Source: Pedobacter chitinilyticus (lineage in GTDB: Bacteria > Bacteroidota > Bacteroidia > Sphingobacteriales > Sphingobacteriaceae). From it: a stretch of 64,000 nucleotides of DNA. A model generated the notes under the pieces. The model did not search any database and was not told the origin of the DNA. It worked only from the letters and a program-made list of their open reading frames with translations. A program made the position numbers and the translations under genes. Location: the NCBI RefSeq assembly GCF_003313385.1, contig NZ_QMHN01000001.1, positions 1,476,097 to 1,540,096 on the forward strand, in the 5' to 3' direction. Shown here in pieces: positions 1-64,000 of this stretch. Within the stretch, counting starts at the first letter, position 1. Each line of letters starts with the position of its first letter.

Positions 1-100
1 GCGTTTCATCCAGAATGATGGTTACTGCCTCATTTCCTTTTTTGAAACTGTTTTCATAGCGTTTCCCTAACAATTCGTGAAAATAAAAAACTTCATATTC
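1..100 (-). other. Open frame running off the left edge, no start codon seen
   Basis: On the minus strand an in-frame stop at about 101-103 is followed by roughly 33 open codons that continue out of the window. There is no ATG in this stretch; a TTG at about 73 is the only plausible start. The translation is ordinary-looking (it contains HELLGKRYENSFKKGNEAV), but I do not recognise it. It may be the 5' end of a neighbouring gene or chance. Confidence 0.2.
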
Positions 101-118
101 TTAGCGCTTTTAAAAAAC

Positions 119-568
119 TTACTTCGACTTTAGCTTTGCGATAATTTTAAGTAGCGCCGTTCTATTTTTTGACTCGTGGTAAAATTTGGGTAATTTTTCA
201 AGAAGGGTGAAATGTGAACGGTCTTTGTGCTCTCTTAACGTAGCAGCAATGTATTGCTCCAGATATGCCAGATGGGCGGGATTGTAGGCCCAAAATGTAT
301 TGTTTTTAAAAGGATGCTGAAGCCACATCTGTACACCAAAATATTCTTCTGCCGATCTTATCCACTTGGCTTTCACCCCAAAAACGACAGTTTCGGTAGT
401 AGTTGTTTTAACATGGCCACAATTGGAACATAACAATTTAGCTTCACCAAGTTGGTGATCTACCTTGGCAACAGCTTTCTTACTACACAAGGGGCATTGT
501 ACCCAAACTTCGGTCTCAAATTCAGAGAGACGCTTATTTTCATCCTGAAAGCGTTTTTGCGCTGTCAT
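119..568 (-). CDS. Zinc-ribbon hypothetical protein
   Basis: A 149-residue cytosolic protein without signal peptide or membrane segment. Near the N-terminus two CxxC pairs (Cys25/Cys28 and Cys47/Cys50, in CPLC and CSNC) form a rubredoxin/TFIIB-like zinc ribbon. The remainder is rich in aromatic and basic residues and predicted helical. It is the last gene of a tight minus-strand run that begins at 4003, starting 11 bp after the preceding stop, and it is the only non-exported member. A zinc ribbon suggests nucleic-acid binding or a structural role, but no function is known to me. Why it travels with a set of small exported proteins is unclear. Confidence 0.7.
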   Translation of the reverse strand: MTAQKRFQDENKRLSEFETEVWVQCPLCSKKAVAKVDHQLGEAKLLCSNCGHVKTTTTETVVFGVKAKWIRSAEEYFGVQMWLQHPFKNNTFWAYNPAHLAYLEQYIAATLREHKDRSHFTLLEKLPKFYHESKNRTALLKIIAKLKSK

Positions 569-579
569 TGCTTTTCTGG

Positions 580-993
580 CTATTTAGCGGTTTTACAATA
601 ATAGGTTATTTTATTGGCAAGAATTGAGATGTTTTTGTTTAGATACAAAGTTTCCGCATGGGCTGATCTTGATTGGCTATTTTTAATACCTGTTTTATAC
701 AAAACCATGGATTGTAATATAAAATTGAGCGAGCTTTCCATTGCTACCACTTCTCGCTTATTTTTTAAAACTGGGCTTAAATTACGTTCAAAAACTGCTT
801 GTTGTTTTGTTGCCAGTCGGATCAAACTATCCAGTTTTGCAACCTTATGTTTTTGGGGCTGTTTTGTATTCACTGCTTTTTGTATATCCAGCAAATAGTT
901 TCTAATCAGGGCAAGGCTATCTGTGGCCTTCTCAGTTTGTGCACTCACCTTAATAGAAAGCAGTAACAATAGGAGCAATGATAGTTTAATCAT
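580..993 (-). CDS. Small exported hypothetical protein
   Basis: The longer reading starts at 1041 and would overlap the upstream stop by 38 bp. I prefer the internal ATG at 993, which begins directly with a signal peptide (MIKLS, a run of leucines, then VSAQ). The mature part, about 118 residues, is predicted mostly helical, with many Lys, Leu and Ser and one cysteine near the C-terminus. It is not obviously related to the four paralogues upstream, but it sits in the same run, with 10 bp to the preceding stop. No recognised domain; function unknown. Confidence 0.6.
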   Translation of the reverse strand: MIKLSLLLLLLLSIKVSAQTEKATDSLALIRNYLLDIQKAVNTKQPQKHKVAKLDSLIRLATKQQAVFERNLSPVLKNKREVVAMESSLNFILQSMVLYKTGIKNSQSRSAHAETLYLNKNISILANKITYYCKTAK

Positions 994-1003
994 GCCAATT
1001 GTT

Positions 1004-1540
1004 TTAAAAGGTTTCCTTTTCCTTAGGAAAAAATGTAGCATAATGTTTGAAAGCCTTTTCTAGTCTTTCGCCAATATTATCTTCCTTGTTTGGAATGTAA
1101 AAGATAAGATCGTCCATCCCCTTTTCATCGATAGGATCACCTTGATGAAAACCTTTTCTGTGGTTATCGTAATAATATCCCTGTACAAATGCGATCGTTA
1201 ATTCTACCGCATTGAATCTTTTATCATACTTAAAAGATACGTAACTGATCATATTTACTGGCATATCTATCGCTTTTTGAACAGTATTACGAACTTCTTT
1301 TTGCCTGCCCTTACTATAGCTCCTTTGCTTAATTTCTACACTAATTTTTCCATCATTTAGTTTAAAATTTTCGAAACTCCTGTAAAAGTCGAGGCTTTCA
1401 GCTTTATAAGTGGTCTCTGTACCTTGATATAATTTCATTTTTCCATTGATCCACTGTTCAGTCTCCTCCTTGGTTTGTGCAAAAGCACTATTGATAGAAA
1501 CGCATAGGAAGAATAAAAATAGTGTTCTTAGTATTTTCAT
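1004..1540 (-). CDS. Exported protein, QTKEET paralogue 1
   Basis: A 178-residue protein with a clear signal peptide ending in FAQ, followed at once by the family signature QTKEETEQWIN. The C-terminus is a short amphipathic helix (ERLEKAFKHYATFF) and ends in KEKETF. The middle is predicted beta-rich and diverged. It is one of four tandem paralogues that share this head and tail. It starts 3 bp after the stop of the upstream paralogue, so translation is probably coupled. Likely periplasmic or outer-membrane-associated; I know no function for the family. Confidence 0.7.
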   Translation of the reverse strand: MKILRTLFLFFLCVSINSAFAQTKEETEQWINGKMKLYQGTETTYKAESLDFYRSFENFKLNDGKISVEIKQRSYSKGRQKEVRNTVQKAIDMPVNMISYVSFKYDKRFNAVELTIAFVQGYYYDNHRKGFHQGDPIDEKGMDDLIFYIPNKEDNIGERLEKAFKHYATFFPKEKETF

Positions 1541-1543
1541 GTT

Positions 1544-2095
1544 TTAAAATGTTTGTTTATTTTCTTTTGCTCCGCTTAGCTTGGCAAGGTGCATGATAGC
1601 TTTGAGTACACGTTTAGCATTCTCTTCGTTATTTAATTGATAATAAAATTCAATCTTATCTTTCTTATCATTACGATAATACTCTTTACGATAGGAAGAG
1701 ATAGAGACATATGTAGGAACATTAGTATTGGGGATTAGCCTAACCACAAAATATCCTATATTTTGGTTACGCTCACTTTTCATTTTTACCAAAGTATTTA
1801 CATCCTGATATAAAATGGAACTAACTGGAATATTATCGATAGTTATATCTAACGTCTTATCTCCACATGACTGGCAATCAAAAGACTGATAATATAACAC
1901 CGTATCATTTTTTATCTTTTCAAAACGTTGCAAAAAGGCATTAATACCGTTATCATTCTGTTTATATATATCTGTATTTAACAAAGTCGAACCATTATTA
2001 TTCAACCACTCAATAGTTTCTTCCTTAGTTTGCCCGAAAGACACCACTGTTTGCAACAGCAAAAGTGCAGTAATGATTGTTTTTAATGTTTTCAT
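1544..2095 (-). CDS. Exported protein, QTKEET paralogue 2
   Basis: A 183-residue protein with a signal peptide (MKTLKTIITALLLLQ to SFGQ), the signature QTKEETIEWLN and the C-terminal block RVLKAIMHLAKLSG ending in NKQTF. Its last coding bases match paralogue 3 exactly over about 46 nt (1561-1606 versus 2126-2171), which points to recent duplication or gene conversion. A CQSC pair lies mid-protein. It sits 13 bp from its upstream neighbour. Function unknown; a small exported protein specific to this lineage is the most I can support. Confidence 0.7.
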   Translation of the reverse strand: MKTLKTIITALLLLQTVVSFGQTKEETIEWLNNNGSTLLNTDIYKQNDNGINAFLQRFEKIKNDTVLYYQSFDCQSCGDKTLDITIDNIPVSSILYQDVNTLVKMKSERNQNIGYFVVRLIPNTNVPTYVSISSYRKEYYRNDKKDKIEFYYQLNNEENAKRVLKAIMHLAKLSGAKENKQTF

Positions 2096-2108
2096 AATCT
2101 TGTTGGTC

Positions 2109-2654
2109 TTAGAATGTTTGCTTGTTTTCTTTTGCTCCGCTTAGCTTGGCAAGGTGCATGATAGCTTTGAGTGTCCGCTTGGCATTCTCTAGGTTGTTAC
2201 TGTCGAAAGCTAGGTAAATCGTACAATCGTTAGCACAGCCCTCATCATTGCGGGCTTCTTTGTCATCTGGCTTATAGCCACTTTTGTAGCCTAAAACTTT
2301 TACTTTAAAGTATTTGAATTCTGGGCATTTATCACTTAGATTTACCTCAATAGGTACAGTACTAACATCCTCATATAGAATCTGATTCCAGTTGATATAT
2401 TTAAAATAAGTGCGCCTTACTGTTCTTTTGGAAAAAGATTCATCCCCAAATACCTTAAGTATATCCTTTTCAATTTCTATATAATGTTTAATATAAATCC
2501 TCTCATCATTAAAAGGTCTTTCACATTCTGTTGTTCTTAAAAAGGCTTTGCCATTCCTATTCAACCACTCAAGGGTTTCTTCCTTGGTTTGCCCGAAAGA
2601 AATCACAGCTTGTAATAGTAGAAAAGCGGCTAGGATTGCTTTTAGTGATTTCAT
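2109..2654 (-). CDS. Exported protein, QTKEET paralogue 3
   Basis: A 181-residue protein, the closest relative of paralogue 2: near-identical signal peptide, signature QTKEETLEWLN, and an almost identical C-terminal 20 residues ending in NKQTF. The central region is diverged and contains four cysteines, including a CANDC pair, so disulfides may form after export. It lies 11 bp from the upstream gene in the same run. Function unknown. Confidence 0.7.
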   Translation of the reverse strand: MKSLKAILAAFLLLQAVISFGQTKEETLEWLNRNGKAFLRTTECERPFNDERIYIKHYIEIEKDILKVFGDESFSKRTVRRTYFKYINWNQILYEDVSTVPIEVNLSDKCPEFKYFKVKVLGYKSGYKPDDKEARNDEGCANDCTIYLAFDSNNLENAKRTLKAIMHLAKLSGAKENKQTF

Positions 2655-2665
2655 AAGTGCTGGTT

Positions 2666-3157
2666 TTAAAACGTTTCTTTTTTATTTTGACAAAAAGTAG
2701 CTAAGTGATTTAAGGCTTTGGTCAAGCGTTCACGCAAGTTGTCTGTATTGGGTACTTCTATGCTGCTACTTTTTTTTAAATAGCTAGTACCCTCTGTCAA
2801 ATTTCTACCTCTAATAACCTCTTCATTGGTTGAACTCGCCAATAGGAACACCTTTCCGTTTGAGCTGATATAGCTGTCTATTTTTATTTTTGCAATAGGT
2901 AGTTGTTCCTCATGCACCACGGATGGCCGACCATCTTCAAAGTAGCGTTCATACCTATAAACGATAGTACATTCATCGACACTTTGTAGGCTAAATTTAT
3001 TATGCCCTCCTTTTACTGAATATCTAGGAGAATGTAACAACGTATTATTTAACAGTTTTTCATTAATCCAAGCAATAGTTTCATCCTTGGTTTGCCCTAA
3101 AGATTCCACTACAGGGAATAATAGCATTCCAAAAAGTAAACACCTTAGTTTTCTCAT
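2666..3157 (-). CDS. Exported protein, QTKEET paralogue 4
   Basis: A 163-residue protein with a signal peptide ending near ESLGQ, signature QTKDETIAWIN, and a C-terminal helix (LRERLTKALNHLATF) ending in NKKETF. By head and tail it is the most upstream member of the paralogue set, and its tail is closer to paralogue 1 than to 2 and 3. It begins 22 bp after the stop of the gene at 3180-3581. No catalytic motif is visible. Confidence 0.7.
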   Translation of the reverse strand: MRKLRCLLFGMLLFPVVESLGQTKDETIAWINEKLLNNTLLHSPRYSVKGGHNKFSLQSVDECTIVYRYERYFEDGRPSVVHEEQLPIAKIKIDSYISSNGKVFLLASSTNEEVIRGRNLTEGTSYLKKSSSIEVPNTDNLRERLTKALNHLATFCQNKKETF

Positions 3158-3179
3158 GGTTCTTATAATTTCATTTCAG

Positions 3180-3581
3180 CTATCGTCTATCCTTACTATA
3201 GGCGAAAGAAACGTGCTTGATGGAAAATTCTTGTTTTGTAAACTTGCTTATCATTTCTGTCCTATACTCTTCCACCTTGCTCTTGTCTGCAGAAAAACCA
3301 AATTTTAGCAGGCTGTAACCCGACATCTTGCTGTCTTCCGTTTCCAATTTTTTCCTCCACTGGTTATGCAGCGCATCATCTGAGGCATTGTAATAGGTGC
3401 TACTGTTTTCCACACCATTTACCGTATTAGAAATGTAAAGTGTTTTGGTTTGGTAACTGTAGGCGTAGCAGAAAGCATAAACTGTTTTTTCTTGTGCCTG
3501 CGCATTCACCTGAGACATTACGCTCAAGAACAATGTAAAAGCGATGACAGGTAGTTTTCTGATCTTGCTATGAATCTTCAT
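3180..3581 (-). CDS. Small exported hypothetical protein
   Basis: A 133-residue protein with a signal peptide (hydrophobic core VIAFTLFLSV, cleavage near VNAQAQ). The mature part lacks the QTKEET head of its neighbours but has a similar size and begins in a comparable way (TVYAFCYAYSY). It is rich in Tyr, Ser and Lys and has one cysteine. It lies 11 bp downstream of the gene at 3593-4003, so it is very likely co-transcribed. Function unknown. Confidence 0.6.
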   Translation of the reverse strand: MKIHSKIRKLPVIAFTLFLSVMSQVNAQAQEKTVYAFCYAYSYQTKTLYISNTVNGVENSSTYYNASDDALHNQWRKKLETEDSKMSGYSLLKFGFSADKSKVEEYRTEMISKFTKQEFSIKHVSFAYSKDRR

Positions 3582-3592
3582 GATATTATTCT

Positions 3593-4003
3593 TTACTGTT
3601 TGATGTATTTTGTGCCATTTGCAGAAAAGGACTTTTTATCATCGTCCATCACGATAGTAACGCTGCCGTCTTCCTTACGGTAGTTACTTTCGGGCATGTG
3701 TATGTAGTTTTTACCTTTCCAAATGTTTCTTTCATTGTACTTGATGTTTCTAAACTTAAAGGCTACTTTGGCAGCATGCTGTGGCCAACCACTGCTGCCC
3801 ACGGCCATTACCAGGGCATCGCTACCTTCTGCAAAGGTTTGGGTTCCGCTAATCCTTATCACCATTCCATCGCTTCTTTTCCAGTCGCCATCCAAGTCGC
3901 CAGCCCGAAATGTCTGTGCATGAACTTTATCTATTCCAAGTATCAACACGAAAAAGAACAAAGTAGCTAGCCATTTCCCTTTATTTTGTATTGCTCTATT
4001 CAT
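3593..4003 (-). CDS. Exported hypothetical protein, first gene of the run
   Basis: A 136-residue protein with a signal peptide (LATLFFFVLILGI, cleavage after VHAQ). The mature part is predicted all-beta (DGDWKRSDGMVIRISG, later VTIVMDDDKKSFSANGT), resembling a small lipocalin-like or beta-sandwich fold of the kind that starts with a G.W motif. That resemblance is inference. It is the promoter-proximal gene of the eight-gene minus-strand run and follows a 306-bp gap. Confidence 0.6.
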   Translation of the reverse strand: MNRAIQNKGKWLATLFFFVLILGIDKVHAQTFRAGDLDGDWKRSDGMVIRISGTQTFAEGSDALVMAVGSSGWPQHAAKVAFKFRNIKYNERNIWKGKNYIHMPESNYRKEDGSVTIVMDDDKKSFSANGTKYIKQ

Positions 4004-4309
4004 AATAAATCCTTTACAGTCAAAATTATTAGAATATCAAGGAGCATGCAATCACTAATAATAGGTATTTTTCTTGCTGCTATAGGGATGCAATACGGCG
4101 CCAAAAGCTTCCATGCGACATCTTTTCGTTCCTGTTCAAATTAATCACTTAAATCGCTCGTTATTGGCTTTTTTAGTACGAAATTGACCATTTATAGTGA
4201 TCTATCGTTCTTAGATCATAAGTTTTGAGAGGTTTGGCTATGCTGCAAAAAAAGTAACAATTGGGTTAACTAGTACCTGATCTTATCCTGATTTTTAATA
4301 CGGAAGCAC
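4004..4309. promoter_or_regulatory. Gap upstream of the exported-protein run
   Basis: About 300 bp between the PAS-LuxR gene and the first exported-protein gene, both on the minus strand. It is AT-rich and presumably carries the promoter of the eight-gene run. I see no convincing terminator hairpin, repeat or small ORF, and I could not place a promoter with confidence. Confidence 0.35.
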
Positions 4310-5086
4310 CTACAACCAATTTTCCAAAACAGCTTTTGAGCCAAGTTCTGCGAGCGAGCTGCAACCAGATTTAGAAAAAATATTCTTACGGTGGGAGTTT
4401 ACCGTATGTACCGAAATGCACAACATATCCGCTATTTCTGGGGAACTGTTACCCGCAAGCACAAGTTTGAGCACTTCTTTTTCCCTTTTAGACAATAACT
4501 CTTTACTTGATAATAAAAAGGGCGCATTAATAGGAACATTAAAAAAAGAAGGTTCATTTTCCAGACCTATAAAAGAAAGTTTGGGCGTGGATTCGCTTGG
4601 CAGCAGATGACTAATGTCTGTATGGATCCCTAGTGATCTAAGTAAATTCTTATCCAAGTCAAACTCTATGATGGCCAGTTGATGTAGGATCCTTACATAA
4701 TGATCATCCTTGTTTTTTATTCGGAAATCATACTGTACCTTATATTTTGTGATTTTATCCGAAGGTAACTCACTGAAAAAATAATGCAATTTTTTTTCGA
4801 ATTCGATAAAATAAGGTTGATCGTCGGGATGTATCTTTGACAAAAAATCATTGGCTTTTATGCTTTGTTCATAACCCAATACTTTATTGATATGAGGACT
4901 GACATATTCAAACTCACCATCTCTCACGTGGAAGATAAAGTAGTAATAATCACCTGGCTGAAAAAGGTTTAGAAGCTTCTTATGAATTTCTATTTGGAAA
5001 TCGAGAGGTTTATATGAGCCCTGTTTGGCAATCTCTTTCCAAACTTGCCTGGCTTTATCATAAAAAATAATATCATTATTTTTCAT
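4310..5086 (-). CDS. PAS-LuxR transcriptional regulator
   Basis: About 258 residues from the ATG at 5086; the longer reading from 5125 adds a Phe/Cys-rich stretch that looks non-coding. The N-terminal half is PAS-like (FHVRDGEFEYVSPHINKVLG, IHPDDQ, then FRIKNKDDHYVRI and LGIHTDISHL, the usual PAC ending). The C-terminal 60 residues are a LuxR/GerE helix-turn-helix (LSKREKEVLKLVLAG, EIADMLCISVHTVNSHRKNI). There is no receiver domain, so the PAS domain or a partner must sense the input. It is the gene immediately upstream of the exported-protein run on the same strand, which makes it a candidate regulator of that run (inference). Confidence 0.85.
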   Translation of the reverse strand: MKNNDIIFYDKARQVWKEIAKQGSYKPLDFQIEIHKKLLNLFQPGDYYYFIFHVRDGEFEYVSPHINKVLGYEQSIKANDFLSKIHPDDQPYFIEFEKKLHYFFSELPSDKITKYKVQYDFRIKNKDDHYVRILHQLAIIEFDLDKNLLRSLGIHTDISHLLPSESTPKLSFIGLENEPSFFNVPINAPFLLSSKELLSKREKEVLKLVLAGNSSPEIADMLCISVHTVNSHRKNIFSKSGCSSLAELGSKAVLENWL

Positions 5087-5173
5087 AGTCTCGCTTTTTT
5101 CAAAACTACAAAAAAACTCAAACAATCACTTCCATTAGCAATGGTTTCGTTTTGGATTTCGTCATGGAGCTAT

Positions 5174-5210
5174 TGAAGCATAAGCACCGCCTTGCTAATG
5201 CTTGCGTTAG
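5174..5210. repeat. Dispersed short repeat, copy 1 (GCATAAGC / ATGCTTGCG type)
   Basis: The stretch carries AAGCATAAGCACCGCC followed by GCTAATGCTTGCGTTAG. Related copies lie at about 6331-6366 and 12591-12614. The core ATGCTTGC with flanking TA is shared by all three copies, all of which are intergenic. Confidence 0.5.
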
Positions 5211-5314
5211 AGGGGTAAACCTTACTGGTAGCCAATCATTTGATATGATTTAACCAAACAACGGCTCAAACGTACATTTTTTTTCCCAAAACAATTAGAT
5301 GGCAAAACGGACAT

Positions 5315-6052
5315 TCAATGGTTAACTCTTAATTTACGTTTGATGTGGTAAATCCTCAAAAGTATTCTGTCGTACCAAAGTGCCAGGGCCAGTAGCGCAA
5401 CTGGAAAGTATAGCGTCCTGAGGCCAAGCTTTAGGAATATAAAGCCCCCCAAAAGTCCTCCTATAAAAAAACAGCCTATGATGGCGACTTTCAGCAGAAT
5501 GCTCTTTCTTAAGACCGTACGTTCCGACAATGCCCTGTAAAACATTAATTGTGAAAGCTCTATTCCCAAATCGGTAAATAATCCAGTCAGGTGGGTGGTT
5601 CGTACTACAGATTGGGAAACTTTGGTCACCAGCGAATTTTGTAGGCCCATGGCAAATAGCAGCATAAGCGAAAGGAAGACTTTTGAGGGAAACTGGTCGT
5701 TGTCAATACGCCCATCTGCATAGCCGACCCCTAAAAGCACCATCATTTCCAAACTTATGGGCAATGCGTACGAATAGATCACATTGCGTCTGTTAGCGAT
5801 TTCAATTAAGGTACTGGAAACGAATGCGCCAGCTAAAAAGAACACCACATAGCAAAGGTATGCCCATACCAGACCGTAATTTTTTGTGACAAACTCTTCA
5901 GATAAAAAAGCAAAATGGCCCGTAACATTAGTCGTTAATGTGTTAAGGCCCAAAACCCCGACAATATTTACAATACCCGCAACCCCCGACAGCAGTGATG
6001 CCAGCCTTAGGTTGTGCAAGTAGGTACGCCCCTTTCCCGTATGTCTAAACAT
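5315..6052 (-). CDS. YoaK/DUF1275-family membrane protein
   Basis: A 245-residue integral membrane protein with about six hydrophobic segments. The N-terminal region matches the DUF1275 (YoaK) pattern: a small-residue-rich first helix (LASLLSGVAGIVNIVGVL), then NTLTTNVTGHFAFL, and later SLVTKVSQSVVRTTHLTGLFTDLG, the usual conserved TxxTG repeat of the family. The physiological substrate of YoaK-like proteins is not established to my knowledge. It stands alone, with nearly 200 bp or more of intergenic DNA on each side. Confidence 0.85.
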   Translation of the reverse strand: MFRHTGKGRTYLHNLRLASLLSGVAGIVNIVGVLGLNTLTTNVTGHFAFLSEEFVTKNYGLVWAYLCYVVFFLAGAFVSSTLIEIANRRNVIYSYALPISLEMMVLLGVGYADGRIDNDQFPSKVFLSLMLLFAMGLQNSLVTKVSQSVVRTTHLTGLFTDLGIELSQLMFYRALSERTVLRKSILLKVAIIGCFFIGGLLGGFIFLKLGLRTLYFPVALLALALWYDRILLRIYHIKRKLRVNH

Positions 6053-6196
6053 CCTGTTAAAACCTTTAAAGCAAATTTATAAAAAAGTGGACTAAAAGCA
6101 CCCGCAGCAATGGATTTGCATCCTATTAAATCGGCGATTGATGACAAGAGCCTGTATATGGATAATACGATCTAATTTCTGTTGATGATTACGCCA

Positions 6197-6325
6197 CTTA
6201 GCGCAAGTCTTGTGGTTTGGGCTTAATGGAGGAGACTTGTGAATATTTTTAGCCTAACCTTATTTGGTTGAATGCGGCACAAGTCATGCCATAGCTCTTT
6301 CCTTGGCGCTAAGACTTGCGCTAAG
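6197..6325. repeat. 15-bp perfect inverted repeat with about 100-bp spacer
   Basis: The left arm at 6197-6211 reads CTTAGCGCAAGTCTT and the right arm at 6311-6325 is its exact reverse complement. The arms include the AGCGCAAG word of the dispersed repeat family. The spacer contains no ORF of note. Confidence 0.6.
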
Positions 6326-6330
6326 GGGTT

Positions 6331-6366
6331 AAAGTACAAGCACGGCTTCGCTTATGCTTGCGCTAA
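6331..6366. repeat. Dispersed short repeat, copy 2
   Basis: AAGTACAAGCACGGCTTCGC followed by TTATGCTTGCGCTAA; it matches the copy at 5174-5210 in the AAGCAC.GC and ATGCTTGCG words. Confidence 0.5.
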
Positions 6367-6407
6367 AAAGGGAAAAACCATATTTTTATTTAAATTGCTA
6401 TATAAGT

Positions 6408-6815
6408 ATGGAAATTACACTCTTTATTATCGCTGTTCTTGGATTGCTAATTGCCTATTTGACCTATAAGAAAGATCATATTGATGCTCCAAATGAAAAA
6501 GCTAAATCTCTGTCTCAAAACTATCAATTTGCTGAACGCTCTACGAGGGAACTGATTGAAGAACTTGAAAAATACGTTTCAACTAATAATGCTATGGATG
6601 AACATTTTATGCAAGGTCTAACATTTTCACAAAGCCTGACATTTTTAAAAAGCGCTCATGATAAGTTATTTTCTGATGACATATCAAAGGACCTAATACA
6701 ATATCCATCACTTGCAAATGATGGCTTAAAGGCATCTATAGAGGCTCATATAAAACATATACAGGAAATTAGAACCTATTTTAAGTTTTATGTTAAGAAA
6801 GATTTCAATGCTTAA
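6408..6815 (+). CDS. Membrane-anchored small hypothetical protein
   Basis: A 135-residue protein from the ATG at 6408; the longer reading from 6354 overlaps a repeat. One N-terminal transmembrane helix (ITLFIIAVLGLLIAYLTY) is followed by a positively charged stop-transfer (KKD) and a soluble, predicted helical domain of about 110 residues. The topology is type I or a simple anchor with the soluble part probably cytoplasmic. I recognise no family. It is a single gene with no close neighbour on its strand. Confidence 0.6.
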   Translation: MEITLFIIAVLGLLIAYLTYKKDHIDAPNEKAKSLSQNYQFAERSTRELIEELEKYVSTNNAMDEHFMQGLTFSQSLTFLKSAHDKLFSDDISKDLIQYPSLANDGLKASIEAHIKHIQEIRTYFKFYVKKDFNA

Positions 6816-7188
6816 ATAAATTAAGAATAAATTTATATTCCCTCTTGCTCAAACATCTGCTTGTAGCCATACCTAATTAAACCACAAATTCCGCTTCCTC
6901 CATCCTCACACCAAAGCGGAATATTTCCCCTATTTAAAACGCTATATTTCTCTACAACAGCAAGTTGTAAAACAAATTTTTATCAAAAAAACTTTGGAAT
7001 CAAAGAACTTGATTAATAAATTAGTCTTAGAAATTAAACCTATGCTCTATGAAAAAACATCTCCTCAAGCGGCACTTCCTAGTCGCCTAAACTGCTTAAA
7101 CATTGATGGAAAAGATGGTGTAATGACCTTGCTATAGGCATGCCCTTATGACCATCATGTCCTTATTTATTTCATTAATTTTAAAACC
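6816..7188. other. Gap, AT-rich, no gene recognised
   Basis: About 370 bp of AT-rich DNA. The only ORF I noticed is a 13-codon one at 7049-7090 (MKKHLLKRHFLVA), which is too short to call. No hairpin with a T-tract and no repeat stand out. Confidence 0.35.
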
Positions 7189-7416
7189 ATGCCACCTATG
7201 GAAAATGACATCCCAAGAGTAATTCTGTACCCAGAAGATTTTCATAGCTTTGCTTCAAGCCCTAAAGCTCGCTACAAACTATACAACCAGATACGAGAAG
7301 AGTTTAACTTGAAGAAACCCAAACGAATTATGATCTATCACGTAAGTGAGTATTATAATCTTTCGCTAGAGCATACGGTTCACGCTATTTTTCTGAATAA
7401 AGGTCGGAAAAGGTGA
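7189..7416 (+). CDS. Small conserved-looking hypothetical protein
   Basis: A 75-residue protein (72 if the second ATG at 7198 is used). It is soluble and rich in Tyr, His and basic residues: VILYPEDFHSFASSPKARYK, then KKPKRIMIYHVSEYYNLSLEH. The second half could form a small helix-turn-helix or helix pair. I do not recognise the family. The composition and periodicity look like real coding sequence. It ends only about 40 bp before the 21-bp tandem array. Confidence 0.5.
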   Translation: MPPMENDIPRVILYPEDFHSFASSPKARYKLYNQIREEFNLKKPKRIMIYHVSEYYNLSLEHTVHAIFLNKGRKR

Positions 7417-7454
7417 TTTTGCAGCTAAACAGCTGCAATTTCTTCCTTTTCTAA

Positions 7455-7630
7455 GAACCTTCTCTTCCTTTTCCAAGACCATTTATTCTTTTTCTAAGAC
7501 CATTTATTCCTTTTCCAAGGCCATTTATTCTTTTTCCAAGACCATTTATTCTTTTTCTAAGACCATTTATTCTTTTTCCAAGGCCATTTATTCTTTTTCC
7601 AAGACCATTTATTCCTTTTCTAAAAGACCT
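7455..7630. repeat. 21-bp tandem array (AAGRCCATTTATTCYTTTTCY)
   Basis: The ATTTATT word recurs at 7481, 7502, 7523, 7544, 7565, 7586 and 7607, exactly every 21 bp, with degenerate units at both ends. Variation is confined to a few positions (AAGACC/AAGGCC, TTTTTCT/CTTTTCC). The strand is almost pure pyrimidine except for the AAGRCCA segment. It is related in sequence to the 43-bp array at 51.4-51.8 kb, sharing the words CCTTTTCCAAGGCC and TTCCTTTTC. Confidence 0.85.
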
Positions 7631-7636
7631 TATTTC

Positions 7637-7653
7637 CAGATGACAAACATCTG
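7637..7653. other. Short hairpin closing the 21-bp array
   Basis: CAGATG at 7637-7642 and CATCTG at 7648-7653 form a perfect 6-bp stem around ACAAA. It lies directly after the last array unit and has no T-tract, so it is not a convincing terminator. Confidence 0.45.
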
Positions 7654-7852
7654 TAAACCATCAATGCACCAAACCATGGCCCTTAACGCCATCGATTGGC
7701 CATTTCACACCTATTAATCCTAGTTTTTCCTGTTTTCACCCAGTATTGCCCAATGTTGCCCAGTTTTGGCACTTATTCGCCAAGCATAAAATATCCTTGC
7801 TTAAATTGCCCTCAATCTGAAAAATGGATTTCAGGGAAAAAACATTTATTTT

Positions 7853-8473
7853 ATGAAAAAGGAAAAATTATTAACCGATTACAGCAAACTGCCTGATGCA
7901 AAGCTTAACTTAAAAGCTATAGATGTTAAAAATGCCTTAACAGCTAATCCCAACTTTACCAGTATTTCGGTGAGCTTGGCTGATTTTACCAAACTGCAGG
8001 AAGACTTTGAAGAAGCATTGATGAAGGTCGCTTCTAGCGACCGTATTAAAATAGCGCTCAAAAACCAAGCACGTTTATCATTAATACAAGCCATGCGCCA
8101 ACTGGCGCTTGAAGTTGATGCACAGTCAAATGGCGATAAGGCCAAATTATTGTCTAGCGGTTTTGATTTGGCATATGCTGGGGAGGGCTCTTCCTCCATT
8201 ACCCAGCCCACAGACTTTAAAATATCGGAGGGCCTCAATAGCGGCGAATTAAAATTCTCTTGTAAAAAGGTGCTCTATGCGCTTTCCTATATATTTGAAT
8301 ATACAGACGAAATACCTGGCGAAAATACGAAATGGATCGCGCTTTCAGCCACTACCAAAGAAATAACGATCAAGGGGCTGCGCAGTGGTACTCGCATTTA
8401 TGGCCGCATCAGAGCGATAGGTACCAAAGGCCAAGAAGCCACTTCTGAAATCATCTCTAAACTTGTACAGTAA
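7853..8473 (+). CDS. Fibronectin type III-like hypothetical protein
   Basis: A 206-residue soluble protein without signal peptide. Residues about 1-110 are predicted helical. The C-terminal 90 residues look like a fibronectin type III beta-sandwich: VLYALSYIFEYTDEIPGE, then WIALSATTKEITIKGLRSGT and YGRIRAIGTKG, the pattern (w..., i.gL..gt.Y..rv.a) typical of fn3 strands. Similar small fn3 proteins occur as single genes in Bacteroidota, role unknown. A strong terminator-like hairpin lies about 117 bp downstream. Confidence 0.65.
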   Translation: MKKEKLLTDYSKLPDAKLNLKAIDVKNALTANPNFTSISVSLADFTKLQEDFEEALMKVASSDRIKIALKNQARLSLIQAMRQLALEVDAQSNGDKAKLLSSGFDLAYAGEGSSSITQPTDFKISEGLNSGELKFSCKKVLYALSYIFEYTDEIPGENTKWIALSATTKEITIKGLRSGTRIYGRIRAIGTKGQEATSEIISKLVQ

Positions 8474-8589
8474 AACGATATTCATCTCTTTAGCACAAGT
8501 ACTTTCAAAGGTGTACTTGTATTGCTAAAACAATAGTCTAGCAATAAGTGGATGCTTATACTAGGCTAATACTTCAGAGTAGCGGGGTG

Positions 8590-8620
8590 ATCGGGGTGTA
8601 TTTACATCCCGATTTTTTTT
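8590..8620 (+). terminator. Rho-independent terminator
   Basis: ATCGGG-GTGTA pairs with TACA-TCCCGAT across a two-base loop and is followed by eight T residues. It lies downstream of the plus-strand fn3 gene. Confidence 0.75.
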
Positions 8621-8650
8621 GCCCAATGTTAAGGTGTGCATGACCGTGTA

Positions 8651-8745
8651 TTTTTAAGACTTACGAAGTTTAACTTTAGTGGTTTGTTATTATCAAATGT
8701 TAAGTTGAGGGCTTCGCCGTTTAAAAACTTCGTAAGTCTGTATCA
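8651..8745. repeat. Palindrome-ended repeat element, copy 1
   Basis: Arms AGACTTACGAAGTTT (8657-8671) and the exact complement (8725-8739) flank about 53 bp that contain GAGGGCTTCGCCG. The inner segment recurs, inverted, at 12412-12497. The element has no ORF and the size of a miniature repeat; whether it is mobile is unknown. Confidence 0.75.
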
Positions 8746-8880
8746 CGCTTTTAAGTCCGTATCACACGCCATCACAAACCTATAGCCACAAAATAATAGA
8801 CCTCAACTGCGCTAATCCCCCAAAATCCGCACCCATGTATTTATTCATTTTATATGCGAAAGATTTTGTTGTTTTGAAAC

Positions 8881-9942
8881 ATGGATGCAAGGTCAAACAT
8901 CTCGCTTTATTGGAAATGCCAGTTCATTGGTTGGTCATGCGCTGCCTTGTATTGGAGCTACACTGGCTATACTGGAGGGCACTTTAACTGGGGCTTGGGT
9001 GTTTTACAGTTTGTTACCGATGTTGCCCTTTATATCGCCATTACCCATCTTTACAGGAATTTTGCCTTGACCAATGGATGGGTGAAACTGCCCCTAAATG
9101 CCTTATTTAAGAGATTGATCCTAGCGGTTGCCGTACTGGGCCTTGCCTACACCCTCACCACCGTGGGTAAGATTTGGCTTTTCAGGACTATTTTTTCATT
9201 TGGAAGACCTGTTTCATTTCATCTTTTCATCAACGAGAATGGGCTCAATATTTTCATGGCAGGAATTAGGCTCATGTCCATTTGGTTACTTGCCTACCAC
9301 CTGTATCATTATGCCCTTAGGGAAATTAATATTGCCAAAGAAAACGCAAAGCTTCTGTTACTTCAAAAAGATGCCCGCATTAGCCATTTATCGGCACAAC
9401 TTCATCCGCACTTTCTATTCAATGCCCTCAACACCATCAAATCGTTAGTGGTGGATAACCCAACTAATGCCAAAAGAGGCATTGATTTACTTTCAGACCT
9501 CTTAAGATCTGGTCTTTACAATGGTGAAGAAGACATGGTCCCGCTACAGGCCGAGCTCAACCTGGTGGCTGATTACCTAGAGCTGGAAAAATATCGTTTT
9601 GAAGAGCGTTTGGAATACCATATCCACATCAAAAAAGGGGTTCATCAACTCGAAACTTTAACCGTCCCAAGGTTATCCATCCAAACATTGGTTGAAAATG
9701 CGGTGAAACATGGGATCAGCAGCTTAAAAGCTGGCGGAACCATTACTTTAACGGTGTCCCCCTACAAAGAAGGCCTGATGATCCAGGTGTCAAATCCAGG
9801 AACCATTATTCAACAGGATGCGCCAGCAGGCATTGGCCTAAAAAACCTTAACGAACGTCTTGCGATCCGTTATCAAAAAAATGCGAGTTTTAGTTTAACC
9901 GAAGAAGATTCAAAAGTAACCGCCACCTTAATGCTTCCATGA
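8881..9942 (+). CDS. LytS-type sensor histidine kinase
   Basis: A 353-residue membrane kinase. Four hydrophobic segments lie within residues 15-145. They are followed by a short coiled linker and the His_kinase (PF06580) motif HLSAQLHPHFLFNALNTIKS with phosphoacceptor His175, then an HATPase domain (LVENAVKHG, GIGLKNLNERL). It has no extracellular domain of size, so it probably senses membrane or intramembrane cues. The stop overlaps the response-regulator start by 4 bp (ATGA), so the two are translationally coupled. The signal is unknown. Confidence 0.92.
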   Translation: MDARSNISLYWKCQFIGWSCAALYWSYTGYTGGHFNWGLGVLQFVTDVALYIAITHLYRNFALTNGWVKLPLNALFKRLILAVAVLGLAYTLTTVGKIWLFRTIFSFGRPVSFHLFINENGLNIFMAGIRLMSIWLLAYHLYHYALREINIAKENAKLLLLQKDARISHLSAQLHPHFLFNALNTIKSLVVDNPTNAKRGIDLLSDLLRSGLYNGEEDMVPLQAELNLVADYLELEKYRFEERLEYHIHIKKGVHQLETLTVPRLSIQTLVENAVKHGISSLKAGGTITLTVSPYKEGLMIQVSNPGTIIQQDAPAGIGLKNLNERLAIRYQKNASFSLTEEDSKVTATLMLP

Positions 9943-10640
9943 TGACTGTGATAAGAACCTTAATAATTGATGATGAAAGAAGTTCGAGGGCTGAACTGAA
10001 GCGCATGATTAGCGAATTTGCGATCCTACAGGTGGTGGGCGAAGCGGCAAATGCAGACGATGCGGAAACATTGATTAAGATACAAAAGCCCGACTTGCTT
10101 TTTCTGGATATCCAAATGCCAGAACGTTCTGGTTTCGACCTGCTTCAGTCACTGGAAAGCGTGCCTTATGTTATTTTTACCACCGCTTTTGACCAGTATG
10201 CCATCAAAGCTTTCGAGATCAATGCCATAGACTATCTGCTTAAGCCCATCCGCTCGGAACGCCTATCCATGGCCGTCGAAAGAATCAGTGCAAAATTTAA
10301 AGCCGAACGGGAATCAGGCCATCTTTTTGTAAAGGACAAAGATGATTTCCAGTTTTTAAGCTGGGCTAAAGTTCACCTGGTCGAATCCATGGATAATTAT
10401 GCGAGGCTGTTTTTTGAGGATAAACATGTATTGTTCAAAAGCTCCCTCAATCAATTGGAAAAGAAAATTGAGAAATACGGTTTCTTCCGATGCAACCGTG
10501 CGCAAATGGTGAACTTAAACTTTATCGCAAAAATAACGAACAACCCCAACAGCAAATTGACCATTGAATTAAAATCTGGACAAAAGATTGAACTGTCAGA
10601 ACGCAGATCTATTCAGTTCAGGGCCTTCAATAAAACATAA
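9939..10640 (+). CDS. LytTR-family response regulator
   Basis: A 233-residue regulator. The receiver domain spans residues 1-120 with acidic pocket IIDDE, phospho-acceptor Asp57 (LLFLDIQMP) and Lys in LLKPI. A LytTR DNA-binding domain follows (about residues 135-233: VHLVESMDNYARLFFEDKHV, FFRCNRAQMVNLNFIAKI). It is the cognate partner of the overlapping LytS-type kinase. The downstream hydrolase gene begins 30 bp later, so it is either part of the operon or a direct target (inference). Confidence 0.93.
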   Translation: MMTVIRTLIIDDERSSRAELKRMISEFAILQVVGEAANADDAETLIKIQKPDLLFLDIQMPERSGFDLLQSLESVPYVIFTTAFDQYAIKAFEINAIDYLLKPIRSERLSMAVERISAKFKAERESGHLFVKDKDDFQFLSWAKVHLVESMDNYARLFFEDKHVLFKSSLNQLEKKIEKYGFFRCNRAQMVNLNFIAKITNNPNSKLTIELKSGQKIELSERRSIQFRAFNKT

Positions 10641-10670
10641 AACCCATACCATAATTATAATTAGTATCAC

Positions 10671-12386
10671 ATGAAGAAATTACGCATGATGGCATTGCTA
10701 TGCCTTTATTTTCCTTGCCTCTCCTATGCACAAGATCACATGATACAAGACAGTGTCATGATCAAAACCCCGCAAGGGCATACCCTTTCGGCAGTGGTGG
10801 TGCGAAAATCTGGAGCGCTTAAACCGCAACCTACCGCTTTAATGTTCTTTATGTATGCCAATACTGCCCAAAGCATAAGGGAAGCAAAATATGCGGCCGA
10901 CCGCGGCTATGTGGGCGTAGTGGCAGACACCAGAGGTAAAAGATTAAGTCCCGATACCGTTGCTCCTTATGAAAACGAAGTGGTAGATGTGAATGCCGTC
11001 ATCAGCTGGATTATCCAACAACCTTGGAGCAACGGAGCGGTAGGCATGTATGGCGGCAGTTATTCGGGCTTTGCGCAATGGGCTGCCTTAAAAAACCCGC
11101 ATCCTGCACTTAAAACCATCGTCCCTTATGTAGCAGCTATTCCAGGACAGGGCTTGCCCATGGAGAATGGCATTTTTCTGAATGCCAATTACCAATGGGC
11201 ATTTTATGTCACCAACAACAAATACGTAGACAACGGTGTCAATAACGATCATGCCAGATGGCGTAAAATGCGAGCGGAATGGTACCGTACTGGTGCGGCC
11301 TACAACAAAATTGATAGCATTGACGGCACCAAAAATCCCTGGTTACAAAAGTGGTTATCGCATCCCAGCTACGACAGTTATTGGCAAGCAATGGTGCCCT
11401 ACGGTAAAGACTACGCCAACATCAATATCCCTGTACTTAGCATTACTGGTTATTATGATGATGGACAGATCTCTGCCTTGCAATATCTAAAGGATCATTA
11501 TCAATACAACCCTAAGGCTGAACACTATCTTATTATTGGACCTTACGATCATTTTGGTGCGCAAAAAGGTGGAAATCCCCTATTGTATGGCTATCAGGTA
11601 GATCCAATTGCGTTAATTAAAACCCGTGAAATTACCTTTGATTGGCTCGACTACATTCTTAAGGGCGGTAGCAAACCTAGCATCCTGAAAGATAAAATCA
11701 ATTACCAGGTGATGGGAGCCAATGAATGGCAGCACGCTCCTTCTATAGCTGCAATGAGCGACAAACGCCTTAAGTTTTACCTTAGCCGCAAAAAGGAGGA
11801 CAACAATTACCTGATGTCCACCACCCTGCCAAGTAAAAATGGTTATCATGAGCAAATCGTTGATCTGGCAGATAGACATACGACCAATAATGATTACTAC
11901 CCTGATCCCATCATTAAAGAGGAGTTGGACAGGGAGAATGGTCTTTTCTTCATCACCCCACCTTTTGAACAGGACATGAGTGTGAATGGCTTTTTTAGCG
12001 GCAACTTAATTGCCAGCATCAACAAAAGGGATATGGACATAGGGGTAGTACTTTATGAGCTTACGCCTGAGGGTAAATACTTCCAGTTATCGTACTTTCT
12101 GGGCAGGGCAAGTTATTTGAAGGATGCGACCAAAAGGCACCTGCTTACGCCGAACAAAAAAGAAAAGCTTCTTTTTGAAAAGACCAGAATGGTAAGCCGC
12201 CAACTAAGAAAAGGAAGTCGGCTAGTAGTGGTGCTGAATATTGACAAAAATCCGTTTGCTCAAATCAATTATGGAACAGGAAAGGACGTGAGCAAGGAAA
12301 CCATACGTGATGCCACCTCTCCACTCCAAATCAAATGGTTTGAGGAGAGCTATATTGAGATTCCTATCAAAGGAAAAACACCTTGA
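10671..12386 (+). CDS. Exported CocE/NonD (S15-type) hydrolase
   Basis: A 571-residue alpha/beta hydrolase with a signal peptide (MKKLRMMALLCLYF to SYAQ). The nucleophile elbow is GMYGGSYSG with Ser130, as in the CocE/X-Pro dipeptidyl-peptidase S15 family. The acid is probably in ITGYYDDGQ and the catalytic His in GPYDHFG. A C-terminal galactose-binding-like jelly roll (about residues 400-571) is typical of the family. Members act on acyl esters or amides, including cephalosporins, cocaine or proline peptides; the substrate here cannot be deduced. It probably works in the periplasm. It lies 30 bp after the LytTR regulator on the same strand. Confidence 0.88.
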   Translation: MKKLRMMALLCLYFPCLSYAQDHMIQDSVMIKTPQGHTLSAVVVRKSGALKPQPTALMFFMYANTAQSIREAKYAADRGYVGVVADTRGKRLSPDTVAPYENEVVDVNAVISWIIQQPWSNGAVGMYGGSYSGFAQWAALKNPHPALKTIVPYVAAIPGQGLPMENGIFLNANYQWAFYVTNNKYVDNGVNNDHARWRKMRAEWYRTGAAYNKIDSIDGTKNPWLQKWLSHPSYDSYWQAMVPYGKDYANINIPVLSITGYYDDGQISALQYLKDHYQYNPKAEHYLIIGPYDHFGAQKGGNPLLYGYQVDPIALIKTREITFDWLDYILKGGSKPSILKDKINYQVMGANEWQHAPSIAAMSDKRLKFYLSRKKEDNNYLMSTTLPSKNGYHEQIVDLADRHTTNNDYYPDPIIKEELDRENGLFFITPPFEQDMSVNGFFSGNLIASINKRDMDIGVVLYELTPEGKYFQLSYFLGRASYLKDATKRHLLTPNKKEKLLFEKTRMVSRQLRKGSRLVVVLNIDKNPFAQINYGTGKDVSKETIRDATSPLQIKWFEESYIEIPIKGKTP

Positions 12387-12404
12387 TGATTTCAAGCGCG
12401 CTGT

Positions 12405-12530
12405 ATTTTTAAGACTTACGAAGTTTAAAATGGCGAAGCCCTCAGCTTTACCATTGAAAAACAATAAAAAACTAAACTCTTAAGACTTACGAAGTTTTAA
12501 AAACTTCGTAAGTCTGTATTAGCGTAAGTC
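12405..12530. repeat. Palindrome-ended repeat element, copy 2 plus compact palindrome
   Basis: The segment 12412-12497 is an inverted copy of the element at 8651-8745: same arm AGACTTACGAAGTTT, then GGCGAAGCCCTCA and a similar AT-rich core. It runs into a compact 33-bp palindrome at 12483-12515 (arm, TTA centre, complementary arm). A trailing GTAAGTCTGTATCAG resembles the trailing sequence of copy 1. It follows the hydrolase stop by about 20 bp and may also act in transcript ending. Confidence 0.75.
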
Positions 12531-12590
12531 TGTATCAGCCCTCTTTGGCGCCAGCGTCCACTGGTGACGATTTCCAGTTCAACCATAATG

Positions 12591-12614
12591 TAGCACTTGC
12601 TCATGCTTGCACTA
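12591..12614. repeat. Dispersed short repeat, copy 3
   Basis: TAGCACTTGCTCATGCTTGC followed by ACTA; it shares ATGCTTGC and the flanking TA with the copies near 5.2 and 6.35 kb. Confidence 0.4.
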
Positions 12615-12649
12615 CAGGGGGCTTATCTGTTGTTGTTCAAGAGTAAAAT

Positions 12650-15469
12650 TTAATGTCCAGAACGGTTAATGATTTCTTGGGCGGCACTTTCTGTAGGTTT
12701 ATTCTTTTTCACCTTGCTATTTCCAAAATTGTATCGAATATTGAACGAAACGCTACGCGAGTCAAAGTAATTCTTGTTGTTCGTAATAGCGTATTTCGAA
12801 TTGATGATAAATCTATCGGCAGAGGTCTTCAGCAAATCGGCACCCGAAAGTGTAAATACAAACTGGTTTACCGTTTTTCTAAAACCAATGGTCAAGTTGC
12901 TTCTAGACATGCCTTTGCTACCTTCGCCAAGGTCATATACCGCAGGGGTTCGATGAGTAAAATTAACATAAGCAGAGAGTCCAATTTTTGGAGCAATGGC
13001 CAAGGTATTGTTTATTTTCAAGTTAGCTGAAAAACCACTGTTATCTACCACTTCATCGGCAGCCCTGCCTTTGTATTTGGCATAATTACCAGCTACGGTA
13101 ACGGATGATTTGATCAATTTACCGATAGATAAATTTGCGATAAAAGTTAAATCTGCAATATTCCCTGTTCCATAGTTAAGCCAAACAATCCTTGTGATAT
13201 TATCATCATTGTTAGCCAACAGAAATTGAGAAAAATTATTGCTGAGGTAGGCATGGCTCAGCAAAAAGATGTAATTGCCTTTTAAGGTATAGCTAAATTC
13301 GTTCTTTAAAATATAAGACGACTGCAAAAACGGGTTCCCTTCTAAATATTGTGTTGGATTATTATACACCCTTAGGTTATTGAGCTGCCAAAAATCTGGG
13401 CGTTCAATTCGTTTTGAAAGTGTATAGGAAAAAGTATTCCCTGCATTTGGCATATAGGTAATGGCCAAGGTAGGAAACAGATTTAAAAAATCTTTATCTA
13501 CGGCAACTTCGTTCTTGATCAGCTCTTTTCCTTTGGTATTCGACTGCTCTAAACGCAAGCCTCCCGTTAGCCCCCATTTTTTGCCCAAACTTAAGTCGAC
13601 ACTAGCATATATGGCATTGATTTGTTCATTATACTTATAGCTGGCGTTGCGAAGTTCGTCTTTTATATAATTGCCCGTAGCATCTGCAAACGCATAAAAA
13701 AGATCGTTATGGGTAGAGGTATTAAATGATCTTGCACCTAATTTAAGCTTGGTATTTGCGCCCAAAGGCAATTTATAATCTAAGGCAAAAGTATAGTTCT
13801 TGATATTTTGAGGGAATGTAGCACGCTCATTTCGTCTCACTTCGCCTGTGCCATTTACTGTGGCATAGGTAAATTGGCTAGTGTTATCTACATATTCGAA
13901 ATAATTGGCACTAACCATCAAATTTTGACCAAGGGTATCTAAGTTTAATTGGTAATTTAATCCAGCATCTAACGAATGTCCCTTCATTTTCCTGTCGTTG
14001 GTAAAAACGAAAGCAGAATCTACCTTTTGAGTGTTTTTATTAAGGTATGAGCTATTGTTTATCCAATTTAAGGTCTGCTGATTTGGATTGTAATCTAAAC
14101 TTCCTATGATGGTGTGTTTGGGCGAAATGTTATATTCGATGCCTAAATTACCCCCATAAAAATTCCTGAGTTCATTTCTTTCCAGTGAGGTTGGGTTAAA
14201 GATGTTACTCGTATTCGCCCCCAAAAAATTGATATCGTGCCTTTCTGTAATCAGCTTTCTATCTCTATTTAAATAAGGCGTAGCATTAATGCCTAGTTTT
14301 CCTTTGCGGTAGTTAAAAGCGCCACTAAATATTTGCGAATTATAAGTGGCCTGTCTGCTGGTTACAGACAAAGAGCCTTGATAGCCATCGCTCTCGCGTT
14401 TTTTAAATACAATATTCAGTATTCCTGCATTCCCAGAAGCATCAAATTCACTTCCAGGCGAAGTGACAATTTCAATATCGCTCAAAGTAGTGCTGGGCAA
14501 ACTTTTAAGGTAATTAAACAGTGCCTGACCAGTTAGGTTAGATTTACGGCCATTGATATACACTACTGCTCCTTGCTTGGAAGAGATAGATAAAGATCCG
14601 TTATCGTCTGCATTAACCAGTGGAACCTGCTTTAGTACATCCCAAACGTTATTGTTAATGCTTAGGCTACTACTGGCCACATTGACCACGAAGCGATCTG
14701 ATTTACGTTGGATAAGGGGTTTGGCAGCAGAAACGGTCACTTCCTTTAATTGATTGATATTAGGTTTAAGGTAAATATCGGGCATGCTTACTTGTTGAGC
14801 GGTATCGGTAACCAAGGTGGTATACACGTGGTAGCCCAACCCCGACACCCGCAACAGCATGGCCGAATTGGCCGTTGTTGGGATGCGATACACCCCAGTA
14901 CTATCGGTATAGCCATGCCCTACCAACGTCGAATCTGTTTTGCGCAACAGCTCTACCAATACATACATGGCTACTTCTTTGGTGTTTTCAACCAACACCC
15001 TTCCCAAAATCTTTCTTTCTGGCGCCTGATCAGCTTTTTTTCTTTCGATCAAAATGCTTTGATCTAATTGCCTAAAGGTGAAACCGCTTTGATGAAAAAG
15101 TTCGTTTAGGGTTTCCTCTACCGTTCTACTGGCTGGGGGCAAACTTAAAACGGGCAATTCCTTGATGTCGCTTTTGCGATAAAAGAAGCGAAATACTGTT
15201 TGTTTTTCTATTTTTTTGAGTGCAGCTTGTATTGATTCGTTGCTTAAGCCCACGGTTACAGGGGTAGCCTTCATGTCTTGACTTTTAAGCGTAAGACCAA
15301 AAAGCAACTGCAGGCCAACAAACGAAAAAACAAATACCAATAGGCTAATACGCATAATTTGTAAGGTAAACGGTGTGAAAAATGTGGGCAAACTTAACGC
15401 ACATAATTTTACACCCTCCTGCTGTTTTGCAGAAAATTTCATATTTTTAAAAGTTTTATTGATTGCCAA
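12650..15469 (-). CDS. TonB-dependent outer-membrane beta-barrel receptor (FecA-like, no SusD)
   Basis: A 939-residue receptor. After an N-terminal hydrophobic segment it has an STN/secretin-type signalling domain (about 75-140, QAALKKIEKQTVFRFFYR), a carboxypeptidase-regulatory-like domain (about 155-235) and a plug (DVLKQVPLVNADDNGSLSI, VVYINGRKS, IEIVTSPGSEFDASGNAGI). A barrel of the outer-membrane protein beta-barrel family (PF14905 type) completes it. The STN domain fits trans-envelope signalling to the FecR encoded just upstream. The second ATG at 15442 is a plausible alternative start. No SusD partner follows, so it is a FecA-style receptor rather than a glycan SusC. The ligand is unknown (siderophore, metal or peptide). 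Confidence 0.9.
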   Translation of the reverse strand: MAINKTFKNMKFSAKQQEGVKLCALSLPTFFTPFTLQIMRISLLVFVFSFVGLQLLFGLTLKSQDMKATPVTVGLSNESIQAALKKIEKQTVFRFFYRKSDIKELPVLSLPPASRTVEETLNELFHQSGFTFRQLDQSILIERKKADQAPERKILGRVLVENTKEVAMYVLVELLRKTDSTLVGHGYTDSTGVYRIPTTANSAMLLRVSGLGYHVYTTLVTDTAQQVSMPDIYLKPNINQLKEVTVSAAKPLIQRKSDRFVVNVASSSLSINNNVWDVLKQVPLVNADDNGSLSISSKQGAVVYINGRKSNLTGQALFNYLKSLPSTTLSDIEIVTSPGSEFDASGNAGILNIVFKKRESDGYQGSLSVTSRQATYNSQIFSGAFNYRKGKLGINATPYLNRDRKLITERHDINFLGANTSNIFNPTSLERNELRNFYGGNLGIEYNISPKHTIIGSLDYNPNQQTLNWINNSSYLNKNTQKVDSAFVFTNDRKMKGHSLDAGLNYQLNLDTLGQNLMVSANYFEYVDNTSQFTYATVNGTGEVRRNERATFPQNIKNYTFALDYKLPLGANTKLKLGARSFNTSTHNDLFYAFADATGNYIKDELRNASYKYNEQINAIYASVDLSLGKKWGLTGGLRLEQSNTKGKELIKNEVAVDKDFLNLFPTLAITYMPNAGNTFSYTLSKRIERPDFWQLNNLRVYNNPTQYLEGNPFLQSSYILKNEFSYTLKGNYIFLLSHAYLSNNFSQFLLANNDDNITRIVWLNYGTGNIADLTFIANLSIGKLIKSSVTVAGNYAKYKGRAADEVVDNSGFSANLKINNTLAIAPKIGLSAYVNFTHRTPAVYDLGEGSKGMSRSNLTIGFRKTVNQFVFTLSGADLLKTSADRFIINSKYAITNNKNYFDSRSVSFNIRYNFGNSKVKKNKPTESAAQEIINRSGH

Positions 15470-15591
15470 AATGATGATAAAACATTCCTGGTTTCAGGAA
15501 GCCTATGGGCCGATTGCAGTCGGTTCATAGGTTTTTACTAGCTTTCTTCGCTACGTTTTCTTCGGTATCTTCTCTATTTGATTCATATGGG

Positions 15592-16572
15592 TTATTGATT
15601 GGTTTTTTCGCAACCTGTGCCAAAAATGGTCACGATGTTGTTTTTTATTTTATAGGTAGCATGGTTAAATTCGCAGATGACGTTTAAGGCCTGCTCCAAA
15701 GTTTTGTCTTTTTTTATGGTTCCCGTAAAACGACAGTTTTTCAGTTTTTCGTTATTAAACTTCAGTTGGACGTTGTAGCGTTTCTCCAAGGCTGTTGCGG
15801 CCTCATCAAAAGTTGTATTGTCAAAATAAAGGTCTTCTGGCAACCATTTAAGCACCGCCATGGCATTTACTTGATCATGCACTGCACTTTGAGTTTGCTC
15901 TTGGTAAATCAATTGCTCGTTAGGGGTTAAAAGGCCTAATACCTGGCTTTCGTTGGCTACCTGTACCTTACCACGGGTGACCACCACCTTAATTTCTTTG
16001 CCCTGCTTTTCGGCCTTAATGTTAAATGCCGTTCCCAACACGGTGGTAATTAATTTGCCAGTATGTACCTTAAAAGGTTTGTTTGCATCGTGCTTTACAT
16101 CGAAGTAGGCTTCTCCACTTAAATATATTTTGCGGGCTTGGCCATCAAAAGCAGGTGCATATTTAATTTCCGATCCGCCATTGAGCCATACGCTGCTCCC
16201 GTCATTTAAAACCACATATTGTTTTTTGCCTACCGGAACGCTAATGCTTGTTAAGGTTATGTTAGAAACCTGGTTATTTTGAGATGGCCAGAAAAAGAAC
16301 ATCAAAAATCCAATAAAAACGGCAACACTTGCCATGGCCAATTTCCACCATTTAAACTGCCATAGTTTAAGCACTTTTGTTTCTTTGGCGTTGAGCGTAT
16401 TTTCTATTTGCTGATAGGTTGCCCTTAGCCATTGGTCTTGCCGTTCGGGCTGCATTTCATCCCAAACCGAAGGCTCGTTGGCGGAGCTTTCCAACCATTG
16501 CTCAACCAAGCGCTGCTCTGGTAGCGTGGCCTCTCCTTTTAGGTACCTATCTAATAATTGATCGATTTTCAT
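15592..16572 (-). CDS. FecR-family anti-sigma factor
   Basis: A 326-residue inner-membrane anti-sigma factor. The N-terminal cytoplasmic part binds sigma (LLDRYLKGEATLPEQRLVEQWL). One transmembrane helix lies at about 76-95. The periplasmic FecR domain follows (VVLNDGSSVWLNGGSEIKYA, GEAYFDVKHDANKPFKVHT). The C-terminal DUF4974 segment (about 260-326) normally contacts the receptor STN domain. It sits between the sigma gene (65 bp upstream) and its receptor gene (122 bp downstream), the standard order for this cascade. Confidence 0.93.
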   Translation of the reverse strand: MKIDQLLDRYLKGEATLPEQRLVEQWLESSANEPSVWDEMQPERQDQWLRATYQQIENTLNAKETKVLKLWQFKWWKLAMASVAVFIGFLMFFFWPSQNNQVSNITLTSISVPVGKKQYVVLNDGSSVWLNGGSEIKYAPAFDGQARKIYLSGEAYFDVKHDANKPFKVHTGKLITTVLGTAFNIKAEKQGKEIKVVVTRGKVQVANESQVLGLLTPNEQLIYQEQTQSAVHDQVNAMAVLKWLPEDLYFDNTTFDEAATALEKRYNVQLKFNNEKLKNCRFTGTIKKDKTLEQALNVICEFNHATYKIKNNIVTIFGTGCEKTNQ

Positions 16573-16637
16573 AAACGCCTTTCTCTATAAGCGTATGAAG
16601 TTAGCATTGGTACTATAAGAAAATGAAAAAAAATAAT

Positions 16638-17252
16638 TTAATGGGAGTCCATCAATAAAAAGATCAGTACAGGCAGGGCTTCTTTTAAATATTTAAGGGC
16701 TGTAGTGAGTTGGTTTTTAACCGTTTGCTCAGATATTTCTAATTTTTCGGCAATTTGCTTTATGCTTAAATTTTCTTGCCTGCTCAATCGGTAGATTTCC
16801 TGTATGCGAGGGGATAGCTTGGCCAAAGAACTTTCCAAGGTTTTTTGGAGCTCTTTTACCTCTAATTGCTGATCGGCACTTTGTACATAACTGGTTTCTA
16901 AAGCTTGCAGAAAAGCAGCATAACGCTGATAGCTGCTATTTTTACGGATATGATCAATGATCCGATGGCGAGCTGCTGTGTAGAGGTAATTCTTCAGATT
17001 AACATTGGCCTGCAATTGATGCCGACGTTCCCAGAGCCAAACAAAAAGATCATGCAAAATATCGCTGGCCTCATCTAAATCGTGCAGCCTCGAACTCGCT
17101 ACCGTAAAACGGGTCAAGTCTTTGGCATACCGATCATAGATTTCGGTAAAGGCGCCCCTGCTGTCTGTTTTCAGCAGTTCAACTAGTTCATTATCGTTTA
17201 AGGTATCGAATGGCATCATGGCTTCTTGAGCAAAGATAGCATAATGCTTCAT
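16638..17252 (-). CDS. ECF RNA polymerase sigma factor
   Basis: A 204-residue ECF sigma factor. Region 2 covers about 40-105 (FTEIYDRYAKDLTRF, DEASDILHDLFVWLWERR, NLKNYLYTAARHRIIDHIR). Region 4 covers about 135-195 (LAKLSPRIQEIYRLSRQENL, KQIAEKLEISEQTVKNQLT). The true start may be the Met pair at residues 12-13 (MMPFDTLND), which matches the usual family length better. It is the first gene of the sigma/FecR/receptor unit and is expected to activate it when the receptor binds ligand. Confidence 0.92.
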   Translation of the reverse strand: MKHYAIFAQEAMMPFDTLNDNELVELLKTDSRGAFTEIYDRYAKDLTRFTVASSRLHDLDEASDILHDLFVWLWERRHQLQANVNLKNYLYTAARHRIIDHIRKNSSYQRYAAFLQALETSYVQSADQQLEVKELQKTLESSLAKLSPRIQEIYRLSRQENLSIKQIAEKLEISEQTVKNQLTTALKYLKEALPVLIFLLMDSH

Positions 17253-17487
17253 TTTAAGTCAATTATTACGTTGGCAAGTATATTCGGCGCAAATACGCTT
17301 TCACTACTTTTATGCCAAAGTGAATTTTGTTTTGGGAACTGAGCTTTTCTGGTTGGTGATAACACCAACCAGAGGATAGAATAAAGTAATGTGTAAAAAA
17401 AATAACGCAAGTATTATATTAGATGAAAATATTATATATTCAATAAAAAATTATCTTTTTTAAATTATTTATCAAGAATTAAAATTT

Positions 17488-17793
17488 ATGAAAAAAATCA
17501 TCTTTGGACTAACGCTTAGTCTATTTGCCTATGGTGTTTCTGCAGCAGAGTCTGTAAAATTAACGAAAGCCGAATTAAAAAATGAAAGTTGCTCTCAAAC
17601 CGTTACAAGTTCTTCATCTGCAGAAGTTGAGTGTCCCGATGGCACTACTATTACAATTACAGCAACAAATACACAAACAGAAACTGCCGCAACATGTGAA
17701 GAAGCCTATGCATTAGCTTCTATTAAATCAGGCGTTATTGCAAATAATGTTGTTACAGAAAACGTTAAAGCAAAAAACTATATTTGTCCATAG
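17488..17793 (+). CDS. Small exported four-cysteine protein
   Basis: A 101-residue protein with a clean signal peptide (MKKIIFGLTLSLFAYGVSAA). The mature chain of about 80 residues is rich in Thr, Ser and Ala and has exactly four cysteines (35, 49, 70, 100), enough for two disulfides. It ends in YICP. The upstream region is very AT-rich, as at strongly expressed Bacteroidota genes. A stable hairpin separates it from a GLPGLI gene and a TonB-dependent receptor on the same strand, so the small protein could be made in excess of them. I do not recognise the family; a secreted substrate, ligand or toxin-like peptide are possibilities, none proven. Confidence 0.65.
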   Translation: MKKIIFGLTLSLFAYGVSAAESVKLTKAELKNESCSQTVTSSSSAEVECPDGTTITITATNTQTETAATCEEAYALASIKSGVIANNVVTENVKAKNYICP

Positions 17794-17806
17794 TACTATA
17801 TCTGGT

Positions 17807-17835
17807 AAAGGGCGACTAAGTCGCCCTTTAATTTA
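17807..17835 (+). terminator. Hairpin between the small peptide and GLPGLI genes
   Basis: AAAGGGCGACT and AGTCGCCCTTT form a perfect stem of about 11 bp, followed by a weak T-rich tail (AATTT). It starts 13 bp after the peptide stop and ends only a few bases before the ATG at 17841. It could be a leaky terminator, or a processing or stability element that sets the ratio of the peptide to downstream genes. Confidence 0.65.
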
Positions 17836-17840
17836 GCCGC

Positions 17841-18590
17841 ATGAAAACAAAATATTTTATCCTATTATTTTTGACAATTCCTTTATTTGTCAAAGCACAA
17901 AACATCGTTGCCACTTACAAAGTTTCGCAAGACATATTTGGCTCTTGGCAGCAATTTGAGAAAAAAAAAATAGCAACGTTAGAGTCTAAGGGATTTTTCT
18001 ATAAGAAAGCAAACGAGTATTTATATTTTGAAAAGCCTTCTTACCTCTCTCAATACCCAAATGGTCAGATAGAGCTTAAGCCATTCAATTATAATGTACA
18101 GATTTGTATGGATAGTGTGCAGCGATTATCCTATGTCAATATGGACAGTTTAGTTCGTATATACAGAGCACACGCTGTAGGAACTGGCAAAGTAGATTTC
18201 AATTTCAAACAGCGATTTCCTATAGATTATTTCGAATGGGAATTCTTTAATGAAACTAAGGACGTTAACGGGCTTAAATGCCAAAAAGCACAACTGAAGA
18301 TAAAGGGAAATCTTCAATGGGTTGTCTGGTTTGCACCAAGTATTCCTACCCAAGCGGGCATAAGAAATATCATTGGTTTACCAGGATTAGTGGTAAGCGC
18401 AGAACATATACCTATAAATGCTAAATATGAATTACTATCTTATACCATTGGCACAGAAATAAACGATCAAATATTTGAGCCTAAAGAATTTAGTCAACCT
18501 TATAGTAATATGCCAGATCTCAAAAAAGGAGCTGGTTTGAACGGAGAAAAAAGCAAAATTCAAAAACAAGCGGAAATAAGTAATCAATAG
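17841..18590 (+). CDS. GLPGLI-family exported protein
   Basis: A 249-residue protein with a signal peptide ending in VKAQ. It carries the family hallmark IIGLPGLVVSAEH at about residues 177-189, preceded by the usual tryptophan-rich strand (LQWVVWFAPSIP). GLPGLI proteins are common in Bacteroidota, often next to a TonB-dependent receptor; their function is unknown. The coding sequence contains a run of ten A residues (17961-17970, encoding E-K-K-K-I) that is prone to slippage. The stop lies one base before the start of the receptor gene. Confidence 0.9.
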   Translation: MKTKYFILLFLTIPLFVKAQNIVATYKVSQDIFGSWQQFEKKKIATLESKGFFYKKANEYLYFEKPSYLSQYPNGQIELKPFNYNVQICMDSVQRLSYVNMDSLVRIYRAHAVGTGKVDFNFKQRFPIDYFEWEFFNETKDVNGLKCQKAQLKIKGNLQWVVWFAPSIPTQAGIRNIIGLPGLVVSAEHIPINAKYELLSYTIGTEINDQIFEPKEFSQPYSNMPDLKKGAGLNGEKSKIQKQAEISNQ

Positions 18591-18591
18591 T

Positions 18592-21279
18592 TTGGTCAGG
18601 TATTGTATTTACATCTTACTTTTTATGTTTCCCTTGAGATCAGTTGCTCAAGAAACTAAAATACGATTAAGTGGTGTCATATTAAATGAAGCGAACGTTG
18701 GTATTTACAATAGTACAGTCAAGATTACTACAAAAGATGGTATCATCTTAGCCTATTTCAACACTGGCGAGAAAAACAATTTTTCAGTACAAATTCCGCT
18801 ATCTACAACTGATTCAATTAATATTGAAGTAAGCCATGTATCTTATAATTCAGTAAAAAAAAATGGCACCGCAGCGAATCTTAATTCATCGCAACTTACA
18901 TATATACTTCACCAAAAAATTAAATCATTAGAAACTGTTGAGGTAAAGGCGCCGCCCACGTGGGTCAGAGGCGATACTACATTCCATAAGGTAAGTGCAT
19001 ACCAAGAGGGAGATGAAAAAAAACTTCAGGATATCCTACTTAAAATGCCAGACTTTTCATTAGACAATGATGGCAAAGTACTTTACAAGAAACAACCCAT
19101 TGAAAAAATTACTATTGACAATGAATCACTGTTTTCTGACAAAACAGAATTGTTAATGAAAAACCTTCCTGTGCACGTACTTAACACGGTGCAGGCTATA
19201 GAAAACCAGAGTAGTCAAAAACTACTTAAAGGTCTAGATGGTGAAAAAAAAGTTTTTTTGAATCTTGAGTTAAAAAAAGGTTCAAGAATGAGTGCCGCAT
19301 TTGGTGACGGTGAAGCAGGAATTGGCAATCGTAGTAGATATAATATTTCGCCAGTGTTATTTTCCATGTATGGTAAAACAAAATTCGGTCTTATAGGAAA
19401 TTATAACTCCATAGGGAATGGTATAGGTTTTCAACAAGAAAGAGAACTTAGAAGTGAAAAAGAAACAAATGCTGCCAGTTTATTAATGAGAGGTTACTCC
19501 CTACACCTAATTAACAATTTCGAAAATAGATGGTATATTAAAAATAATCAATGGGACACTAGGATACAAAGTAATAATCCCTTAAGTAAAAAAGTAAGTA
19601 GTAGTACCGAGATTAATTATATTCGAGATCGACAAAAACAAAATACCTATTTCAAATCATCAATCTATGATGGAGAAAAATATCAAGATCGATTAGATAC
19701 TAACAACAACTTAAACGTTCCGAAAATATGGGCATTTAGGCAAACTTTCGAAATCAATCCAGATAGCAATAAACAGTTGATTTTAAAGGCTAATCTAATG
19801 CTTGACAAATCGAACGGATATCGCTATAGTATCTTTAGAGGGTTTGAAATAAATTCACCTTTAGAACGAAATACTGAAAATAATTGGAGCAGTATGGATA
19901 TATCCGCTACATACACTGTTCGCAAAAACCCAAATTTCGCCCATACTTTCTCTCTATCAGCAAATGGCCAAAATCTAAATCAAGATGCAGTTAACAACTC
20001 AAATGATTTTGGAAAGATTTTTAATTTAGTAAAACCAGGTAATAAATTAAACGTTGGTCTTAATTCAAACTATAATGCTCTCGATGCAAAATGGTCTTTA
20101 CTTCGTAGAGGGAAACTTGGAAATATTATAAATATTGGCTTAACAGGAAGCTATTTAAAAACCAAACTATCCAATTACGCAATTTTGAGTAATTCAGAGG
20201 AGTTTTTGTTAGCTCCAGACTCTTTAAACAATCATAGCGACTACACTTACAGCAGTATTAATATTAATATAAGAAGATCCGAAAAAATTTTCTTTAAAGA
20301 ACCATTGATCATCAAGGCGGATGTTGGTTTCCTCAGGACAACAATCAAAGAATCCTCCAGATTCAGTACGCTAAATAATTTTGTAATGAATACGTCCCTA
20401 ACTCAGCAATTTAAGCTATGGGATTTGCTTAATTCTAGAATGAATGTGAGTTACGTTCGTGCCCCTCTTCGTACCTTAGAGATCTTAGGAAGTTATTACC
20501 CCAGTACAAATATCTCCTTTTATCGTAATAACCAAATAAATGAAGGGCAACAAAAAGCCCATTTTGATTATTCAGTTTCATGGAGATGGCCAGAAAGTCT
20601 CAGTGAAACATCCGTGTATTTTGGATATGACTATCGCTTGAACAATCGACTTCCTATTTATAACTACAGTTATTTTTTACAATTTACAACAGATAGCTTA
20701 GTCCAACAAGGCACTAGGTTATTATCTCTTAGTATAAGTAATCAAATTCCTTCGGTGCTAATTAACGCATTATTGAATTTTGGCATTAATTATTCAAGAT
20801 CAAGTGCATTAGTCAATTCTCCTCAGGGCATTCAAACATCAGATTTCGCATTAGTTGCTTTTCATTTCTCCTTAAAGAAAAACTGGAATAAAAGATTTTT
20901 TTTACGAGCACAATCGTTTTACTCTTTAAATATCTATAATATTCCTAATGCCATAAGCAGCAATACAACCAATAAAATATCTAGTCTCCGAACAAATTTG
21001 TATAATCGTTTTGTTGTTAACAAACAGTTGTATTTGGTTTTGAATGCAAACGTATTCCATAACAATCTATTTACAATTAATAAGTCGGTAACGCTGCTAA
21101 CAGATATTGAAATGAATTACACCTTAAAGCAACGGCCATTCTCTTTTTCTGTAAAAGCAGAAAATTTAGGCAATGAACGTTACTTTAACATTTTCAGCAA
21201 CTCAATCGTCTCACAAAGCTTTATCAGCGTTCCATTGATAGGTAGAAGCATATACGCAAGTGTACGTTACAATTTTTAG
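18592..21279 (+). CDS. TonB-dependent receptor-like outer-membrane protein, TTG start
   Basis: An 895-residue outer-membrane protein. The only start that preserves the signal peptide (VRYCIYILLFMFPLRSVAQ) is a TTG at 18592, one base after the GLPGLI stop, implying coupled translation. The first ATG, at 18625, would remove most of the signal. Domains: a carboxypeptidase-regulatory-like beta domain (about 20-115), a plug (DDTTFHKVSAYQEG-like region, then LQDILLKMPDFSLDNDGKV) and a long beta barrel ending in an aromatic residue (SVRYNF). It lacks an N-terminal STN domain, so it does not signal through FecR. The barrel is very Asn/Ser-rich, as are the flanking genes. The substrate is unknown. Confidence 0.85.
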   Translation: MVRYCIYILLFMFPLRSVAQETKIRLSGVILNEANVGIYNSTVKITTKDGIILAYFNTGEKNNFSVQIPLSTTDSINIEVSHVSYNSVKKNGTAANLNSSQLTYILHQKIKSLETVEVKAPPTWVRGDTTFHKVSAYQEGDEKKLQDILLKMPDFSLDNDGKVLYKKQPIEKITIDNESLFSDKTELLMKNLPVHVLNTVQAIENQSSQKLLKGLDGEKKVFLNLELKKGSRMSAAFGDGEAGIGNRSRYNISPVLFSMYGKTKFGLIGNYNSIGNGIGFQQERELRSEKETNAASLLMRGYSLHLINNFENRWYIKNNQWDTRIQSNNPLSKKVSSSTEINYIRDRQKQNTYFKSSIYDGEKYQDRLDTNNNLNVPKIWAFRQTFEINPDSNKQLILKANLMLDKSNGYRYSIFRGFEINSPLERNTENNWSSMDISATYTVRKNPNFAHTFSLSANGQNLNQDAVNNSNDFGKIFNLVKPGNKLNVGLNSNYNALDAKWSLLRRGKLGNIINIGLTGSYLKTKLSNYAILSNSEEFLLAPDSLNNHSDYTYSSININIRRSEKIFFKEPLIIKADVGFLRTTIKESSRFSTLNNFVMNTSLTQQFKLWDLLNSRMNVSYVRAPLRTLEILGSYYPSTNISFYRNNQINEGQQKAHFDYSVSWRWPESLSETSVYFGYDYRLNNRLPIYNYSYFLQFTTDSLVQQGTRLLSLSISNQIPSVLINALLNFGINYSRSSALVNSPQGIQTSDFALVAFHFSLKKNWNKRFFLRAQSFYSLNIYNIPNAISSNTTNKISSLRTNLYNRFVVNKQLYLVLNANVFHNNLFTINKSVTLLTDIEMNYTLKQRPFSFSVKAENLGNERYFNIFSNSIVSQSFISVPLIGRSIYASVRYNF

Positions 21280-21403
21280 TTCTAAAATACCTTTCTCATT
21301 TAGTTAACATATAATCCATTGCCTCCCATCCGCTAAAAAACATTGTTTATCTTACAATGAAGATGAGATTACCACCCTCATCAGTAAAATTGTTGAAAAA
21401 GAT

Positions 21404-21448
21404 TAATAATTAAACAGAATTAGCTAGATGAACTCTGTTTAATTATTA
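21404..21448. terminator. Probable bidirectional terminator
   Basis: A 15-bp near-continuous stem (TAATAATTAAACAGA with its complement) around a 15-base loop lies between two convergent genes. A/T-rich flanks provide T-tracts on both strands. Confidence 0.6.
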
Positions 21449-21548
21449 TTTACCTGAATTAATTTCGTAGCTTAAAATACCAACAACTTACCAAAGCCAT
21501 TAGATAAAACCTACAGCACCTATCTCTAACGGCACGTTTGTTATTCAA

Positions 21549-23546
21549 TTATTCTTTTGGCACCAGCAAAACCGCATCGGCAACGGTAGCTGTTCCGCCA
21601 GCAATGATTTCAACAAATGCCGCTGTTGGAGAAAAATCATAAGTACCAAGGCTTACCCATTCGCCATAAGTTTGCCCGAGTACCTTTACATCACTATCTT
21701 TAACATGTAGCTGTTTTTGCTGTTTCCCATCAAATACAATGATTTTGCTTTCTGTAGCCGTTTTAGCTCTTTTGGGGTAATAGGTAAATACTTCATACTT
21801 TCCTTTAATGGATGGGTTGAAATTGTATTTGATGGATTGAGGTTGACCCGTATTTTCAGAAGCCACCAGAAAATCAGGCCCATAACCCCCATAGGTTTGA
21901 TGATCCCACTTCCCTGTTACCGTTACTAAACTTTGGTCGCTATTATCAATCACAATTTCTGGTCTACTGCCATCTACCAAAGGGTTGCTCTTTAACTGTT
22001 GTTGAAGCTTAGTTACATTGATGCGCTGTACAGCAACTTTCTGATCTATGGCTTGTACTGCTGCCGTGGCTGCCGATTGGGCCAATACCATAAAAACAGG
22101 CTCCATACGGATAGAACCATAAGCGATATGCGTAGCGGAAAGACAAACGGGCACTATTAAATTAGCGGCTTCTTTTTCTTTAGGAACAATGGCCCTATAG
22201 GAAATTGGATAGGGTCCAAAACCACCTTCTTCTACATTGCCTTCATTTCGTACTTCACCTTTTACCACAATCCTATCGCAATTATGCGAATCCATGGTAT
22301 AAGCGGCCATCCCTACCCCATCGGCAACCTTTTCTCTGCCTTGACAGTGATGTTGGGTCATCACTAACTCGCCTTTCATTCTTCTTGCTTCCCTTACATA
22401 CAATTGATGAGACCAATTCCCGTTATCAATATATTCATCTTTGGGATAGCCCCATTGCGCAATTTCTTTTCGAATGTGTTCAGGCACCCTTGGGTCAGTA
22501 CCTACAAAAAACAACAAGCCTTTGGTATAATCTACATGTGCTTTCCAAATTTCCGCACGCTTGTCATAATTCGCCTCGGGATAATCCCAGTTCATGCCAA
22601 TCATATCGGTAGAAAAGCCATTTCTATTATTGATATCTGTTTTTTGGTTAGGCATCCCGCTCCATATAAAAACATCTTGGAGTGATTTCCACTCCCGTTT
22701 TTCCATTTGACGGATCAATAACTCGTAACGCTCTGGCAAATAATCATCAGGCTGCGTAATAGGAATACGGTTGTTGGGATTATTGGTTAAACAAATGCGG
22801 AAGTTATAGGCTTGCACTTTCTTATCGCCACTGCCTGTTTCTGCAAGTGTGCCTTTTCCAATTCCCCATAAAAGGCCGCTTTGAGGATCGCCTTTAATTT
22901 TGTAGGGATCAATTCCTGGGGGCATTTGGTGACCATTCATTAATTGCACACCGTTAAAAGTTTCACCATATTCGGCATTGGCTTCCCTACCCACCGCATA
23001 AGATACGCCAGCATTGGCCATTAAATCACCTTCATAAGAACAGTCGATAAAAACTTTCGCCCTTACCGAAGTCGTTTGTTTTTCCTTAGGGTTTTCGAGC
23101 TGGATGGCAACAATTTGATTTCCCTTTTTAGTGGCACCCACAATACGATTTTGGAAAAGCACAGGTACATTTCCGTTTTTTACATATTCGTTAAATAGTT
23201 TTTCGGCCACATGAGGTTCAAACACCCATTGTTCAAAACGTCCGTAGTGTTTGCCTATTCGGCGATAGAAATCGAGCGACAAACCACTGATGGCATATTT
23301 GTTTCCAATATCTGTTAAACCAAGGCCGCCACTGCTCATGCCACCCAAATGCTTACCTGGCTCTATCAGAATTACTGTTTTACCAAGCTTTGCAGCCGTG
23401 TAGGCCGCAATTACCCCCGCAGAAGTTCCTCCGTAAACACAAATATCATATGATTTTGAGGTGGATTGTGCAAAACCACTTTTGATACTTAACAAGATCA
23501 CCATCAGGCAAAGTACATTTCTCCATTGAGCTCGCATATACATCAT
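21549..23546 (-). CDS. Exported FAD-dependent oxidoreductase with golvesin-like C-terminal domain
   Basis: A 665-residue protein with a signal peptide (LCLMVILLSIKSGFAQ). It has an N-terminal FAD-binding Rossmann motif (YDICVYGGTSAGVIAAYTAA, IEPGKHLGGMSSGG) of the FAD_oxidored family (PF12831). The C-terminal 130 residues form a beta-sandwich resembling the golvesin/xanthan-lyase-associated domain (KWDHQTYGGYGPDFL, YEVFTYYPKRA). Such proteins are often labelled xanthan lyase, but the catalytic core is oxidoreductase-like and the substrate is unknown. The start codon overlaps the SusD stop by one base; Met4 (23537) is an alternative start. It is the only enzyme of the SusC/SusD locus. Confidence 0.85.
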   Translation of the reverse strand: MMYMRAQWRNVLCLMVILLSIKSGFAQSTSKSYDICVYGGTSAGVIAAYTAAKLGKTVILIEPGKHLGGMSSGGLGLTDIGNKYAISGLSLDFYRRIGKHYGRFEQWVFEPHVAEKLFNEYVKNGNVPVLFQNRIVGATKKGNQIVAIQLENPKEKQTTSVRAKVFIDCSYEGDLMANAGVSYAVGREANAEYGETFNGVQLMNGHQMPPGIDPYKIKGDPQSGLLWGIGKGTLAETGSGDKKVQAYNFRICLTNNPNNRIPITQPDDYLPERYELLIRQMEKREWKSLQDVFIWSGMPNQKTDINNRNGFSTDMIGMNWDYPEANYDKRAEIWKAHVDYTKGLLFFVGTDPRVPEHIRKEIAQWGYPKDEYIDNGNWSHQLYVREARRMKGELVMTQHHCQGREKVADGVGMAAYTMDSHNCDRIVVKGEVRNEGNVEEGGFGPYPISYRAIVPKEKEAANLIVPVCLSATHIAYGSIRMEPVFMVLAQSAATAAVQAIDQKVAVQRINVTKLQQQLKSNPLVDGSRPEIVIDNSDQSLVTVTGKWDHQTYGGYGPDFLVASENTGQPQSIKYNFNPSIKGKYEVFTYYPKRAKTATESKIIVFDGKQQKQLHVKDSDVKVLGQTYGEWVSLGTYDFSPTAAFVEIIAGGTATVADAVLLVPKE

Positions 23547-25225
23547 TAGTAATTAGGATTAGGTTTAAGTAGTGGATTAGTAACGGTTTCAATGTTTGGA
23601 ATTGGCCATAAGTAATCGCGATCCTTGTTAAAGGTACGCACTTCTACCACACGCATATCGGCACGGTTAGGCACCAAAGTATAATCGGTAAGTCCATTTT
23701 CATCAATCTGTGGTGCAGCGGCAACCAGGCCACGTTGCACACGCCCATAAAAATTACCATTCATCGCCTTTTCCGCAATCCTCCATCTGCGCAAATCACT
23801 CAACCTAAATCCTTCCATGGCCAATTCGTAAAGACGTTCTTTGCGAACAAGGCTTCTAAATTCAGCCTCAGTTTTACCTAAGGTAATTGGTGGCATATTT
23901 ACACTTGGACGGGTTCGTACTTTGTTAATGGCATCATAGGCCGATTGGTCAAGTTGCTGCAATTCGTTCTTTGCCTCCGCATAAATCAAGAGGATCTCTG
24001 CATATCGGATTTGGATAATATTAAGTTCAGAATTGGTACGATCTAACCTATCTTCCAAATCCACATATTTCTTCCAGCAATAGCCTGTAAAGGTAGCAAA
24101 GGCATTTAAGGCATCCTGATTGTCTACTCGGGTTGCTGGCGTGGTGTTGTAGTTCCAGCATTTTACACTATCTCGATGTGTTTCAAATTGATAATTGTAG
24201 TAAATAGAACCTGGAACGGCAATGGTAAAAGTCAATCGAGGATCTCTGTTTTGATAAGGTGTGGAAGGGTTAAACAATGGCGATTCATCGATATTCAACC
24301 CATCGGTACACAAATACACGTCAACCAATGATTGCGAGGGTACTTTATTGGTGAAACCTAATCCATTTCTCGACACTAGGTTATTGGGCGTAGAGTGGGT
24401 TTTGGTACGGGAAGCTTTCAGGTATTGGAAGGCCCAAATAATTTCGTTAGAGTTTTGACCAGCATAGCTGAACAAAGTACCGAAGTTGTTATGCAAACTG
24501 TAAACACCTAAATCCATCACCGCCTTTGCCGCTTCTGCAGCTACGCTCCAACGTTGGTTGTATAGTGCTGTTCTGGCTTTAATGGCCAAGGCTGCGCCTC
24601 TGGTTGCCCTACCCACGTTTGCGCCCGTGTAAGTGATTTCTAGGTCTGGTGCGGCCTCACTTAACTCTTTCAATATAAAATCAACCACTTCATTTTTAGG
24701 ATTTTTAGGCACTTTCATTTCTTCGAGTGTAAGCACCTTGGTAATTAGTGGTACATCGCCAAAGTTATCTACCAAGTAATGGTAAGTGTAAGCACGTACA
24801 AACCTGGCCTCGGCACGCGAACGGTTAAAAATAGCTGGAGCAGTTTTGTCTTTTACTTTATCAATATTGTCCAGTATGAAATTACATTTGGCGATTACTT
24901 TATAGGCTTCTGTCCATATGCTGAGGGCAAAACCGTTGGTACTGTCATGGTTCCCTTTTCCAATACTTTGTAGTGCGCTGTTATTTCGGTCCCAACCAAT
25001 ATCGCTTGCGTTGTCGGTAAGCAGGTTAAGGGGCATGTTATCCAAAGGCGTATAATTAGCATAACGATAGATTCCGTTCACCGCTAAAATCAGTTCATCC
25101 TGATTGGTGAAAAACGAATCGTCTGAAGGTCCACTTAAAGGATTTTTGTCCAAATAATCTGATTTGCAAGCTGCAAGGGCGGCTATTAGTAACAGTACCA
25201 TCAGCCAGTTTCTTTTTGTTTTCAT
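23546..25225 (-). CDS. SusD/RagB-family surface lipoprotein
   Basis: About 559 residues from the ATG at 25225; the longer reading from 25270 adds a charged stretch ahead of the signal peptide. The lipoprotein signal ends in IAALAAC with Cys20. It has SusD-type features: an N-terminal NPLSGPSDDSFFTN segment, TPR-like helices (AEARFVRAYTYHYLVDNFGDVPLI, ARTALYNQRWSVAAEAAKAV) and the C-terminal family block (FRSLVRKERLYELAMEGFR, DLRRW, YLWPIP). It forms the lid of the SusC transporter and binds the imported ligand at the cell surface. It sits directly downstream of susC and is coupled to the oxidoreductase gene. Confidence 0.95.
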   Translation of the reverse strand: MKTKRNWLMVLLLIAALAACKSDYLDKNPLSGPSDDSFFTNQDELILAVNGIYRYANYTPLDNMPLNLLTDNASDIGWDRNNSALQSIGKGNHDSTNGFALSIWTEAYKVIAKCNFILDNIDKVKDKTAPAIFNRSRAEARFVRAYTYHYLVDNFGDVPLITKVLTLEEMKVPKNPKNEVVDFILKELSEAAPDLEITYTGANVGRATRGAALAIKARTALYNQRWSVAAEAAKAVMDLGVYSLHNNFGTLFSYAGQNSNEIIWAFQYLKASRTKTHSTPNNLVSRNGLGFTNKVPSQSLVDVYLCTDGLNIDESPLFNPSTPYQNRDPRLTFTIAVPGSIYYNYQFETHRDSVKCWNYNTTPATRVDNQDALNAFATFTGYCWKKYVDLEDRLDRTNSELNIIQIRYAEILLIYAEAKNELQQLDQSAYDAINKVRTRPSVNMPPITLGKTEAEFRSLVRKERLYELAMEGFRLSDLRRWRIAEKAMNGNFYGRVQRGLVAAAPQIDENGLTDYTLVPNRADMRVVEVRTFNKDRDYLWPIPNIETVTNPLLKPNPNY

Positions 25226-25282
25226 CAGTATATTTTTTTTGCGGATGTTTAATATTGAATACGTTCTCATCTGTACACTTCT

Positions 25283-28200
25283 TTAAAATGAAGCCTCTAA
25301 ACCGAAGCTATAAACCTTTACCTGTGGATAGATATTTCCAACGCCAACTGGTACTTCTACATCATAGCCTTCCCAAAAGCGATCAAAAGAAGCTAAGTTG
25401 GATCCATTGGCGAAAATGCGTAATCGTTTGATCGACACTTTTTGACTGATCTTGCCTGGCAGGGTATAGCCAATCTGTACATTCTTTAACCTTAAGTAGG
25501 AAGCATCCTTTAAATAAAAAGAGGAGATTTGTTCATTATTGGTTTCTCCAAAGGCCAATCGTGGAAATTTGGCATTCGGATTGTCTGGCGTCCAGCGGTC
25601 TTTGTTGTCTTCTCTAATGGTACCGCCAATTACGCCGCCTACGTTAAAGGGCAAAATACCAGGCCCGCTTAAATAGCCATTGGCTTTACCTACGCCTTGT
25701 AGCAATATGCCAATGTCAAAACCTTTATAAGATGCGGCTAAATTGGCTGCATAGGTAAAACGGGGAATGGTTCCGCCAATCACCACTTTATCCAATTCAT
25801 TGATGATGCCATCTCCATTTTGATCACGGTATTTGATATCACCCGCTTTAACTGTACCAAACTGTTTGGCATGTGTTGCCACCTCTGCATCAGACTGGAA
25901 CAAGCCTTCGGAAACATAACCGAATAGTGAGCCTATCGAATAGCCCTCCCTATTTACCGTGGTTCCTGTTTGGTTAATGCCACGTGTATCTACCACCTTA
26001 TTGATCACATCAGAAACGTTGACATTCACATTGTAATTAAATTCTTTGATTTTTCCTTTATAGCCTATGCCTAGCTCCCAACCATTATTATCTACCACCC
26101 CTGCATTTTGAAAGGGCTTGCCCAATCCACCGATCAAAGGAATATCTAACTGTAATAAAATATCACTGGTACGACGACGGTAATAATCTGCCGTAATGGT
26201 CAGGTTGTTAAACATGGTTAAATCCAAACCAATGTTTTTTTCTTCGGTGCTTTCCCAGGAGATGTTTTTGTTGGCCAACATGTTTAGTGCGGCAGTGTTT
26301 ACAATTTGCTTGCCCAAAGTGTACGACTCCAATATAATGGCCGTTACCGAAGGGTAAGTACCAATATTTTGGTTACCTAAAGTTCCCCACGATACCCTCA
26401 ACTTGGCTTCATTAATTACTTTCTTTAAGCCAGACATAAAGCTTTCTTCGGAAATGCGCCATCCAGCAGATGCTGAAGGGAAAAACCCATATTTATTACC
26501 CGCCGAAAAACGTGAAGAACCGTCGTATCGAGCATTAAGTTCTAATAAATACTTGCCTTTAAAGGAATAGTTGAGACGTCCAAAAAATGATTGTAAGGCC
26601 CATTCTTCAGCACTTCCAGTAGCCTGTTGGTTTAAGGCAGAACCTGCATTCAGCAAATCATAATCAGGTAGGATAAAGTTATCACGATAAGCGTTTACCC
26701 ACTCGTTGTAGAAATCTTCACGCGAAGCCCCTACTAAAAGCTTCAATTGATGATTACCAAAATTTTTGTTCGCCGTAACCGTTGCCCTGGCATTGTTGAA
26801 AAAGGAATGACTGTTACTTTGGGTAAGCATGGTCATGGCAGGCGTTAAAAAGCTAGGCGTACCATTAGGCAAATAAGATTGTACTGCTATACGATAGTTT
26901 TTCCCCGTGGTAAGTGCATATTTAGGGGCGTAGGCCACCTCGGCCTCCAGCCAATCTAATGGTTTGTAGTTCAGCACGGCGTTAATGCTTCCAAATGGTG
27001 CACGGCTACGATTGGTTCCTCCGTCTACACTTGCTGAAATAGGATTGAAACCATTCCACCCCACTCCCCATTGCCCAGCTTGGGTTTTTCCTATTTGGTT
27101 GGCAGGTATACCATTCATCCATTGGAAAATATCACCTGAACCCGCGGCTGGTTCTGTGGTAATGGCATTTACATACTGTAAATCAATGCGGGCATTTAAT
27201 TTATCAGAAAACTTGATGTCGGCATTTGTTCTGATGGTATAACGTTTGAAACCCGAATTTTGGATAACCCCTTTTTGATCCAGCAAACCAAAAGAGCCCA
27301 GTAAACGCACTTTATTGGTACCGCCCTGAACGGTTAAAAAATGACTTTGCTGTAAGCCAGAGCCTGTTAAGGTTTCTTTCTGCCAATCCGTATTTGGATA
27401 GGCATCAGAACTGACACCATTCTGCGCTCTATATTGTTCAATCAGCGACGATGAATAAAGGGGCGTCCGTCCAGTATTTACATAAGCCTCATTGGTTAAC
27501 AACATGTGATCTAGCGCATCAACAATGTCTGGCATATTGGTTGGATTTTGCCAACCGATGTAATTGTTATACGAGATGCCTACCTGATCTACGTTAGCTC
27601 GTTTAGTGGTGATTAAGATGACACCGTTAGCCGCCCTGGAACCATAAATGGAAGAAGAGGCGGCATCTTTTAATACCGAAATAGACTCAATCAAGTTAGG
27701 ATCGATATTATTCATTGAGCCTTCTATGCCATCAATCATCACTAATGGATTGGGATCGCTCAATGTACCTACACCACGTATACGGATGGTTCCCGCATCT
27801 CCTCCAGGCCTGCCCGAACTTTGTCTGACCGTAACCCCTGGGGCCATGCCCTGTAAGGCGGCAGAAGTTTGTCCAACAGGTCTAACCGCTATATCTTTAC
27901 CTGATATTTGCGAAACCGATCCCGTTAAGCTTGTCTTTTGCTGCTTACCGTAGCCCACAATAACAATCTCTCCTAAATCTTGGTTGGCTACCTTTAACTT
28001 TACATTAATGGTTGTTTGCGCCCCAACTGGTATTTCCTGAGGTGCATAGCCCAAATAAGAAAAGGTTAGGATATCGGCATTCGTAGCGATAATTTTATAA
28101 CGTCCATCATTATCTGTCTGGGTGCCATTAGTACTTCCTTTTACCCTAATGCTAACGCCTGGCAATGGTCCATCTGTTTCATCAGTAACCCTACCGCTTA

Positions 28201-28582
28201 TTTCGGCTTTTAGTGTTGTCGACTCGGCATTGTCTTTCTTTGGTGTTGAATTTGCCGCAGATTTTTGAAGCACAATGTATTTATTCTTCACTACCCAATC
28301 CAATTGCTTGCCCCTAAGCGCTACCGTCATCACTTCTGCAAGCTCTGCGGCTTCAAAATCTACCGAGATGGTTTGCGAATCGTCTAACAATGCATTGCTG
28401 TAAAAAACCGTAAGTCCAGTTTGCTTTTTAACTGTTTTAAAAAGATAGGCTAGTGTAATATTGCTGGCCTTTAGGCTAATTTTTGCAGGAATTTGAGAAG
28501 CCACCGAAGCAACCGAAAAGAAAAGCATTAGCGAAATCACCGGTAAGGACAACCGGCACATTCTAGTAAGTTTTTTGATCAT
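25283..28582 (-). CDS. SusC/RagA-family TonB-dependent transporter
   Basis: A 1099-residue outer-membrane transporter. After the signal peptide it has an STN domain (about 36-108), a carboxypeptidase-regulatory domain (about 125-200: ISGRVTDETDGPLPGVSIRV) and the SusC signature VIVGYGKQQKTSLTGSVSQI (about 207-226). A plug with IRIRGVGTLSDPNPLVMIDG and DAASSSIYGSRAANGVILIT follows, then the barrel with a C-terminal aromatic (EASF). The STN domain indicates regulation by the FecR/sigma pair upstream. It pairs with the SusD gene 57 bp downstream. The locus has no glycosidase or lyase, so the cargo cannot be inferred. Confidence 0.96.
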   Translation of the reverse strand: MIKKLTRMCRLSLPVISLMLFFSVASVASQIPAKISLKASNITLAYLFKTVKKQTGLTVFYSNALLDDSQTISVDFEAAELAEVMTVALRGKQLDWVVKNKYIVLQKSAANSTPKKDNAESTTLKAEISGRVTDETDGPLPGVSIRVKGSTNGTQTDNDGRYKIIATNADILTFSYLGYAPQEIPVGAQTTINVKLKVANQDLGEIVIVGYGKQQKTSLTGSVSQISGKDIAVRPVGQTSAALQGMAPGVTVRQSSGRPGGDAGTIRIRGVGTLSDPNPLVMIDGIEGSMNNIDPNLIESISVLKDAASSSIYGSRAANGVILITTKRANVDQVGISYNNYIGWQNPTNMPDIVDALDHMLLTNEAYVNTGRTPLYSSSLIEQYRAQNGVSSDAYPNTDWQKETLTGSGLQQSHFLTVQGGTNKVRLLGSFGLLDQKGVIQNSGFKRYTIRTNADIKFSDKLNARIDLQYVNAITTEPAAGSGDIFQWMNGIPANQIGKTQAGQWGVGWNGFNPISASVDGGTNRSRAPFGSINAVLNYKPLDWLEAEVAYAPKYALTTGKNYRIAVQSYLPNGTPSFLTPAMTMLTQSNSHSFFNNARATVTANKNFGNHQLKLLVGASREDFYNEWVNAYRDNFILPDYDLLNAGSALNQQATGSAEEWALQSFFGRLNYSFKGKYLLELNARYDGSSRFSAGNKYGFFPSASAGWRISEESFMSGLKKVINEAKLRVSWGTLGNQNIGTYPSVTAIILESYTLGKQIVNTAALNMLANKNISWESTEEKNIGLDLTMFNNLTITADYYRRRTSDILLQLDIPLIGGLGKPFQNAGVVDNNGWELGIGYKGKIKEFNYNVNVNVSDVINKVVDTRGINQTGTTVNREGYSIGSLFGYVSEGLFQSDAEVATHAKQFGTVKAGDIKYRDQNGDGIINELDKVVIGGTIPRFTYAANLAASYKGFDIGILLQGVGKANGYLSGPGILPFNVGGVIGGTIREDNKDRWTPDNPNAKFPRLAFGETNNEQISSFYLKDASYLRLKNVQIGYTLPGKISQKVSIKRLRIFANGSNLASFDRFWEGYDVEVPVGVGNIYPQVKVYSFGLEASF

Positions 28583-28657
28583 GCGTTTAGGTTTATATTT
28601 AAGTTAAACCTATGATGCAATCATCCTTAAAAGGGGTGAACGTTTTTTTGAAAAAAA

Positions 28658-29797
28658 TTAATAAAAGGTTAAAATGCCCTTTTCTAGTTTACTATGGATG
28701 CCTGATGTGAGCTGTAAATTAGAAAGTACCACTTCTAAGGACTGGCTTTTGTCTATCTCGCCAGTAAACATTTGCTTGCTGATTTCTGCTGATTTCCAAT
28801 CAATTTTCACATCGTACCAGCGTACCAAAACTTGCGCAATTTCTGCTAGGGGCTTACGGTGAAAGTAGTAAGTTCCGCTACGCCATGAAAGTAGTTCTGG
28901 ATCGAAACTCCTGATCTCGAGCCCGCCAGATTTAGAAAACACCTCTTGACCTGGTTGCAAGGGAACTTGTTTATTTTCCTTAATGGCAGAAACAGCGCCT
29001 TCTACCAACGAGGCCGAAAAAGCTTCATTTTCATAGGCACTTACATTAAACGAGGTGCCATGAACCTGAATGTCGGCATAATTGGTATGTACCACAAAAG
29101 GTACTTTCGTGTTTTTGGCAACTTCAAAATAGGCTTCGCCTGTTAGGTATACTTCACGTTTTGAAGGATCGAAACGAAATGGAAAACGCAGGCTTGATGT
29201 TGCATTCAGCCACACGGTGGTGCCATCGTCAAGTTTTACCTTATAGTCTTTTGTAGGAGGAACCACCAATGTTGCCCATTGTAGGGGCTTACTGGCATCG
29301 CTGGCATAGCTTAGCTCTTTAGATTGGTTGTTGATGGCTGCACCCGCTACTTCAAATCTTCTGTCTGAAGAGAGATCAAGTGTTTGCCCATCGTCTGTTT
29401 TTAGGTATACCTGATGGAGAGGTGTAGATAACGTTGCGGTACTACGACTACGAAGCATCCAAAAGCCAATAAATATGATGGCCAATACTGCCGCTGCAGA
29501 AGTTACATAGCGCCAAATAGGCACCTTTTTAGGCTTAACTTGGGGCTGACTTTCCAATTTTTCGTCGATACGATTCCATGCCTCCTGCTCATCTAAACGA
29601 TTTAGAAAATTAGTAGCACGGGAAGAGCTTTGGAATTGATTAAGAATACTTTCCCAATAGGCCAAGGCCATGGGCGAATCCAACATCGCTTTATTCACGA
29701 TTAATTCGTCCTCCTTGCTAATGGTTCCAGCTAGCTTTTCTACCAACAGTGCTTTAATATATTCGTCGTTATACTCCATCTCCTTATTCAGATGCAT
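28658..29797 (-). CDS. FecR-family anti-sigma factor
   Basis: A 379-residue anti-sigma factor. The cytoplasmic sigma-binding part is residues 1-94 and one transmembrane helix covers about 95-115. The periplasmic FecR domain contains VKLDDGTTVWLNATSSLRFP and GEAYFEVAKNTKVPFVVHT. The C-terminal DUF4974-like region (about 310-379) has the REVYL/YYFHRKPLAEI pattern common in SusC-linked FecR proteins. It starts 22 bp after the sigma-gene stop and precedes susC by 75 bp, so ligand binding at SusC should release the sigma factor. Confidence 0.93.
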   Translation of the reverse strand: MHLNKEMEYNDEYIKALLVEKLAGTISKEDELIVNKAMLDSPMALAYWESILNQFQSSSRATNFLNRLDEQEAWNRIDEKLESQPQVKPKKVPIWRYVTSAAAVLAIIFIGFWMLRSRSTATLSTPLHQVYLKTDDGQTLDLSSDRRFEVAGAAINNQSKELSYASDASKPLQWATLVVPPTKDYKVKLDDGTTVWLNATSSLRFPFRFDPSKREVYLTGEAYFEVAKNTKVPFVVHTNYADIQVHGTSFNVSAYENEAFSASLVEGAVSAIKENKQVPLQPGQEVFSKSGGLEIRSFDPELLSWRSGTYYFHRKPLAEIAQVLVRWYDVKIDWKSAEISKQMFTGEIDKSQSLEVVLSNLQLTSGIHSKLEKGILTFY

Positions 29798-29819
29798 GTT
29801 AGTCTCTATTAGGTGAATG

Positions 29820-30365
29820 TTATTTTAAATTTGTTAGTTTTTTCTGCAATACTTTTACTGCTAATTTGAGATGTGTCTTCACCGAATTGATTGAAACACC
29901 CATTTCATCTGCCGCCTCCTGATACTTTTTATTGTCTATATGCACCAATTTAAAAGCTTTTTGGCGCTGCATAGAAAGTTCATTGAAAATCATCTGGATA
30001 TGTTGTTCACGCAGTTCATGGTTAACCACTCCATGCTCAAGTTCCTCTGTTTCGTATGCTAACGATTGTGTGTACACATTTAACTGCTGTTGCTGGCTCT
30101 TGCGCTTACGCAGTAGCATGAGGCATTGATTGTGAACGGCACGAAATAAATAGGACTTAAGAGATGACTTTACAGACTGGTAATGATTTTTTTGCCACAT
30201 CTCTACAAAAAGGTTCTGTACCAGATCTTCAGCTTCCATCTCATCATCCAGAATGAGGAAAGCTTTAAGCGCAAGGGCACGATAGTATTTTTTGAATACA
30301 AGCTCATGGGCTGCTTTATGCCCAGATTGAAGTTCTTCAAGTAATATTTGGTCCTCTTCCTGCAT
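29820..30365 (-). CDS. ECF sigma-70 factor (Bacteroidota expansion family)
   Basis: A 181-residue ECF sigma factor with region 2 (HELVFKKYYRALALKAFLIL, EAEDLVQNLFVEMWQK, LKSYLFRAVHNQCLMLLRKR) and region 4 (AFKLVHIDNKKYQEAADEMG, VSINSVKTHLKLAVKVL). It is the first gene of the sigma/FecR/SusC/SusD/oxidoreductase locus and its likely activator. About 350 bp separate it from the divergent esterase gene. Confidence 0.94.
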   Translation of the reverse strand: MQEEDQILLEELQSGHKAAHELVFKKYYRALALKAFLILDDEMEAEDLVQNLFVEMWQKNHYQSVKSSLKSYLFRAVHNQCLMLLRKRKSQQQQLNVYTQSLAYETEELEHGVVNHELREQHIQMIFNELSMQRQKAFKLVHIDNKKYQEAADEMGVSINSVKTHLKLAVKVLQKKLTNLK

Positions 30366-30712
30366 TTGAAAACAGATTAAAGCGAGTTAAATATATTACT
30401 TTTTAACAAAAACAAGCATACAGGTAGCGGATATTGTAAAAGCGTTTAACACTTTTTTTCTCAAAGCGTTAACTTTTTTGGTGCATCGGGTGTGCTGTCA
30501 GTTGGCTTTAAAAATGATGAAGGTATTTTAGATTACCTCGTTGGTTTCCACTCTTTGCAAGCTGCTTTAATTCAACAAAAAACGTCAATCGTATGGCTAT
30601 TTTGCCTATTATTGCAAAATCCAATGCTTGATTTCATCACTTTAGATGCTGAGCTTTAATGAATGAGATGATGTTATGAAGTAGCTGACACTTATTACCG
30701 TTAAAAAGACCG
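30366..30712. promoter_or_regulatory. Divergent promoter gap between sigma and esterase genes
   Basis: About 347 bp between divergently transcribed genes, so it must hold at least two promoters. It is AT-rich near both genes. A start-less open frame (about 30450-30659, plus strand) is present but does not look like a gene. I see no repeat or strong hairpin. Confidence 0.4.
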
Positions 30713-31873
30713 ATGACTAAAAAAACGATTGCACTACTTTTTATTTTTAGCTTACTGATTGTAAACCTATATGCACAGAACTACGAAAGATATAGAAAGT
30801 TAAAAGACACCACGATCATTTCTAAACATCTCGGATTTGAAAAAAAGATTTCCATATTGGTACCCATAGAGTGGCAAAAGGGATTAAAAAGTAGCTTTCC
30901 ATTAACTATTGTATTTGACAAGCAAAACCAAAGAAGTCATAACTACATCATCAATACCATTGACTATCTTACCAGTAACGAACTCATCCCATCGTCTATC
31001 ATCATTAGCATAGCATCCGAACAGCGTTATCGTTATGTGGAAACCCAGTATAAAATTTCTGATCCAAATGGTCTTGCCTTAGAAAATGAAAAATTCATTT
31101 TTGAGGAACTTATTCCACTTGCCGAAAAGGAATATAAAGCTGCTCCTTTTAGATTATTCATCGGTCATTCGAGGTATGGCTATTTTACGACATCACTTTT
31201 CAATTCCAGAACAAAGGACTTGAATGCTGTGATAGCTATGAGTCCATTTTTTAATCAGAAAAATATAGACTTAACAGATTCGATTGGCAAACTCCATCCA
31301 TCGTCCTATCATTCTAAAAAATATTATCGTTTCGGCATTGGCAACGATTTTCCAGAAGATTTCATTAAAATGGATTCTGCCCTAAGGAAACGTACTCCTA
31401 ATCCTCTTTTAGATATAAAAGCATCTCGTTTTAAGGAAGCCAGCCATAACGTTACCCCTGGTTTAATGATCAGCACCGCACTTTATGAAATATTTGAAGA
31501 ATGGTCTGCCATTCAGGCCAAGTATTCTTCCGTTAAACAAACAGATTTAGGGATCAAGACCTCGCTTGACCAAGAAATTTCATCGAACTACGGAACCAAG
31601 CTCAATTTTTCTCTTGGTGTTTTAAATGGCAAAGGATGGCATTTTTACAATGAAAAACAATATGACAAAGCTATTGAAGCTTGGCAAATTTTAATGGCTT
31701 CTTACCCTAATTTTTCGGAAGGCTATTTATACCTGTTAAATGCACAAATTCAATTAAAACTTAACCATGATCAAACAGTCGAAGATTTCAAAAAATCTTT
31801 AGCCAGTTCTGAATTTTATTCAGAAAAAGCGAAAAAGGAATTAATGGCAGAGTTACAAGAGATCATTAAATAA
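30713..31873 (+). CDS. Exported esterase-like alpha/beta hydrolase with C-terminal TPR-like helices
   Basis: A 386-residue protein with a signal peptide (ALLFIFSLLIVNLYAQ). Residues about 40-265 match the putative esterase (esterase D/Fes-like) fold: ISILVPIEW, FPLTIVFD, and the nucleophile elbow IGHSRYGYF, where GxSxxG is kept although the usual Gly is replaced by Arg-Tyr. A late His (EASHNVTPG) could complete the triad. Residues about 300-386 form helices with a TPR-like pattern (GWHFYNEKQYDKAIEAWQIL). The substrate may be a siderophore or sugar ester; this is not deducible. It stands alone on the plus strand. Confidence 0.8.
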   Translation: MTKKTIALLFIFSLLIVNLYAQNYERYRKLKDTTIISKHLGFEKKISILVPIEWQKGLKSSFPLTIVFDKQNQRSHNYIINTIDYLTSNELIPSSIIISIASEQRYRYVETQYKISDPNGLALENEKFIFEELIPLAEKEYKAAPFRLFIGHSRYGYFTTSLFNSRTKDLNAVIAMSPFFNQKNIDLTDSIGKLHPSSYHSKKYYRFGIGNDFPEDFIKMDSALRKRTPNPLLDIKASRFKEASHNVTPGLMISTALYEIFEEWSAIQAKYSSVKQTDLGIKTSLDQEISSNYGTKLNFSLGVLNGKGWHFYNEKQYDKAIEAWQILMASYPNFSEGYLYLLNAQIQLKLNHDQTVEDFKKSLASSEFYSEKAKKELMAELQEIIK

Positions 31874-32017
31874 GACTGCGCGCCTTGTAAATAATACAGT
31901 TTTAGAAACGTTTAACCCCACAAAAAATCCTCATCGGCAAAATTAGTGTTTAGCAGTATTAATCTACACGTCTGTTGTTGAAAGTAAGCCATCCATTGCC
32001 CCCCTTCATTTACAAAA

Positions 32018-32719
32018 CTATACACTTACGCCAAAAAGATAACCTACAAAAGCAGAAAGCCCCATAGCAATGGTTCCCCAAATAGCTATCCGCAACACTG
32101 CCTTAACAGGACTAGATCCCCCAGTTTTTGCCGCAGTAATGCCTAAAATCATCAGGAAAACAATGGTAAAGCCGTATAACCAATATTCCATTCCTTTTAC
32201 TGGGGCAAAAAAAATGACAAGAAGCGGTAGCAGTCCTCCTACCGTAAAAGCGGTTCCAGAAGCCAGTGCGGCCTGTATGGGATGGGCCTGACTGATCTCA
32301 TTAATGCCCAGTTCATCTCTTACATGGGTACCAAGAGCATCTGCTTCGGTGAGCTCCAAAGCAACTTGCCTAGCTGTTTCCTTTTTTAACCCCCTTCGTT
32401 CGTAAATTTGCGATAGCAAGTCCAGTTCTTGTTCAGGCATTTCTTTCAGTTCCTTTGTTTCTCGCTCAATATCGCCCTTTTCAATATCGGTCTGTGAACT
32501 TACCGAAACATATTCGCCAGCAGACATTGATAATGCCCCAGCCACAAGCCCTGCCACCGTTGCAAGCATAATGGGCTCCTTGGTGGTACTGGCAGCTGCA
32601 ACACCAATAGCAAGACTTGAAATAGAGATAATGCCATCATTGGCACCTAAAACCGCCGCACGTAACCAGTTGCTTCGGTGGATGTAATGATTATCCAAAT
32701 AATTTTCTATCGTCAACAT
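32018..32719 (-). CDS. VIT/CCC1-family metal transporter
   Basis: A 233-residue membrane protein of the VIT1/CCC1 iron-manganese transporter family. The first helix block is WLRAAVLGANDGIISISSLA and the second GLVAGALSMSAGEYVSVSSQ, both diagnostic. A charged cytoplasmic helical region with Glu-rich metal-binding potential follows (SQTDIEKGDIERETKEL, then EQELDLLSQIYERRG). Three more helices complete the protein. It lies 55 bp after the histidine-kinase stop on the same strand, so it may be the last gene of the redox/two-component operon. It probably moves Fe(II) or Mn(II) out of the cytosol. Confidence 0.9.
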   Translation of the reverse strand: MLTIENYLDNHYIHRSNWLRAAVLGANDGIISISSLAIGVAAASTTKEPIMLATVAGLVAGALSMSAGEYVSVSSQTDIEKGDIERETKELKEMPEQELDLLSQIYERRGLKKETARQVALELTEADALGTHVRDELGINEISQAHPIQAALASGTAFTVGGLLPLLVIFFAPVKGMEYWLYGFTIVFLMILGITAAKTGGSSPVKAVLRIAIWGTIAMGLSAFVGYLFGVSV

Positions 32720-32774
32720 AATGAACTGGATTTAAGTTAATATTCTTTAATTTTTTATTGGATGATCGAGGTTC

Positions 32775-34025
32775 CTAAAAAATCACCGTGAAAACGTGTA
32801 CATCATCATGATATGAATAGGAAATACTGAAACCGTGAAGTTCAACAATTTGCTTTACAATGGTTAGGCCAAGTCCCATGCCTTCAGATGCGGGCGATTT
32901 GTAAAACCTTTCAAAGGCAACGGTTTCATCCAGAGCACCCGCTTCGCTGGTATTGGTTACCGATAACCGCTCTGGGCTGAGTTCAACTTGTATGTGCCCG
33001 CCCTTATAGTTGTGCCTGATGCTGTTGCCAATTAGATTATCTAATAAAATGTCTGCCAGATATCTGCTCATTAACACTTCCTTTTCCTGTAAATTGGCGT
33101 TGACAACAATACTTTTCCTTTGCGTAAACTCCTGGAAATACTGTATTTTTTCTTCCAGCATTTGCTTTAAGTTCACTTGTTCCCTATCTAGCAGTAGATT
33201 ATTATCGATTTTGACCAACAGCAAAAGCGATTGGTTCAGTTTGGTCAATTTTGCCGTTGCCCTGTATAGGTCGACAAGGTTTCTGCTGTGCTCTTCGCTC
33301 AGCTCGGTAGACTGTAGCATCATATCCAATTTAGAGTTGATCACCGCAATTGGCGTCATCATCTCATGAGAGGCATTTTCCGTAAACATCCTGATTTCTC
33401 GGTAATCCGATTTTACCCGCTGTGAGATATCCACGATCGCATCATTTAATTCCCTAAATTCAACAATGGAAGTGCTTACCTGCTCAAAGCCTTGTTCTTT
33501 GTTTACGTTAAAAGACTTAAGGTTTAACAATAATTGATTAAATGGTACCCAAATCCTTTTCATCATATAGCGGTTCACGGCCCATAGTATTACCAGTAAT
33601 CCCAATACTGGAAGGATGATCACCAAGAAGATACTTTTGGCTTGATCCATATGGGCTATTTTGGAAGCAATAATCCTAATACTGTAGTTCTGCCCCGCCA
33701 TAACCAGATCCTCTTCTAGGTACCTACCCGTTTCCTTTACTCCCTTTTTGGGATTGAAGAAAATAGTATCCCCAAAATGTCTTTTTTTTGATATCCTAGA
33801 GATTTTATGATACGCTATCACCAAATCTTCAAATTCCGAATGCGGTGGAAAATCCTGCCTTTTAGAAGTATAATCTCTTACTTCCAGCAGCTCTTCTACC
33901 AAGTAATTATCAATCTGCTTGTTTAGATAGGTGCTCAGGGTATTGTAAAACAAGTAACCGATGATAAGAAGCCCAGCCATACTTGTAATGAGCAGCACAC
34001 GGTTATATAGGGTAAATAACCTCAT
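32775..34025 (-). CDS. Sensor histidine kinase (HisKA/HATPase)
   Basis: A 416-residue inner-membrane kinase with two transmembrane helices (about 8-28 and 131-150) and a periplasmic sensor of about 100 residues. The HisKA box is ENASHEMMTPIAVI with phosphoacceptor His220; the HATPase has DNLIGNSIRHN and GMGLGLTIVKQ. There is no HAMP domain with a strong match. It overlaps the response-regulator stop by 4 bp (ATGA). By position it should respond to the state of the ApbE/DUF4266/DUF3570 redox module or to its substrate (inference). Confidence 0.93.
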   Translation of the reverse strand: MRLFTLYNRVLLITSMAGLLIIGYLFYNTLSTYLNKQIDNYLVEELLEVRDYTSKRQDFPPHSEFEDLVIAYHKISRISKKRHFGDTIFFNPKKGVKETGRYLEEDLVMAGQNYSIRIIASKIAHMDQAKSIFLVIILPVLGLLVILWAVNRYMMKRIWVPFNQLLLNLKSFNVNKEQGFEQVSTSIVEFRELNDAIVDISQRVKSDYREIRMFTENASHEMMTPIAVINSKLDMMLQSTELSEEHSRNLVDLYRATAKLTKLNQSLLLLVKIDNNLLLDREQVNLKQMLEEKIQYFQEFTQRKSIVVNANLQEKEVLMSRYLADILLDNLIGNSIRHNYKGGHIQVELSPERLSVTNTSEAGALDETVAFERFYKSPASEGMGLGLTIVKQIVELHGFSISYSYHDDVHVFTVIF

Positions 34026-34699
34026 TCGGCGCTAAATTTATAACCTACGCCATAAACAGACTGAAAATAATCTTTACAGCCAGCATCAACCAGTTTTTTA
34101 CGCAGATTTTTGATATGGGTATAAATGAAGTCAAAGCTGTCGGCCATATCTGCATGGTCGCCCCATATATGGGCCACCAAAGCAGATTTGGATATCACCT
34201 TAGATTTATTGGCCATAAAGTATAACAGCAGGTCATACTCTTTGCGGGTAAGGCTTATTGGCTCGCCATGCACCTTCACCGTTTTGCTTTGGATATCAAT
34301 GTTCAATTCGTTAAACCTAACCAAGTCGTTCCCTTTAAAAGATCTTCTTCTTACTATTGCTAGCACCCTGGCACTGAGCTCGGAAAGATGAAAGGGTTTG
34401 ATCAGATAGTCGTCGGCACCCAAGCCCAGCCCCTCAATCCGTTGGTCTACCGATCCGCGGGCAGTAATGATGATGATTCCATCGTCTCTATCCTGTTTTT
34501 TTAAGATCCGCATTAATTTCAGTCCATCGCCATCGGGCAAGGTAAGGTCCAACAAAATGCAATCGTAATCGTATAGGGCTATTTTTTCGGTAGCCTCATC
34601 AAGGCTAGCTGCGAGATCGCATACATTGCCCTCAGCTTTCAGGTAATCAGCGATATTGTCCCTCAATAGTTGCTCATCCTCCACGACTAAAATCTTCAT
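34022..34699 (-). CDS. OmpR-family response regulator
   Basis: A 225-residue regulator with a receiver domain (VVEDE pocket, phospho-acceptor Asp51 in CILLDLTLP, Lys in LIKPF) and a C-terminal winged helix (about 130-225: ISLTRKEYDLLLYFMANK, FIYTHIKNLRKKL, VYGVGYKF). It is paired with the overlapping kinase gene. It lies 31 bp downstream of the DUF3570 gene, so it is probably autoregulated within the same operon. Confidence 0.94.
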   Translation of the reverse strand: MKILVVEDEQLLRDNIADYLKAEGNVCDLAASLDEATEKIALYDYDCILLDLTLPDGDGLKLMRILKKQDRDDGIIIITARGSVDQRIEGLGLGADDYLIKPFHLSELSARVLAIVRRRSFKGNDLVRFNELNIDIQSKTVKVHGEPISLTRKEYDLLLYFMANKSKVISKSALVAHIWGDHADMADSFDFIYTHIKNLRKKLVDAGCKDYFQSVYGVGYKFSAE

Positions 34700-34730
34700 A
34701 AACCCACTGTCATTAACATCAACAATTTAG

Positions 34731-35927
34731 CTATTTATATTTGATATTCAAGGAAATTATATCGGAGCTCATCTGGATATTTTTGCTGTAATGGCCATAC
34801 CGCACTTCCAGCATGCTCAACCGTTGCAGTCCCAATATTCCCTTTGGAGGCGCAAAGCGGATGCCTGCCCCGTAAAAATTACTATTGAATTTTGACAGGT
34901 CATAATTGCTGTTGTAATATTGGTCGGCAATGGTGTGGCTTTGATAGGGTGCAAAATATTTGGCAGCCGTTTGTGTGTAGTAACGGTAAAATGGACTGAT
35001 CGAAAAAAAAGCATTTATTTTCACGGGCAACTCCATTTCGGCGGTATGGGCATTAATGCCCCAATTGTCGGTATAGAAACGATAGTAAGTTCTTATTACC
35101 ACGTTATCACCTAGGAAATAGCTAGCCCTTAGCCCCAAGGGAATCTTAAAGCGGTTATTGGGCAGATTTTCCTGATGCACGCTGCCATCTTTAAAATATA
35201 CCCTGTGAAATGGCAAGCTAAGGTAGCCCGTTTGCTGTACTACATCGGCCAGAAGCATTACCTGAAAACGCTGATTGATGACCTGGGCATAAGATAGGGA
35301 ACCTGCAAAGGTATTTCTACCTGCAGTTCCACCCGTTTCGTGCTCACCTCCGCTACTTCTTAGTTCAATGGGCAGAATGAGCTTAACTTGATCCAAATAC
35401 GTTTGGAATTTAGCGGTAAACTCCCCATTTCTATCTTTGGTTTTAGTAGAAAAAGCAATATTACCGCCAAATGATTGGTAGTCATATTCCGTAGAGGAAG
35501 AAAGACCCAGTGCTAATGTGGTTCCCTTTTTTTCATTTTCCACACTCCAACTCAGTGAGGGATAGACACGAGTATCGGCATGTGAAGCGGATGAGTTTGC
35601 CTGTAAATCGATTTTATCAGAAGAAGCAGAGCTATAGTGATCTATGCCTACATCCAAACCAAAAGTGTGTTTACGTTCTTTTAAATCGTATTTGGTAAGT
35701 CTTATATCAAAAATATTAGCAATATCGCTAAGTTTTTGTGAGCCTATCCCCCCTGTTACCGCCGCATTATTTCCGTCTTGGCTATAGTAGCTGGATACGA
35801 GGTTGACCTCATCCAGTTTCAGCTTACGACTTTTATAGCCAGTGCTCTCTTGTCTTTGGGCAATTTGTCCGAAAGTTGGGTGCAACAGCGCAAAAGCCGT
35901 TGCCATAGTTAAAAATATCTTTTTCAT
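34731..35927 (-). CDS. DUF3570 outer-membrane protein
   Basis: A 398-residue protein with a signal peptide (LTMATAFALLHPTFGQ). The mature chain is predicted to be a beta barrel: alternating aromatic strands such as FGLDVGIDHYSSASSD, YRFYTDNWGINAHT and the C-terminal strand SLNIKYK. It matches the DUF3570 pattern, whose members are linked to ApbE, thioredoxin and DUF4266 genes. The likely location is the outer membrane; function is not established. It lies 24 bp after the DUF4266 gene and ahead of the two-component pair. Confidence 0.85.
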   Translation of the reverse strand: MKKIFLTMATAFALLHPTFGQIAQRQESTGYKSRKLKLDEVNLVSSYYSQDGNNAAVTGGIGSQKLSDIANIFDIRLTKYDLKERKHTFGLDVGIDHYSSASSDKIDLQANSSASHADTRVYPSLSWSVENEKKGTTLALGLSSSTEYDYQSFGGNIAFSTKTKDRNGEFTAKFQTYLDQVKLILPIELRSSGGEHETGGTAGRNTFAGSLSYAQVINQRFQVMLLADVVQQTGYLSLPFHRVYFKDGSVHQENLPNNRFKIPLGLRASYFLGDNVVIRTYYRFYTDNWGINAHTAEMELPVKINAFFSISPFYRYYTQTAAKYFAPYQSHTIADQYYNSNYDLSKFNSNFYGAGIRFAPPKGILGLQRLSMLEVRYGHYSKNIQMSSDIISLNIKYK

Positions 35928-35951
35928 GCGCTACAAATAATGATATGATTT

Positions 35952-36182
35952 TCAATTACAGCCGCAACCGCCACCGCTCTTTCCAGCGTTGGCACCTGAT
36001 GCGCCTTCCCTATAGCCCTGAAAACTTAGCTCGGTTTTCTCTACCTTTCGATTGGAAAGAGCCATTTCGGCATCGTTTAACCTATTTTTTTGGTACTCCT
36101 TAACGGTAGTACAGGATGCTGTGGCTAACGCCACCATACATACCAAGATGCTGGGCAAACCTATTTTTTTTGATATTTTCAT
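35952..36182 (-). CDS. DUF4266 small Gly/Cys-tailed lipoprotein
   Basis: A 76-residue protein. The lipoprotein signal places the modified cysteine at Cys24 (ATASC), giving a mature chain of about 53 residues. A helical segment (KEYQKNRLNDAEMALSNRK) is followed by FQGYREGASGANAGKSGGG and the terminal CGCN. This is the DUF4266 pattern. The GASGAN segment resembles the ApbE flavinylation motif but has Asn where the acceptor Thr or Ser would be. The tail CGC could bind metal or exchange thiols with the neighbouring thioredoxin. It overlaps the ApbE stop by 4 bp, so the two are tightly coupled. Too short for most gene finders, but well supported by signal, overlap and family. Confidence 0.85.
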   Translation of the reverse strand: MKISKKIGLPSILVCMVALATASCTTVKEYQKNRLNDAEMALSNRKVEKTELSFQGYREGASGANAGKSGGGCGCN

Positions 36183-37132
36183 CTGAGATTTATGTTGTTA
36201 CTGGTGAAAACCTGATCGTAGTCATCTATGATGATACATGCTAAATGGCGAATCTGATTGATCATATCTAGTCCCGCCTTGATTCCCATAATGGTAACGG
36301 GCGTGGCCATGGCATCGGCAATTTCGGCGTTTGGCCCGATGATGCTTACACTTTTAATGCCTCTTACTGGCAGGCCCGTTTTGGGATTGATGGTATGCGA
36401 ATATTTCACGCCATTGATGATGACATATTTTTCGTAATTGCCCGAAGTAGCTACGGCCATATCGTTAACATTTAGGTAGGAAAAAGGCATTTGTCGGTGT
36501 GCTGGATTAACTATGCCGATGGTCCATGGTTTCCCATTGTGCTGGGTACCCCAGGTGGTGAGGTCACCCGATGCGTTCACAATTCCACCTTCAACACCTT
36601 CTCTTTTTAACAAGGCCTTTGCCATTTCGGCGGCATATCCCTTTCCTATTGCACCAAAACCTATCCGCATGCCCACTTTGCTTAGTTTTACGGTACAGGC
36701 TTGTGCATCTAAGATGATGTTCTTGTAATTGATTAAACCTACCATTGATTTAGCCAGCTCCGCATTGGGCAATGCCTTCATCTCTCGATCAAAATTCCAA
36801 AGCCTTTTATCAATCGAACCGTAGCTAATGTCAAACGCACCATCGGTAATTCTAGATATCCTTAGGGAACGTTCAATGAGGCTAAACACTTCGGGATCGA
36901 CCTTTACTGCAGCAATACCTGCCTTTTGGTTAATCTGGTTGGTTTGGCTTTGTTCGTTAAAGGTGGTCAACAATCTTTCTATCCGCCTTATTTCTTCAAC
37001 AGCCATTTCCAGTTTGGCATCAGCCCAAAGTTGATCATGGCCTACCACCGTAATTTCAAAAGTGTTCCCCATCAATCTTTCGGTACGCTTGAAAGATTGT
37101 AAAACCATATTGGGGCTATTTACGACCATCAC
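36179..37132 (-). CDS. apbE: FAD:protein FMN transferase (ApbE)
   Basis: A 317-residue ApbE-type enzyme, which attaches FMN from FAD to Thr or Ser of exported proteins. Motifs seen: MGNTFEITV near the start, GFGAIGKGYAAE (158-169), NASGD (186-190), SGNYEKY (230-236), HTINPKTGLP (246-255) and the metal-binding ADAMAT (272-277). No N-terminal signal peptide is visible, unusual because ApbE normally acts outside the cytosol. The start is uncertain: 37132 overlaps the thioredoxin stop by 17 bp, while Met9 (37108) would avoid overlap. It sits between the thioredoxin and DUF4266 genes. Confidence 0.92.
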   Translation of the reverse strand: MMVVNSPNMVLQSFKRTERLMGNTFEITVVGHDQLWADAKLEMAVEEIRRIERLLTTFNEQSQTNQINQKAGIAAVKVDPEVFSLIERSLRISRITDGAFDISYGSIDKRLWNFDREMKALPNAELAKSMVGLINYKNIILDAQACTVKLSKVGMRIGFGAIGKGYAAEMAKALLKREGVEGGIVNASGDLTTWGTQHNGKPWTIGIVNPAHRQMPFSYLNVNDMAVATSGNYEKYVIINGVKYSHTINPKTGLPVRGIKSVSIIGPNAEIADAMATPVTIMGIKAGLDMINQIRHLACIIIDDYDQVFTSNNINLR

Positions 37133-37556
37133 ATATTTGTTTAACAGTAGCTGTAAACTGTGCAGGTGTTTCTTCTGGCATTCCCTCCCAAGTTTTCAGT
37201 ACTTTGCCTTCTGCATCAAGCAGTAAGGTATAAGGGAATCTTCCACCTGGATTGTAGGTTTCGGCCAAAGCCTCGTTCTGCTTTTTCAGATCGCTAGCCA
37301 GCTGATTTTTTTTGTTGCGTGGAAAATCTGCATTAACCAACACCAAATTTTGTTCGGCCATCTTTAAAAATTCCGCATCGTTAAATATTTCCTTGTGCAT
37401 TCTGATACAGGGACCGCACCAATCCGATCCTGAAAAATTAAGTAGGATAAGATGGTTTTTCTCTTTGGCTATTTTTTTGGCATTTTCGAATTTAGGCTCC
37501 CAATTTCCTGCATTTAGTCCGAAAAAAAGGATCGTTATCAATAAAAAGGTCTTCAT
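37116..37556 (-). CDS. Exported thioredoxin-like protein
   Basis: A 146-residue protein with a short signal peptide (FLLITILFFGLNAG) and a thioredoxin fold. The active site is SGSDWCGPC, and the cis-Pro loop is GRFPYTLLLD. It resembles periplasmic DUF255/thioredoxin_7-type proteins, which reduce disulfides or thiols outside the cytosol. A natural partner is the Cys-tailed DUF4266 lipoprotein two genes downstream (inference). It lies 42 bp after the cytochrome gene. Confidence 0.9.
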   Translation of the reverse strand: MKTFLLITILFFGLNAGNWEPKFENAKKIAKEKNHLILLNFSGSDWCGPCIRMHKEIFNDAEFLKMAEQNLVLVNADFPRNKKNQLASDLKKQNEALAETYNPGGRFPYTLLLDAEGKVLKTWEGMPEETPAQFTATVKQICDGRK

Positions 37557-37598
37557 ATTTAAAGCTTTATAATTTTTATATTTGAGGGTAGATGAACA

Positions 37599-38234
37599 TT
37601 AGTCCTCTGCCCTTCCACCGTTGATCATATCTGAAACAATTCCCCGCTTATTCCCTCTTTCGGCAATGATAACACCTACGATATGCACCACGATAAATAG
37701 CAGGATGGCATACATGACAGTTTCATGGGCCTCCTTAAGACCATGGGCCATGGAGTTGGATAACCCAATTTGGCTATGGAATTTTATTCCAAGTCCACTA
37801 ACTGCCATGAACAACAGCATTACATAAAAAAGCAGGTACGATAGTTTGATGATTGGATCTTTAATTCCTATCTGTCCATTTCGCTGCCCCAACATTCGAA
37901 GCTCTTTTTTAAGTTTATAGAATAGGTGCTGTTTTTTTGCAAGCATCAATTCCCCTAACAACCTGTAAATAAGCAGGGCAATTAGAAAATAACCGACATA
38001 AACATGTACATTCCAGACCATTTCCGACAGACCATGCGAAACTTCCCCAAGTTGTTGTTCGCTTACTTTCGCTCCTGCATCTTTAAGTTGTCCGCTCAGC
38101 CAGATTGCATTTGTTTTCCTGTCGAGCAAAGTTGAATTAATAAGTATGGTCAACAGAGAACCGCTAATCACCATAGCATTTAACCAGTGCCATAGTCGTA
38201 AATTCGCCGTATATCTTTTAAGTTTATTTTCCAT
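37599..38234 (-). CDS. Cytochrome b561-like membrane protein
   Basis: A 211-residue membrane protein with four transmembrane segments. Heme-ligand candidates are His16 (RLWHWLN), His77 (NVHVYVG), His170 (KEAHE) and His184 (VVHIVG), the arrangement of the prokaryotic cytochrome b561/Ni-Fe hydrogenase b-subunit group. It would carry electrons from the quinone pool across the inner membrane to periplasmic acceptors. It is the first gene of the minus-strand redox operon and so plausibly feeds the thioredoxin/ApbE/DUF4266 components. Confidence 0.88.
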   Translation of the reverse strand: MENKLKRYTANLRLWHWLNAMVISGSLLTILINSTLLDRKTNAIWLSGQLKDAGAKVSEQQLGEVSHGLSEMVWNVHVYVGYFLIALLIYRLLGELMLAKKQHLFYKLKKELRMLGQRNGQIGIKDPIIKLSYLLFYVMLLFMAVSGLGIKFHSQIGLSNSMAHGLKEAHETVMYAILLFIVVHIVGVIIAERGNKRGIVSDMINGGRAED

Positions 38235-38622
38235 CCTCTACCTTTTATCGGTTTTTCAATGCCAAACTAGAACTGAAATCTGAAGATATTCTGAAGACGA
38301 CTATTAATGGAGCTGCTAACATTTTGCTACAAAAATTCAAAGCGCTTTCCGAAGGGAACCTTTTGTCTTACTTACACTAGATAAAAACTATTGTTAATCA
38401 AGAATCATATAGAAAATAACCGCCTTCAAGACTAGATCATATTATTAGGTTATCATTATTACGAACTTCAGCAAAGATGCCATTTAAAAACATCAGAGCC
38501 TATTTATCACTAATAAATAGAAATTTAATTTGTCTTTTTAAAGTATTATTTTATTTATTTAACAAAACATTCTGTATTTCAATAAATTATAACTATACTT
38601 GTACTTTATTAAAAGAAATATA
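38235..38622. promoter_or_regulatory. Divergent promoter gap, long AT-rich leader of cold-shock gene
   Basis: About 388 bp between the divergent redox operon and the cold-shock gene. It is strongly AT-rich toward the cold-shock gene. A TATACTTG at 38594-38601 resembles the Bacteroidota -7 element TANNTTTG with one mismatch and would give a short leader; this is tentative. No repeat was seen. Confidence 0.4.
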
Positions 38623-38814
38623 ATGCAACAAGGAACAGTAAAGTTTTTCAATGAAACCAAAGGTTTCGGATTTATCACCCCATCGAACGGTGACAGCGAA
38701 ATTTTTGTACACATCTCAGGTCTTATCGATCAAATTCGTGAGAATGATAGCGTAACCTACGATGTGGAACAAGGCAAAAAAGGCCTAAACGCAGTGAATG
38801 TTAAGATAGATTAA
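38623..38814 (+). CDS. Cold-shock domain protein (CspA family)
   Basis: A 63-residue single cold-shock domain from the ATG at 38623; the longer reading from 38599 adds eight residues absent from the family. RNP1 is KGFGFI and RNP2 is EIFVHIS. These proteins bind single-stranded RNA and act as RNA chaperones in the cytosol. It is monocistronic: a strong terminator follows within 20 bp. Confidence 0.95.
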   Translation: MQQGTVKFFNETKGFGFITPSNGDSEIFVHISGLIDQIRENDSVTYDVEQGKKGLNAVNVKID

Positions 38815-38833
38815 GTATCCCTTCTTATAATTG

Positions 38834-38865
38834 AAAAAATCCGTCCGGTGGACGGATTTTTTTTT
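38834..38865 (+). terminator. Rho-independent terminator after the cold-shock gene
   Basis: ATCCGTCC and GGACGGAT form a perfect stem around a GGT-type loop, with an A-run before and nine T residues after. One of the clearest terminators in the window; the A-run may allow function on both strands. Confidence 0.88.
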
Positions 38866-38964
38866 GCCTAAATTTTTAATACTGCTTGTGCGTGTTCATG
38901 CATACGTACTCCAAATGAACTTTCTGCAAACATTTTCGCAAAAACAGGGGTTAATTTAAACACA

Positions 38965-39333
38965 ATGGATACTATGCAGAAAAATTTACGAAGCCCCTTG
39001 AAGAATTACTGGAAAAAAGCAAAGCGCCGCATTAAAGCAAAGCTAAGGACGCAACGATACCGTACGATACACGCCATCAGTTCGCTGGTGGCCGACCTTA
39101 TTACCAACACCGTGATTATCGTTGGCCTCTTATTGGTCATCTTTTTAACCGCCGTCACCCTTTCTTTCTCCTTGTCTATTTTTTTGGGAAGCCACGTATT
39201 AGGCTTTTTAGGAGCCACCATATGCCTAAGCCTTGTTGCTTTAGGGCTATTATGGCAACGGCCTAAAGTAGAACGTTATTTTGCAGGGCTAACCATTACC
39301 CGTTACTTCGAAAAGATCAAAGAAAAACGATAA
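38965..39333 (+). CDS. Small membrane protein, holin-X-like
   Basis: A 122-residue protein with a basic N-terminal region (KKAKRRIKAKLRTQRYR) and two adjacent transmembrane helices (about 48-68 and 75-96). The pattern resembles the phage-holin-family/Holin-X group, a chromosomal membrane family whose name does not imply phage lysis. It lies 55 bp upstream of the YihY gene on the same strand and may be co-transcribed. Function unknown. Confidence 0.6.
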   Translation: MDTMQKNLRSPLKNYWKKAKRRIKAKLRTQRYRTIHAISSLVADLITNTVIIVGLLLVIFLTAVTLSFSLSIFLGSHVLGFLGATICLSLVALGLLWQRPKVERYFAGLTITRYFEKIKEKR

Positions 39334-39388
39334 GTCCAATCAAATCCCACATTTAAATAGGTAGCGTAACATTTAGTCTCATTAAAAG

Positions 39389-40333
39389 ATGAAAAAGAAT
39401 AAACTTAGCTTTAAAGGAATTTTTAACCTACTGAAAGCAACCATTAGTGGGTTTAGCGATCACAACGTGACCAAATTAAGTGGATCACTGGCCTATTATA
39501 CGGTGTTTTCAATGGCACCATTGCTGGTAGTCATCATTTCTTTGTGCGGTATTTTTTTAGGACAAGAAGCAGCCGAAGGACAAATTTACCAACAGTTAAG
39601 TGGCTTTATGGGCAAAGAAACGGCATTACAGCTGCAAGAAATTGTGAAAAAAGCCGCCATTGGCAATAAAGGGAATATTGCGTTCATCATTGGTATCGTA
39701 ACGCTTTTGATAGGGGCCACTACGGTATTTGCCGACATTCAGGACTCTATCAATACCATATGGGGCATCAAACCAAAACCTAAAAGAGGTTGGTTAAAGT
39801 TGTTGCAAAATAGGTTTCTCTCCTTTTCGGTCATCATTAGCTTGGGTTTCCTGCTATTGGTTTCATTAGTGGTCACTTCCCTCCTCGACGGTTTTAGCCG
39901 CCAACTAGAAATGCGCTTTTCCGATGTCTCTGTAGTTATTTTCTATGTCCTCAACCAAGTAATCACCTTATTAGTCATTACCATCATTTTCGGGGTGATC
40001 TTTAAAGTTTTACCTGATGCCGAAATCAAGTGGCGTGATGTCACTTTTGGCTCGCTGGTAACCGCCATCCTATTTATGATAGGCAAATTTGCCATTTCCA
40101 TGTATATTGGGCAAAGCGATGTGGGCAGTACCTATGGCGCAGCAGGCTCGCTGGTCATCCTCCTGTTATGGACCTACTACTCGTCGATTATCCTTTATTT
40201 TGGTGCCGAGTTCACTAAGGCTTATGCTGTAGCGACAGGATCGGAAATTAGACCATCGCATTATGCGGTAAGTACCAAGCAAATAGAAATAGAAACGGGT
40301 AACCGCCCGATAGCCGCTAACACGCCCAAATAA
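39389..40333 (+). CDS. YihY/BrkB-family inner-membrane protein
   Basis: A 314-residue membrane protein with six predicted helices. Family motifs: KLSGSLAYYTVFSMAPLLVV near the N-terminus, the IGIVTLLIGATTVFADIQDS segment, WRDVTFGSLVTAILFMIGK, and GAAGSLVILLLWTYYSSIIL with FGAEFTKAYA near the end. YihY was once misassigned as RNase BN; the role is not settled. A soluble tail of about 50 residues follows the last helix. Confidence 0.92.
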   Translation: MKKNKLSFKGIFNLLKATISGFSDHNVTKLSGSLAYYTVFSMAPLLVVIISLCGIFLGQEAAEGQIYQQLSGFMGKETALQLQEIVKKAAIGNKGNIAFIIGIVTLLIGATTVFADIQDSINTIWGIKPKPKRGWLKLLQNRFLSFSVIISLGFLLLVSLVVTSLLDGFSRQLEMRFSDVSVVIFYVLNQVITLLVITIIFGVIFKVLPDAEIKWRDVTFGSLVTAILFMIGKFAISMYIGQSDVGSTYGAAGSLVILLLWTYYSSIILYFGAEFTKAYAVATGSEIRPSHYAVSTKQIEIETGNRPIAANTPK

Positions 40334-40393
40334 GCGCAAATAAATTCGCCATTCAAGGGATGAAGCGTAACTTTAAGGTGTTAAGGCTGCTGA

Positions 40394-40579
40394 TTAAAGT
40401 AAGCCGTACAGCCCATCGCGTGGAGATAGAAAAAATGGCTTGATTGTTTCCTTAGCCAATTTAGGTTCTTTTTCGGGTTCAACCGTTATTTCTTCAGTAT
40501 TTGGTAGCATTGGTAAATTCGCTACTGGGGCATCTTGCTGTAATTTAGACATTTCTCTGTCCATTGAATTAGTTGACAT
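40394..40579 (-). CDS. Possible small hypothetical protein
   Basis: A 61-residue ORF, hydrophilic and rich in Pro, Glu and Lys (EEITVEPEKEPKLAKETIKP), ending in FFLSPRDGLYGLL. It lies convergent to the YihY gene in an otherwise unoccupied stretch and has plausible codon use. There is no recognised family and no neighbour on its strand, so it could be spurious. Confidence 0.4.
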   Translation of the reverse strand: MSTNSMDREMSKLQQDAPVANLPMLPNTEEITVEPEKEPKLAKETIKPFFLSPRDGLYGLL

Positions 40580-40792
40580 TTGCGCGAAAAATTATATTGG
40601 ATTTTTAGCAAGCAATTAAGCGCTGCTATTCTACCCATAAAACAGCCCTACCTTGCTTTTGTTTGGCAAGAATGCTGAATTATTTTCGCCATCATTTTAC
40701 CCTCAAAAAAGTGTCACCAAACATTACCACGGCATTTTTGTTAGTTGGGCAAACATGCTTAATAACCCAACTGAATCGAGATCAAAAACACT

Positions 40793-42277
40793 ATGGAAAA
40801 CTTTACAATGCTACAGTTCTTTGAATGGTACTACCCTGCCGATGGAAGCTTATGGAAAAAACTCACATTAGAAGCACAGGATATCAAGGATAAAGGTTTC
40901 GATACCCTATGGTTGCCCCCAGCTCATAAAGGCATGGCAGGGCCAAATTCCATTGGCTACGACTCCTATGACCTTTATGATTTGGGAGAGTTTGATCAAA
41001 AAGGGAGTATTCGAACCAAATATGGCACTAAGCAAGAATTAATAGAAGCCATTAAGGCTGCACAAAACGCGGGTTTAAAGATCTATGTAGATATTGTACT
41101 GAACCATTTGGGTGGAGGCGATGAAACGGAGGCCATTACCGTGAGAAAGGTGGATCCAGCGCAACGCAACAACTTCACCTCGGAACCTTTCGAAATTGAA
41201 GCTTTCACTAAATTCAACTATCCCGCTCGAGCGGGCAAATACTCCAAATTTAAATGGGACTTTCAATGCTTTAGTGGCGTAGATTATGATCACAGGACTG
41301 GCGAAACGGCTATTTATAGCATACAGAACCAATATGGAGACGGTTGGGAAGAGGTATTGGATCAAGAAAATGGCAACTTTGATTACCTCATGCTATCGGA
41401 CATTGATTTTCGCAATCCCGCAGTAAGGGAAGAACTAAAGGCTTGGGGAAAATGGCTATATCAGACCTTAAAATTTGACGGCTTTCGCTTAGATGCCATT
41501 AAACATATGCCCGCTAGCTTTTACAACGAATGGCTCGATTTCCTGAGAGCAGATTTACAAAAGGAATTGTTTACCGTGGGCGAGTATTGGGCACCAAATG
41601 ACTTGGGTAGCCTGCTGGACTATATAGCCGCTACAGAGGGGCGAATGTCTTTATTTGACGCCTGCTTACAAGCTAATTTTTCTGCAGCCTCCCAATCAGG
41701 CAGCAATTACAACATGGCCAGCATTTTTGAAAATACTTTAGTAGGTGCAAGGCCCGATTTGGCTGTTACTTTTGTGGAAAACCACGACACCCAGCCGCTT
41801 CAATCTTTAGAACAAATTGTAGAGCCTTGGTTTAGGGCACATGCTTATGCCATGATCTTGTTAAGAGAAGCGGGCTACCCTTGTGTTTTTTACGCAGACC
41901 TTTACGGTTCTAACTACACCGATAAAGGACAGGACGGGCAGGACCATGAAGTAACCATTGGACATTTGCCCCAACTACACACTTTACTTGAACTACGCAA
42001 ACAGCGTGCTTACGGCTTGCAGCGAGATTATTTAGACCACGCCAACTGTATTGGTTGGACAAGGGAAGGCATCGAAGAAAAAGAAAATTCGGGACTGGCC
42101 GTTATCCTATCTAATGGAGAAAAAGGTTACAAAAGAATGGAAATGGGCCCCGCTTTTGCAGGAAGAACTATGAGGGATGCCCTGGGACACGTAACGGAAG
42201 AAATTAGGGTAGACGAAGATGGTTGGGCTGAGTTTGTTTGCGAAGCAGGGTCAGTTTCTGTTTGGGTTTTGGCATAA
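40793..42277 (+). CDS. Cytoplasmic alpha-amylase (GH13)
   Basis: A 494-residue GH13 alpha-amylase of the intracellular AmyA/GH13_5 type, without signal peptide. Conserved regions: DIVLNHLGGGD (region I), FDGFRLDAIKHM with nucleophile Asp234 (II), TVGEYW with acid/base Glu264 (III) and FVENHDTQ with Asp332 (IV). The typical family start NFTMLQFFEWYYPADGSLW is present. It hydrolyses internal alpha-1,4 bonds of maltodextrin or glycogen in the cytosol. Single gene. Confidence 0.94.
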   Translation: MENFTMLQFFEWYYPADGSLWKKLTLEAQDIKDKGFDTLWLPPAHKGMAGPNSIGYDSYDLYDLGEFDQKGSIRTKYGTKQELIEAIKAAQNAGLKIYVDIVLNHLGGGDETEAITVRKVDPAQRNNFTSEPFEIEAFTKFNYPARAGKYSKFKWDFQCFSGVDYDHRTGETAIYSIQNQYGDGWEEVLDQENGNFDYLMLSDIDFRNPAVREELKAWGKWLYQTLKFDGFRLDAIKHMPASFYNEWLDFLRADLQKELFTVGEYWAPNDLGSLLDYIAATEGRMSLFDACLQANFSAASQSGSNYNMASIFENTLVGARPDLAVTFVENHDTQPLQSLEQIVEPWFRAHAYAMILLREAGYPCVFYADLYGSNYTDKGQDGQDHEVTIGHLPQLHTLLELRKQRAYGLQRDYLDHANCIGWTREGIEEKENSGLAVILSNGEKGYKRMEMGPAFAGRTMRDALGHVTEEIRVDEDGWAEFVCEAGSVSVWVLA

Positions 42278-42357
42278 CATTTATTAATCAACCGATTTTG
42301 AGCTGTCAAATAAAAGAAAAAAGTAGGCACTGGTTTCAAACACGGTTTTCAGAATTG

Positions 42358-42978
42358 CTAGCGATCGGCCAATAGCCCTTTTAATAACGATTTCCATTGC
42401 GGGTAAGAAAGCCCCAACATCGCCATCCAACCTACAGCCATGTTACGGATATTATCAAGCGTATCGGCGGTGTAGGTATTTGCCTGTTCATTTCGGCCAT
42501 GCTCCTCTGCATAAAGGTGTTTTCCAATGCGCTTTACCTGAAACGTGGAGGTGGCTTGTTCGGTAAGAAAATGAGCGGTGTCATTGCTTTTTGAAAGTGG
42601 GTTCGCTGCTGGTCTTGCCCTAAGGGTAAGCACCTCCATCCCCTCCTCTTTCGCCTGCATCACCTTTTCTATCAAAACCCAATCATAACCTTTGCCCACG
42701 CTCGAACCAGGACCTGGGATATCAATTTTAATGTAGTCGCCTTCCTCTGCCAAACGGTCAACTGGATTACCAAAGGTGTTGTTTAATTGAAAGGTAGACA
42801 ATGCACTACCCGTTAATGAAGCCCATTGGTTAACATCCAGCAATCGATATTTAACCAATTCGAAAAACTCGATGGCTGCTGCTTCATCAGTAAACCAACG
42901 TTGTTCCTCCGCATCCATCTGCTCGCCAATTTCTTGGCTAGGTACGTGTTCTTTGCCAAAATCTTTGTTCTTTTCCAT
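42358..42978 (-). CDS. Hypothetical cytosolic protein
   Basis: A 206-residue soluble, acidic protein without signal peptide. The middle contains WASLTGSALSTFQLNN and EGDYIKIDIPGPGSSVGKGY; the C-terminal third has an aromatic helix (VGWMAMLGLSYPQWKSLLKG). It looks like a conserved Bacteroidota hypothetical, but I cannot name a family. It is convergent with the amylase gene and stands alone. Confidence 0.6.
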   Translation of the reverse strand: MEKNKDFGKEHVPSQEIGEQMDAEEQRWFTDEAAAIEFFELVKYRLLDVNQWASLTGSALSTFQLNNTFGNPVDRLAEEGDYIKIDIPGPGSSVGKGYDWVLIEKVMQAKEEGMEVLTLRARPAANPLSKSNDTAHFLTEQATSTFQVKRIGKHLYAEEHGRNEQANTYTADTLDNIRNMAVGWMAMLGLSYPQWKSLLKGLLADR

Positions 42979-43189
42979 TTTCGTTGAAGTTTAGCCTTTA
43001 TTACTGCGCCTTTTTAATAGATCCTGTTTTCTAAAAAAACATGAATAAGTTTTAGATAAATCATTTTAATGGCCAAAAGTTTTCCTACATCAAAGATCAG
43101 GTATTTACTCCTTTTACCGCAGGTACATATACCTATATAAAGTGCTTCGCAAACAAGGAATGTGTATAAATGTTAAACCCGTAAAACAC

Positions 43190-43450
43190 ATGGAACAGCA
43201 GCTGATTATAGGAATATTGGCAGGCAGCCTAACAGCCATAGCGACCACGCCACAAATTGTCAAAGTTATCCGCACCAAAAAGGTAGATCAGGTATCCCCT
43301 TTGATGTTCGTCATATTGGCTGCTGGAAATGCCACTTGGTGCTGGTATGGGATATTATTAAAAGACTGGCCCATTATCATCACCAATGCTTTTTCGCTTA
43401 CCATGGATTTGGCGATGTTGGTACTCAAGGCCATTTACCATAAAAAGTAA
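43190..43450 (+). CDS. SemiSWEET sugar transporter
   Basis: An 86-residue three-helix membrane protein from the ATG at 43190; the reading from 43142 adds a cytosolic stretch not found in the family. The PQ-loop motif is AIATTPQIVKVIRTK, followed by VSPLMFVILAAGNATWCWYG with the substrate-site Trp/Asn and a third helix. SemiSWEETs dimerise to carry sugars down their gradient across the inner membrane. No other sugar gene is adjacent. Confidence 0.92.
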   Translation: MEQQLIIGILAGSLTAIATTPQIVKVIRTKKVDQVSPLMFVILAAGNATWCWYGILLKDWPIIITNAFSLTMDLAMLVLKAIYHKK

Positions 43451-43697
43451 CGCCTTATTTGCACCAAAGTTCTTTATGGAATCGAAAAACCAATAGCACA
43501 ACAACATACTAATGTTACCCCAAAACTACTCATAGCTAAACAGGTACTTTTCGAGCAAAATACCTGTTGTGTGGTCAGCTTAAACCAAAGCCAACTAAGG
43601 ATTGTTTTGCTGCCGTAACTTAATAGGAGATCTAAACGATTTTAAAGCATTGATTGCTTCCTTGACGACTTAATTTAAAAAAACTAAACCAAATGAT

Positions 43698-45866
43698 ATG
43701 GCAAAGAAACCTCTTACCCCTGAACAATCTGGGTTACCAGCAAACAAAAAAGTACAGCAGTTATCTCAACATCAAGCAGATGCTACAGGGCAACCCATGA
43801 CGACTAACCACGGTTTGGGAATTAATGACGACCAGAACTCGCTAAAAGCTGGGGAACGTGGAGCAACCCTATTGGAAGACTTCATTTTAAGAGAAAAAAT
43901 CACCCATTTTGATCATGAGCGCATTCCAGAAAGAATTGTACATGCCCGTGGCGCTGGTGCGCATGGCGTATTTAAGCTTTATAAACCCATCCCACATTTA
44001 AGCAAGGCCCACTTTTTAAACACAGATACTGAAACACCTGTATTTGTACGTTTTTCTACCGTGGCAGGCTCAAGGGGATCCACAGATTTAGCCAGGGATG
44101 TACGTGGCTTTGCTGTAAAATTTTATACCCAACAGGGCAACTTTGATTTGGTAGGTAATAACATGCCTGTTTTCTTTATACAGGATGCCATGAAGTTTCC
44201 TGATTTGATTCATGCTGTAAAACCCGAGCCCGATAATGAGATGCCACAAGCAGCTTCGGCGCATGATACCTTTTGGGATTTTATTTCCATGATGCCCGAA
44301 TCGGCACACATGGTGATGTGGGCCATGAGCGATCGTGCCATTCCACGCAGCTACAGAATGATGGAAGGATTTGGGGTGCATACTTTTAGATTGATTAATG
44401 ATAAAGGTGAAAGCCATTTTGTAAAGTTTCATTGGAAACCGCTTTTGGGCGTACATGCTGTAGCTTGGGATGAAGCACAAAACATATCTGGTAAAGATCC
44501 TGATTTTCATCGCAGGGATTTATGGGAAGCCATACAAATGGGCAGTTTCCCTGAATGGGAACTTGGGATCCAAGTAGTGGCTGAGGCCGACGAGCACAAA
44601 TTTGACTTCGATCTTTTGGATCCCACTAAGTTGATTCCAGAAGAACTAGTGCCCGTACAGCGTATTGGCAAATTAACATTAAACCGTAATCCCGATAATT
44701 TTTTTGCTGAAACGGAGCAGGTGGCGTTTCATGTGGGCCATGTGGTGCCAGGCATTGACTTTACCAATGACCCTTTATTACAGGGAAGACTTTTTTCTTA
44801 TACCGATACGCAATTGATTCGTTTAGGAGGTCCTAACTTTCACGAAATTCCCATCAATCGTCCGATAGTACCAGTACACAACAACCAGCGTGACGGGTAT
44901 ATGCGACAAACCATTAACGTAGGAAAAGCAAGTTACGGACCTAACAGCACAGGCAATAACGATCCGCAACAGGTGAAAGCACGTGATGGCGGATTTACCA
45001 GCCATACCGAAAGAATTGATGCTAAAAAGATACGAGCCAGAAGCCGTAGTTTCTTCGACCACTTTAGCCAAGCCAAACTGTTTTTCCATAGTCAGTCAAA
45101 GCCTGAGCAAAACCACATCATCGATGCCTTGAGTTTTGAGCTAGGGAAGGTAAAAACCGTTGCCATTAGAGAACGTATGCTCAGCATACTACAACAAATT
45201 GAAGCTACCCTAGCCGAGCAGGTGGCTGCAAACCTTGGCCTTAAAGTACCTACCAAGCCGCAGCAGCTCAATTTTAGCGTACCTGCCGATGGTAATCCAA
45301 AAGATTTTGAGCCCGTACACAAAGAACCTTCAGTAAAAAAATCGCCTGCCCTAAGCATGGCAAATACGATAAAGGACAACATCAGCACACGTAAAATTGC
45401 TTTTTTATTGGCTGATGGTGTTGATGTAAGCAGTGTGACCGATATGAAAAAATCTTTGGAGTCAGCTGGCGCTGTAATAGAAATCATTGCGCCTAAACTA
45501 GGACATATAGGCACTGGGAATAAAAAAATCCAAGTAGATGAAAGTTTATTAACGGCGGCATCTGTTTTTTACGATGCAGTTTTTGTACCTGCAGGAAAAA
45601 GCAGTATCGAGATGCTTGCACAACAGCCCGAGGCAATACATTTTCTCAATGAAGCCTATAAGCACTGTAAGGCCATTGCCATTGCCGACGAACACGATAA
45701 TGCGCTGATTAAAAACAGTTATATCGCTACAGCGCAAAAAAGCGACGGCACCAAGGACAATGCCCTACTGATTGGGAATACAAAAGAAATTACCAAAAAT
45801 TTTATCACAGCGATAGCTCAACACCGTAATTGGGACAGGGAAAAAGCCAGAAAAGTACCCGCCTAA
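43698..45866 (+). CDS. katE: Large-subunit catalase HPII (KatE-like)
   Basis: A 722-residue clade-2 catalase. Catalytic His82 lies in IVHARGAGAHGVFKLY, Asn155 in VGNNMPVFFIQD, and the proximal heme Tyr at about residue 369 in RLFSYTDTQLIRLG. The C-terminal 150 residues are the class I glutamine amidotransferase-like domain typical of large catalases (RKIAFLLADGVDVSSV). It disproportionates hydrogen peroxide in the cytosol. An ankyrin-repeat gene starts 14 bp after its stop. Confidence 0.96.
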   Translation: MAKKPLTPEQSGLPANKKVQQLSQHQADATGQPMTTNHGLGINDDQNSLKAGERGATLLEDFILREKITHFDHERIPERIVHARGAGAHGVFKLYKPIPHLSKAHFLNTDTETPVFVRFSTVAGSRGSTDLARDVRGFAVKFYTQQGNFDLVGNNMPVFFIQDAMKFPDLIHAVKPEPDNEMPQAASAHDTFWDFISMMPESAHMVMWAMSDRAIPRSYRMMEGFGVHTFRLINDKGESHFVKFHWKPLLGVHAVAWDEAQNISGKDPDFHRRDLWEAIQMGSFPEWELGIQVVAEADEHKFDFDLLDPTKLIPEELVPVQRIGKLTLNRNPDNFFAETEQVAFHVGHVVPGIDFTNDPLLQGRLFSYTDTQLIRLGGPNFHEIPINRPIVPVHNNQRDGYMRQTINVGKASYGPNSTGNNDPQQVKARDGGFTSHTERIDAKKIRARSRSFFDHFSQAKLFFHSQSKPEQNHIIDALSFELGKVKTVAIRERMLSILQQIEATLAEQVAANLGLKVPTKPQQLNFSVPADGNPKDFEPVHKEPSVKKSPALSMANTIKDNISTRKIAFLLADGVDVSSVTDMKKSLESAGAVIEIIAPKLGHIGTGNKKIQVDESLLTAASVFYDAVFVPAGKSSIEMLAQQPEAIHFLNEAYKHCKAIAIADEHDNALIKNSYIATAQKSDGTKDNALLIGNTKEITKNFITAIAQHRNWDREKARKVPA

Positions 45867-45880
45867 TCATACCTCAATAT

Positions 45881-46351
45881 ATGGAACTTGAAAAAGAAAT
45901 GCTCATTCATGCAGCAAGAATTGGCAATACAGCCGTATTAGAAGAATTAATTAAAGGTGGTGCTAACCTTAACCAACAGGATCCAAAAGGTTATACCCCT
46001 TTAATTATTGCCTGCTACAACCATCAGTACGAAGCGGCAAAAATATTGATTGAACATGGCGCAGATGTAAACGCCGTTGATCATGGTGGCAATACCGCAC
46101 TCATGGGTGCAGCCTTTAAGGGGTATGCTGACATCGCCGAACTATTAATCACTCATGGCGCAGCACTCGATTTGCAACACGGCAATGGTGGTACGGCACT
46201 CATGTTTGCGGTAATGTTTGGTCGCAACGAAATGGTTAAACTGCTTTTACTGAATGGTGCCAATTCAGAATTATGTGATACCAGAGGCTTGAGGGCTATT
46301 GACTTGGCCTATCAACAGGGAAACACCGAAGCAGTTGAACTGCTAGGCTAA
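45881..46351 (+). CDS. Ankyrin-repeat protein (AnkB-like catalase partner)
   Basis: A 156-residue protein from the ATG at 45881; the longer reading would overlap the catalase. It consists of about four ankyrin repeats (GYTPLIIACYNHQYEAAKIL, IEHGADVNAVDHGGNTALM, ITHGAALDLQHGNGGTALM) plus capping helices, with no signal peptide. In Pseudomonas an ankyrin protein (AnkB) encoded after a catalase gene is needed for full catalase activity; the 14-bp spacing here suggests the same partnership (inference from known biology). Confidence 0.92.
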   Translation: MELEKEMLIHAARIGNTAVLEELIKGGANLNQQDPKGYTPLIIACYNHQYEAAKILIEHGADVNAVDHGGNTALMGAAFKGYADIAELLITHGAALDLQHGNGGTALMFAVMFGRNEMVKLLLLNGANSELCDTRGLRAIDLAYQQGNTEAVELLG

Positions 46352-46482
46352 ACAACTAAGTTGCTACATGATCAAGCCATTCTTGCGTAGGAAGGACATG
46401 GTATAAACGGACAGATATTGTGAAGATTGAGGTTAATGTTACCGCATAGCAAAAATTACCTCAAAAACGCTTATTAACCAAT

Positions 46483-46974
46483 ATGGAAAAACAGCTAATT
46501 CAACAATGTGGCAAATTACTTGCGGATAACAAAATCACCATGGCATTGGCAGAAAGTGCTACGGCTGGGCTGGTTACAGGAGCCTTTAGTCTATGTGCTA
46601 ATGCAGGTGAATTTTTGATGGGCGGCCTGGTATGTTATGATGTGAGTATTAAGGAGCAATTGCTTGATGTAAGCCCAGCGCTGGTTGAAGAATTTACGCC
46701 AGAATCAACCGAAGTTACTTTTGCAATTGCTAAAGGCTTAGCCTCAATCATCCCAGCCGACCTTCATATTGGTATTACTGGTTTAACTCGCCCTGGAGGC
46801 AGTGAAACCAAAGAAAAACCAGTAGGTACCATCTTCTTTTGTGGTATTTTTGGCGAAAATAAACTCTTCGAAGAAAAAGTTGTTTTTAAGGGCAATCAAG
46901 AGCTAATCATCAATCAAGCAATTGTTTATTTAGCAAAACTGCTTATAACCGCCCTTTCTAAAACAAAAAAGTAG
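46483..46974 (+). CDS. CinA C-terminal-domain protein (PncC-like NMN amidase family)
   Basis: A 163-residue protein that matches only the C-terminal amidohydrolase half of CinA. Motifs: ALAESATAGLVTGAFS, the GGLVCYDVSIKEQLLDVS segment, and GITGLTRPGGS..KPVGT. In characterised homologues (PncC) it deamidates nicotinamide mononucleotide for pyridine-nucleotide salvage. The usual GIAGP loop reads GLTRP here, so activity is not certain. It lies about 130 bp after the ankyrin gene. Confidence 0.88.
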   Translation: MEKQLIQQCGKLLADNKITMALAESATAGLVTGAFSLCANAGEFLMGGLVCYDVSIKEQLLDVSPALVEEFTPESTEVTFAIAKGLASIIPADLHIGITGLTRPGGSETKEKPVGTIFFCGIFGENKLFEEKVVFKGNQELIINQAIVYLAKLLITALSKTKK

Positions 46975-47081
46975 TCAAATCCATTACAAATAACGGCGAT
47001 CACTTCCATCATCGATATGGTACGGAGTCCAAGTAAAACTTATTAGTAACTAAATTGTTTTTTGTAAAAAACCAGTTATTA

Positions 47082-48173
47082 ATGCCGACCAAAAATCAAC
47101 AAATTGCTGATCTTGTTCAGCTCAACGAAGACCTCGAAAATTACTTTGCCAATACCATCATACCGCAATTATTTGTAGATGCAGATTTGATATTGCGAAA
47201 ATTTACGCCGCCAGCGATGAGACAGTTCAATTTAAAGGGGGAACATATTGGAAAACCTTTAGAAGAAATCAGCGAAAATTTTCGACATCATACGCTCTTA
47301 GAAAATATCAAAACGGTCATTAGCACAGGCAAAATATTGGAAAAGGAAATTCAAACCACCGACATGAGATGGTACCAAATGAATATCCTGCCTTACATTG
47401 TTAGAAAAACAAAAGCCACTAACGGAGTGATCATTACCTTTGTTGATATTACGCCACGTATTACCGATTTGAAGGAGCAAGAAAAGCTAATTGCTGAGCA
47501 CGAGCTTTTGCTAGATACCATTACCCATGATATTAAAAATCCAATACTAGCGATGGGGCTCACTTTAGAATTTCTCAAAAAGCAACCAGATCAACAAAAA
47601 TTGGTCAAATTGCTCGAAAATCTGGACTCCAGCCTAAACGGAATCAAAAACATTGTAGAAAGTCTGGTCGATAATCGGTGGGGTAGCCAACGCTACCAAG
47701 CGGCTGAGGAACTTCTAGATATCCAAAATATCATAGAAGATGTAAGGTTAGCCATCGCTCCCCAAGTTTTAGAGAGTGGGGCAATCATCAATCAAGACAT
47801 TCAAGCATCGGAATTAACTTTTGTAAGGCGAAAATTACGTAGCGTACTGTATAATCTCATTAATAATGCCATTAAGTATACCCCTACTAGCCGTCCTCCA
47901 AAAATAATGATCAAAACCTATCAGGAAAAGAAACACTTTGTCATTTCGGTAACAGATAACGGAATTGGAATTAGCAAAAAGGACCGCGAACATATTTTCG
48001 AAAAATTTCAGCGCATTAAACCCACTACCGAAGGATCGGGGGTTGGCCTTTATTTGGTAAATACCATCGTGGCTTCGTCAGGTGGAAAAATCACCATTGA
48101 TAGTGAGCCTGGTACTGGTACTACCTTCAAAATATTCCTAAGGCTTCCTAATCATACTTCTAGCAAACGTTGA
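47082..48173 (+). CDS. PAS-domain sensor histidine kinase, soluble
   Basis: A 363-residue kinase from the ATG at 47082; an upstream TTG at 47055 is possible. It has no membrane segment. The N-terminal PAS resembles the CheR/CheB-associated PAS (FVDADLILRKFTPPAMRQFN, GKPLEEISENFRH). The HisKA box is LLDTITHDIKNPILAMG and the HATPase has YNLINNAIKYTPTSR and GSGVGLYLVNTIV. It is followed by a stand-alone response regulator and a DUF892 protein on the same strand, likely its output (inference). Confidence 0.92.
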   Translation: MPTKNQQIADLVQLNEDLENYFANTIIPQLFVDADLILRKFTPPAMRQFNLKGEHIGKPLEEISENFRHHTLLENIKTVISTGKILEKEIQTTDMRWYQMNILPYIVRKTKATNGVIITFVDITPRITDLKEQEKLIAEHELLLDTITHDIKNPILAMGLTLEFLKKQPDQQKLVKLLENLDSSLNGIKNIVESLVDNRWGSQRYQAAEELLDIQNIIEDVRLAIAPQVLESGAIINQDIQASELTFVRRKLRSVLYNLINNAIKYTPTSRPPKIMIKTYQEKKHFVISVTDNGIGISKKDREHIFEKFQRIKPTTEGSGVGLYLVNTIVASSGGKITIDSEPGTGTTFKIFLRLPNHTSSKR

Positions 48174-48451
48174 AATATTTTAACATGGTTCATGAAAAAT
48201 GACATATCGTCAAATGATCCGAATATCTTTTTAGTTTCCATAATTCTACTAATTTTTAATTAGCCAACACTAAATATAGCGGAAATATGGAGACCTTTGA
48301 AGAAAGCGATATCAACTTAAAGCATTGAAAAAGAGGCCAAATTTAGAAACCTATCTCGAATTAAACTGGCCTTACATTTACCTTAAAATTGCTATGCCGA
48401 ACAATTTTACTATATTCCAATGTTAATTACTACCTAAAAAACTTAAACATA

Positions 48452-48814
48452 ATGAATAAAAGGATATTGACCATTGAAGATGACCCAGATATATTGGCTA
48501 TACTTGAAATTGTTTTCCAAGAGGAAGGCTTCGAATTCATTTCAAACAGCAAGGGAATGACCGCCGATGAAATTACCCTGGTACACCCAGACCTTGTGCT
48601 CCTAGACGTAAGAATTTTTGGCTTTGAGAAAACTGGGGCACAAATTTGTAAAGAACTTAAGCAAAATGCAGAGACGCGCAACTTACCTATCATTTTACTT
48701 TCAGCAGAGCAAAACCTTGCTCAACTAGCAGAGGCTTGTGGAGCAGATCATTATATCAACAAACCTTTCGACATTGATGATGTTGTTAAAGTAGTGAATC
48801 AATTTGCATCATAA
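48452..48814 (+). CDS. Single-domain response regulator, cassette copy A
   Basis: A 120-residue receiver domain only, from the ATG at 48452; the track-length reading from 48389 adds an implausible leader. Acidic pocket TIEDDPD, phospho-acceptor Asp52 (LVLLDVRIFG), Thr/Ser switch LLSAE and Lys in INKPF are all present, so it should be phosphorylatable. It has no output domain. It is followed 21 bp later by a DUF892 gene, and the pair is duplicated at 51828-52729. It is closest in position to the PAS kinase upstream. Confidence 0.93.
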   Translation: MNKRILTIEDDPDILAILEIVFQEEGFEFISNSKGMTADEITLVHPDLVLLDVRIFGFEKTGAQICKELKQNAETRNLPIILLSAEQNLAQLAEACGADHYINKPFDIDDVVKVVNQFAS

Positions 48815-48835
48815 AACAAACTCAATTAACTCTAC

Positions 48836-49333
48836 ATGGAAATTTCTCCAAAAAAAATACAAGACTTTTTTATTGAGCATTTAGACAAAATACATTGTGC
48901 TAAGTCTCACCTAGTGACCAAACTACCTGCACTAATCAACTGGGCACATTATCCAGATTTGAAAGAAGCCCTGGACCAAACACTGGAAAATGTAAAAATG
49001 GAGATTTCTAGAATGGATATTATTTATGCACTACTGGATGCGGGCTATTCCGATTGTTCTACAAAAGGCTTGATTGGGCTGGTGAGCGATGCATTTGAGG
49101 CCATTCAGAAACAAGATTCCGAGCCCGAACTTAGAGACTTGTCTATTCTTTTCTACCTACAGAATATAGAAAGTGTGGAGATGGCCTCTTTCCAGATTTT
49201 ACAGATGACAGCAGTAAAGCTCAAAAACAAACAAATAGGTGAGCTTTTAAGAGAAAATTATGAACAGTCTAAAAGTAACCGCACCCAATTGCTATTGGTT
49301 GCTACAAAATATATCACTTCTGTTTCTAAATAA
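48836..49333 (+). CDS. DUF892/YciF-like ferritin-fold protein, cassette copy A
   Basis: A 165-residue all-helical protein. The pattern FFIEHLDKIHCAKSHLVTKL, then DLKEALDQTLENVKMEISR, and a late helix pair with ESVEMASFQILQ and LLRENYEQSK follows DUF892 (YciE/YciF), a ferritin-like four-helix family linked to stress in enterobacteria. Several canonical Glu/His ligand positions look changed (for example IESVEMAS), so metal binding is uncertain. About half of the residues match the second copy at 51828-52352 by eye. It follows the receiver gene by 21 bp. Confidence 0.8.
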   Translation: MEISPKKIQDFFIEHLDKIHCAKSHLVTKLPALINWAHYPDLKEALDQTLENVKMEISRMDIIYALLDAGYSDCSTKGLIGLVSDAFEAIQKQDSEPELRDLSILFYLQNIESVEMASFQILQMTAVKLKNKQIGELLRENYEQSKSNRTQLLLVATKYITSVSK

Positions 49334-49542
49334 AATTTCAGCGCCACTGCCTCTTAGTCTTTTTCTTACACCTGCTTCATCTATTGATGTCCAGTAACAT
49401 AGCAGTTGTTGTAAAGGGTAATACTCGAATTTTGTAGTGATGTATTATTTAAGGGGCACAACTATCACCATTTGGCTCATTAACTAGTGCTAACTTGGGC
49501 ATGTACTGTGAATTAATATTCCTTTAAAACATTCTTTGCCTG

Positions 49543-50664
49543 ATGATGTTAGGAATAAGTAATTTCATATCCATGGCCGAAAACAGACCTTTTAACCTCT
49601 ACAGAACTTTAACTTCAAGCATTCTTTATCTTTTTGGGCTAGTCATTTTACTATGGTTTCTATATAAGATTATTTCCGTAGTCATCTTATTTTTATTTGC
49701 CATCATTCTAGGGATCATTATTAACCAGCCCGTTAACAAATTGGAGAAAAGAGGGATGAAAAGATGGTTGGCTGCATTGATAGTGCTTGGCGCTATTTTC
49801 ATCGTTTCTACCGTTATTGCTATTCTGGTTTTACCAGTCATCAGTGATCAAATCGATATCCTGATTGGTAACATTCCTAGTTATTTGAATAGCGTTACTA
49901 CCCACTTGGAACATTTATTAAGAAAGTATCCAGAGCTGAGTAAAAACCTGCCCGACGATCAGATATCGCTCAGTAGTGCAATGCCTCCATTAGGAAAAAC
50001 GGTGATGGGGCTAGGGAGCTTTTCATTTAGTATTTTGGGTGGCATATTTGTGTTCATCGTCTTCATCTCGATGATTGTCTTTTTTGTAGCCAATCCAAGG
50101 CCCATCATTCAATTATATTTAACCGCCTTTTTACCAGATAAACGCGAAAAGGCCACCAATGCTTTAAAGCATACCTCGAGCATGTTGGGCGGCTGGATGC
50201 GGTCGAACCTCATTGGGGGTGCTGTACAAGCCGTATTGGTATTTGTATTTTTGAGCATCATGAACGTACCAGGAGCATTGGTATGGGCAGCATTGGCTTT
50301 CTTTTCGGAACTGATTCCTAAGATAGGCTTTTACATTATGGCCATCCCTCCCACTTTGGTAGCATTGTCTATTGGCCCTGCAACGGCACTTTGGTGCTTG
50401 GTATTTTTTCTACTTTTAAATGAGCTGACGGCAGATTTTTTAATGCCTAAACTAAGGTCTAAAACCATGAAAATCCACCCTGTTTCGCTGCTGTTCCTAT
50501 TGCTATCCATGGGAGCTGCTTTTGGACTAATGGGCGCATTATTAGCTACCCCTATGGCCGCTATTATTAAAGCTTACTACGAAGAGTTTTACTTATCCAG
50601 ATTTCCTGAAGATCATCAGCTTGAAAACAATGTAGATGAAATATTATATGGGGATGATAAATAG
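49543..50664 (+). CDS. AI-2E/PerM-family transporter
   Basis: A 373-residue membrane protein with about seven helices and a large loop after the second helix. Family motifs: ILGIIINQPVNKLEKRGMKR, NLIGGAVQAVLVFVFL, FFSELIPKIGFYIMAIPP and GALLATPMAAIIKAYYEE. Members export autoinducer-2, Na+ or other small solutes; the substrate here is unknown. It sits between the two RR/DUF892 cassettes and just before the long repeat region. Confidence 0.92.
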   Translation: MMLGISNFISMAENRPFNLYRTLTSSILYLFGLVILLWFLYKIISVVILFLFAIILGIIINQPVNKLEKRGMKRWLAALIVLGAIFIVSTVIAILVLPVISDQIDILIGNIPSYLNSVTTHLEHLLRKYPELSKNLPDDQISLSSAMPPLGKTVMGLGSFSFSILGGIFVFIVFISMIVFFVANPRPIIQLYLTAFLPDKREKATNALKHTSSMLGGWMRSNLIGGAVQAVLVFVFLSIMNVPGALVWAALAFFSELIPKIGFYIMAIPPTLVALSIGPATALWCLVFFLLLNELTADFLMPKLRSKTMKIHPVSLLFLLLSMGAAFGLMGALLATPMAAIIKAYYEEFYLSRFPEDHQLENNVDEILYGDDK

Positions 50665-50690
50665 TGAGTTTAAGCTTTCATTATCTTTCT

Positions 50691-51101
50691 TAAGCACTTC
50701 TTTCCCACTATAAGAGGGAGATACAGCACAGCGGATAAAGGTTAAATTCAAAGAACCTCTCTCTAGCGCTCTCCTTAAAAAGAGAGAGGATTGGACAATG
50801 CACTTAGCTTTATTCTGCACTAACTTTGACAGTTCCACCAAATTTCCTAAGCGCTTCTATCTCCCTCAAAGGGAGAACCGAAGCGTAGCGAGCTCATTGA
50901 TGCCAAAATGCAATAACATATTTTTCAATAGATGTCCAAAGGACAGAGAGGGTTTAATTCAAAGAACCTCTCTCTAGCTCTCTCCTTAAAAAGGAGAGAG
51001 AACTGATTGTGCTAATTGGTACTTTATTGCCTATAGATTGTTACCGTAAATGCAGACTTACGAAGTTTTTGAAACTTCGTAAGTCTCAAGATAAACCCAA
51101 C
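50691..51101. repeat. 282-bp direct repeat: partial copy and full copy 1
   Basis: A partial copy (50691-50819) is followed by full copy 1 from about 50820. Landmarks in the unit: CTAACTTTGA at its head, the hairpin CTCCCTCAAAGGGAG, ACCGAAGCGTAGCGAGC, the hairpin CTCTCTCCTT/AAGGAGAGAG, and the palindrome at 51054-51086. Confidence 0.8.
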
Positions 51102-51369
51102 CTAACTTTGAAAGTCCCATCAAATTTCCCTAAGCACTTCTCTCTCCCTCAAAGGGAGAACCGAAGCGTAGCGAGCTCATTGATGCCAAAATGCAATAAC
51201 ATATTTTTCAATAGATGTCCAAAGGACAGAGAGGGTTGAATTAAAGAAACCTCTCTCTAACTCTCTCCTTAAAAAGGAGAGAGAATTGGTTGTGCTAATT
51301 GGTACTTTATTTCCTATAGATTGTTACCGTAAATGCAGACTTACGAAGTTTCAAAAACTTCGTGAGTCT
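51102..51369. repeat. 282-bp direct repeat: full copy 2
   Basis: It matches copy 1 with a shift of about 282 bp and only scattered differences. It includes the same two purine/pyrimidine hairpins and the terminal palindrome at 51337-51369, in which one base is changed (CGTGAG for CGTAAG). Confidence 0.8.
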
Positions 51370-51410
51370 TAAGATAAATCGAACAACATAAGACTTAGGC
51401 CAAGACATTG

Positions 51411-51770
51411 ACCTTTCTTCCTTTTCCAAGGCCCTATGTTTCTTTTGCAAAGCACCTTTCCATATTTGCAAAAGACTTTTTCTTCCGTTGCGAAGAACCT
51501 TTCCATATATGACAAAGCACTTTTCTTCCCTTGCGAAGAGCCTTTCCATATGTAACAAAGCACTTTTCTTCCGTTGCGAAGGACCTTTCCATATTTGCAA
51601 AAGATTTTTTCTTCCGTTGCGAAGAGCCTTTCCATATATGACAAAGCACTTTTCTTCCCTTGCGAAGAGCCTTTTCCATATGAGACAAAGTACTTTTCTT
51701 CCGTTGCGAAGAACCTTTCCACATGTGAAAAAGACTTTTTCTTCCTTTGCGAAGAGCATTTGTTGCCAGA
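51411..51770. repeat. 43-bp tandem array
   Basis: The CCATAT word recurs at about 51460, 51503, 51546, 51589, 51632 and 51676, and a CCACAT variant at 51719, nearly always 43 bp apart. Each unit contains TTCTTCCGTTGCGAAGAA, whose ends form a 6-bp stem. There are about eight units, with degenerate ones at both ends. The leading part (CCTTTTCCAAGGCC) matches units of the 21-bp array at 7.5 kb. Confidence 0.85.
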
Positions 51771-51827
51771 TAAAGGCATTCGTAAATGCTTACAGTTTCT
51801 GGTGGTTAGTATCTTAGTTTGGCTTTT

Positions 51828-52352
51828 TTAGCTAACCATGTATTTGGAAGAAATTAGTAATAACAAGGTACGATCTGACTTGGCTTCCTCGTAATTCTCT
51901 TTGAGCAACTTGCCTATTTTTTCATCAAATTTAACGGCAGCCATTTGTAAGATCTGAAAGGAAGCCATTTCCACGCTTTCAATCACCTGAAGGTAGAAAA
52001 TAATGGATAAGTCTTGAAGTTCGGGCTCTCCTTCTTGAGCGTTGATAGCTTCAAAGGCATCGTTCACCAAACCTGTAAGCCCATGTATGCTTCCCTCAGC
52101 TACCTCTGCGTCCAACATGGTATAAATCATCTGCATTCTGGCAATTTGGTTGCGTACCCCTGCTACCGTTTCCTCAATGGCATTTTTAAGGTCGGTAAAA
52201 TAAGCCTCTTCTGCTAAAGAAGGCAGTTTGGTAACCAAATGGATTTTCGCGGCATAAATCCGATCCAAGTGAGTTAAAAAAAATTGCTTTAACAGTTGCG
52301 AACCCAAATTGATGCGGTCCCACGACTCGATTTTATTTGACTTGTTGTCCAT
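51828..52352 (-). CDS. DUF892/YciF-like ferritin-fold protein, cassette copy B
   Basis: A 174-residue helical protein, paralogue of 48836-49333. Shared blocks include IHLVTKLPSL, GLVNDAFEAINAQEGEPEL, DLSIIFYLQVIESVEMASFQ and LLKENYEEAKSDRT. The N-terminal extension (SNKIESWDRINLGSQ) is not shared. It follows the receiver gene by only 2 bp. Stress-related ferritin-fold families of this type have no proven enzymatic activity; a structural or metal-handling role is possible. Confidence 0.8.
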   Translation of the reverse strand: MDNKSNKIESWDRINLGSQLLKQFFLTHLDRIYAAKIHLVTKLPSLAEEAYFTDLKNAIEETVAGVRNQIARMQMIYTMLDAEVAEGSIHGLTGLVNDAFEAINAQEGEPELQDLSIIFYLQVIESVEMASFQILQMAAVKFDEKIGKLLKENYEEAKSDRTLLLLISSKYMVS

Positions 52353-52354
52353 GG

Positions 52355-52729
52355 CTAATTTATTTCCGAAGATACAAATTCCTTGACTTTATTGGTCAGT
52401 TCCGTGATGTTAAAAGGCTTACTTAAAAAGCCATTTGCCTTACAACTGGCCGCTAGCATTTCCAAATTGTGTTCAGATGAAACCAATAGTACGGGTACAT
52501 GTTCTACTGCTTTGTGCATTTTATATTCGGTACAAATATCTACGCCCGATTTTGGAAAACCATCGATATTAATATCTAGTAAAATCAGGTCTGGAAGCAT
52601 CAAGGAAAGAGCCTCTGGCGAAATTCCAATTTGACTTGTGATGACCTCAAAGCCATCTTCCTCCAATACCAATTGAAAAATGGATAGGATGTCGATATCA
52701 TCATCTATTGCCAATATTTTTTTGCCCAT
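52355..52729 (-). CDS. Single-domain response regulator, cassette copy B
   Basis: A 124-residue receiver with pocket AIDDDID, phospho-acceptor Asp52 (LILLDINIDG), switch LVSSE and Lys in LSKPF. It aligns end to end with copy A at 48452, including the position of Asp52. No output domain. It precedes the DUF892 gene by 2 bp and lies 56 bp after the stop of the PAS-AraC gene on the same strand, so all three may be co-transcribed. Confidence 0.93.
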   Translation of the reverse strand: MGKKILAIDDDIDILSIFQLVLEEDGFEVITSQIGISPEALSLMLPDLILLDINIDGFPKSGVDICTEYKMHKAVEHVPVLLVSSEHNLEMLAASCKANGFLSKPFNITELTNKVKEFVSSEIN

Positions 52730-52785
52730 CGTTAATGGATAATAGGTTAATGATCAATTAATTTTTACGATTGATAATCCTTGTT

Positions 52786-53622
52786 TTAAAGCAGTTCGGA
52801 AACTTCAATACCATAAACTTGGCTAAAAAGTTTCTTGAAATAGGTATTGGAATGATAACCTGCTATTCTTGAGATTTCGCTCAAAGTACGGTATTTTCGG
52901 GAGGCTATAGCTTCCCAAGCCAAGTGTAGTCGTATCATCCTCACCAATTGGTTAGGGGTAATTCCCATAATGCGTTTCACCTGTCTAAATAACTGACGTT
53001 CGCTTACGGCCATGTCTGCACTCAGTATCCTCAGGTTAATTTCTGATTTACCCGCATAATTTCTCACCACAGATTCGAACCTTTTTAACCACAACTGATC
53101 TGCCTGGGAAACCGCAGAAGTGCTATCCAACCACTTCGGGTTAGAATTGTTGCTCACAAATGCAGGCTGTACAATATCCAAATCAGCAGAAAAACGCTTC
53201 ATCTGTTCGGTATTTAATTTACCAAGCAGCGTAGATATCGTTTCTTGTTGCTCAATGCTTTTTTTATCGGTGATATCTTTTGCAATGGCAAATATGATCT
53301 GATCACGTATAACGGGTACAGCAGTCCAAAGCAACCAAATAACCGCACCATCTTTTCTCAAATACCTATTTTCAAACTGAAACAACGTTTCTCCTTTTCT
53401 TAACTGCTCTCGCTTTCGAGCAGTGAGTTCCTTATCTTCAGGATGTACAAGAGTATCTATATGGCTTCCCAGTAATTCTTCTGAGCTGTAACCAAGTGTT
53501 TTTGAAACAGCTGGGTTTATTTTTTTTAGATAGCCGTCGTAGCCTGCAATAAAAAGCAGGTCTGGTAATAAGTCAAAAAAATACTCCAGATCAAACTGCA
53601 CCATCTGAGTTTTATTTCTCAT
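52786..53622 (-). CDS. PAS-AraC transcriptional regulator
   Basis: A 278-residue regulator with an unusual architecture: a PAS/PAC domain (about 12-120: YFFDLLPDLLFIAGYDGYLK, HPEDKE, FENRYLRKDGAVIWLLW) and a C-terminal AraC-type double helix-turn-helix (about 185-278: ADMAVSERQLFRQVKRIMG, ISRIAGYHSNTYFKKLFS). AraC proteins usually carry a cupin sensor instead. It is divergent from the BLUF gene across 213 bp and upstream of RR/DUF892 cassette B on its own strand. Confidence 0.9.
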   Translation of the reverse strand: MRNKTQMVQFDLEYFFDLLPDLLFIAGYDGYLKKINPAVSKTLGYSSEELLGSHIDTLVHPEDKELTARKREQLRKGETLFQFENRYLRKDGAVIWLLWTAVPVIRDQIIFAIAKDITDKKSIEQQETISTLLGKLNTEQMKRFSADLDIVQPAFVSNNSNPKWLDSTSAVSQADQLWLKRFESVVRNYAGKSEINLRILSADMAVSERQLFRQVKRIMGITPNQLVRMIRLHLAWEAIASRKYRTLSEISRIAGYHSNTYFKKLFSQVYGIEVSELL

Positions 53623-53835
53623 TTATCGTGGGATAATATTGATTGCCAAGCAACGCAAAAAAGCGTCTTTGGTGTCATCGGAACAGCAAATTAGCCTATT
53701 TGTTTCAGTAAACCGTTTCCTAATTTTATTTTGGCAGGTTTGCTCGGCTTATGGCAATTTTATATCAATTGTTTTCTCCACATTTAACAAAATAGAGATA
53801 AAACTTGAGATCATCTGTATCAAATTACCTGTGGA

Positions 53836-54321
53836 ATGAACAACTCACCAACCTCCTACTATTTAGTATATACCAGCCTAGCAAAAACACTAATGTCTTC
53901 GGCGGCATTGCTGGAATTACTGCAAGAGTCGCAAGCTGAAAATGAGAAGTTAGCGATTACAGGAATGCTCATTTATATGGAAACTCGCTTTTTGGATCGA
54001 TTAGAGGGACGTTTTATGCAACTCATTGAAGGGGAAAAAACGGCTATTGTTCAGCTTTACGAAAAAATAAATCGTGACCCTCGCCATCAGCAATTGATCT
54101 TATTGGCCAGTGGCGAACAGAAAGCGCCTAATTTCCCTCGCTGGTCGATGTCGTTTATTTCAAAACCGATCGACCAACATGGTTATCGCGAACTTGACAT
54201 GGCATTATTTGAAGTTGAACCTTTTACTGTCGATGGGCCTGCTTGCTTCTTGAAAGAGTTTTATCAATATAATATTCATCTTCGCCATGAAGAGCTTCGG
54301 CGATTTGAGGATGCCAGTTAG
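53836..54321 (+). CDS. BLUF-domain blue-light photoreceptor
   Basis: A 161-residue protein with a BLUF domain over about residues 7-108 and no fused effector. The key residues are kept: Tyr12 (LVYTS), Asn36 (ENEKLAITG), Gln62 (RFMQLIEGE), Trp103 and Met105 (RWSMSF). A short insertion (METRFLDRLE) precedes the Gln strand. FAD binding and blue-light response are therefore expected. The C-terminal helix of about 50 residues may contact a partner. It is divergent from a PAS-AraC regulator; I see no EAL, cyclase or other output domain. Confidence 0.93.
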   Translation: MNNSPTSYYLVYTSLAKTLMSSAALLELLQESQAENEKLAITGMLIYMETRFLDRLEGRFMQLIEGEKTAIVQLYEKINRDPRHQQLILLASGEQKAPNFPRWSMSFISKPIDQHGYRELDMALFEVEPFTVDGPACFLKEFYQYNIHLRHEELRRFEDAS

Positions 54322-54383
54322 CGTATACTTTTTCCATTTATACTGGAAAACCAAATTCCTTTGAAAAGAGCTTAAGCGAACAG

Positions 54384-56162
54384 CTACGCAGGAATAACAA
54401 TTTGAATAACGGTTCCCTCTTCCTCTACACTACTGATCTCAAAATGTCCCTGATAATAACCTACCCTTTTTTCCATATTTTCTAAACCAAAGCCCATTCC
54501 TGTTTGCTGTACATCAAAACCACAACCATCATCAGTAAATTGGAAATGATAACTGTCTGCATACCCATAAAACTCTATGGTTACCAAGCGTGCTTTTCCA
54601 TGTTTAAAGGAATTGCTGATGGCTTCTAAGGCAATTAGGTACAGGTCGTAAATCCATTTCTCTTCAATTCGTTCTGGGAAATCGTAACAAAACAGTTCAA
54701 TCTCTGCGTCGTCCAATCCAGCGTTCAAAATAGCAATCTGACTGCGTAAACTAGATACAAGTGCCCCTTCGTCGAGTGCTTTTGGAAGAATTTTGTGGGA
54801 AATGTCGCGGATATCGCTGGCCAATTCTCTAATGTTCTGCTTAGCCAGCTTGGCATTTTTCATATCAAAAAGATGCATAATGTGGGCAATCTTGCTTCCA
54901 ACGTTGTCGTGAATGATATTGGCGATGTTTCTTCGTTCTCTTAGCTGTACGTGGTTAATGGTACGCAGGGAGTTTTCTTTTTCTAAAATTACCTCCTGCA
55001 TCAGTTGTGTGTTTTTCAAATAAACTTCTACGTAGTTTCTGGAGAGCACTGCCCCAAAAAGGAACACTTCGTACAAGCTTGCAAAAATCATCCAGCTATC
55101 TCCAAGTGCATAGGGAATAATTTCGAAAGTTTTTAAGATTAGACAGCCTCCCCATGCCAACTGCGGGGCAAACGCTAAAAGGGCATAAATAGCCTGGTCC
55201 CGTTCTACCTTTAAATGGGCAACTGATGCCCAGAAAAGCACTACAATGGCCAGCATAAAGATCACATAGCCAGAGATAAAAAAGTACCTAAAATCAAACG
55301 TTGGATAAATCCACAGCAGAATTGCCGAAAATAAAACGAGCAGCAGGTTGATGCCGCACAAAAGGTTAATGATTTTGTATTTAAATGGCTGGTGCTGCTT
55401 TAGTGCTAAAAAGCAACAAAGGAAATAGCTTAATGCAATATACCATAATGCTCCGCTAAAAATCCTGATCTCGCTTAGCAATAATAATTTAGGGAATAGC
55501 AAGTGCTTTGCAAAATTGGTAGTAACTACTACATAGCAAACGGTAAGTACAGAGTAGCCAATGTAATAGGCATACAGACGATTACGGGTCATGGCCAATA
55601 GGATACCATTGATCATGAGCAACAAAAAAGCAATGCCGATGAAAAAAGCAATCCAAGTCATTTTCTTTGAAGACTGGGCTTCCAATTGGGAAGTACTGGC
55701 CAAATTAAACGAAAAATCAAAGAAAGAAGTCCGCTTGGTGAGCCTTGCCCAAAGGATACGCTCTTGACCAGGGTAGAAATGAAGCGGATAGCCCATTGTG
55801 CTCATAAACGTCGATTGACCCTTAGTTCGGTCACCCATCAAGAACACCTGGTCTTGGTCGAAGATGGTTAAGCTATCAATATGGTAATTATCGAAACATA
55901 GCCATACATTCGCCGCCTTAGTAGTGTCGTTGTTTTTGACTTTAAAATAGCACCAAACAGCATCATTACGGTTATAACCCAAATTGATTTTCTGTCCTAT
56001 TTCAAATGGCTTCGTTTTTTGTTGTTGGACTTCTTTTAGTTCCCATTTCGAACCGTGGTCGACAATATAACCTGCTTTTACAGAAAATTGCTGAGGGATA
56101 GTTGCCGAGGTTTTGAACCAAGCAAATAGTAACAGAATGCTAACTAAGCAGGTTATTCTCAT
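54384..56162 (-). CDS. 7TMR-DISM sensor histidine kinase
   Basis: About 592 residues from the ATG at 56162, which begins a proper signal peptide (MRITCLVSILLLFAWFK); the reading from 56267 would overlap the regulator gene by 128 bp. An extracellular 7TMR-DISMED2 beta domain (GQKINLGYNRNDAVWCYFKV, NVWLCFDNYHIDSL) is followed by seven transmembrane helices. The HisKA_3 box is ERRNIANIIHDNVGSKIAHI and the HATPase has LEAISNSFKHGKA and GMGFGLENMEKR. Such receptors often sense carbohydrates or other small ligands outside the cell. Its start overlaps the NarL-type regulator by 23 bp. Confidence 0.92.
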   Translation of the reverse strand: MRITCLVSILLLFAWFKTSATIPQQFSVKAGYIVDHGSKWELKEVQQQKTKPFEIGQKINLGYNRNDAVWCYFKVKNNDTTKAANVWLCFDNYHIDSLTIFDQDQVFLMGDRTKGQSTFMSTMGYPLHFYPGQERILWARLTKRTSFFDFSFNLASTSQLEAQSSKKMTWIAFFIGIAFLLLMINGILLAMTRNRLYAYYIGYSVLTVCYVVVTTNFAKHLLFPKLLLLSEIRIFSGALWYIALSYFLCCFLALKQHQPFKYKIINLLCGINLLLVLFSAILLWIYPTFDFRYFFISGYVIFMLAIVVLFWASVAHLKVERDQAIYALLAFAPQLAWGGCLILKTFEIIPYALGDSWMIFASLYEVFLFGAVLSRNYVEVYLKNTQLMQEVILEKENSLRTINHVQLRERRNIANIIHDNVGSKIAHIMHLFDMKNAKLAKQNIRELASDIRDISHKILPKALDEGALVSSLRSQIAILNAGLDDAEIELFCYDFPERIEEKWIYDLYLIALEAISNSFKHGKARLVTIEFYGYADSYHFQFTDDGCGFDVQQTGMGFGLENMEKRVGYYQGHFEISSVEEEGTVIQIVIPA

Positions 56163-56778
56163 GTGCAAATTTGATGAGCGTACTGCTGTTACTAATTTCA
56201 AGCTTTTTATAGATGTTCCGACGATGAGTGTCAACAGTGGTTTTGCTGACAAAAAGTGTCTCGCCAATTTCTTTACTGGTAAGCCCTTTAATGATTAGCT
56301 TAATGACCTCTTTTTCTTGTTTGGATATCCTGAATTTGTTGACAATAGGTTCGTCTATTGCACGATAAACGTCAACACTCCTACTATCTCTTCCGTTAGT
56401 TTGGAAGCCTGCACTAGCACTCATTTCAATAACCTTGATGAGCTCTTCGGCCGTTGTTTCCTTTTTCAGAAAAGCATCTATTCCCATCCTTTTGGCTTTT
56501 TGGATTAAAAAGTCCTCATAATAGGCGGTAAGGATAATCTTTTTGCAATATTTCAGTCGTTCCTTAAGTTCTTCTAACAATACAAAGCCATCGGTATCAC
56601 CAATATTCAAATCACAGATGAATACATCTGCCTGGTGCTGCTTGAGGTAATTCCTACACTCATCAGCACGACTAAAACTGGTGATTTCGTAACCTTTCCC
56701 AGCATTCCTCAACAGTTCGGCAATGCCGTTTAAAAAAAGTAGGTGGTCATCACAAATAACAATGTGCTTTGGCATCAT
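56140..56778 (-). CDS. NarL/LuxR-family response regulator
   Basis: A 212-residue regulator with a receiver (ICDDH pocket, phospho-acceptor Asp56 in VFICDLNIG, Lys in FLKKE) and a LuxR-type helix-turn-helix (about 150-210: ISKQEKEVIKLIIKGLTSKE, LFVSKTTVDTHRRNIYKKL). Partner of the overlapping 7TMR kinase. Either Met1 or Met2 can start. Typical of fast two-component pairs controlling surface or metabolic genes; the target is unknown. Confidence 0.94.
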   Translation of the reverse strand: MMPKHIVICDDHLLFLNGIAELLRNAGKGYEITSFSRADECRNYLKQHQADVFICDLNIGDTDGFVLLEELKERLKYCKKIILTAYYEDFLIQKAKRMGIDAFLKKETTAEELIKVIEMSASAGFQTNGRDSRSVDVYRAIDEPIVNKFRISKQEKEVIKLIIKGLTSKEIGETLFVSKTTVDTHRRNIYKKLEISNSSTLIKFAHENNLLS

Positions 56779-56898
56779 GTAGCGTTAGGTACTTTACCCT
56801 AAAACTAACAATAAGTTTTAAGAGCTGAAAATTTTGTCCCCCGCAAATGCGGAGGACTTTTTTTGATCGCTTCGTTAGAAGCTTTGCGTTAGTTTTGA

Positions 56899-58026
56899 TT
56901 AATTTTTTACGACACGCACAGAAAAGCCTCGTTGTGGCGATTCGGAGCCCACTCCCGTGAGGTTCTTTTTATAGGAACTGAAACCAAAGGCAAATCCATT
57001 ATTATAATAACCGTAACCGCTGTTTTCGTTGTAACGGCTTGGTCCATCAATGGTAGAAGTCCACCATTGTCCATCGCCGTAGTAATTAAACACCGAAGCG
57101 GCATTGGGTTCTTTATCGTATTCGTTACCCCAAGCCCTTCCGCCTGGTAAAAAATTCAATCCCGACTCATTGGTACCATTTCCTGCATACTCGCCGTATT
57201 TCTTGTCAGGAAGATCCCAGCCCGTTTTTCCCCTTATTTTTTTGCCTGCCTCATATTTACCGCCAAGGGTAGCCATCAAGGTTTCATATTCCTGCTTACT
57301 GGGTACGTGCCATCCTTTTGGCGCCAGTCCGCGTGGGTCCATTACTGCATGGAAATTATAAAGTTTACCGTATTTCTTACCGTTTTTTGGATCGAAGTTC
57401 AGATAAACGTAAGCAGGCTTGTTGTTTTTACAATATTGCTGCCACTCGGCTGGGGTTTTAGCTTCTGGAATGACGTCCCCATTACGGAAAGTCGACACCT
57501 CCAAATTTCTGTTGCTCCATATTTGATTGCCAACTTTTACAGGGGCTTCTATCTCATCACTGGCGTTGTAAATTTCTTTTAATGCGGTGCCATTAGCCGA
57601 ATTGCAGCTCCACACAAAGTTTTGTGCGGGCGCTCCATTGCTTCTCTTTAGGCATTCTTTTGTGGCAATGGCATCGGCCTGTTCTTTAGTTGCTGCAATT
57701 CCCCATCCAAAGGCAGTACCTACGTTCCCGTCAATGGTTCGGTAGGCGGCGCAACCTGTTCCCGAGTAAGATAATACGACCGTACAATTGCCACCTCTAC
57801 GTTTACATTCTTCAACTGCCCTGTTTTCGGCCTCAGCTAAACTGGCTTGATCAAAAGACCAACCGTAATAAAAACCGTTGCTCCTGTCAATGGCCAATGC
57901 GCCGTATTTAGCTTTAACCGCCGCTTTTGCGGGAACAGCCGTTTTGCTTGGCTGTTTCTTTTGTGCATAGCCTACCGAAGTGGCTAAGGCCAGCATTGTT
58001 ATTAATAATGTTCTTTTGATGATCAT
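56899..58026 (-). CDS. Exported DUF4189-FISUMP protein
   Basis: A 375-residue protein with a signal peptide (LLITMLALATSVGYAQ). Residues about 40-140 match the DUF4189 pattern (YGALAIDRSNGFYYGWSFDQ, RGGNCTVVLSYSGTGCAAYR, AFGWGIAATKEQADAIA) with several conserved cysteines. Residues about 165-375 match the Fibrobacter succinogenes major paralogous domain (GNQIWSNRNLEVSTFRNGD, GKLYNFHAV, LAPKGWHVPSKQEYETL, WWTST, GFSVRVVKN). Both halves are extracellular modules of unknown biochemical role. Single gene. Confidence 0.9.
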   Translation of the reverse strand: MIIKRTLLITMLALATSVGYAQKKQPSKTAVPAKAAVKAKYGALAIDRSNGFYYGWSFDQASLAEAENRAVEECKRRGGNCTVVLSYSGTGCAAYRTIDGNVGTAFGWGIAATKEQADAIATKECLKRSNGAPAQNFVWSCNSANGTALKEIYNASDEIEAPVKVGNQIWSNRNLEVSTFRNGDVIPEAKTPAEWQQYCKNNKPAYVYLNFDPKNGKKYGKLYNFHAVMDPRGLAPKGWHVPSKQEYETLMATLGGKYEAGKKIRGKTGWDLPDKKYGEYAGNGTNESGLNFLPGGRAWGNEYDKEPNAASVFNYYGDGQWWTSTIDGPSRYNENSGYGYYNNGFAFGFSSYKKNLTGVGSESPQRGFSVRVVKN

Positions 58027-58095
58027 GATAATGAGTTTGCGCTATCAAAATTGGAAAATAGGTTAGTGATCGCCAATACTTATTTATAGGGATTT

Positions 58096-58172
58096 TTGTT
58101 GGTTTGTTGGTTCATTGGTTTATTCGTTCATTGGTTCATTGGGAATTGGTTATTTGGTTATTTGGTTATTTG
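58096..58172. repeat. 8-bp imperfect tandem repeat
   Basis: Units of GGTTCATT/GGTTTATT, then three perfect GGTTATTT units, arranged head to tail with small interruptions. Confidence 0.65.
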
Positions 58173-58249
58173 TAACTGGCAACTCATAACTGGTAACTCG
58201 TAACTGGTAACTCGTAACTGGTAACTGGTAACTGGTAACTCGTAACTCA
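58173..58249. repeat. 7-bp tandem repeat, 11 units
   Basis: Eleven consecutive heptamers of the form TAACTGG, TAACTCG, TAACTCA or CAACTCA, all in register. The copy number of such short units often changes by slippage. Confidence 0.8.
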
Positions 58250-58358
58250 TAGCCGCTTATTTCTCGCTTTACCCCTTAGTGTGTCCGATATGGCCGCAGC
58301 TCTGGTAAATTAAATTGCCTACTTTCGTGCTTACAACCAAAAACCGAAAGATCAAAAA

Positions 58359-58787
58359 ATGGAAAAAATAGAACACATCAATTATATCAAGGTGCCCATT
58401 GCAAAAGTTTATGAAACGTTAACCACCCAAGAGGGCCTTGCAGCGGTTTGGACAGAGGAGTTGATTGTGAAACCAGAACTTGGTTTTGTGAATGAGTTTG
58501 GCTTTGGCGATGATTACGGCACCAAAATGAAAATCACGGAACTATCGGAAAATAAAGCCATCAAATGGGAGTGTATTGCTTCTGATCCTGAGTGGGTAGG
58601 CACAGGGGTTTCTTTTGAACTCACAGAAAAAGATGGGGTCACTTCAGTGGTACTCAAACACTTTGATTGGCGTGAACTTACCGAATTTTATCAATGGTGT
58701 AATTATAATTGGGCCATGTTCCTATTAAGTCTTAAAAGTTATTGTGAAGATGGACAAGGCACGCCTTATCAAAAGCGAAAATTCTAA
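58359..58787 (+). CDS. SRPBCC/AHSA1-family protein
   Basis: A 142-residue protein of the START-like SRPBCC fold, AHSA1 subgroup: IKVPIAKVYETLTTQEGLAA, VWTEELIVKPELG, FGDDYGTKMKITELSENKAI and the C-terminal helix with WRELTEFYQWCNYNWAMFL. Members bind hydrophobic ligands or act on chaperone partners; no specific role can be assigned. The last residues (GTPYQKRKF) fit the usual family end. Cytosolic, monocistronic. Confidence 0.88.
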   Translation: MEKIEHINYIKVPIAKVYETLTTQEGLAAVWTEELIVKPELGFVNEFGFGDDYGTKMKITELSENKAIKWECIASDPEWVGTGVSFELTEKDGVTSVVLKHFDWRELTEFYQWCNYNWAMFLLSLKSYCEDGQGTPYQKRKF

Positions 58788-58968
58788 TTCTTGTGGTTGG
58801 TAACCACTCCAACCATAGGACTCTTAATCATAGAGATTTCTTCCCTAAACACCAGGGCAAGCCCTATCGGAATGATGATGAAGGTATTATTCCCCCTCTT
58901 TATTGTCTCGATCTCCCCCTCTACTTGTATATATCCGTTTGTAGATTTGGATATATAAAAACTTAAAC

Positions 58969-59538
58969 ATGAGAAAGATTAGAATTTTCGAACATATCTC
59001 GCTTGATGGAGTCATTGAGCATGATGAAAACTATACTTACGGTGCTTGGACTGCTCCGTTTCGGTCTGCTGAAGGCATGGCCATGTTATTGAATACTTAC
59101 GGAACTGGTTTTGACTTGTTACTTGGCAGAAACACTTACGATGCTTGGATTAAATTCTGGCCAACTGCAGGAGACTTCCCTATGGCCAATGCCATTAATG
59201 CGGCTACAAAACATGTGGTGACGCACCGACCTGAAGGTTTAGACTGGGGCCCTGTAAAAAGGCTGGGCGTAAATCTCATCGATGAACTTCAGGAACTGAA
59301 ATCTACAGAGGGACCAGACTTGGTACTTTCTGGAAGTATCTCCCTCACTTCGTTATTATTAGAGGCTGGATTGGTAGATGAAGTGATCCTTATTGTTTAT
59401 CCTGTACTGTTGGGCAAAGGCAAACGGATATTAGCGGATGAGTTTAAGGCGCATCAGTTGGAATATATCAGCACCTCGACCACGCCAACAGGGGTAATGA
59501 TTAACAGTTACAAGTGTATTGGGCCTTTGCAGGGGTAG
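58969..59538 (+). CDS. RibD C-terminal/dihydrofolate reductase-like protein
   Basis: A 189-residue reductase-like protein of the RibD_C (DHFR-fold) family: SLDGVIEHDENYTYGAW, LLLGRNTYDAWIKFWP, the GPDLVLSGSISLTSLLLE nucleotide-binding segment, and VDEVILIVYPVLLGKGKRI. Such stand-alone proteins are annotated as dihydrofolate reductase family; riboflavin or folate reduction has not been shown for most. It is not a trimethoprim-type DHFR. Cytosolic single gene. Confidence 0.88.
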   Translation: MRKIRIFEHISLDGVIEHDENYTYGAWTAPFRSAEGMAMLLNTYGTGFDLLLGRNTYDAWIKFWPTAGDFPMANAINAATKHVVTHRPEGLDWGPVKRLGVNLIDELQELKSTEGPDLVLSGSISLTSLLLEAGLVDEVILIVYPVLLGKGKRILADEFKAHQLEYISTSTTPTGVMINSYKCIGPLQG

Positions 59539-59592
59539 TTGATTGCATTGGTTGTAGGTGGTTTGGTGATAAGGCGGCAAAAGGATGATTGA

Positions 59593-59649
59593 TAGAGATT
59601 CCTCTTATCGTCGGAATGACAAAGAGGAAGATCGGAATGACAGAGAGGA
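59593..59649. repeat. 57-bp direct repeat, copy 1
   Basis: Begins TAGAGATTCCTC and contains CGTCGGAATGACAAA and CGGAATGACAGAGAGG. Copy 2 is 288 bp downstream. Confidence 0.7.
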
Positions 59650-59880
59650 CTATAACTTTTAACCTCTCCCTAACCCTCTCCTTGGAAATGAGAGGGGATT
59701 GGTAGTGTTGGTTGTAGGTGGTTTGGTTGGTAGGTGACAGAATGATAAATGGCAGCAATGGCCTTGGGCTCTTTGTCATTCAGAGCGCAGCGAAGACCGC
59801 GAAGCAGCTACGAAGTAAATCTCAACAAACGTATCGTGGCTTTAAATGATACGAAACAACACCAACGGAAGCATAGATCA

Positions 59881-59937
59881 TAGAGATTCCTCCTATCGTC
59901 GGAATGACAAAAAGGAAAGTCGGAATGACAGAGAGGG
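59881..59937. repeat. 57-bp direct repeat, copy 2
   Basis: Near-identical to 59593-59649, with a few substitutions (CTCTTATC to CTCCTATC, AGAGGAAGA to AAAGGAAAG). Confidence 0.7.
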
Positions 59938-60062
59938 TAAACTAAAAAACCTCTCCCTGATCCTTCCGATAAATCGTAACAGGTATTGCTTGGAAAACCA
60001 AAGTGTAAATTATTCAAAAGATGATTAAACTGATGCTGACTCTTAGCTAGGAACTACAAAAT

Positions 60063-60153
60063 AAACACCCTGGTCTTCGGCCACCCCTCTAAAAGAGGGG
60101 AATTACACCACGCCATTCCCCTCTTTCAGAGGGCCCAACGGGCGGGGTGTTTT
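60063..60153 (-). terminator. Compound palindrome, probable terminator of the GH18 operon
   Basis: Outer arms AAACACCC and GGGGTGTTT enclose CCCCTCT/AGAGGGG pairs and a GGGCCCAACGGGC segment. It lies 15 bp beyond the stop of the last minus-strand gene of the operon and is followed, on that strand, by a T-rich stretch. The same palindrome type is likely a dispersed repeat. Confidence 0.5.
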
Positions 60154-60168
60154 GCAAGCATCAAACAA

Positions 60169-61686
60169 TCACTGTTTACCTTGTCTATCCTCCAACTGTT
60201 TAAGATACAATGAAGCTGGCATTAAGCCTTTTTTATTCAAACCTTCCCAAGTACCGTCAGGGCGGTCTTTTAACCTGCCTGTAACTTTGGTAGCCATTAC
60301 ACCAATGGCGTAGTTTTGACCGCTTACATAAGGGTTTTGCACCGCTACTTTGACCGCTTGGCAATTCCATAGGATTTGTGTTACGCCTGCCCAGCCATGT
60401 CCTGTGCCCCAATTGCCCCTATCTTGAATGTTAATTTCTCCATCGGTGATGATGTTGTCATAAAGTGTACCTACCGCCCAACGATGATGGGGTCCAATAT
60501 CCGCCTTGGCGTTGGTAGATTTACAATTGTAAAACACATTTGGTCCCGCTACTTTGGCACCCGTGACATAATCATGCCTACCTTCGTCGGCTAGGCAATC
60601 TCTTACCAAATTCAGTTGACCATCATTATTAAAAGAATACCTTCTACCCCCTTCTATTTTAGATTTCGGGGCTAAGGAAGTACAGTTCTTTACGGTAACT
60701 TGCTTACTGTAGCTCCCCAAGTTAACACAGGAGTAACCAAAGTATTTACTAGTGACACCGCTTACCCAGGCGTTTTCAACCCTATTCAACCACACGGCAT
60801 CCCAGCCATGGTTTTCATCGGTATCACTTTGATAAGCCGACTCTAACCACATGTTTTCGATACCCACTTCACTGATCCTTCCCTCGAAAGTGTATTTATA
60901 AATTTCGCCACCACCGTATTGCGTTTCCATCGCCATTACCACTGGGTTATCAATAAATACCTGTTGACCTTTGATAGCCGTAATTTTCCTTTCAAAGTAC
61001 AAATCGTAATCCTCCGCTTTCCATTGTATTAGACCTTCACGAGCCTCTATTTGATCCATCTTTAAATCTTGGATCCATTTGGTAGTCCCTGGACGTAGAA
61101 CGATGATGTCATCGCCCACCTTAAATTGATCGACATTGCTTACTTGGAAAGAGGTAGCCCCAACAGGCACATAAGCATCGGTAATTTTTGCTCGGCTTTG
61201 CGGCACTTCCCTAGGCTTACCATTGCCATTTACACTGATCAATTTCCGTTGGCCTGTGCCAATAGCTACTAATTTGGTTTCACTGCCTTCGCCCCTTAAC
61301 ACAATCCCACTAGCGTTGATGTTAAGGGTTCCTGGAATTTCGTAAGTTCCCTTTTTTAGTAAAATGGCTCCCCTCATCCCTGCTTTATTTACTGGCATTT
61401 TGGCCAACTCATTAATCGCATCCTGTATTTGCTGTTGGTCGTTCACGCCATTAGGTGACAGTTCTTTCACGGCTTTCACCTGCGGAATGGCTTGATTGCC
61501 CTGATGGTAACCCACACGACTAAAATTGGGAAGGATATCGCCTTTGGCATTGGGCACATAGCTGAGCTTACCACCTTTATGAAGCTGAACCAAGTTGGAG
61601 ATCCAATTTTGCGCCAATGCTTGTTGAGTACATACGAATAAACTGATGTAAGCGAGAAGGGATATTTTCAATTTCATGAGCAGCAA
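60169..61686 (-). CDS. Exported right-handed beta-helix protein (pectate-lyase-like)
   Basis: A 505-residue protein with a signal peptide (ISLLAYISLFVCTQQALAQ); Met4 (61677) is an alternative start. The N-terminal part has the pectate-lyase superfamily opening (VNDQQQIQDAINELAKMP, GAILLKKGTYEIPGTLNINA, IVLRGEGSETKL). The remainder shows beta-helix turns (VGIENMWLESAYQSDTDENH, NCTSLAPKSKIEGGRRYSFN, NVFYNCKSTNAKADIGPHHR). The catalytic residues of polysaccharide lyases cannot be assigned with certainty. It lies 5 bp after the GH18 gene, so it probably acts on the same or an associated polymer. Confidence 0.82.
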   Translation of the reverse strand: MLLMKLKISLLAYISLFVCTQQALAQNWISNLVQLHKGGKLSYVPNAKGDILPNFSRVGYHQGNQAIPQVKAVKELSPNGVNDQQQIQDAINELAKMPVNKAGMRGAILLKKGTYEIPGTLNINASGIVLRGEGSETKLVAIGTGQRKLISVNGNGKPREVPQSRAKITDAYVPVGATSFQVSNVDQFKVGDDIIVLRPGTTKWIQDLKMDQIEAREGLIQWKAEDYDLYFERKITAIKGQQVFIDNPVVMAMETQYGGGEIYKYTFEGRISEVGIENMWLESAYQSDTDENHGWDAVWLNRVENAWVSGVTSKYFGYSCVNLGSYSKQVTVKNCTSLAPKSKIEGGRRYSFNNDGQLNLVRDCLADEGRHDYVTGAKVAGPNVFYNCKSTNAKADIGPHHRWAVGTLYDNIITDGEINIQDRGNWGTGHGWAGVTQILWNCQAVKVAVQNPYVSGQNYAIGVMATKVTGRLKDRPDGTWEGLNKKGLMPASLYLKQLEDRQGKQ

Positions 61687-61691
61687 AGGAT

Positions 61692-62822
61692 TTATTTAAA
61701 GCTTTTAGTGATTTGGTTAAGCAAGTATTCTTTTTTATCTGAACTGTATTCCCAAAACATTACCCCGCCTAATTTGTGTTGCAAAACGTATTGGCATTTG
61801 TGGTCTACCGACCATTCATCGTCGTAAGAAATAAAAGCTTTGGTTTGTGGATTAAACAAATAAGGTGCTTTAGCATCATCATCCTGATAAGCCACAAAGC
61901 CTTTTTTATTCAACAAACTATCTTTTAAAAAGGTATAGCCTTTGCCATAGCTATTGGCCGAGGAAAGGATCGTGTCTCCTATCCCCTTGTTAGCATTGGC
62001 AACTAATTGCAAGTTACGACCATAGAAGGCAATGCCCATGACAATTTTGGAAGCGGGTACGCCCGCAGCAATATATGCTTTAATGGCTTTGTCGGCAGAG
62101 TTATCAGAGGGATAAGCTTTTGAATCAAACAGGTTGGTGTGGTGCTTGGCCTGTTTGGAAGCATAATAATCGTAGGTCATCAAGTTCACGTAATCCAAGT
62201 ACTTTGCGGCTTCGCCCATTTCGGTATTGTTCAAAAAGGAAGCAAATCCACCTGTGGCGGTGGTCAATAGTTTTTTATTTCCCGTTTCTTTTTCCAAGAT
62301 ATCGAGTTCTTTCCTCAATTCCATAAACATGAGCGTAAAGTTCTGTTTATCTTCTGGTCGATATACGTTTCCTGCTTCGCCTGGCATTCCTGGATATTCC
62401 CAATCAATATCTACCCCATCTAATTGATGCTTACGGATAATATCGACCGAGCTTTTGGCAAATCCTTTACGAAGCGAATCGGTTAAAACCGCATCCGAAA
62501 AGTTTTCGCTCCATGACCATCCACCAATGGAAATTAGAATTTGAAGGTTGGGGTTCTTTAGCTTTAACGAATTTAAGCGTACAAAGTTGGTCGAATCTCG
62601 CTTTGCGTTATCTAAATAGGCTTGATTGTTTTTAACGTTTACAAAGGCATAATTGATGTGCGTTAATTTTTGTGCATTAATTTGATCGGGGTTAATTAAG
62701 CCACTATAACCTGTTACATAACCAATCACCACTGGTTTTGCTTTGGCAATGGTATTTCTTTTTGCGGCCATTAAAAACATCACCACGATGATTAATGCGA
62801 AGAGCTGTTTTATTCTTTTCAT
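61692..62822 (-). CDS. GH18 chitinase-type glycoside hydrolase
   Basis: A 376-residue GH18 enzyme with an N-terminal hydrophobic signal (LFALIIVVMFLMAA). The active-site motif DGVDIDWEYPG is intact, with catalytic Glu142. The first barrel strand (VVIGYVTGYSG), the SIGGWSWSENFSD loop and the late strand GVMFWEYSSDKKEY are also present. It cleaves beta-1,4 GlcNAc chains of chitin or peptidoglycan-like polymers, or of N-glycans. It lies 4 bp after the DUF5009 gene stop; the two are almost certainly co-transcribed. Confidence 0.94.
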   Translation of the reverse strand: MKRIKQLFALIIVVMFLMAAKRNTIAKAKPVVIGYVTGYSGLINPDQINAQKLTHINYAFVNVKNNQAYLDNAKRDSTNFVRLNSLKLKNPNLQILISIGGWSWSENFSDAVLTDSLRKGFAKSSVDIIRKHQLDGVDIDWEYPGMPGEAGNVYRPEDKQNFTLMFMELRKELDILEKETGNKKLLTTATGGFASFLNNTEMGEAAKYLDYVNLMTYDYYASKQAKHHTNLFDSKAYPSDNSADKAIKAYIAAGVPASKIVMGIAFYGRNLQLVANANKGIGDTILSSANSYGKGYTFLKDSLLNKKGFVAYQDDDAKAPYLFNPQTKAFISYDDEWSVDHKCQYVLQHKLGGVMFWEYSSDKKEYLLNQITKSFK

Positions 62823-62826
62823 GATG

Positions 62827-63999
62827 TTAAACTTTTAAACGAATACGGTATTTTTCCATCAATGCTACAATTCTGATGACGATAAATGCGACCAAAAACG
62901 AGCGTATAATGCCTCCTATGCCTTCATTAAAAAGGGAAGGATAGTTGAAGTGCAGCAAGCTAAGGGTGGCATATAACACGTAAGGAATGAGGTAACAAGT
63001 AAGGGTACTGGTGCCTGCAGGCTTGATCCATTTGAACCAATCCTTTTTGCCTTTCACATCCACCAAATAGATCATGAGCTGAAAGGTTAAAATGGTAATG
63101 CCCATGCAAATGAATACCCAGGCTGGGGTGGCGTAAATCTTTGAAATACCACCAGCGTATGGCCTGACTATAAAACCTAAAGCTATACAAAGCAGTCCAG
63201 CCAAGCTCAATAACAGCCATAGTTTTTTACTTTGTTGTTTGACAATAAGCAATTGATAGCTGGTCGCGATTACCGCCCCGCCCATCATTAAAGTAATAGA
63301 CGATGCATCGCCAATTTGCCACAAATTAACGTGCAGTAGTCCCGTGTGGGTAGTGATATTGATGAGGGCATAAATGACGAAAGCGATGAACAGCCACCAC
63401 ATTTTCCCTCGAGTAAGCAAATAGGTTAATGCCGAGAACAGATAGGCCCAGCCAATTAAACCTAAAATGCCCCACCAATGTGGTGCTAAACCTTGTGGAT
63501 TTTCGGCATTGCCGCCTTTATACAGGTAAGCCATGGCTAAAATAAGGATGACACCAATTGCGGTAAGGTCGTATTTTTTAAGGTTCGATGATTCTTTTGG
63601 ATAATCTAACCAAACCAAAAAGAAACCTGTGGTGAGCAACAGCGTGTAAATGGGTTTTGCCAATCCTGCCAACTCGCTGTTGTAGCTCTCGAGGTTCACG
63701 TGAAAGAAACCCATCACAATTAAAGCCAACGAACGCAACAGAATATGCACTGCAATAGCCAACACACCGTCACCTTTATTGATCCTTGTTTGAATGGCAA
63801 AGGGTAATGAAAGCCCCACGATAAATAAGAAAGCGGGAAAAATGATATCGGAGAAACCCATGCCATCCACTTCGGCAGCGGTATGTCCAACCCATGCTGG
63901 GATACGGCCTACACCTGCTACATCATTTACGAAAATCATGAAGAACATGGTGATTGCTCTTAACACGTCTATAGATTGTATTCTGGAGGGTAAGGCCAT
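62827..63999 (-). CDS. DUF5009/NagX-like multi-spanning acyltransferase-like protein
   Basis: A 390-residue membrane protein with about ten helices that starts with RIQSIDVLRAITMFFMIFVN, the signature of the heparan-alpha-glucosaminide N-acetyltransferase/NagX (COG4299, DUF5009) group. The IIFPAFLFIVGLSLPFA block follows. NagX-type proteins are linked to GlcNAc and chitin-oligosaccharide use; acetyl transfer or transport is proposed. Its start lies one base from the window edge, so upstream context is cut off. The chitinase downstream supports a GlcNAc-polymer role. Confidence 0.85.
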   Translation of the reverse strand: MALPSRIQSIDVLRAITMFFMIFVNDVAGVGRIPAWVGHTAAEVDGMGFSDIIFPAFLFIVGLSLPFAIQTRINKGDGVLAIAVHILLRSLALIVMGFFHVNLESYNSELAGLAKPIYTLLLTTGFFLVWLDYPKESSNLKKYDLTAIGVILILAMAYLYKGGNAENPQGLAPHWWGILGLIGWAYLFSALTYLLTRGKMWWLFIAFVIYALINITTHTGLLHVNLWQIGDASSITLMMGGAVIATSYQLLIVKQQSKKLWLLLSLAGLLCIALGFIVRPYAGGISKIYATPAWVFICMGITILTFQLMIYLVDVKGKKDWFKWIKPAGTSTLTCYLIPYVLYATLSLLHFNYPSLFNEGIGGIIRSFLVAFIVIRIVALMEKYRIRLKV

Positions 64000-64000
64000 G

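Follow-up and report, generated by a model that had tools for sequence, protein, structure and literature searches.

An ApbE flavinylation module with a DUF3570 barrel, a cytochrome b561 and a candidate two-component switch in Pedobacter chitinilyticus

The stretch of DNA analysed (the window, 64,000 nucleotides of Pedobacter chitinilyticus) carries eight minus-strand open reading frames between positions 32018 and 38234, separated by gaps of 55 bp or less. The gene families given in the original prediction, the common strand and the close spacing were all found as described, on the basis of the list of reading frames and Pfam matches. In order of transcription, starting with a direct-repeat box, the features are:

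38279..38296, minus strand: direct-repeat box CTTCAGAATATCTTCAGA, 44 bp upstream of the b561 start codon
37599..38234, minus strand: cytochrome b561-type membrane protein, 211 aa (PF01292, 94.5 bits)
37116..37556, minus strand: periplasmic thioredoxin-like protein with WCGPC and a signal peptide (PF13899; CxxC motif; N-terminal hydrophobic segment)
36179..37132, minus strand: ApbE flavin transferase with a GTG start, predicted to be cytosolic (PF02424, 263 bits)
35952..36182, minus strand: DUF4266 lipoprotein with C-terminal GGGCGCN (PF14086, 66.5 bits)
34731..35927, minus strand: DUF3570 outer-membrane barrel, proposed to be flavinylated (PF12094, 104 bits)
34022..34699, minus strand: OmpR/PhoB-type response regulator, PmrA/BasR-like (PF00072 and PF00486)
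32775..34025, minus strand: sensor histidine kinase (PF00512 and PF02518; tree)
32018..32719, minus strand: VIT-family metal transporter (PF01988, 226 bits)

The successive junctions are 42 bp, a 17-bp overlap, a 4-bp overlap, 24 bp, 31 bp, a 4-bp overlap and 55 bp. A simple scan of the minus strand detected no terminator-like site from the b561 gene through the kinase gene and two such matches within the VIT gene. Gene order is identical in Pedobacter helvus (locus L137). The position of the two-component pair and of VIT varies among relatives.

DUF3570 and DUF4266 genes are known to cluster, in some cases together with DsbD and in others not (Méheust et al. 2021, PMC8238504). In the available text of that study one DUF3570 protein is flavinylated, at two sites, and a reductive model involving DsbD, thioredoxin and DUF4266 is presented; 316 clusters are without DsbD, VIT1 occurs in 25, and the direction of electron flow is considered reversible in principle. 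The window shares with these clusters ApbE, a PF13899 thioredoxin, DUF4266 with its CXC and DUF3570, the genes that define their core. It differs in having no DsbD in the cluster, a b561 beside the core (in relatives, a Rieske protein), an ApbE that lacks a signal peptide, SSAS instead of SGAS, and its own two-component pair and DNA box, of which that text, as available, makes no mention that we could find. The extent of prior description, left open in the original prediction, can be delimited: the core, together with VIT1 in those 25 clusters, was already on record, and the b561 and the box are new here.

The eight genes had also been regarded as one system, a view that would suffer if most genomes had the core without cytochrome, kinase or VIT. 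This is what was found in the majority of sampled core loci, and the complete set occurs in only five of the 26 core loci of the family, so the eight do not make up a single conserved system. The core is thioredoxin-ApbE-DUF4266-DUF3570, to which particular lineages have added cytochrome, kinase and VIT. Within the Sphingobacteriaceae cytochrome and kinase track the core; across the phylum DUF4266 is present in 83 of 296 sampled genomes.

Prokaryotic cytochromes b561 (PF01292) have four conserved histidines that serve two hemes b, and alignment with homologues places all four in the window protein. His16 and His77 are found in 23 of 24 aligned sequences (the other has a gap), His170 and His184 in all 24. 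Among 101 family genomes a b561 homologue scoring at least 140 bits is present in 15 of the 26 with DUF4266 and in one of the 75 without it (p 4e-10, with a bit cut-off set after the scores were known and shared descent uncorrected). One genome (G359) has the b561 and the box with no DUF4266 match. Since 11 of the 26 DUF4266 genomes are without this b561, it must be dispensable or replaceable. There is no DsbD within 10 kb of any of the 26 family core loci, and the only DsbD (PF02683) above cut-off in the P. chitinilyticus genome lies on a different contig (G000:C5). New here is a module in which b561 replaces DsbD and to which relatives often add a Rieske protein; we propose that b561 is the quinol-linked point of electron entry. 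The DsbD encoded elsewhere in the genome could also reduce the thioredoxin, which counts against the proposed b561 route.

The statement that ApbE attaches FMN to exported proteins needs care for this enzyme, which has no signal peptide, no hydrophobic N-terminus and no in-frame start codon further upstream. The lack of a signal peptide in an ApbE whose presumed substrate is exported is, as judged from the predicted protein, new here. If a cytosolic ApbE does act on an exported barrel, this would add to the usual picture of flavinylation after export. The genome gave no match to an FMN_bind (PF04205) substrate at E 0.001, unlike the NQR, RNF and Nos systems of ApbE. Two further systems in this genome (L001 and L003) likewise depend on ApbE but have different partners; the L001 enzyme scores as having a signal peptide and that of L003 has, by reading and without a score, a hydrophobic N-terminus, whereas the window ApbE has neither.

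The lipoprotein tail is strongly conserved, with GGGCGCN the C-terminal heptapeptide in 153 of 161 DUF4266 sequences and a terminal CXC in 160. In DUF3570 the candidate flavinylation motifs are SSAS at residues 99-102 and 112-115. Both are kept in all 43 close relatives, as [S/T]SAS at site 1 and [S/T][S/G]AS at site 2; in a wider alignment site 2 is altered in three of 23 (L036, L102, L107). Serine replaces glycine at both sites when compared with the [S/T]GA[S/T] tested in Chlorobium, and this counts against our explanation. The predicted model (pLDDT 82) is porin-like, with an even number of main strands (16), short turns on one side and long loops on the other, and its structural matches include OmpF, OmpC, OmpT and OprO (VIA Z about 17 to 20). 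Mapped onto the model, conservation is lower on the inner side than in the loops presumed to face outwards and in the outer halves of the strands. Both flavin motifs probably sit in an outer loop of the modelled barrel, which would be oriented outwards. This picture of DUF3570 is also new here. Homology and the model together support the original suggestion that electrons are transferred outside the cytosol in an ApbE-dependent way, with a barrel in the outer membrane.

The regulator has PmrA as its best NCBIfam model of 87 families (177 bits, below the cut-off of 330), and among PDB entries DrrD is ahead, with BasR among the best. The adjoining kinase, with which it is paired, belongs to the PorY subfamily (NF052314, 421.9 bits against a cut-off of 350). 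Kinases of PorY type control type IX secretion (T9SS) through PorX. The subfamily name and the regulator score are both points against a PmrAB-like reading. Ten of the 101 family genomes have a kinase scoring at least 360 bits against that of the window, a cut picked after the scores were known (the next is 328). Nine of these have DUF4266 within 10 kb; in the tenth a DUF3570 fragment adjoins the regulator.

The box (consensus CTTCAGAATNTCTTCAGA) consists of head-to-tail half-sites, CTTCAG-N5-CTTCAG. The operon box is the sole exact match to the consensus in its own genome; with up to two mismatches there are two, the other upstream of a sulfatase gene, and three for a reversed control pattern. 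In 119 genomes of the genus, allowing one mismatch, 90 matches compare with six for the reversed pattern, and in fresh genomes every one of the 13 exact matches precedes either module genes or an LtaS/OpgB-like sulfatase. The box is present in 16 of 74 upstream regions, and each of eight permuted patterns in at most one. Units beginning with the regulator, with Rieske/thioredoxin or with b561 are preceded by it. It is absent from three of 13 loci with the kinase and present at one of 13 without; when family loci known at motif discovery are left out the comparison is three of five against one of 13 (p 0.044). Two-mismatch sites are mostly chance, 16 of 18 retrieved being inside genes. In relatives, boxes with one mismatch are found ahead of other genes as well (L267, L270). 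The idea that the module has its own two-component system is borne out, both by the kinase clade tracking DUF4266 in nine of ten genomes and by the common box upstream of the units. A dedicated switch that senses the envelope and has a DNA signal of its own appears to govern the module, and the adjacent regulator would act through the candidate box at 38279-38296.

The PmrA box has 6-bp half-sites, head-to-tail and 5 bp apart (PMC3973317), the same 6-N5-6 spacing as the operon box. Resemblance to PmrAB (BasRS) extends to the OmpR-type regulator with PmrA as best NCBIfam model and to a box ahead of a transferase-like protein of the alkaline phosphatase superfamily or, in relatives, a PAP2 phosphatase. 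The differences are a regulator below the PmrA cut-off, a CTTCAG half-site as opposed to CTTAAG/NTTAAT, and a redox module among the putative targets.

VIT is near seven of 30 core loci in other Bacteroidia and five of 26 in the family. Heavy-metal RND genes occur within 10 kb of 12 of those 30 loci, where 0.42 would be expected; from their motif class we take these pumps to be of the divalent-cation type, with iron not singled out. A role in metal reduction or metal loading may be suggested, with Fe(III) favoured as a putative acceptor, signal or both.

The locus is most likely an extracytosolic electron-transfer module induced by an envelope or metal signal. In our main reading, to which we give a probability of about 0.5, it is a Sphingobacteriaceae variant of the DUF3570/DUF4266 flavinylation module with PmrAB-like control. 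ApbE would attach FMN to DUF3570 in the cytosol, before export. The inner-membrane b561, joined in relatives by the Rieske protein, would oxidise menaquinol and pass electrons to the periplasmic thioredoxin and CGC-tailed lipoprotein, and these to one or two FMNs in the outer loop of the barrel, from which the electrons would reduce an acceptor located at the outer membrane or further out. VIT would handle resulting or excess Fe(II)/Mn(II). Kinase and regulator would turn the operon on through the box and co-induce the LtaS/OpgB-like sulfatase encoded elsewhere in the genome, the switch belonging to a response like that of PmrAB, triggered by an envelope or metal signal. We infer the direction of electron flow and the membership of all carriers in one chain. 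Because there is now a candidate regulator, along with a short DNA signal and a limited set of genes that carry it, the purpose of the module is directly testable, and the inducer would reveal that purpose.

Other readings should be considered. The thioredoxin and CGC tail might serve to maintain disulfides of the envelope, or thiols that bind metal, in the reduced state under envelope or metal stress, the flavin barrel being a side branch or electron sink. Nearly every core has the thioredoxin and the CXC, DsbD lies within 10 kb of 15 of 20 Chlorobi-type loci, and metal efflux genes neighbour core loci in other Bacteroidia. We nevertheless regard such thiol repair as unlikely: it leaves the near-constant ApbE and a barrel with two flavin motifs unexplained, and it is the presumed outer side of DUF3570 that is more conserved. 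Rather less probable is a chain run backwards, in which electrons taken from a substrate (reduced metal or thiols, for example) by the barrel flavins or DUF4266 are passed on by b561 to menaquinone. Cytochrome b561 and flavins operate either way, reversal is allowed in principle in the available text of PMC8238504, and one multi-FMN protein has a potential of -184 mV, termed relatively high (PMC12052999); against this, the former source models the relatives linked to DsbD as working reductively.

The regulon might instead mainly alter surface phosphates against cationic compounds, with the redox module powering some modification and not metal reduction. In many genomes the sulfatase is preceded by the box, and in some a PAP2 gene is; one such PAP2 gene adjoins the module. 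Core loci also contain sulfatase, DAGK or PAP2 genes. However, the operon has no modification enzyme known to use electrons, and VIT and the metal RND genes indicate metals; we consider this reading, too, rather improbable. That the two-component pair and VIT merely neighbour a flavin operon by chance, as genes independent of it, is very improbable. They are absent beside most sampled core loci and shift position among relatives, but kinase clade, b561 and box accompany the module in the family, fresh genomes included.

A more elaborate form of the main reading, electron transfer by the flavinylation module under PmrAB-like control, is offered tentatively, as rather doubtful. DUF3570, flavinylated in the cytosol and then exported, would form a 16-strand barrel with its flavins outside; the CGC tail of DUF4266 would reach in from the periplasm and charge them from quinol through b561, Rieske protein and thioredoxin, and the whole would be induced when a PmrAB-like sensor responds to ferric iron or cationic stress. 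Surface modification and surface metal reduction would then be one regulon. Porin-cytochrome conduits carry electrons through an outer-membrane barrel to the cell surface by means of multiheme cytochromes. The idea of electrons passing through a barrel is alike, but the operon encodes no multiheme cytochrome, whose place we propose would be filled here by the flavins and the CGC-tailed lipoprotein.

The operon is a known module in a new setting, with another electron entry, and probably also carries a dedicated switch with a defined DNA signal. The original prediction had combined an ApbE/DUF4266/DUF3570 envelope redox module, its own two-component system and a VIT transporter in one pathway. 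All eight genes are present on the minus strand, with gaps of no more than 55 bp, and a terminator scan of the stretch from b561 to the kinase found no terminator-like sites.

32018-38234, minus strand: genes for b561, thioredoxin, ApbE, DUF4266, DUF3570, regulator, kinase and VIT transporter
38279-38296, minus strand: a direct repeat (the box), 44 bp upstream of b561

The window sits in a 5.05-Mb assembly of 99.93% completeness. Gene order is identical in Pedobacter helvus, where DUF3570 shares 84% identity with that of the window. For the Bacteroidota-type promoter pattern TTTG-N17-23-TAnnTTTG the window has four matches against an expectation of 4.8, all of them away from the operon, and a sigma-70 scan gave 16 sites against 18.7 in shuffles. 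Downstream of the operon, reading of the sequence suggests an ECF-sigma-like gene (29820-30365) and a FecR-like gene (28658-29797), then a large ORF.

The core of thioredoxin, ApbE, DUF4266 and DUF3570 is already described. The clusters with DsbD reported by Méheust et al. 2021 (PMC8238504) typically contain ApbE with DUF3570 (227 of 285), a PF13899 thioredoxin (183) and DUF4266 (221), and the same report lists 316 more clusters with ApbE, DUF3570, thioredoxin and DUF4266 and without DsbD. Among open-licence PMC papers DUF4266 and DUF3570 were found only in PMC8238504, and searches there for flavinylation, DsbD and Bacteroid, or for ApbE, outer membrane and Bacteroidota, found nothing. DUF4266 occurs in 83 of 296 sampled genomes of the phylum.

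Which genes accompany this core was surveyed within 10 kb of DUF4266 using detection thresholds of our own choice. Loci were picked via DUF4266 or DUF3570 and all shares are conditional on those two; some apparent gene losses are contig ends (locus L107 for example), and the labels Chlorobi-type, Flavobacteriaceae-type and Pedobacter derive from gene content or named relatives. Among 26 loci of the Sphingobacteriaceae-type family, DUF3570 is present in 26, thioredoxin and ApbE in 25 each and a Rieske protein in 15, with the kinase in 13, the regulator together with the kinase in 12, b561 in 12 and VIT in five. The complete set of eight occurs in five of the 26, namely the window, L034, L035, L098 and L108. 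Other Bacteroidia (30 loci) have no b561, six cases of regulator with kinase and seven of VIT, and the 20 Chlorobi-type loci, 15 of which carry DsbD, have none of the three at the thresholds used. The 80 loci of named organisms give VIT in 27, regulator with kinase in six and b561 in five; one of the 12 family b561 genes (L099) and two of these five (L190 and L193) are distant matches. By the refutation test set with the original prediction, the eight genes are therefore not one conserved unit, b561, kinase and VIT being absent from most sampled core loci; the four-gene core stands.

The lineage-specific partners of the core are nevertheless real. Of the 26 family genomes with DUF4266, 15 have a b561 scoring at least 140 bits, the next score down being 61; of the 75 without DUF4266, one does (Fisher p 4e-10 over 101 genomes, shared descent ignored), though only some of the first-look candidates were scored in these genome searches. 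The two genes lie within 10 kb of each other, in varying order, in 11 of the 15 genomes with both, and on separate contigs in the other four. At locus L116 (G359:C2), in a genome without a DUF4266 match, b561 stands alone with a box (7663-7678) overlapping its assumed start, which suggests a possible function for this cytochrome beyond the module.

A first look at upstream regions found the best word in 8 of 12, the maximum in 30 shuffles being 7, and taken alone this is weak evidence for a direct repeat. A single copy of the word CTTCA-N6-CTTCA is present in the window, at 38281-38296 upstream of b561, where 0.14 would be expected and 13 of 100 shuffles gave at least one. Of 74 upstream regions from family loci, 16 contain it; eight permuted patterns gave at most one. 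In its fuller form, CTTCAGAATNTCTTCAGA, with up to two mismatches, the box is found at 11 of 26 family core loci; 20 shuffled versions gave none 19 times and one once. The box is present at 10 of 13 loci with the kinase versus one of 13 without (p 0.001, 26 loci). The consensus was built after viewing the upstream regions of 12 loci, eight of them among the 26; the association persists when four loci are left out (p 0.007) and when all eight in view at discovery are left out (3/5 versus 1/13, p 0.044), all p-values of this analysis ignoring shared descent. The box connects the module with a regulator, and we infer that the regulator of the window binds it.

Across 119 genomes of the genus, 90 matches with at most one mismatch were obtained versus six for the reversed pattern. 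The surroundings of 40 were fetched (14 exact, 26 single-mismatch); L327 is identical to L216, and L331 to the P. helvus locus already used, leaving 13 exact and 25 single-mismatch regions that are new. The exact matches total 20, six of them in genomes already used and one being L327. The 13 new ones lie upstream of genes for a Rieske protein (six), thioredoxin (two, at 206 and 369 bp), b561 (two) and a sulfatase (three). Two of these three sulfatase genes stand directly before thioredoxin within the module, and for two of the sulfatase genes, at L323 and L329, the assumed start codon overlaps with the box. Of the 26 single-mismatch matches, which include L331 from a known genome, seven are inside unrelated genes and 19 precede a module, sulfatase or regulator gene. 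An earlier scan of 21 family genomes had given seven exact matches, six upstream of module genes and the seventh, in G312, before a PAP2 gene adjoining the module. When up to two mismatches were allowed, that scan gave 89 matches versus 14 for the reversed pattern, and chance sites are common at this level: 16 of 18 two-mismatch sites fetched are inside genes, one is between genes and one is upstream of a sulfatase gene.

In the genome of the window the exact match is that of the operon. Allowing two mismatches adds one further site, with the reversed pattern giving three there as opposed to two. This site, in L271 (G000:C8:138716-146733, box at 4001-4018), is some 37 bp upstream of the assumed start of a sulfatase-superfamily membrane protein; in many genomes a homologue of this protein also has the box. 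In other genera, boxes with one mismatch at L267 (8001-8018) and L270 (4001-4018) precede genes for long exported proteins that by sequence reading look like TonB receptors or carboxypeptidase-regulatory-like proteins; these genes are possible further targets.

Ten of the 101 family genomes have a kinase scoring at least 360 bits to that of the window, the next score down being 328, and in nine of the ten DUF4266 is within 10 kb of it. In the tenth, G364, which has no DUF4266 match, a window-type kinase and regulator (L122, G364:C95) adjoin a 60-residue DUF3570 fragment at approximately 9056-9235, and the module seems to have decayed. Window-type kinases and that of L122 form one clade with support of 100/100. 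A second clade, B, has five members, four near the module and the fifth beside b561 and VIT. A further group, C, comprises 14 kinases that do not form one resolved branch; 10 of them have an RND gene nearby, and eight have a nearby PAP2 gene scoring 200 bits or more. The kinase of the window scores 421.9 with the PorY subfamily model (cut-off 350), a name that we would not take here as a sign of type IX secretion control.

The top NCBIfam model for the regulator is PmrA, at 177 bits and below the cut-off of 330, and BasR/PmrA is among its best solved relatives. The PmrA box consists of two 6-bp half-sites, head to tail and 5 bp apart (PMC3973317); the geometry in the window is equal, with CTTCAG as the half-site. 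The likeness of the switch to PmrAB is therefore in design and membership by score fails. In Klebsiella, ferric iron induces a PmrA-dependent promoter (PMC2919465). The sulfatase resembles LtaS/OpgB, and PAP2 resembles LpxE, only distantly, with every score under its cut-off, and the closest solved relative of the sulfatase is an uncharacterised protein.

In other Bacteroidia, 12 of 30 core loci have an RND gene of the CusA/CzcA family no more than 10 kb away, where 0.42 would be expected from 68 copies in 26 genomes, although six of the 12 share one arrangement and are not independent. In the family such genes are near at least four of 26 core loci, judged by positions. The pumps adjoining core loci carry a DFG..xDGA motif, which we take to be typical of divalent-cation pumps. 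An assignment of the kinase to a copper-efflux (Cus) system, as first put, was abandoned. A single RND protein was scanned from the group C loci (L123), and it scores 489.6 bits against a CusA/CzcA cut-off of 701; the Flavobacteriaceae-type kinases that adjoin CusA/CzcA-family pumps differ in the sensor region and belong to another clade. Neighbouring RND genes, VIT and the PmrAB-like switch point to metals without singling one out. PMC8238504 lists 25 clusters that contain VIT1 and suggests that they might serve iron assimilation.

The b561 retains His16, His77, His170 and His184. A Rieske protein (PF00355) precedes thioredoxin in many relatives and is not in the window; in Chryseobacterium a heme-binding protein (PF14376) lies slightly upstream of thioredoxin. 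An FMN_bind protein was not found in the genome of the window. GGGCGCN is the C-terminus of DUF4266 in 153 of 161 sequences. A linker would need far less constancy, and the tail might act as a dithiol arm between thioredoxin and flavin. The structure model of DUF4266 is poor (pLDDT 58, tail unstructured) and says little. The idea that DUF4266 is itself flavinylated, at SGAN in the tail, found no support: the Chlorobi-type sequences shown read SGGS or SGGA there.

The flavin transferase of the operon is predicted to lack a signal peptide, by a hydrophobicity rule of our own rather than SignalP. The protein begins about 20 residues before its domain and a hydrophobic stretch is absent there. By the same rule ApbE beside DUF4266 has none in 25 of 25 family, 17 of 17 Chlorobi-type and 71 of 74 named loci (no call for the other three); other Bacteroidia give 15 without, 13 with and two with no call, and a small remaining group two with and one with no call. 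The N-terminus of DUF3570 is hydrophobic in 26 of 26 family loci, so the flavin, if attached here, would most likely be attached before export. A cytosolic ApbE serves soluble fumarate reductase in Klebsiella (PMC12052999). Of the other ApbEs in the genome of the window, L001 scores with a signal peptide and L003 reads as having a hydrophobic N-terminus; from translations, one is near a flavodoxin/reductase-like protein and the other has a C-terminal extension and lies beside a PepSY-like protein. In the Flavobacteriaceae-type loci L044, L047, L050, L057, L065 and L068, ApbE has a signal peptide, the order Trx-ApbE-DUF4266-DUF3570 is unchanged and the core stands before a regulator-kinase-RND set. 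As far as N-termini indicate, the same enzyme lies on one side of the membrane in some related operons and on the opposite side in others.

A profile search with DUF3570 found no solved relatives by sequence. Its AlphaFold2 model has 16 main strands (pLDDT 82) and aligns to OmpF, OmpC, OmpT, OprO and others with Z of about 17 to 20; the Foldseek rows, with TM mostly 0.35 to 0.48, say only that the protein is a barrel. Both flavin motifs, SSAS at residues 99-102 and 112-115, map to the loop that joins strands 3 and 4, a region of poor resolution with pLDDT below 50 at 102-114. With both ends of a 16-strand barrel in the periplasm, this loop would face outwards, and the flavin sites probably do so too. 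Conservation is higher in outer loops (0.77) than in inner turns (0.69), with p 0.02 over 43 sequences and p 0.004 to 0.006 in two further alignments, and it is also higher in the outer halves of strands (p 0.0005 to 0.006). Ordinary porins generally display the opposite pattern.

Site 1 reads [T/S]SAS and site 2 [S/T][S/G]AS in 43 of 43 close relatives. In a wider set of 23, SAS at site 1 is kept in all and site 2 is altered in L036, L102 and L107. A Chlorobium DUF3570 was flavinylated at two motifs when tested in E. coli (PMC8238504); the tested motif is SGAS, whereas the window has SSAS, and serine in place of glycine is general in close relatives. A second DUF3570 gene is present within the same locus at the Chlorobi-type L080, L090 and L091.
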